From: a virus
Length of the DNA: 22,497 bases
IMG/VR virus record: IMGVR_UViG_3300031224_000048
Location: 1 to 22,497 of that record
Strand: one strand, 5' to 3'
The translations under genes and the position numbers were made by a program. Shown piece after piece: positions 1-22,497 of the stretch (positions are counted from its first letter, which is position 1; each line of letters begins with the position of its first letter). The notes below the pieces were generated by a model. It was not told where the DNA came from, did no database searches, and saw only the letters and a program-made list of their open reading frames with translations.

Positions 1-2
1 CG

Positions 3-1112
3 TCACCAAACCAAAACTATTTAGAACTAATAGAAGAAACACTCTTGTCTTTGTTCACTGAAACAAAAGAAAAGTTTATAATATTTGATGGCGTCAGAAG
101 TGAAGCATCGTCAAAAATAGCAAGAGACTTGGCGAATACGTATAGCAATAGCATACATGAAACTGTATTCTCAAGTACAGGTGAACTGTATGACACAGTA
201 CCATTAATTGATCGTGTTTTCGTTGTCGGTATGCCTATGTTTAGTGATGTTGGTCAAAAACTGGCAAAGTTAATACATAGTAACTGGCATAATAGCAAGT
301 ATGATCGTGTCATAGATGGCGTTGACATACCACATGTTTTTATTGATCCAGCATTTCGTTTATATGCCGTGCTTGGCTTATATAGTCAACCTGACTTGTT
401 CCATTTTGTGATAGACCCAAAAGAAATTAAGTTTATCTACGAAGGCAATACTCGTCAATTTTATTATGACAAAATGGAAGACTCTGACTATGAGTACTTA
501 CCATTACAATTTTACATGTACAGTCAAGGTCAGGTCAACCCAAGGCTAAAGCTAGCAGATTTCACTCTAGGTATTAGTTCATTTAAGGACAAAACTAGAG
601 ACACTATCATTGAGACTGTTAAAGAAATACAGAGCGCTGGCGACATAACAGTTAACCTTAGATACTCAATGTATGATGCCATTACCGGTGTAAAAACAAA
701 AAGCACAATCGTAAGCAGGAATGAGTACTTGCTAGAGGTTTTGGAATCTAAAATCACGCTAGTTGTGCCATCTTATCACATAGATACTTTTAGTATGCTT
801 AGGTTTGTTGAATCTGTAATGCATGATTGTTTACCTTTAGTTCATCAACATGCAATGTGGACACTAATACCTGACATAGAAGTTATGGCTATCGTAGCAA
901 ATAACTTACTAGTTGACAATAACAATTTAGAACAAAAGTTGCATGAAATGTTAGACCAAGACAAGTGGCGCGAGGTACTTGACCGTTTGCAGGCAACAAA
1001 AATGTTTCAAGACATTATTGACCAGCGTTGGTATACACCAATGATTGCACAATTGGCCTTGACGAAAAGGTCAGCTAACAATTTTGGCACTAATGGTTTA
1101 ATTAAACTATAA
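3..1112 (+). CDS. Glycosyltransferase-like protein, 5' end cut by window edge
   Basis: The frame is open from base 3 with no stop. An internal TTG at 45 could serve as a start, but codons before it read as ordinary protein, so the gene probably begins outside the window. At least 355 residues are visible. The segment around residues 238-265 (counted from the TTG) reads LVVPSYHIDTFSMLRFVES followed by a CLPLV stretch. That layout, a Ser-containing loop then an Arg and Glu before a 'C(L/I)PLV' strand, resembles the donor-binding C-terminal half of GT-B glycosyltransferases seen in phage proteins. By inference it would transfer a sugar to phage DNA, a virion protein or a host glycan. No signal peptide or membrane segment is visible. 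The RNA-rich region follows the stop. Family assignment is tentative because it rests on one motif-like segment. Confidence 0.6.
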   Translation, partial: SPNQNYLELIEETLLSLFTETKEKFIIFDGVRSEASSKIARDLANTYSNSIHETVFSSTGELYDTVPLIDRVFVVGMPMFSDVGQKLAKLIHSNWHNSKYDRVIDGVDIPHVFIDPAFRLYAVLGLYSQPDLFHFVIDPKEIKFIYEGNTRQFYYDKMEDSDYEYLPLQFYMYSQGQVNPRLKLADFTLGISSFKDKTRDTIIETVKEIQSAGDITVNLRYSMYDAITGVKTKSTIVSRNEYLLEVLESKITLVVPSYHIDTFSMLRFVESVMHDCLPLVHQHAMWTLIPDIEVMAIVANNLLVDNNNLEQKLHEMLDQDKWREVLDRLQATKMFQDIIDQRWYTPMIAQLALTKRSANNFGTNGLIKL

Positions 1113-1210
1113 AACAGTTATTTTTTATTTTCTCTGTCAAAAAGAAAATGAATGGTGGAGTTAGGAATCAATAAATCAGTTCCCGACCTTATTAATCTTA
1201 GGATTAAGTT

Positions 1211-1289
1211 TTCTTTGCAATCGAAATAGGTTAAGATTGGCTAGTTGCTACAAGTAGCTAGATGAGGTTCGACTCCTCACTAAGGATCA
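1211..1289 (+). other. tRNA-like element (T-arm clear, anticodon arm not resolved)
   Basis: A perfect 5-bp T-arm is present at 1263-1279: TGAGG, loop TTCGACT, CCTCA. It is followed by a possible acceptor 3' strand CTAAGGA (1280-1286) and a T. A D-arm-like stem AATC/GATT (1219-1222 with 1235-1238) encloses a loop containing GG. The 5' acceptor strand could be TTCTTTG (1211-1217), with one mismatch. The middle hairpin at 1241-1261 does not give a clean 5-bp stem with a 7-base loop, so no anticodon can be assigned. It may be a degenerate tRNA, an unusual tRNA, or part of the RNA structure preceding the tmRNA. Confidence 0.35.
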
Positions 1290-1380
1290 TTTTTACCGCA
1301 TTGGTAAATACAAAATTGCATAGCTGTTAGGCTTTCAATGGTTCATTAAGACGAGAGTTCGAATCTCTCCGAGTCCACTA

Positions 1381-1398
1381 AGAATAACATTTTAATAT
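1381..1398 (+). other. Intervening segment between tmRNA acceptor and coding pieces
   Basis: An AT-only-like 18-nt spacer separates the acceptor 3' end (discriminator A1377 plus CTA) from the 5' end of the coding piece (G1399). In known permuted tmRNAs such a segment is removed by tRNA-type processing (RNase P at the 5' side, 3' trimming and CCA addition). Here removal is inferred from position only. Confidence 0.6.
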
Positions 1399-1457
1399 GG
1401 GCTCGACTGGCATTGATTAGTGAGTATGATTTGATAGTTAGGATATGTGATACTTTA

Positions 1458-1514
1458 ACGGACAACGTTAGACAATTAAACCCTAATCATGTTGCTCTAA
1501 GAGCAGCTGCATAA
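1458..1514 (+). other. tmRNA tag reading frame
   Basis: Read back from the TAA at 1512, the frame gives NPNHVALRAAA, preceded by TDNVRQL, without an upstream stop in this segment. The C-terminal hydrophobic/alanine ending is what ClpXP-type proteases read in SsrA tags, although the usual ending is LAA rather than AAA. The resume codon cannot be fixed by eye. A TAACG/CGTTA hairpin (1456-1470) sits just upstream of CAA TTA AAC and could mark the region before the true first codon, so the tag may be 11 to 18 residues. Confidence 0.6.
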
Positions 1515-1570
1515 GGTAAGACATCGGAGGGCATCTTCAAATAGCCCTCCCCCTTTAGGGGGTTAAAAAA

Positions 1571-1770
1571 TAAAAAGACTTGTGTTAGTGAGGGTGTAAG
1601 TCCTTTCAAGATATCCACTAACTGGCTTTAAACCTACTCTTAAAGCGCCACCTATGTTTTAGTAGGCTAAGGAGGCCGAGTCTTTTACACCATTGAAAGT
1701 AACACAGTGAGTACGCTGTTAGATCAAATACAGAAAGGGATTCAGTATTTGATAAACCAGAATCCCTGAA
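1571..1770 (+). ncRNA. Structured RNA with H-type pseudoknots (likely 3' part of the tmRNA coding piece)
   Basis: This non-coding stretch is packed with exact complementary segments. Helix AAAAGACT (1573-1580) pairs with AGTCTTTT (1679-1686). GTTAGTG (1584-1590) pairs with CACTAAC (1616-1622). One H-type pseudoknot has stem GCTTTAA/TTAAAGC (1625-1631/1640-1646), whose loop CCTACT (1633-1638) pairs with AGTAGG (1661-1666). A hairpin ACAGTG-AGTA-CGCTGT follows near 1703-1718. A second pseudoknot has stem ATCAAATAC/GTATTTGAT (1723-1731/1745-1753), whose loop AGGGATTC (1736-1743) pairs with GAATCCCT (1760-1767). tmRNAs normally carry pseudoknots after the tag, so this is most simply the continuation of the coding piece up to the terminator. 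It could instead be a separate RNA. Confidence 0.65.
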
Positions 1771-1823
1771 AAACCCAAAGCTGGTTGCTTTCTTATTTGC
1801 TTATTGTTGGTTGTTATTTGTTG

Positions 1824-1856
1824 AAAGGCTAGTCAATCGTTGACTAGCTTTTTTTC
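1824..1856 (+). terminator. Rho-independent terminator after the RNA region
   Basis: GCTAGTCAA (1828-1836) and TTGACTAGC (1840-1848) form a perfect 9-bp stem with loop TCG. It is extended by A-T pairs and one G-U, and followed by seven T residues. It ends the tmRNA transcript and separates it from the structural genes. Confidence 0.9.
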
Positions 1857-1906
1857 TTGTGCCATGCTGGCCGCTAAGTTGTAAAAACTCATCATTACAT
1901 GCAATG

Positions 1907-1919
1907 TATACATATATTA
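1907..1919 (+). promoter_or_regulatory. Candidate late promoter, ATACATAT motif (copy 1)
   Basis: TATACATATATTA lies between the terminator and the gene at 1939, 19 nt before its ATG. The core ATACATAT is shared with three other intergenic gaps in this window. T4-type late promoters are short AT-rich elements (TATAAATA), so this may be the equivalent here. Inference from recurrence only. Confidence 0.45.
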
Positions 1920-1938
1920 CTAAAAGTAAATTTAGACA

Positions 1939-4900
1939 ATGAACGACAATTCTCTAACAGCACAGCTCGAAAACGTAAACTTATATCACGCTAACATAGT
2001 AAAATTAGCAAACGGTTATATGCAAGCGCTTACTACTCAAGAGTCAGAAATTTCTGTTGCACTCGAAAATAAAGACGGTGGCATAACTAATGTCCTTATA
2101 CCTTCAAATATTGCCTTGTCTAATAAGTTACAAAGACTATTACAATCTTTTGATAACTTATCAGGCTTAACTGAAAATCAATCTGCTCTGGTCGCACAGG
2201 ACGGCAGTTTTAGAGAAATATTCGTAACTTCTCATCGAAAATCACTGCCTTCTGTAATGGCAAGTGACATTGATATGGCATCTGATGTTAAACTATCAAC
2301 AAACACAATTATTGAAAGCCTGCTGTCACCCCTAACTGAAGTTGAGCTGACACTATCTGCTGATTACCAAAAGACTAGACAGACTAGAGTTACTAAGCTG
2401 TTTGTTACTGACGGTGATATGTCAACATTTAGCGATGGTATGTCATACTCAGAAGCAAAAAGAATACTTGCAACTGGTGACTTTGTTTGGACAGAGCAAG
2501 AATATGATAAGTTAAATCAAGCAACACAGGCAAGATATTCAGGTGACTTTAATGTTACTAGCTCTGTTGCAACAGCCAACGATACTGTACTTGTAACACT
2601 TGAAAGTTTAAGATACAACGACAGTTTAAATGTAGTTGAACAGTCAAAAAGACTAGATGTTGGTGACGCGCTAACAACAAAAGATGGCTCAGTAAGAATA
2701 TCAATACAGTCTATTAACGCAAAATCAGATGTGCTTACTTGTATTTATGATGCTGGTATTGGTTCAATCTTAACTGGTGAAGCACAGCTTTCAATTCTGT
2801 CAACAGAAGAGTCAAAGGCTATTATTAGAATACCTGTTAGACTTAAAGAGCAGTCAATAATTTTTATTAGTCCAATTAACGATCAAACTGGTTTTGCTAG
2901 TTCTAAAAGTACAGCAAAACTTTTTATTGCTGATAACTTTACAGTTGTACAGGCAGGTGAAACATTTAGATTTAACGAATTCTTTTCAAGTAAAGTGGCA
3001 GATGTTGGTCGTTACTTTGAATCTATAGTTAGAGAAAGCTTAATACCTGCAAATCTTGGACAAACACCAACAAAACCAACACTTATAGCTCAAGACTTTG
3101 AAGTTGTTCAAATAAATGCACACCTAACAAATTCACCTACGACAGAAAAGTTAAGAAAAATACAAAAAGAAAAAGATGTTATAACTTCACAAATAGAAGT
3201 CTTAAACAGTTCTATTTTTACCTTAACGTCTAAAATCGCACAAGGTAACTATAGCACTGTTTCAAAAAGAGAAAATGATGTTTCAAAACGAACTGCAATT
3301 ATTAATGATAAAATGCAAAAGACATCTTTGCTAGGCTCTTTAGTCGGTGACATAAACACATTGCTTAAGAATACATCAGAACAGGCAAGCATCAGTCCTA
3401 AATACAGGGTTCGTGGCTTTTGGCCAATACAACGTGACATACCGTCTGACATAACGGACCCACAAAAAATAGTACAATATCAGGCAAGGTTTAGATACGT
3501 ATCTAATGTAGGTAACAGTGCCAATGCTACTCAATTAGTCTATACTGACGGTGAAAATAAAGTTAGTGCTAGCTTTACACCTTGGACTACAGTTAAAACA
3601 GAACCCCTTAATAGAGTTGTTGACAAAGACGGTAATTCAAAATGGTCAATTAATAGTCCATCTGATAGTGATCAGTCAAACATTAATCAGCTAGATGTCG
3701 CAATTCAATATGGTGAAAGTGTAGAATTTCAAGTTAAGGCAATGTCTGAAGCAGGTTGGCCGGTTGCACCTGTTATGTCTGACTGGTCTGACTTAGTCAG
3801 GGTTGACTTTCCAGTTGAACTGCTGCAAGAATCAGACACTGCAGCAATAGCAAGAAAAAATACAGAAGATGCATTAACAGTTAGAGTGCAGCAAGAATTT
3901 AACAATCAAGGCATAACTGAACATCTTGCTGGCAGCTTTAGAGAACAAGAAAAGTTTTTTGCACACGAGGCTAAACGGATTGCATCTGGTTATGTGACAA
4001 ACGAACAAACAACGATTTCAATGTTTGAATACACTAGCCTGCTAGAAAACAGAATTAAATTACTAGAAGAATTAGTCGATAGAAGATATGCCACCGTTTC
4101 AGTACAACTAGTTGATGAAGACCTTAGAACATACGATGTTAATAACTTTTCAACTGTTAAGTTGTTTGCTGGTTACTATACAGAAGAGGTTGATCTAACG
4201 GAACAATCTAACTGGGGTTCAATAGTAACTAAGCAATTTTATCTTAGGTTAATGAATCGTAATGCACAAACGGTTGAATTGCTTTCAATTACGCCTGGTT
4301 CATTAAATCAAAATGTAGACAATGCAGCATACGATAAATCAGCACTGCTTATTAGTGGTTCGAATGAGGTCATAGACCAAAAACAAGGTCAAATATTTTA
4401 CAATAGAGCAACAAACATTAATGGTGATGCTGATTTATACTTAGCAACTGGTGGTGAAAGCTCTACGTTGGTTAGCCCTGCTGATATTGACACTACTGCA
4501 GTAGACTCTGCCAAAAACGTTATACAGCTAGATGGTGGTCTTGTAGAAAACTTTAAGTTGTTAAGCTCTGCTGCTCTTAATGGTTATGTTGCAATGACTA
4601 ACTTACACCCTGCATATTTAGAATATAGAGCACAGCAAGACATTACAATTTTACAAACTGAATTCGATAGAATAAAGCACTTTAACTCTCTTTACAGGGA
4701 AGTAATGGTACAAAATGCAAAAAGCAATGACTTAATTATTGGCTTTAAACAAGATGACAAATATCTTGTAGGTCAAAATACAGTAGGTGCTGCTGCGTAC
4801 GTTGACCTAAACAGTCTTAGTTCATATCAAGTAGAAGGCATAGACTCTAGCGCATCAAAGCAAATATTTTCTGGTGAACAAGATAGCATATTAATACCTA

Positions 4901-5139
4901 TCATGTTCCAATACAGAATGACTGATGCTCTAGGTAATCCAAGTGGCGTCAGTGGTAATACGATGAATAGCCAATTTGAATACACTAAAAAAATAGGCTT
5001 TGATCTTTTAATTTCAGGCAAGAAGTTTACATTTGACGTTAACATAAACGCTAAATTTAGACCAACAACTGCATCAAATACTAGCTTAGGTATTCAACCA
5101 ACAACTTCTATTAATGCAACGCAAGCAAACATAATTTAA
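1939..5139 (+). CDS. Large tail/baseplate structural protein with FnIII-like domain
   Basis: 1066 residues, starting at ATG 1939 after an A/T-rich leader without a Shine-Dalgarno sequence. A charged, heptad-like coiled coil is visible around residues 403-460. It is followed at about 486-630 by a beta-rich segment opening KYRVRGFWPIQRDIP and running to an SDWSDLVRVDFP stretch, which has the feel of a fibronectin type III domain. A second helical segment (about 690-720) precedes a beta-rich C-terminus. No signal peptide, membrane span or enzyme motif is evident. Size, domain make-up and the adjoining collagen-motif protein suggest a baseplate or tail fibre component on the virion surface. The exact T4 counterpart cannot be named from sequence alone. 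Confidence 0.6.
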   Translation: MNDNSLTAQLENVNLYHANIVKLANGYMQALTTQESEISVALENKDGGITNVLIPSNIALSNKLQRLLQSFDNLSGLTENQSALVAQDGSFREIFVTSHRKSLPSVMASDIDMASDVKLSTNTIIESLLSPLTEVELTLSADYQKTRQTRVTKLFVTDGDMSTFSDGMSYSEAKRILATGDFVWTEQEYDKLNQATQARYSGDFNVTSSVATANDTVLVTLESLRYNDSLNVVEQSKRLDVGDALTTKDGSVRISIQSINAKSDVLTCIYDAGIGSILTGEAQLSILSTEESKAIIRIPVRLKEQSIIFISPINDQTGFASSKSTAKLFIADNFTVVQAGETFRFNEFFSSKVADVGRYFESIVRESLIPANLGQTPTKPTLIAQDFEVVQINAHLTNSPTTEKLRKIQKEKDVITSQIEVLNSSIFTLTSKIAQGNYSTVSKRENDVSKRTAIINDKMQKTSLLGSLVGDINTLLKNTSEQASISPKYRVRGFWPIQRDIPSDITDPQKIVQYQARFRYVSNVGNSANATQLVYTDGENKVSASFTPWTTVKTEPLNRVVDKDGNSKWSINSPSDSDQSNINQLDVAIQYGESVEFQVKAMSEAGWPVAPVMSDWSDLVRVDFPVELLQESDTAAIARKNTEDALTVRVQQEFNNQGITEHLAGSFREQEKFFAHEAKRIASGYVTNEQTTISMFEYTSLLENRIKLLEELVDRRYATVSVQLVDEDLRTYDVNNFSTVKLFAGYYTEEVDLTEQSNWGSIVTKQFYLRLMNRNAQTVELLSITPGSLNQNVDNAAYDKSALLISGSNEVIDQKQGQIFYNRATNINGDADLYLATGGESSTLVSPADIDTTAVDSAKNVIQLDGGLVENFKLLSSAALNGYVAMTNLHPAYLEYRAQQDITILQTEFDRIKHFNSLYREVMVQNAKSNDLIIGFKQDDKYLVGQNTVGAAAYVDLNSLSSYQVEGIDSSASKQIFSGEQDSILIPIMFQYRMTDALGNPSGVSGNTMNSQFEYTKKIGFDLLISGKKFTFDVNINAKFRPTTASNTSLGIQPTTSINATQANII

Positions 5140-5159
5140 CACGACAATAAGTAAAAAAT

Positions 5160-7547
5160 ATGAAAGATTTAACATCTTCCGGTTTAGTTTTACGAACACT
5201 AGACGCATCAGATTGGCCAAAATTTGTTGAAGACATGAACTTTAATTTGACTCAAATTTTAAATCTACCTGGGTTTAAAGGTCAGCCTGGTTTATCTGTA
5301 ACAGGACCAGCCGGTGTTGGTATTAGAGGATCAAAATGGGTTTTCGTGAAAATGTCAGACATGCAAAATGTTTACAATATTACAGATGCTTCTGAAGTTG
5401 ACTTAGCGTTTATAAATCAATCATTTGACAATGACTCTGCTCTATTGTTTTCTTCTCTTGACATACCTAGCGACGATGAATTAATTATTGGTGATCTTTT
5501 AGTTTTGCCAGAAGGTCAAATCATAGAATTGTCAGAAGTCGTTAACGGCAACCAAACAACAGTCCAGTTTACAGACACTGGTGTAACATTTGCTCAAGTT
5601 TCATCTTTATCAGAATCTAGAGTTCGTGCAATTTTTAATGAATTGTTTCAAGGCGGCAACCAAACAAACGGTTCGTTTAGAAACTATGCTGCGGTGGCCA
5701 AAAATAACACTGATGCAAGCCCAGCAGTCAATCAAAATATTAACAATGACTCTATTATTGACATATTGGTTAGCAGTTCTGGCCCAGGCGCTGCATTACC
5801 GACACATAAATTTGTTGCTGCAACTGAACAAGATGTAACAACAGACACTCAAATGTGTTTGATAGCTGGATCACCAGTTAGATATCATGAATTGTTACAA
5901 GAAACTCAACGAATACACACTAATAACTATGCACCAGGCATAGACGACTTTGCTGCCCAAGTTATATTGCAAAACTCATACAAAAATGGACTTATTTTTG
6001 GTCACAGAAACTCAGAATCTATACGACAATTTGGTCGACTGTATCGTTCTGTTAATTCAACGATATTAACAAGTTCATATTCACCATTAGAAAATGAATA
6101 CTCAGATATTCAACTAAGCGATGATGCGGTAACAATACGAGCAAACAGAGGTGTTATTAGAACGACTTCTCTTGAAATCATGGCTGGTGTCCTAACATCT
6201 GAATTTCTTTCTTGGTCTGGTAACACAGTAAAACTAGCAAACAAGGCAAACGCAAAGTTAGAAATTTGGGCACCAGAAGGCACATATTTAAAATCAATTG
6301 TAGATGCAAATGTATTGTCAACCGATGCAACAGGTAAACTAATTAAAGCATACACAGTCCTAACTGCTATGCCGACAACTGCAACAAATTCTCAACTACT
6401 AACAGCATTGGCCGTTGCTAATTATAGAATTGCAGTTAATACTAGACTGGATGCATTAGAATCGGATGTAACTGATCTACAAAATCAAGACACATCAACA
6501 TATTTTAAGAAAACTGTTTGGTATGCGTCTGCTACTAACCTAAATAGCATTACTGTTCATGGTAACAGCCTCGTTGCTATAGGTACTGCAATTTCTAATT
6601 TCTTGCCTAATGTAACAGCTGCACCAGCAGACATGCATATCAACACTTTTGTCATTGACAATGGTGGCACAAAAAATAGAATGTTGCAAGAAGTAACAAT
6701 GACTGGCGGCACACTAGGTAACTACATGCTTGGTGTTAAATGGTTTAGGACTGCTGAAAAGGCAGGTACTGCACAATGGCAATTTTCTGCATGGTCTAAA
6801 ACAGTCACCAACATAGATGTTCCAACTGGAGACTCAGCGATTGTTGTATCTGGTTCTTTTGCAGATGAATTAAGAATTAGACATGCAGGAACAACTGCAA
6901 CGTCAACAAACAATGTACAGCCGACCGAGGCAGTCAAAAACATTACATTGGATGAATTTGGTCACGTCAGACGTATTGATTCTGAAGACTATGCTAATGT
7001 TTTCTTAGGTATTAATGGGCCAGTTAGCCAATTGCATTGGTCTGCAACAAATCAAACAGCACTAAGCATATATCTTTCAGAGTTTATGCGAATAAATAGA
7101 CCAATGGTTGTTGTAACAGGAACGTTTGATATTTATGACGGTCAAACTACAACTTGGGTGTCATTAGGACAATATACAGCAACGAACTCTTCGTTTGATG
7201 CTGTAGGACCCGGTCATACTGTTATAAAAAGTCTAGTTAAATGGAAAAGAACAAGCCTAGGTGGTCACTATGATTTCGTAGATATTGAAATATACCCTGA
7301 CGCTTCTGCAACAGCAGCAGAACGAGTAACATGGAATGATTTACAAGTTATTGCACTACTTACAGTTAGAGAAGGCAGTGCTGATAGAGAACCAATATTT
7401 GCACCACAAGAAACAAGAGCAGTAGTCACAGGTTCAGTTAGCGGATCAACTGTTAGAAGATTTGCACTTCATGAAGGTAACGGACCTGTTCAAGAAGTTT
7501 CATTAAAAATAGTTGTACAACGAAGAAGAACGTATTTACCTTTATAG
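5160..7547 (+). CDS. Putative tail fibre/adhesin protein with short collagen-like motif
   Basis: 795 residues beginning 20 nt after the previous stop. Near the N-terminus (about residues 38-58) is a Gly-rich run, GFKGQPGLSVTGPAGVGIRG, in a roughly Gly-X-Y pattern, as found at trimerising joints of phage fibres. The N-terminal 35 residues (DWPKFVEDMNFNLTQIL) look like an attachment helix. The rest is Ser/Thr/Asn-rich and beta-prone, without catalytic motifs, typical of fibre shafts and tips. It closely follows the large structural gene, so the two are probably co-transcribed and assembled together. Receptor-binding function is inferred from composition and context, and a baseplate-proximal structural role is the alternative. 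Confidence 0.6.
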   Translation: MKDLTSSGLVLRTLDASDWPKFVEDMNFNLTQILNLPGFKGQPGLSVTGPAGVGIRGSKWVFVKMSDMQNVYNITDASEVDLAFINQSFDNDSALLFSSLDIPSDDELIIGDLLVLPEGQIIELSEVVNGNQTTVQFTDTGVTFAQVSSLSESRVRAIFNELFQGGNQTNGSFRNYAAVAKNNTDASPAVNQNINNDSIIDILVSSSGPGAALPTHKFVAATEQDVTTDTQMCLIAGSPVRYHELLQETQRIHTNNYAPGIDDFAAQVILQNSYKNGLIFGHRNSESIRQFGRLYRSVNSTILTSSYSPLENEYSDIQLSDDAVTIRANRGVIRTTSLEIMAGVLTSEFLSWSGNTVKLANKANAKLEIWAPEGTYLKSIVDANVLSTDATGKLIKAYTVLTAMPTTATNSQLLTALAVANYRIAVNTRLDALESDVTDLQNQDTSTYFKKTVWYASATNLNSITVHGNSLVAIGTAISNFLPNVTAAPADMHINTFVIDNGGTKNRMLQEVTMTGGTLGNYMLGVKWFRTAEKAGTAQWQFSAWSKTVTNIDVPTGDSAIVVSGSFADELRIRHAGTTATSTNNVQPTEAVKNITLDEFGHVRRIDSEDYANVFLGINGPVSQLHWSATNQTALSIYLSEFMRINRPMVVVTGTFDIYDGQTTTWVSLGQYTATNSSFDAVGPGHTVIKSLVKWKRTSLGGHYDFVDIEIYPDASATAAERVTWNDLQVIALLTVREGSADREPIFAPQETRAVVTGSVSGSTVRRFALHEGNGPVQEVSLKIVVQRRRTYLPL

Positions 7548-7608
7548 CATTTTTTCTTGCTAACTATTGGCTGTGATTGTTTAATTTACTAAAATAAAAT
7601 ATTAAAAA

Positions 7609-8253
7609 ATGGCAAAAGCATTCCCAGAATTATGTGGTCAGTGGTCAAAAAAGACAAACACTGGCGGCACAGAAGTTATATATGTTATAGAAATTGACGG
7701 CAACATGGCTAAAGCGGTAGGCAAAAACATACCAGTCGACGAACTAAAATCAAATTGGACTAAAGTTAATGATGATTTTGGTGATCCATTTAAGTCTATG
7801 TCTGGTATGCAAGGTATGGATCGTGACCTTATCCGAGAACAAAAAGATACGATTGAACCACCTGAAGTCAAAGCAACCAAAGTTGATGACGTAGGGCAAC
7901 CTAAACCTCTTGTTGATGACTTAGGGCAACCTGAAGCAAAAGTTTATGAAGAGACAAAGCCAGAAGAGCCACAACCAATCTCAGGTAAGCATAAATTTAT
8001 ACACGACGCAATTAAAATGCAAGAGTCTAAGAACAAGCAAAGTAAACTTTCTCTTAATTTTGAATTAGTTATACCTTGTGACATTAACAAACTAAAGATC
8101 GTAGCCAATTCTATGGATATTGAATACGAAGTAGTATCAGATGTTATTATGGAACTATTACAAGGACAAACAGAAGACTTCTTTAATCAAGTAAGTAAAG
8201 CAGTTAGCAATAACTTACGTGACGATAATGATAGAGCTAAGCAAAGTGTCTAA
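7609..8253 (+). CDS. Hypothetical protein with duplicated VDD(V/L)GQP segment
   Basis: 214 residues, not recognised. The N-terminal part (about 1-60) is a compact beta/alpha stretch starting MAKAFPELCGQWSKK. The middle (about 80-125) is acidic and Pro-rich, with a near-exact 10-residue duplication (VDDVGQPKPL then VDDLGQPEAK). The C-terminal part (about 130-214) is helical and charged. The start ATG follows an A-rich leader. It overlaps the next gene by 26 nt, so the pair is probably translationally coupled. The flexible linker between two domains would suit a virion-associated or assembly protein. No function is assigned. Confidence 0.7.
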   Translation: MAKAFPELCGQWSKKTNTGGTEVIYVIEIDGNMAKAVGKNIPVDELKSNWTKVNDDFGDPFKSMSGMQGMDRDLIREQKDTIEPPEVKATKVDDVGQPKPLVDDLGQPEAKVYEETKPEEPQPISGKHKFIHDAIKMQESKNKQSKLSLNFELVIPCDINKLKIVANSMDIEYEVVSDVIMELLQGQTEDFFNQVSKAVSNNLRDDNDRAKQSV

Positions 8254-8731
8254 TGAAACGATTTTTGATCAAAGACTATTTGAAGTTGGTGAATACTGTT
8301 ATGCTATAGCCGCTAGTGTAACAGAGCCTTTCTTATACACTAGATTTAGATGTACAGTTGCTAAACGTAAAATAAATAATGACGCAGTAACATACTTTTT
8401 AGCCATAGAAGAATTGCTAGAGACTAAAGAATGGGCTCAGCTGCATGTACATCGTAACCGTTTTAGAACTTGGCATACTGCGGCGAATAGAGGTCAACTA
8501 AAGTCGCTAGACTGTTTTGACTTGCTTGTTGATATGTCAACCTTTGAGCAAAAATTTAGCAAACGATACCGACACTTAACTTTAGTAGTCTCTTCTGTCC
8601 ATGTTGCCGTGACAAGAGAACACATAAATGCTATCTGTGAACAAACAGTAGATATTGTATCTAGCCACCTAAAGAGTTCGTTAGATACAATTAGACTGCG
8701 ACACGCAGAACTTAACAAAATGGCACAATAA
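8228..8731 (+). CDS. Hypothetical protein
   Basis: I choose ATG 8228 (MIELSKVSNETIFDQRLFEV), giving 167 residues, over a GTG at 8219. Either start lies inside the end of the upstream gene, with a 26-nt overlap from ATG 8228. The protein is a mixed alpha/beta sequence. Aromatic and basic residues are clustered around HVHRNRFRTWHTAANRG, and the C-terminus is helical. There is no signal peptide or membrane segment and I do not recognise the family. A strong terminator follows 28 nt after the stop, so it ends the transcription unit containing the fibre genes. A small baseplate or connector part is possible from context only. Confidence 0.7.
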   Translation: MIELSKVSNETIFDQRLFEVGEYCYAIAASVTEPFLYTRFRCTVAKRKINNDAVTYFLAIEELLETKEWAQLHVHRNRFRTWHTAANRGQLKSLDCFDLLVDMSTFEQKFSKRYRHLTLVVSSVHVAVTREHINAICEQTVDIVSSHLKSSLDTIRLRHAELNKMAQ

Positions 8732-8758
8732 CAAAAACATTACAGATTACATATACTG

Positions 8759-8787
8759 AACGCTTGATAAAGTCAAGCGTTTTTTTC
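8759..8787 (+). terminator. Rho-independent terminator
   Basis: AACGCTTGA (8759-8767) and TCAAGCGTT (8773-8781) form a perfect 9-bp stem with loop TAAAG, followed by a T run to 8786. It closes the upstream structural operon. The same T-run plus CTTG ending occurs at the terminator near 1849. Confidence 0.9.
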
Positions 8788-8791
8788 TTGT

Positions 8792-8804
8792 TATACATAT
8801 AATA
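8792..8804 (+). promoter_or_regulatory. Candidate late promoter, ATACATAT motif (copy 2)
   Basis: TATACATATAATA lies directly after the terminator and 12 nt before ATG 8817, an arrangement expected of a promoter starting a new unit. It differs from copy 1 at one base. Confidence 0.5.
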
Positions 8805-8816
8805 AACAGGATTAGT

Positions 8817-10403
8817 ATGTCGGACAACTCAATAATAGAAACTAAAGACACATCACCTTTTTATACATCACCTCATCGAGTAGATGAAGATAAAAAGTCA
8901 AAACTGCCTAATGCAGCAAAACGATATACTGATGTTGGCCCAACTGAAACACCTAGAGGCTTAGAAGATATTAGAGATGCAGATGGCAATCCAGTTGCAA
9001 CTAATATTGGTGAATTGCCTAGGTCGTCAAATCCATATTTTAACCTAAGAGTTAAGTCTAGTGGTTCTAATAACTACCCACTATTTGACGAAGAGTCTAG
9101 AGATCAAGCAGACCTGTATGCTAACATATCAGCAAAAGACCTAGTCGAGCAACCTAAAGGTGCAAGTGTTTATTCTGCAGATGATTTCTTATATGCTAGT
9201 CAATTTGGTAAAATGCCACTAAATAGATTAATAACATTAAGACGTTTCGCTTTTGCAACTAATGATGATATTTTTAGTCAAACAAGTCAACCTGAACCAG
9301 ATATTTGCAGGGCAATAACTTACTTTGACCAAGAAAAAAATAAGCTTTCAGATATTTTAACTTTTTCTTCTGGTCTAAAATGGAAGCAATTAGACAGTGC
9401 ATCGGAACGGGCTGAAATGCTTGGTGATCAAAACGGTATTGGTGGTGTTGTGGGTAAAGCAATGAAAGTTGTTGATCCTAAGTACGGTCAAGAGTCATTA
9501 GCTGGTGCAAACCGGGTTAATTACGATCCTCAGCATGACAGCAATAGGGTATATGGTCCAGTTGATAGTATTAGTTCTGCAAGTATAAGAGAAATTGGAT
9601 TAAAATTTGAACATAACATTGAACTAGAGTTTTCATATGAAATGCGATCAATCAATGGTGTTAATCAAAAGGCAGCATTCATAGACCTGCTTTCAAACTT
9701 AGTCCTAATGTCAACTAACGACGCTAAATTTTGGGGTGGCGCAAGGCACTGGGTTGGTGTACAACCATCAAAATATATGAATGACATGAAAGCATTGTCA
9801 CCTAAAAACTTTAATGATTTTGTCAAAACGTCGACTACATCAATGAAATCTCTTTTAGGTACAATGTCTCAGAAATCATCAGCAAAAGATACACTTAAAA
9901 ACATAGCAAACAATGCTATGAACTTGGCACTAGGTAAAATGCTTAATGTGCTTGGTCGACCAGGTATACCTGTTATGAATTCATTACTAACAGGAAACCC
10001 AATAGGACCATGGCACGTAACTATTGGCAATCCAATGAACCCAATACTAGTTGCAGGTGACCTTATTATGGACGATTCAACAATTAGTTTTGGTGATAAA
10101 ATTGGATATGATGACTTTCCAACAGAATTAAAGCTAGTAGTTAAAATGAAACACGCCAAACCAAGAGATAGAGCTGCAATAGAATCTATGTTTAATGCAG
10201 GTAAAGGTCGAACTTACATGAAACCTACTAATGTTTTCGACAATCAAACAAGGGATCAACTTAATAGTAGCAGTACTAATCCAAGCGTTTTGACTGAATT
10301 GCAAACACAAATGATACAATCGACAAATTGGGGTGACTTTGGTGAGGCTGATGTTCTAAGAAACAGGGACGCTGTGTGGTCATTTCTTAAAAAAGACGCA
10401 TAA
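8817..10403 (+). CDS. Putative baseplate/tail structural protein
   Basis: 528 residues, first gene after a terminator and candidate promoter. The N-terminal 60 residues are hydrophilic and probably disordered. The central part is mixed. The C-terminal 140 residues are the most distinctive: GPWHVTIGNPMNPILVAGD, then a FGDKIGYDDFPTELKL segment, then MKHAKPRDRAAIESMFNAGK. These strands with conserved-looking Gly/Pro turns suggest a beta-barrel-like structural domain, as in phage baseplate or tail-hub proteins. No catalytic motif or membrane span is seen. The gene lies between fibre genes and the lysin/terminase block, consistent with a virion component. The specific role is unknown. Confidence 0.55.
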   Translation: MSDNSIIETKDTSPFYTSPHRVDEDKKSKLPNAAKRYTDVGPTETPRGLEDIRDADGNPVATNIGELPRSSNPYFNLRVKSSGSNNYPLFDEESRDQADLYANISAKDLVEQPKGASVYSADDFLYASQFGKMPLNRLITLRRFAFATNDDIFSQTSQPEPDICRAITYFDQEKNKLSDILTFSSGLKWKQLDSASERAEMLGDQNGIGGVVGKAMKVVDPKYGQESLAGANRVNYDPQHDSNRVYGPVDSISSASIREIGLKFEHNIELEFSYEMRSINGVNQKAAFIDLLSNLVLMSTNDAKFWGGARHWVGVQPSKYMNDMKALSPKNFNDFVKTSTTSMKSLLGTMSQKSSAKDTLKNIANNAMNLALGKMLNVLGRPGIPVMNSLLTGNPIGPWHVTIGNPMNPILVAGDLIMDDSTISFGDKIGYDDFPTELKLVVKMKHAKPRDRAAIESMFNAGKGRTYMKPTNVFDNQTRDQLNSSSTNPSVLTELQTQMIQSTNWGDFGEADVLRNRDAVWSFLKKDA

Positions 10404-10431
10404 CTAGAAACAAATTAAAATTAATACAATT

Positions 10432-11187
10432 ATGAAAAAGCAAACAAAACGTGATATTTTTTTATCAGCTGGTCACAGCAATGTAAAGGGAAAAGATAGA
10501 GGTGCTGCAGGTAATGGCTATGTAGAAGGTGACCTAACAGTTGAATTTAGAGACTTAGTATTCAACTTTCTAACTGATGAATTTGGTTACTGCAACGTTG
10601 TTACTGATGACAACAGAAACTTTACATCTCAGACAATTAGACTTTTTAGAAATAAGACAAAGTCAAATTCTATTGTTGTCGACTTTCATTGGAATGCAGC
10701 AACACCAGCAGCAACAGGCACAGAGGTCCTTGTACCACACGACAGTACTGCTCTTGAAAACAGCCTAGCACTAAGCATAGCAAAGTCAATAGGAAGTATC
10801 CTGTCGATACCACTTAGAGGTAATCACCGCGGAAACAAAGGTGTTAAGTCCGAAATGGAATCACATCATGGCCGATTAGGTTGGATGCGCCTTACAGGAG
10901 AAAACGTCCTGCCTGAAATTTGCTTCATCACAAATAAAAGTGATATGGAAAAGTATCAAGAGAATAAGGTAGAATTAGCAAGGGCTGTCGCAAAAGACAT
11001 CTTGTCTGCTGCAACAACACCAGTTGCTAGCAATTCACCAACAAAGGACACTATGCATACTGTTAGTGGTGGTGACACCTTAGGCGCACTTGCAAATAGG
11101 TATAACACAACAGTTGCCAATATTAAAATGTTAAATTCATTAACGACAGATATGATTTATGTTAATCAAGTCTTAAGGATTAAATAA
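10432..11187 (+). CDS. N-acetylmuramoyl-L-alanine amidase with C-terminal LysM (endolysin or virion lysin)
   Basis: 251 residues. Residues 7-190 fit the zinc-dependent Amidase_3 fold, which cleaves the bond between N-acetylmuramic acid and L-alanine in peptidoglycan. Expected ligands are visible: H15 in FLSAGHS, E32 in YVEGDLT, H86 in VVDFHWNAA, and the catalytic E162 in VLPEICFITN. Residues about 208-251 form a LysM peptidoglycan-binding module (HTVSGGDTLGALANRYNTT ... VNQVLRIK). There is no signal peptide, so release would need a holin, or the enzyme is packaged in the virion. The gene sits 12 nt upstream of the large terminase, separated by a run of 12 A. Placement in the tail gene block makes a tail-associated lysin a real alternative to a classical endolysin. 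Confidence 0.9.
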   Translation: MKKQTKRDIFLSAGHSNVKGKDRGAAGNGYVEGDLTVEFRDLVFNFLTDEFGYCNVVTDDNRNFTSQTIRLFRNKTKSNSIVVDFHWNAATPAATGTEVLVPHDSTALENSLALSIAKSIGSILSIPLRGNHRGNKGVKSEMESHHGRLGWMRLTGENVLPEICFITNKSDMEKYQENKVELARAVAKDILSAATTPVASNSPTKDTMHTVSGGDTLGALANRYNTTVANIKMLNSLTTDMIYVNQVLRIK

Positions 11188-11199
11188 AAAAAAAAAAGG

Positions 11200-12987
11200 A
11201 TGGCACAGACAATTTTTGACCCTAGGGTTCATAGTGAAATAGAAAGTGATGCTCCAACTGGAACAGTTTGGACTTCACAATCTGTGCAGTGGGCATTAGA
11301 CGCAATACGAGTAGGTCAAAAATTAAAGGCTTCTCCGTTTTTTGAAAAGAATCCAGACTTAAGAAAAGGCAATCTAGTTTTCCAGTATAGTGACGCTGAA
11401 ATATTAGAAGTTATCAAGTGTTCTAAGGACATTATGTACTTCATTGAAAAATACTGTAAGATTAAAAGACCTGATGGTAAAATAGGTAATTTTAGACTTC
11501 GGCCTTATCAACTAAAGCAAATAAAAGACTACATAGACAACGACGAAATTATACTTGGGTGGTCAAGACAAAGTGGTAAAACAATTGGTACTTCTTTGTA
11601 TATTATATGGGCTATGCTATTTAATGCAGATAAACATGCTGCACTACTGGCTAATAAATCAAGTACATCTGGTGAAGTTTTGTCTAAAATTAAGTCTATT
11701 TATAAGGAGTTGCCATTTTTCCTAAAGGCTGGAATTATTGGTTACAATGGTAGTACTGTTGTATTCGACAATGGTTGTAGAATGTACACCGGACCAACAA
11801 CTATTGATGCACTTAACGGTAAGACTTGTAACATACTTTATATTGATGAATTTGCATTTGTTGGTAAAGGTCGAAATAAAGTAGAATACCAAAAAGACTT
11901 TTTAGCCAATGCTAAGCCTGTCCTGTCTTCACAAAAAGAGTCAGGTTTGTGTAAACTTATAATTAGTTCAACACCATACGGTAAGGAACACTTTTTTACA
12001 CTGTTTAACGACGCAATAAAAGGTAAAAACCGAATGCGTGCAAGTAAAGTTTGTTGGTGGGAAATACCAGGCAAAACGCTTAAATGGGCTCAAGATGAAA
12101 TAAGTTCAATTGGGCTTAGCAAATTTAAACAGCAGTATGAAATGTCGTTTGATGTGCATGCTGAAACTTTACTTGCTGCTAAGACTATGCGTAGACTAAT
12201 GAAGCAAAAGACAGATTACGTATCTGATCAATTTGATATTCTTTCGAATTATGAAGAGTTTCTATATGTTCATCCTGAGGTAGAAATTGATCCTGATGTA
12301 GACGTGTTTTGCTTAACTGTTGATATCGCAGAAGGTTTAGGTCAAGATTACAGCACGATTCAAATACTTAGAGTCGGTTTTAACGAAAAAACGAGTAAGT
12401 TTTTATATGAGCAAATTGGCTTTTTTGCATGCAACACACTCGAAATCAGTGAATTTGCACTTGTTGCCCGTGAACTATTCGCAGCATTGAATCCAGACTA
12501 TAGCAAACTATTGGTCGAACAAAATACATACGGCGAATATTTCTTTAAATGTTTGCAGGATGAAACAACATCAACTATCGAGGTTCCTTTTGAATCTATT
12601 GTTAAGTTTAAGCGAAATTCTGACTCAAATAAGAAAATAAAAGGTCTTAGAACTAACGTTGAGGTTAAAAAAGTAGGTGTTAAATCGTTTAAGACTTTAC
12701 TAGACAATCAAGATATGATTATCCACGACGCCACAACTATAGAAGAAATTGAAAATTTCCAAAGAAACAGCAAAGGTAACTATGCTGCATCAATCGGACA
12801 TGACGATAAGGTAATGCCATTAGTAAACTTTTCTTATTGGGCTCAGTTAAACGAACCAGAATTTCAATTTTGGCTTGAAGAATATGTGGCACTAAACGAA
12901 ATACAATATAGACACCCATCCGACATAGAAAATGAAGACATGTCTGGCCTATCGGAAGAAGTAAAACAAATGCTAAAAAGCGTATAA
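11200..12987 (+). CDS. Terminase large subunit (DNA packaging ATPase/nuclease)
   Basis: 595 residues, close to T4 gp17 in length. It pumps DNA into the prohead and cuts the concatemer. The ATPase domain shows Walker A GWSRQSGKT at 120-128, Walker B ILYIDEF at 212-218 with catalytic E217, and coupling motif ISSTPYG at 255-261. The RNase H-like nuclease domain shows acidic residues in LTVDIAEG (D375), LLVEQN (E440) and GHDD (D535/D536). The start ATG follows AAAAAGG, one of the few purine-rich leaders here. The next gene begins immediately after its stop (TAAATG), indicating translational coupling. The order terminase, sheath, tube matches T4 genes 17-18-19. Confidence 0.95.
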   Translation: MAQTIFDPRVHSEIESDAPTGTVWTSQSVQWALDAIRVGQKLKASPFFEKNPDLRKGNLVFQYSDAEILEVIKCSKDIMYFIEKYCKIKRPDGKIGNFRLRPYQLKQIKDYIDNDEIILGWSRQSGKTIGTSLYIIWAMLFNADKHAALLANKSSTSGEVLSKIKSIYKELPFFLKAGIIGYNGSTVVFDNGCRMYTGPTTIDALNGKTCNILYIDEFAFVGKGRNKVEYQKDFLANAKPVLSSQKESGLCKLIISSTPYGKEHFFTLFNDAIKGKNRMRASKVCWWEIPGKTLKWAQDEISSIGLSKFKQQYEMSFDVHAETLLAAKTMRRLMKQKTDYVSDQFDILSNYEEFLYVHPEVEIDPDVDVFCLTVDIAEGLGQDYSTIQILRVGFNEKTSKFLYEQIGFFACNTLEISEFALVARELFAALNPDYSKLLVEQNTYGEYFFKCLQDETTSTIEVPFESIVKFKRNSDSNKKIKGLRTNVEVKKVGVKSFKTLLDNQDMIIHDATTIEEIENFQRNSKGNYAASIGHDDKVMPLVNFSYWAQLNEPEFQFWLEEYVALNEIQYRHPSDIENEDMSGLSEEVKQMLKSV

Positions 12988-13494
12988 ATGAAGCACATTG
13001 AGTATCGAAGTCACCATCAATTTACAATTGGGCATGACGAATCAGAAAAATTAGAATTTGAGATTGTTAGTACTGATAGGTTTAGGCCTCAACTAGGACT
13101 TAGTGCAATTGCTAGTAGCGGTCGTTCTGTTAATGATGCTAATCGACTATACGAAATGGTTAGGTCGGGCATAACAAAAAGCATTAGTGGTCAACAGCAA
13201 CCGGTACAATTGACGATAAAACTGAATGTACTAGTTAATACAAAACCAGAAACAAAAAGCTATGACATATCAAACAGCATTTTTACAAGTTTTGACAGTA
13301 AAATAATACTGTTTGATCTTGTGCCTGCTGGTTCAACCAGTTCAATAACTGCTCAACTAGCAAATGGTGACACTGTAGTGCTTGCTGATGGGCTTAACTG
13401 CACTCTGTTTATCATAACGTCTCAACTTAGAAAAGTTCAAATAAGTGACATTGTCCTTACGCTTAAGAAAAATAAGGGCTTAATTTACACATAA
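12988..13494 (+). CDS. Hypothetical protein between terminase and tail sheath
   Basis: 168 residues. The ATG abuts the terminase stop with no spacer, so expression is probably coupled to terminase. The sequence is beta-rich: strands such as VQLTIKLNVLV, KIILFDLVPAG and TVVLADGLNCTLFII alternate with polar turns. Residues 20-70 include a charged helix. There is no catalytic, membrane or signal motif and I do not recognise the family. A neck, tail-completion or head-tail joining protein would fit the position, but this is inference only. Confidence 0.75.
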   Translation: MKHIEYRSHHQFTIGHDESEKLEFEIVSTDRFRPQLGLSAIASSGRSVNDANRLYEMVRSGITKSISGQQQPVQLTIKLNVLVNTKPETKSYDISNSIFTSFDSKIILFDLVPAGSTSSITAQLANGDTVVLADGLNCTLFIITSQLRKVQISDIVLTLKKNKGLIYT

Positions 13495-13547
13495 GTCACT
13501 ATTTTAAATTGCATTGGACAAAAAAATGATGCCAATTTTCAATAATG

Positions 13548-13560
13548 AATACATATTCTA
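13548..13560 (+). promoter_or_regulatory. Candidate late promoter, ATACATAT motif (copy 3)
   Basis: AATACATATTCTA lies in the 101-nt gap before the tail sheath gene, 35 nt upstream of its ATG. It shares the ATACATAT core with three other gaps. A dedicated promoter for the abundant sheath protein would make sense. Confidence 0.4.
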
Positions 13561-13595
13561 AAATAACAAATAATTAATTTAAAATACAAACGAAC

Positions 13596-16500
13596 ATGGC
13601 TTTACCGTCTCAATTAACAAGATTTAAGGCGCCGGGTGTTAAATTCATCACTGATGTTGTTGAATCTACACCAACGGCTGAAGCTCCGCAAGGAGCAAGA
13701 GTCTTAGTTATTAACAGTCGCAAAGGTTCAGTTAATTCTTTAATTTTAGTACGCACAGAAAACGAATATTTTTCAATATTTGATAGTGTTTCTGATGCTG
13801 ATGAAAGAAGAGGTAACTGGTCTGCAAGAAGTGCATCATATATGTTGGCCATTGGTCCAATTTATGTAATAAACCTTCGGACTTTTGATAATGAAATCGA
13901 CCTTGCTGGCTTGCAAGAGTTGTCAACTGTTGCAAATGTCGTAAATGGCACAGCAAAACAAGTACCTTATACTTCATTGTATAATACTCAACAGTTTTGG
14001 AAAATAGACCCTAGTCAACTACTGTCTCAAACAAACACAGACAAACTATTAACTTTTGCAAATATTGGTGTATCTAGTCTATCAGTTTTCGTCAGAAAAT
14101 CTAGACAACCTGCACTGTCTACATTAACGTTTGAGCGTTGGTACACTACATTAGGAAGAGAAATGCCTGCATATCTTTTACCTCAAGATAAAGTATCAGA
14201 CTACGTCGTAGATGTTATGATATTCGAAAACAAATTTGATGCAAGTTCTGCTGCAAATGCAAGTTATGGTTTTTGTTTCAATACAGACGGTACAGTAAAA
14301 GACACAGTAGTAAACGGAAGTGGTCAAACTGTTGATGCACTTACTCAATTGTCTAGACTACCTGAATCTGGCTTTATGTCAACCGTTACTGGTTCTTTAG
14401 TTCAAGGCTTTACCGATGAATTTGGCACACCATTTGATATTGTACGTTCAGTTAATGAACTAGTACAACAAACTGGATTGGTTGCAAAACTAAATGATGA
14501 GTTGTTTGATGAGGCTGCAATTTGGTCACCTGGCGAAACAGTACTGTCAAACGGACAGAAAAAACCAGTACCTGTTGATTTTGCTGGGCACACAATGTGT
14601 AACATTACATCAACTGGTACGTTCGACCTTACTGCATTTACTGCACTATCTGATGTACTTGCTGCTTCATATAGCTTTGCTGTAACAGCTGGTGAAATTA
14701 AACAAACATTCGATACATTCGATCAATTGCCTAGAACAACAGATGAAAACTCTACTGTTCTTGCACATACTGCACAGTTTGAATCAGTAATGGTTGGTTC
14801 AGAACGCACAGCAAATAGAAGCAAGGTCTTTGTCATTGACAATATTAGACCTGACCTTGGTGATCGTTATGTTTCTGTTGATGGTAACTTAGCATCAATT
14901 ATTGCAGTAAACGTAATTGGTGAAATTGACAAAATATGGGGATATGGTACAGTTTTGGCACCAGTTCAACCATACGGTGATGACACAGACTTTGCACAAT
15001 CTCATGATTGGGAAGATGCAGACGGTCAGGACTCTACGTTTACATACGCGAACGCAGGTGTTGCATTTCCATTAGATGGCGGTGGAGATTACTTTGTATA
15101 CCCAGCAGACCATGTCCTAACAGGCTTACCGCTTATGTTTGATACTGCAACAGGCGCAGTAGTACATAATCCAATAGTAGCAAACGTTGGAGATTATACT
15201 GCACAAACTGTTGATGGTACTACATATCCATTAGACTTTACTGACCTACCAATTGCATATGCCCCAACTGGAACTAGTCAACTTATAACCTTAACTGACA
15301 TAAGCAAAGCAAGAGTACAGGATGACGATGCTACAAATACGACAACTAAATATCAAGCATTGTTAACAAGGTTTGGTGTAAAGGAATCAGTATTCACAGT
15401 AACTTTTGATAAGCAGCTAGTTGCAAATTCAGATCAAGGACAAGGTGTTAATACAAAGTTTGATCCAATTTCTAATACTGGCAATAACATAGAATTAACT
15501 AGTGGCCAGTTGGTTGCAACATATCAAGCAGCACAGCATATATTTAAGGTTAACTCTTTTGACAATTCAGTTGATCAATTTGTACCAACTAACCTAAAGG
15601 CATACACTGCACGTACTGCCCAATTTTTAGACGGTACTGCTACTAGACAAAACGATATTCTTGACCTTTTGTTAGGCGACCTTAAAGGCGCACTTGCAAA
15701 CCAAGACCTATTTAGTTTTAACTATATTGTAGATGGCTTCAAGTCATACATTGAACCAAACGTTAAAAGTCAATTAAAAGAAGTTGCTGCAGCCCGAATC
15801 TTATGTCGAGCAATCTATAGCATGCCTTCAATTTATGACTTTCAAAGATCAACCAATCCATATTTTAGAAGTAGAATAGATGGTCGATTTGAACCTCGTT
15901 TTATTGCACTTGGTGGTAACTTACAATTACCGTACTCTAACTCGTTTAGTTTACCGAGCGAAAACGGTTACTATGCTTATGGTTTCGGACCTAACATCTT
16001 ATTGTCTGACGGTAAACTGATGCCACCTGCTGCATTAGTTAGTAACCTATTTGCTAGAAAATACACTAATGGCGCACCGTATGCTACGCTTGCTGGTCCT
16101 GGAGAAGGCTCAATAACTGGTAGTGGTGTTGCAGGTGTTGAATATGTTTTTAACGAAAGCAATGACGGTAATGGTGACAGAGATTTCTTAGACCCATTTG
16201 GTTACAATGTTATATTACGTAAGACTGCAACAGGTTTGCAAATATACGGTAATAGAACATCAAACAATACTGTTGAATCAGCTCTTAGTTCAATACATAC
16301 TTCTGAAATTGTAATGTATATTCAAGAAAGAGTTAAGTCACTATTAGAAAGGTTTGTATTCAAATACAACACTGCTCAAAATAGATTAGTCATTAAAGAA
16401 GAAGCAGATGGTATATGTGCTGAACCTCTTGGTGATGGTGCTATTTCTGGTTTTACTAATCAAATGGATGACCTTAACAACACTGGCGAAGTTATACGTA

Positions 16501-16613
16501 ATAGAATTGGTATTTTAGATACTAAAATTATTGCTAACAACGGTATGGAAATACTTGTTCATAGAACAACAATCGATACTGAAACTAACACGGCACAGTT
16601 CGAAGTATTGTAA
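13596..16613 (+). CDS. Contractile tail sheath protein (gp18-like)
   Basis: Polymerises around the tail tube and contracts during infection. The N-terminus (ALPSQLTRFKAPGVKFITDV) carries the sheath-type APGV(K/E) start seen in gp18 proteins, followed by ARVLVINSRKG. The C-terminal 110 residues (EIVMYIQERVKSLLERFVFKYN through IRNRIGILDTKIIANNGMEI) match the conserved sheath C-terminal handshake domain in layout. At 1005 residues it is much longer than T4 gp18 (about 659). The extra length is probably in the middle, in Thr/Asp/Asn-rich beta-prone segments around residues 200-650 that would be exposed on the outer surface. The gene ends with its own strong terminator 10 nt after the stop and has a candidate promoter upstream. 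Confidence 0.88.
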   Translation: MALPSQLTRFKAPGVKFITDVVESTPTAEAPQGARVLVINSRKGSVNSLILVRTENEYFSIFDSVSDADERRGNWSARSASYMLAIGPIYVINLRTFDNEIDLAGLQELSTVANVVNGTAKQVPYTSLYNTQQFWKIDPSQLLSQTNTDKLLTFANIGVSSLSVFVRKSRQPALSTLTFERWYTTLGREMPAYLLPQDKVSDYVVDVMIFENKFDASSAANASYGFCFNTDGTVKDTVVNGSGQTVDALTQLSRLPESGFMSTVTGSLVQGFTDEFGTPFDIVRSVNELVQQTGLVAKLNDELFDEAAIWSPGETVLSNGQKKPVPVDFAGHTMCNITSTGTFDLTAFTALSDVLAASYSFAVTAGEIKQTFDTFDQLPRTTDENSTVLAHTAQFESVMVGSERTANRSKVFVIDNIRPDLGDRYVSVDGNLASIIAVNVIGEIDKIWGYGTVLAPVQPYGDDTDFAQSHDWEDADGQDSTFTYANAGVAFPLDGGGDYFVYPADHVLTGLPLMFDTATGAVVHNPIVANVGDYTAQTVDGTTYPLDFTDLPIAYAPTGTSQLITLTDISKARVQDDDATNTTTKYQALLTRFGVKESVFTVTFDKQLVANSDQGQGVNTKFDPISNTGNNIELTSGQLVATYQAAQHIFKVNSFDNSVDQFVPTNLKAYTARTAQFLDGTATRQNDILDLLLGDLKGALANQDLFSFNYIVDGFKSYIEPNVKSQLKEVAAARILCRAIYSMPSIYDFQRSTNPYFRSRIDGRFEPRFIALGGNLQLPYSNSFSLPSENGYYAYGFGPNILLSDGKLMPPAALVSNLFARKYTNGAPYATLAGPGEGSITGSGVAGVEYVFNESNDGNGDRDFLDPFGYNVILRKTATGLQIYGNRTSNNTVESALSSIHTSEIVMYIQERVKSLLERFVFKYNTAQNRLVIKEEADGICAEPLGDGAISGFTNQMDDLNNTGEVIRNRIGILDTKIIANNGMEILVHRTTIDTETNTAQFEVL

Positions 16614-16623
16614 AATAATAAAC

Positions 16624-16654
16624 AAGCAGTCTAGCGCATTGCTAGACTGCTTTT
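16624..16654 (+). terminator. Rho-independent terminator after tail sheath gene
   Basis: AAGCAGTCTAGC (16624-16635) and GCTAGACTGCTT (16641-16652) form a perfect 12-bp stem with loop GCATT and a short T tail. It lies between the sheath stop and the next ATG at 16668. It could be partial, allowing high sheath expression with reduced read-through. Confidence 0.85.
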
Positions 16655-16667
16655 AATTTAAACACAA

Positions 16668-16880
16668 ATGAAAAATTTAAAAGAATTCACAATTGAAAGC
16701 TTAGCTGACATTGAAGAGTCAGTAACAAAAAAGCCCGGTGTAAAAAAGCCCGGTGTAAAAAAGCCCGGTGTAAAAAAGCCTGAAAGTAAAGCTAAAAAAT
16801 ACGCTAAGAGTAAAGCTAAATCGGCAGGTAAATCGATTGGTAATTTTGCTAAGTCATTAGCAAACGACAGTCACGTATAA
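16668..16880 (+). CDS. Small Lys-rich protein with VKKPG tandem repeats
   Basis: 70 residues. The N-terminal 19 residues (MKNLKEFTIESLADIEESV) form an acidic amphipathic helix. Residues 20-38 are KKPG followed by VKKPG repeats, then a Lys/Ala/Ser-rich tail (ESKAKKYAKSKAKSAGKS). The composition resembles histone H1-type tails or phage internal head proteins that bind DNA or RNA. The N-terminal helix resembles small prohead-core type peptides, although this is a weak impression. It lies between sheath and the frameshift gene pair. Function is unknown, and nucleic-acid or capsid/tail assembly binding is inferred from charge. Confidence 0.65.
   Translation: MKNLKEFTIESLADIEESVTKKPGVKKPGVKKPGVKKPESKAKKYAKSKAKSAGKSIGNFAKSLANDSHV
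16725..16784 (+). repeat. 15-bp tandem repeat encoding KKPGV units
   Basis: Units with the sequence GTAAAAAAGCCCGGT begin at 16740 and 16755. A close copy (ACA instead of GTA) precedes them at 16725, and a decayed copy ending in CCTGAA starts at 16770. The near identity at nucleotide level indicates recent expansion by slippage within the coding frame. Confidence 0.9.
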
Positions 16881-16899
16881 CAAAATAATATCATACTAG

Positions 16900-17124
16900 A
16901 TGAAGAAAATTAGTGTAATTTTAGAAAGTCAAACTCAGGCTATAATAATTGAACGCATTAGTACTGCAAAGCAATTTACTGCTTTTGTCCACGAAAAGCT
17001 AAAACTAACTAAAGGCTATACTGAAACTAGTGCTAGAATGATTGCCGAAGACTTGTTAGACATGTATCCTGACAATTTCAAAAAGGCTGCTGCCAGTTTA
17101 GCAAATTTTCAGATGGGCAGCTAG
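16900..17124 (+). CDS. Putative tail assembly chaperone, upstream frame (frameshift partner 1)
   Basis: 74 residues from ATG 16900. The first half (KKISVILESQTQAIIIERIS) is strand-like and the second half is helical (TETSARMIAEDLLDMYPDNFKKAAASLANF). It is not recognised by motif. Near its end lie a slippery AAATTTT heptamer (17103-17109) and a GC-rich hairpin whose loop contains its stop codon. A -1 shift at codon 70 would join it to the downstream frame, giving about 217 residues. A short and a long product from one start is the hallmark of G/GT-type tail assembly chaperones, and the tail gene neighbourhood fits. Such genes usually lie between tube and tape measure; here they precede the tube. 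Confidence 0.6.
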   Translation: MKKISVILESQTQAIIIERISTAKQFTAFVHEKLKLTKGYTETSARMIAEDLLDMYPDNFKKAAASLANFQMGS

Positions 17125-17139
17125 AATTGCAGGCTGCCC
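17103..17139 (+). promoter_or_regulatory. Programmed -1 ribosomal frameshift signal
   Basis: Heptamer A_AAT_TTT (17103-17109) is in the correct phase of the upstream frame. After a 5-nt spacer (CAGAT), GGGCAGC (17115-17121) pairs perfectly with GCTGCCC (17133-17139) around an 11-nt loop that includes the upstream stop codon TAG. The 7-bp, six-GC stem stands out in this AT-rich DNA. A -1 slip enters the downstream frame, which is open from 17073 and lacks an ATG for over 100 nt. Confidence 0.8.
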
Positions 17140-17552
17140 TAAATACAGAAAATTGTCTACCTATCGAAAGCGATCCCGAAATGCTTGGTACATTCACGCA
17201 TTTAGATGCGATAAGTGGATTTGTTAAACTATACGATGCTTGGTTGTCAGAAAATTCTGAAACTTGGCATAGTAAAGAACTTAAAAAGTCTCTTGACTCT
17301 ATTGTTAAGTATATTGATCAACTGGCATCATACATTTCAGTTGCACATAACGAAATAGAAATTCAAGTCAACGTTGATAGTGCTGCCCTAACGGGCAAGC
17401 AATTTGCTACTATTATTAAGAGAACAGAAGAGTGGAAAGCACTAAAGAAATGGTTAAAGACGGAAATGGCACTAAACAATCAGCCAGTATCAGTAGAAGC
17501 AATAGTTAGATGTATTATTGCAGAGACTAAAAAGTTTGTTAAGAAAGTCTAA
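17127..17552 (+). CDS. Putative tail assembly chaperone, downstream frame (frameshift partner 2)
   Basis: The frame is open from 17073 to the stop at 17552. Within it the first possible starts are TTG 17127 and ATG 17180, neither with a leader resembling its neighbours. In-frame codons before TTG 17127 (SDGQLE) read as plausible protein, so it is best explained as the extension of the upstream gene through the -1 frameshift (joined at 17109). The extension is about 147 residues, largely helical, with charged segments such as SKELKKSLDSIVKYIDQL and KRTEEWKALKKWLKTEM. There is no recognised catalytic motif. If translated alone from TTG it would be 141 residues. The tail tube gene follows. Confidence 0.65.
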   Translation: MQAALNTENCLPIESDPEMLGTFTHLDAISGFVKLYDAWLSENSETWHSKELKKSLDSIVKYIDQLASYISVAHNEIEIQVNVDSAALTGKQFATIIKRTEEWKALKKWLKTEMALNNQPVSVEAIVRCIIAETKKFVKKV

Positions 17553-17597
17553 GTATATATACACTAAATAATAAACAACAATAAAAAACACAAATAT

Positions 17598-18140
17598 ATG
17601 TTATCACACATTAGAAACTCAGAAGCCGGAAGACGCTCATATGAGGCTGTAACCGACAATATGTTTAAGGTTACTATAATACCGCCAGTTGGTGTTGTTG
17701 GTAGTGAACTTTTAACTGAACAGGTTATTAATTGCACAGGATGGCGTGTGCCGGGACCTGAAGGCGTACAACAAATGTTTCAGCAGTCTCGTAGAAACTA
17801 CGCCAGCACAGATGTTGACGACACCCAAACAATTTCAATGACTTTTGAATTGAACTTAAATGATCAATTCCAAAACTACGTTTACAACACAATTATGACT
17901 TGGCGTTCAGCAGTTAGAAACCCATTTACCGGTGAACGAGGTCTGAAAAAAGACTACATTGGCACAATCATAATTGAAAGTTATGCTGCCGATGGTACAA
18001 TATTTTGGGTTCGTAAACTTAAAAATGCATTTCCGTCCGGTGAATTAAGTTCTATTGGTCAAAATGACGTTAGTAACGCAGAGCCTGTTAAGTTAGAGCA
18101 AACATTTATATGCGATTACTATGAAGAGCAAAGACTATAA
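17598..18140 (+). CDS. Tail tube protein (gp19-like)
   Basis: 180 residues, slightly longer than T4 gp19 (163). It forms the hexameric rings of the inner tail tube through which DNA passes. Characteristic features are the N-terminal helix with Arg-rich stretch (RNSEAGRRSYEAV), the NMFKVTIIPP strand, the conserved middle QNYVYNTIMTWRSAVRNPFTG, then DYIGTIIIESYAADGTI and LKNAFPSGEL. This order follows the phage T4 gp19 family. No Shine-Dalgarno sequence is present; the leader is A-rich. A strong hairpin terminator lies 26 nt after the stop. Confidence 0.88.
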   Translation: MLSHIRNSEAGRRSYEAVTDNMFKVTIIPPVGVVGSELLTEQVINCTGWRVPGPEGVQQMFQQSRRNYASTDVDDTQTISMTFELNLNDQFQNYVYNTIMTWRSAVRNPFTGERGLKKDYIGTIIIESYAADGTIFWVRKLKNAFPSGELSSIGQNDVSNAEPVKLEQTFICDYYEEQRL

Positions 18141-18165
18141 AAAGCATAAAAAATAATTTGCAATT

Positions 18166-18196
18166 AAAAACCAGTCACGAGTTGTGACTGGTTTTT
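18166..18196 (+). terminator. Terminator after tail tube gene
   Basis: AAAAACCAGTCAC (18166-18178) and GTGACTGGTTTTT (18184-18196) make a perfect 13-bp stem with loop GAGTT. The A and T runs at its ends would also let it work on the opposite strand. Confidence 0.88.
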
Positions 18197-18218
18197 CGTG
18201 CACTAAAAAAGAAACATT

Positions 18219-18539
18219 ATGAACAGAAAAAAACCGTTAATTAAAGGGTCAGAAAAAAAATCAGGCAAGACTGGTCTTATGTCAGGTAGAAAGTCAAACA
18301 TGTCTACAAGAGGTGAACAGAAAACCGTCGACACTAATGGTGACAATCCATGGCTAAATAGACAGCCAATCAACAATTCAACTATGGATTGGTTCAATAA
18401 AAGAAACGAAAGTGGCAAGACTGATAATGAAGAACTTAAGCATAGGGATACTGACAAAAGAAAGCTAAACATTATGAATAATGAAGAGTGGGCAATGGCT
18501 AACAATAGATTCGGTCGATACAATAAAGGAAGACAATAA
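18219..18539 (+). CDS. Hypothetical basic hydrophilic protein
   Basis: 106 residues, very rich in Lys, Arg, Asn, Ser and Asp, and nearly devoid of hydrophobic clusters (MNRKKPLIKGSEKKSGKTG at the start, NNRFGRYNKGRQ at the end). It is probably disordered in isolation. I prefer it over the opposite-strand frame of similar length because all neighbours are on +, it follows a terminator with an A-rich leader, and the opposite frame is a low-complexity hydrophobic shadow. No function is assigned. Tail or head assembly chaperone, scaffold or nucleic-acid binding roles are all possible. Confidence 0.6.
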   Translation: MNRKKPLIKGSEKKSGKTGLMSGRKSNMSTRGEQKTVDTNGDNPWLNRQPINNSTMDWFNKRNESGKTDNEELKHRDTDKRKLNIMNNEEWAMANNRFGRYNKGRQ

Positions 18540-18599
18540 TTACTGTTTTTACTACTATGATATATATTTTAATTATATGAAACTTATATAAAAAATGAT

Positions 18600-18893
18600 A
18601 TGAAACGATGCTATACAGTAGCAAAGCCTGCAATGTCTAACATTATCTGTGGTGTGTGTACGAATAGAAAAACACTTTTTAAATTGTTGCAGCTCGCAGC
18701 AAACAAAAGTTCAGCAACATTAGCATTTGATGGCGTTTTGAAATATGAAACTAAAAAGTTTAATTATTTTAATTTAGGCACACTAATTAATAATCTTAAT
18801 GTTAATGAATCGTTTGGCGTTAAGTTTACAACAGTTAAAAACACAAAAATTTACGAAGTCACGATTAAATCATACAATAACTTAGAACTTTAG
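18600..18893 (+). CDS. Hypothetical protein
   Basis: 97 residues from ATG 18600; nearby upstream ATGs at 18577 and 18596 are stopped within a few codons. The sequence is mixed alpha/beta with a Cys pair in NIICGVCTNRKTL and a beta-prone C-terminal half (FGVKFTTVKNTKIYEVTIKS). The two Cys are alone, so a zinc site is not supported. It is not recognised. It precedes the gp26-like gene by 11 nt and is likely co-transcribed with it. Confidence 0.6.
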   Translation: MKRCYTVAKPAMSNIICGVCTNRKTLFKLLQLAANKSSATLAFDGVLKYETKKFNYFNLGTLINNLNVNESFGVKFTTVKNTKIYEVTIKSYNNLEL

Positions 18894-18904
18894 AACTACA
18901 ATTT

Positions 18905-19831
18905 ATGGAAACAACAAACAGTAAACCGACGTCAGGCGACGCAAAAATGTCTGCACTTACAAAGTCTGAACAAGGATTAGGCAGCGTAAGACAAGAAGAG
19001 CCACTATCCGTGGTTGGTTCTTGGATTGATTTTGATAGAGAAAAAATATCATATGGCAGTCAATTATACAGTCCACAATACAGATTTCAAATCAGCCCTG
19101 CTAAAACAGCGACAATCAAGTATTTTAGTTCATTAGACGAAAATAACCCAATGTCTATTAATGATGCCCTAACATATGTCATTAAGCATCACGTTAGAGT
19201 TTTAGAAGGTAAAAAGCAATTGGACCCTTTAGACGTAATTTTAGAACACGATAGATTGTTTTTTGTCCTAGTCGTGCATGCATATTCAGGTGCAAGCACA
19301 TCGTTAACCTTTAAAAAACGATGTGGTAACGATCAATGCAAAAACTTGCATGATATTAGCATTACTGCATACAACTTACAGTTTAAAGAGCTGACAGAAC
19401 AGGCAGAAAGATGGCTAAATCCAAAAACAGGCCTGTTTTCAGTTGAGACAAAAACAATGGGTAATCGATTTTATCGACCTCTAACTCTCACTGAATCCAT
19501 AGAATTGATGGAATTCTTAATGGAGTCTAGAAGAGAAGAAGTTGAAATAGACAAATCATTTCTTAGACTTGCTGCATTTTTTATGTTAGACAGAAAACCT
19601 AACGAAACAATGGACCAGTTGTATCAAAGATATATGAAAACAACGTCGAGTCCAAAGGAATTATCATTGCTTTTAAAAATAGAATCTGCTGTTACAGCAG
19701 AACAAAAATTAGAAGTTTTGTCTGACTGTCCAAAATGCAAACGGCCCTTTCGCTCACCGATATCGTCCATTGCAGGACTCAGAGATATTTTCTTTGTTCA
19801 CGATATCGATGACGAATTATCTATCGACTAA
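18905..19831 (+). CDS. gp26-like baseplate hub/tail assembly protein with split zinc ribbon
   Basis: 308 residues. After a disordered start, residues 60-130 form an alpha/beta part. A CX4C pair (C140, C145 in RCGNDQC) and a CX2C pair (C275, C278 in CPKC) near the C-terminus would together bind one zinc. This layout is typical of the T4 gp26-type baseplate family (T4_baseplate), which takes part in hub and tape-measure assembly; T4 gp26 is about 208 residues, so this protein is longer. Its end overlaps a small gene by 23 nt, as in T4, where gene 26 is followed by gene 51. Assignment rests on the cysteine pattern and context. Confidence 0.6.
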   Translation: METTNSKPTSGDAKMSALTKSEQGLGSVRQEEPLSVVGSWIDFDREKISYGSQLYSPQYRFQISPAKTATIKYFSSLDENNPMSINDALTYVIKHHVRVLEGKKQLDPLDVILEHDRLFFVLVVHAYSGASTSLTFKKRCGNDQCKNLHDISITAYNLQFKELTEQAERWLNPKTGLFSVETKTMGNRFYRPLTLTESIELMEFLMESRREEVEIDKSFLRLAAFFMLDRKPNETMDQLYQRYMKTTSSPKELSLLLKIESAVTAEQKLEVLSDCPKCKRPFRSPISSIAGLRDIFFVHDIDDELSID

Positions 19832-20027
19832 AAGACAGCTGCAAAAACACGACGGTTTTGACCCAGTATCTATTGACAGTCTACCATACTACGAATTTAT
19901 TCAATATCAAATTGAATTAGGAAAAGACTTGGAAGCACAAAGACGACAACAAGAAGAACAGCGTCAAAGTCAAAAAGATACAGCAAAGCCAAATTACACA
20001 AAACCAAAATTTAAAAAACTAAAATGA
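19809..20027 (+). CDS. Small protein overlapping the gp26-like gene
   Basis: 72 residues from ATG 19809 (MTNYLSTKRQLQKHDGFDP), which I prefer to a TTG at 19770. It overlaps the upstream gene by 23 nt in another frame, implying coupled translation. Residues 20-45 (SIDSLPYYEFIQYQIELGKDL) look like a helix. The remainder is a Gln/Arg/Lys-rich charged tail (EAQRRQQEEQRQSQKD) ending in Lys-rich residues. By position it could correspond to T4 gp51 or to a small tape-measure chaperone, but similarity is not demonstrable by eye. A hairpin terminator follows. Confidence 0.65.
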   Translation: MTNYLSTKRQLQKHDGFDPVSIDSLPYYEFIQYQIELGKDLEAQRRQQEEQRQSQKDTAKPNYTKPKFKKLK

Positions 20028-20032
20028 TAAAG

Positions 20033-20066
20033 GGCGCATACATTATTACATGAATGCGCCACTTTT
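20033..20066 (+). terminator. Probable terminator before adenylate kinase gene
   Basis: GGCGCAT (20033-20039) pairs with ATGCGCC (20054-20060). An inner CAT/ATG extension flanks an A-A mismatch. A short TTTT run follows two bases later. The weaker T tail suggests partial termination. Confidence 0.6.
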
Positions 20067-20084
20067 AGTTACAAAAAACTAGTT

Positions 20085-20672
20085 ATGATTAAGAACGATA
20101 TAATACTTTTCGGTAAACCTGGCGCAGGTAAAGGCACATTGGCTAAATTAATAACTAAAGGTGACACTGCAGTTTATCATCTTTCAACCGGTGACCTGTT
20201 TAGACAAAACATGACAGCTAAGTCAAAACTAGGTATAGAAATTGATGCAGTTATGAAATCAGGTGAATTGGTTGACGATGAATTAACAATAGCAGTTGTT
20301 GAAGATTGGCTAATTAACAGTAATAAGCATGAATTCATAATTTTTGATGGCTTTCCTAGAACAGAAAGACAACTAGATTGGCTTTTGCAGTTCTATGTCG
20401 ATCTGGATATGACATTCCCTATTATGTTTGAACTTGAAGTTGAAGACACAACAGCAATGTCAAGAATTAGCAAACGCGCAATGAATGAACAGCGACCAGA
20501 AGACATGACTGAAAAGTCTAAGTCAAATAGAATTCGTGCATACGAAAAACAAACTGCAGATATAAAGGATAAGTTTATGGAAACTGTTGATAGTCCATGC
20601 TATACGCTACAGGTTGACAACTTAGAGCCTCAAAAAGTATACCGCGAGTTTATGAAAACTATAACTATTTAA
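20085..20672 (+). CDS. adk: Adenylate kinase
   Basis: 195 residues. It interconverts ATP + AMP with 2 ADP, so it would adjust nucleotide pools during infection. P-loop GKPGAGKGT is at 10-18, the AMP-site segment HLSTGDLFR at 32-40 and DGFPRT at 88-93. The lid region is short, with arginines in SKRAMNEQRPEDM and NRIRAYEKQT, and no zinc cysteines, so it is the short-lid type. The C-terminal region (YTLQVDNLEPQKVYREFMK) fits the family's last strand and helix. It is a metabolic gene inside a tail-assembly cluster, between the gp26-like genes and the tape measure, with a terminator before it and a candidate promoter after it, suggesting later insertion or separate control. Confidence 0.92.
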   Translation: MIKNDIILFGKPGAGKGTLAKLITKGDTAVYHLSTGDLFRQNMTAKSKLGIEIDAVMKSGELVDDELTIAVVEDWLINSNKHEFIIFDGFPRTERQLDWLLQFYVDLDMTFPIMFELEVEDTTAMSRISKRAMNEQRPEDMTEKSKSNRIRAYEKQTADIKDKFMETVDSPCYTLQVDNLEPQKVYREFMKTITI

Positions 20673-20705
20673 TTTGGAGACCAAAGTTACCGCTTGTCTT
20701 TACAT

Positions 20706-20718
20706 AATACATATATAA
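20706..20718 (+). promoter_or_regulatory. Candidate late promoter, ATACATAT motif (copy 4)
   Basis: AATACATATATAA lies 9 nt before ATG 20728, in the gap after the adenylate kinase gene. It overlaps TATAAATA, the T4 late promoter consensus, at 20714-20721, making it the best single promoter candidate here. The short distance to the ATG would leave a very short leader. Confidence 0.5.
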
Positions 20719-20727
20719 ATAACGACT

Positions 20728-21015
20728 ATGAATATCAGCAAAATTAAAACAAGCCTACACTCTAGACTAAGCTCTAGACGGGTACACTATGACTGTTTTG
20801 TTTTCGTTGACGGTTCAGTCGTAGTCATTACGTATATGCAAGGGCAAAGGGCATCAATGTCTTTACCGTACACAATAAAACCTACATCAGACGGCAATAT
20901 TATTTTGTCTTCTTTTGACAAGTCAAATGAGGTTAAAAGTGAGCAAACAGCAGTATCGTTAATAATTAACGACTTAAAACGTAAAATGGGTAGATTCAAG
21001 CAATACCTTTCATAA
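20728..21015 (+). CDS. Hypothetical protein upstream of the tape measure gene
   Basis: 95 residues. It is basic at the N-terminus (MNISKIKTSLHSRLSSRRV), then shows beta strands (YDCFVFVDGSVVVITYM, RASMSLPYTI) and a C-terminal helix (AVSLIINDLKRKMGRF). It is compact, with no membrane segment or signal. The gene stops 9 nt before the tape measure ATG and so is likely co-expressed with it. It is not recognised. A small tail assembly factor is possible from location only. Confidence 0.65.
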   Translation: MNISKIKTSLHSRLSSRRVHYDCFVFVDGSVVVITYMQGQRASMSLPYTIKPTSDGNIILSSFDKSNEVKSEQTAVSLIINDLKRKMGRFKQYLS

Positions 21016-21024
21016 CAAAAATAT

Positions 21025-22497
21025 ATGGCTGAAGTTACTGGCATAGACTCGACAGACCCAGAAGGCGTTGGTGATGGCTCACTAGAACCGCTAAAAGGTG
21101 TATCTGGTCTATATGCAATACTAGAAAAAAGTTTAGCAATTCAAAGCACAATTTTAGATGTTTTGCGACCAATTTCAGAAAGGTTTAACACCTCTGACGT
21201 TGGCGATGACTCTACCAGTGCTAATGTTGATGCATTACAGGCAAATACAATGGCCCTAGATAAACTGTCGTCTACTATTAATACTGCAACACTAGATGTT
21301 TCACTTAATGGTACACAGTCTAAATTTTTCTATCAATTGCTTAAAGCAGTTGGCAACAAGAAGAAGCTTGTCGGTATAGAAAAGTTTGGTGATATCTTTG
21401 AGGCAATGGTTGAAAAACTAAACGCTGTTAGTAAATACGCAGACAACATAGAAACACTTGCAAGTTCATTACTAGGACTATTTGGCACATTTAAAGAATT
21501 TGGTAAGGGTATGCTAATGTTTGCTGGTGGTCTAGCGCTGCTAGGTTTTACATTAGTAACCTTTATGGAAGCAATAACACTAGGTGACATTTTAACATTT
21601 GGTGCAATTATGCTTGTTATCGCTGGAGCATCAAGACTAATAGATGGTAGTGGTTGGGACTTTACTAAAGTTGCAATTGGTATTGCAACGCTTGGGCTTG
21701 CAGTATGGGGCTTTACAGAAATCATAGATGCTAAAATGGCTGTTGATTTTTTAGTTTCAATTACTGCAGTTGGTGCTGGTATAGCAATACTTAACGCATT
21801 CGCTAAAGGTACTGGTAAAAACGCACTAAGTATAGCAAAAGCAGCAGGTTCTATAATTTTAATTGCTGGCTCAGTTTGGGTTCTTAACAAAGCTGTTTCT
21901 GACTTTGATGATGTAGACCTAGTAAAAACAGGTGAAATGATACTTGTCACAGCAGGTCTTGCGACAGTGTGGACCCTTATGGGTAAATTTGCAATAAGCA
22001 TAGCTAAAGGCGCCTTGGCTTCTGCTGCAATCGGTGGTAGTCTTTATATTTTAGCTAAAGGTATAGATGACATGAGTCAAATTGACTTAACACTAGGCCG
22101 AGGTTTAGAATTGGCTGCAATTATTGTTGCTGCTGCTGGAATTATTACACTTATTGGTAACCCAATTACTATTGGATTTACGCTTGCTGGTGCAGCCGGT
22201 GCTGCTGCAATTGGTGCAGCACTATTTGTATTAGCAGAAGGCATAAAAGCAATAGGCACTGTTAATGTTACTTCTGAACAAGCCAGTCAGTTTGGTATGA
22301 GTCTTGGCTATACTGTTGATGCAATGCTGCAACTAGGTAACCCATTTACACTTGCTGGATTGGCGCTTGCGCTGCCTGCCGGCTTGGCACTTTCTGCTGG
22401 TGTTCTGGCAACATCGGCTGCAATGTACGCTGTATCGAAACTACCTATTATTAACCAATCAAGCTGGGAAAATCTAGAACTTGGTGTAACTAAAATG
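21025..22497 (+). CDS. Tail tape measure protein, N-terminal part (gene runs off window)
   Basis: A + strand frame opens at ATG 21025 (MAEVTGIDSTDPEGVGDG) and stays open for 491 codons to the window edge without a stop. The tape measure protein sets tail length and is ejected with the DNA. Residues 1-150 are polar and helical. From about 155 onward there is a series of hydrophobic Ala/Gly/Ile/Leu segments, such as MLMFAGGLALLGFTLVTFM, FGAIMLVIAGASRLI, GIATLGLAVWGFTEII and AGSIILIAGSVWVL. These are typical of the membrane-interacting part of tape measure proteins. Context (after gp26-like and tail genes) agrees. The minus-strand frames of up to 222 codons here are shadows of this low-complexity gene. 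Confidence 0.8.
   Translation, partial: MAEVTGIDSTDPEGVGDGSLEPLKGVSGLYAILEKSLAIQSTILDVLRPISERFNTSDVGDDSTSANVDALQANTMALDKLSSTINTATLDVSLNGTQSKFFYQLLKAVGNKKKLVGIEKFGDIFEAMVEKLNAVSKYADNIETLASSLLGLFGTFKEFGKGMLMFAGGLALLGFTLVTFMEAITLGDILTFGAIMLVIAGASRLIDGSGWDFTKVAIGIATLGLAVWGFTEIIDAKMAVDFLVSITAVGAGIAILNAFAKGTGKNALSIAKAAGSIILIAGSVWVLNKAVSDFDDVDLVKTGEMILVTAGLATVWTLMGKFAISIAKGALASAAIGGSLYILAKGIDDMSQIDLTLGRGLELAAIIVAAAGIITLIGNPITIGFTLAGAAGAAAIGAALFVLAEGIKAIGTVNVTSEQASQFGMSLGYTVDAMLQLGNPFTLAGLALALPAGLALSAGVLATSAAMYAVSKLPIINQSSWENLELGVTKM

Follow-up and report, generated by a model that had tools for sequence, protein, structure and literature searches.

A predicted two-piece (circularly permuted) tmRNA gene among the late genes of a PTm1-related myovirus

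The noncoding block and its features

The window, i.e., the whole stretch of 22,497 nucleotides that was analyzed, is a 22.5-kb IMG/VR virus record filled with T4-type myovirus late genes, including those for the large terminase subunit, the tail sheath, an endolysin, and a 1066-amino-acid protein of phrog_29329. A longer sister contig carries, upstream, the T4-type prohead protease and the Gp23 capsid protein. Between an open reading frame ending at 1112 and another starting at 1939, the window contains 826 noncoding bases. A preliminary description had placed in this block, at 1292-1568, a circularly permuted tmRNA gene with its acceptor half upstream and its tag-coding half downstream, and had assigned it to a phage late region. 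The late structural myovirus genes on both sides agree with this assignment, and the order of the halves follows from the coordinates and from the alignment to the Rfam family RF04321. The range itself held in part: 1321-1514 forms the tmRNA core, while the outer parts, 1292-1320 and 1515-1568, contain local hairpins only. The features of the block are listed below.

1321..1331, plus strand: P3-like strand of the acceptor piece, in the place of the first stems of the RF04321 model; weak pairing with 1430-1440 (11 pairs, five of them G-U)
1342..1349, plus strand: 3' strand of P2, TTCATTAA, in the acceptor piece; 8 of 8 pairs with 1417-1424, with compensating changes
1353..1369, plus strand: T-arm GAGAG-TTCGAAT-CTCTC, by sequence and RF04321 alignment (stem strands 1353-1357 and 1365-1369, T-loop TTCGAAT)
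1370..1377, plus strand: 3' strand of the acceptor stem, CGAGTCC (1370-1376), and discriminator A73 (1377)
1378..1398, plus strand: intervening sequence separating the two pieces and predicted to be cut out, judged by known permuted-tmRNA processing and the RF04321 position
1399..1405, plus strand: 5' strand of the acceptor stem, GGGCTCG, holding G3; the coding piece is expected to begin here, by pairing and RF04321 alignment
1406..1416, plus strand: D-loop analogue ACTGGCATTGA, by its conserved TGG and position
1417..1424, plus strand: 5' strand of P2, TTAGTGAG, pairing with 1342-1349
1430..1440, plus strand: P3-like strand of the coding piece, TTTGATAGTTA, pairing with 1321-1331
1451..1466, plus strand: resume region around ACTTTAACGGACAAC, with the predicted resume codon GAC at 1461-1463; also found, in register with the tag frame, in the tmRNA of Mosig-like phages
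1461..1514, plus strand: tag reading frame DNVRQLNPNHVALRAAA, by translation; predicted start, stop codon TAA read directly at 1512-1514
1526..1562, plus strand: a pair of hairpins following the tag, first GGAGGGC/GCCCTCC and next a C/G-rich one; fold of −18.1 kcal/mol, z −1.8
1823..1853, plus strand: strong hairpin with a T-run, likely the terminator of the whole noncoding block (z −5.4, 0 of 200 shuffles)

The acceptor stem is complete, as had been claimed: all seven pairs form between 1370-1376 and 1399-1405, among them the G3-U70 pair. The bases following A73 are CTA, hence CCA is not encoded. The two halves are joined by P2, in which two of the eight pairs are G-U. In other phage members the D-loop analogue reads ACTGGNNTTGA, and the start of the D-loop and P2 in the window, UUGAU as opposed to the usual UUCGAC, counts against a regular tmRNA.

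The tag frame consists of 17 open codons with an alanine-rich C-terminus, ...NHVALRAAA, followed by TAA. The window sequence ACTTTAACGGACAAC recurs as ACTTTAAAGGACAAA in contigs of the L119 type, and we predict the tag to be (Ala-)DNVRQLNPNHVALRAAA because GAC lies in the tag frame in both, the resume codon thus being placed by comparison with one relative. When 2.9 million viral contigs were searched with the pattern GACTGGNNTTGAT...CTTTAANGGACAA, only the sister contig and five L119-type contigs were found. On the other side, a tag ending in RAAA is unusual, and the stem that RF04321 has before the resume codon, in the place of PK1, is unpaired in the window. The hairpins at 1526-1562 are a possible 3' structure of the coding piece, the 3' end of which may lie near 1563 or further on.

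Some other elements of the block were noted. The stretch 1332-1342, which adjoins P2 in the acceptor piece, is perfectly complementary over 11 bp to 1689-1699, 175 bases after the tag; this candidate for a tie of the acceptor piece was dropped, as 37 of 400 shuffles gave equally long complementarity, which is perhaps due to chance. Just upstream of the tmRNA, at 1263-1279, is a T-arm-like TGAGG-TTCGACT-CCTCA with the only GGTTCGANTCC of the window, possibly a decayed tRNA. A second tRNA or permuted tRNA starting from this element was rejected, since its CTAAGGA strand had no full partner by eye and no tRNA was called. Between the tmRNA and the terminator, at 1567-1770, there is a structured RNA with no Rfam match. 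It has a closing stem of 8-10 bp at 1573-1686 and a candidate H-type pseudoknot made of 1723-1731/1745-1753 (9 bp) and 1736-1743/1760-1767 (8 bp); an equally strong pseudoknot arose in one of 500 shuffles. Upstream of the whole block, the 369-amino-acid open reading frame at 3-1112 has no Pfam or PHROG match. Among the loci compared, the sister contig alone has a relative of it, and in PTm1 a neck protein is encoded in this place.

Model matches and covariation

The whole window was scanned with cmscan against 4227 Rfam families. RF04321 (tmRNA_permuted, a merger of the alpha, beta, and cyano tmRNA families) matched at 1322-1514 with 51.1 bits and an E-value of 1.6e-7 (3.7e-11 when this model alone was searched), and was the sole match at or above its curated cut-off. 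The alignment spans the full model, 1-213, yet the gene is low-scoring for the family, with a small margin of about 4 bits over the gathering cut-off of 47 bits. Of the separate permuted models that had been suggested for this check, RF01850 (beta_tmRNA) matched the tRNA-like part alone with 35.1 bits, below its cut-off of 84, and no match to the alpha and cyano models was reported in the window. The standard tmRNA model RF00023 reached only 17 bits. ARAGORN, the other program suggested, called neither a tmRNA nor a tRNA in the window, and it likewise missed other phage loci that are positive by the covariance model. With DNA patterns for permuted tmRNAs, 36 viral records were found, 35 of which exceed the RF04321 cut-off, and several go uncalled by ARAGORN (e.g., L118, L120, L121, L122, L125, and L126, with L122 being a short, end-cut locus); the missing call thus reflects the tool, which is weak at detecting this kind of gene. 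As a consequence, phage genome surveys based on ARAGORN miss them.

The same gene is present on a second contig, IMGVR 3300031223_000027 (32 kb), which differs from the window at two positions in 11,136 bases and at none within 1292-1568. To assess covariation, 22 distinct permuted tmRNAs were compared, i.e., that of the window and those of other viral contigs. The acceptor pairs 4-6 are C-G, U-A, and C-G in the window and G-C, A-U, and U-A in most phage members, and P2 begins with U-A, U-A, and A-U where most others have C-G, A-U, and G-C or G-U. Compensating double changes thus affect three acceptor pairs and most P2 pairs, with acceptor pairs 1-3 and 7 and partly 4 and 6 carrying no weight in the other sequences, where they were fixed by the search patterns. 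This covariation extends across phage lineages, and the phage's own clade holds only the near-identical copy of the second contig. The preliminary description would have been overturned by a lack of both a significant model hit and of covarying acceptor, T-arm, and P2 pairings in related phages; the hit is significant and the acceptor and P2 pairings covary across phages, although within its own clade the gene has no second, divergent member.

The carrier phage and the alternatives

By the homology of its late proteins, the carrier is a jumbo myovirus akin to the Tenacibaculum phage PTm1. PTm1 and PTm5 are its closest isolated relatives (58% identity for the terminase, 49% for the sheath, and 46% for the 1066-amino-acid protein), followed by pT24, PAU, and Chryseobacterium phage MA9V and, more distantly, by the Prevotella Lak phages. 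Homologous terminase, sheath, and baseplate-region proteins and the lack of SD motifs place the phage in the PTm1-like group. Under a strict count, the ATG is preceded by GGAG or GAGG in 0 of the 29 genes of the window and of the DNA extending it upstream, compared to 0 of 36 genes in the PTm1/pT24/PAU/MA9V set and 12 of 41 genes in Mosig-like DNA. The absence of SD sequences is natural for mRNAs of Bacteroidota (PMC6847099). Based on the relatives and the missing SD motifs, the host is probably a member of Bacteroidota; it may also be an alphaproteobacterium, as PAU is recorded from Sphingomonas, which belongs to that class.

No RF04321 match above the cut-off was found in more than 70 related phage records, many of which are fragments and of which PTm1, PTm5, pT24, PAU, MA9V-1, and Lak-A1 were scanned as complete genomes. 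PTm1 and PTm5 gave no match above the cut-off to either form of tmRNA, and where the window has its 826-base block they have just 37 bases. The gene was not found at the same site in any of the relatives, where at most 266 bases separate the neighboring genes, and in a blastn search no phage sequence matched the noncoding block as a whole. Since the relatives have no such gene and little room for it, the block is best read as an insertion in the lineage of the window phage. The one hit above the cut-off in one of these scans (L111; G057 contig C120, 864-1059, minus strand; 73.7 bits) falls outside the phage records, on another contig of a MAG labelled Clostridia, reflecting either misbinning or an unexpected carrier. 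A scan of genome contigs returned a Clostridia MAG contig only and gave no clue to the host.

The upstream half could in principle belong to an ordinary class II tRNA, as its 3' half, and have met a chance partner downstream: an unrelated phage has a genuine tRNA with an exact copy of the 26 bases GAGAGTTCGAATCTCTCCGAGTCCAC, paired there with GGACTCG. In the window, however, no GGACTCG-like 5' half is present upstream and no tRNA is called, and the acceptor half was rejected as an ordinary tRNA for the absence of that 5' half. Instead, the downstream strand supplies the G3-U70 pair, the UGG, and, correctly spaced, an 8-bp P2. When 1378-1470 was dinucleotide-shuffled while the upstream strands were left unchanged, 10 of 20,000 shuffles offered a 7-bp partner for the acceptor strand together with an 8-bp partner for P2 in a suitable place, a test in which the T-arm, A73, UGG, and the tag were left uncounted. 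In view of the RF04321 match and P2, we regard a plain tRNA as very unlikely. We attach similarly little credence to a bacterial gene misassembled onto a phage contig or to the trace of an integration into a host tmRNA gene. The absence of the block from the closest relatives would fit such an origin, but the two contigs agree throughout the block, which is flanked by late phage genes on either side, and a one-off assembly error is unlikely because the second contig carries the same gene. Both halves of the gene are present, so that it is no fragment, and its best relatives are phage genes.

The divergent D-loop and mRNA-like region and the low model score would also suit a decayed tmRNA, or one reduced to its tRNA-like domain, that acts as a non-tagging decoy by binding SmpB and inhibiting the host tmRNA. 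The tmRNA-like domain of mycobacteriophage DS6A is a precedent (PMC4131195, PMC11915505), but the DS6A form has no coding part at all, while the window has an open 17-codon tag frame with an alanine-rich end and a stop codon, and a resume region in common with an intact relative. The two contigs show no differences within the gene. The open frame and the resume signal make the decoy reading the less likely one, and we consider it improbable. Taken together, the significant covariance-model match, the pairings compensated with respect to other phage permuted tmRNAs, and the location among myovirus late genes argue for what was originally proposed, and the locus is very probably a two-piece (circularly permuted) tmRNA gene that is carried by a large phage and acts in trans-translation.

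Relatives of the gene and its possible role

Phage tmRNAs of both the one-piece and the two-piece type are already known (PMC4131195, PMC9004378, PMC11915505), as are huge phages with tmRNA and SmpB (PMC7162821). Of 53 two-piece structures counted previously, 50 came from marine or aquatic phages (PMC9004378). The nearest tmRNA to that of the window is the one of the Mosig-like SAR11 phages. Pelagibacter phage Mosig has SsrA annotated in its record and scores 93.6 bits with RF04321; the L119-type phages are close to it (83% for the ssDNA-binding protein), and the Mosig-like phage tmRNA is called independently by ARAGORN. Mosig, the Mosig-like L119 and L130, and the OM43 phage Melnitz have the same permuted order, G3-U70 pair, and T-arm as the window (PMC9004378). 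With L119, the window shares 23 identical bases around the T-arm as well as GACTGGNATTGATT and ACTTTAANGGACAA around the resume codon, the latter in the same register. In contrast to the Mosig group, the window belongs to another phage lineage and probably to another host phylum, its acceptor pairs 4-6 and P2 are replaced by compensating changes, its predicted tag is DNVRQLNPNHVALRAAA, CTA stands in place of CCA, and no riboswitch match is found near the gene. Since the nearest tmRNA is in Mosig-like SAR11 phages, the comparison suggests transfer between phages.

Permuted order as in the window was also seen in phages with no or almost no SD motifs, namely L121/L172/L173 and L174. The L173 tmRNA is 74% identical to that of the window over 74 bases. 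L121 differs from the window in its tag, ANDKFALAA, and in being located beside a cluster of 11 tRNAs, and no terminase homologous to that of the window was found in its record. These sequences suggest permuted tmRNAs in further Bacteroidota-type phages, and the two SD-less groups, with their permuted tmRNAs or candidates, may be part of a wider pattern.

By established tmRNA biology, the parts of a two-piece tmRNA imply RNase P and 3' processing, CCA addition, alanine charging, and the use of SmpB. In the window, the noncoding block would be transcribed as a single precursor, which RNase P would cleave before G1399, while the acceptor piece would be finished after A1377 by 3' processing and the CCA-adding enzyme. 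The two pieces would be held together by the acceptor stem and P2, perhaps also by P3, charged with alanine by alanyl-tRNA synthetase through G3-U70, and admitted to stalled ribosomes with the SmpB of the host. Translation would then resume at GAC1461, and a tag with the end ALRAAA would be added to the nascent chain and mark it for proteolysis. In infected cells, ribosomes would in this way be freed from broken mRNAs, which is the most likely benefit late in infection.

In published lists, the clades with permuted tmRNA are for the most part Alpha- and Betaproteobacteria and Cyanobacteria (PMC11915505), and the tmRNA of Bacteroidota themselves is presumed to be of the one-piece type. What is new here is the carrier. 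Unusual are its lineage, a probable mismatch with the tmRNA form of the host, which the preliminary description did not mention, and the sign of transfer from DNA like that of SAR11 phages. The gene probably reached a jumbo phage of Bacteroidota from a different lineage of phages with kinship to SAR11 myophages, and we lean slightly towards the view that a two-piece tmRNA moved between phages and is used in one-piece Bacteroidota hosts, with the SmpB and proteases of the host serving the phage form. If so, an infected cell would hold both gene forms and two different tags, and permuted tmRNAs may travel with phages across host phyla, untied to bacteria having that form. Such a phage would provide a natural test of whether a two-piece tmRNA is accepted by the processing enzymes, alanyl-tRNA synthetase, and SmpB of a host that has the one-piece form, and of the gain that a phage has from carrying its own ribosome-rescue RNA.

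Two observations concern other genes of this phage DNA. A phage adenylate kinase and thymidylate kinase (Pfam ADK, Thymidylate_kin) are encoded at 20085-20672 of the window and at 16938-17555 of the sister DNA (L029), which also encodes a prohead protease (Peptidase_S77) at 5098-6759. Many small proteins have the N-terminus MKSLSTHITESF or a similar one in common, i.e., one at 16668-16880 of the window and several in L029 (at 3280, 3872, 13493, 14644, 14922, 16156, and 16500), and these N-termini resemble the capsid-targeting sequences of T4 internal head proteins.
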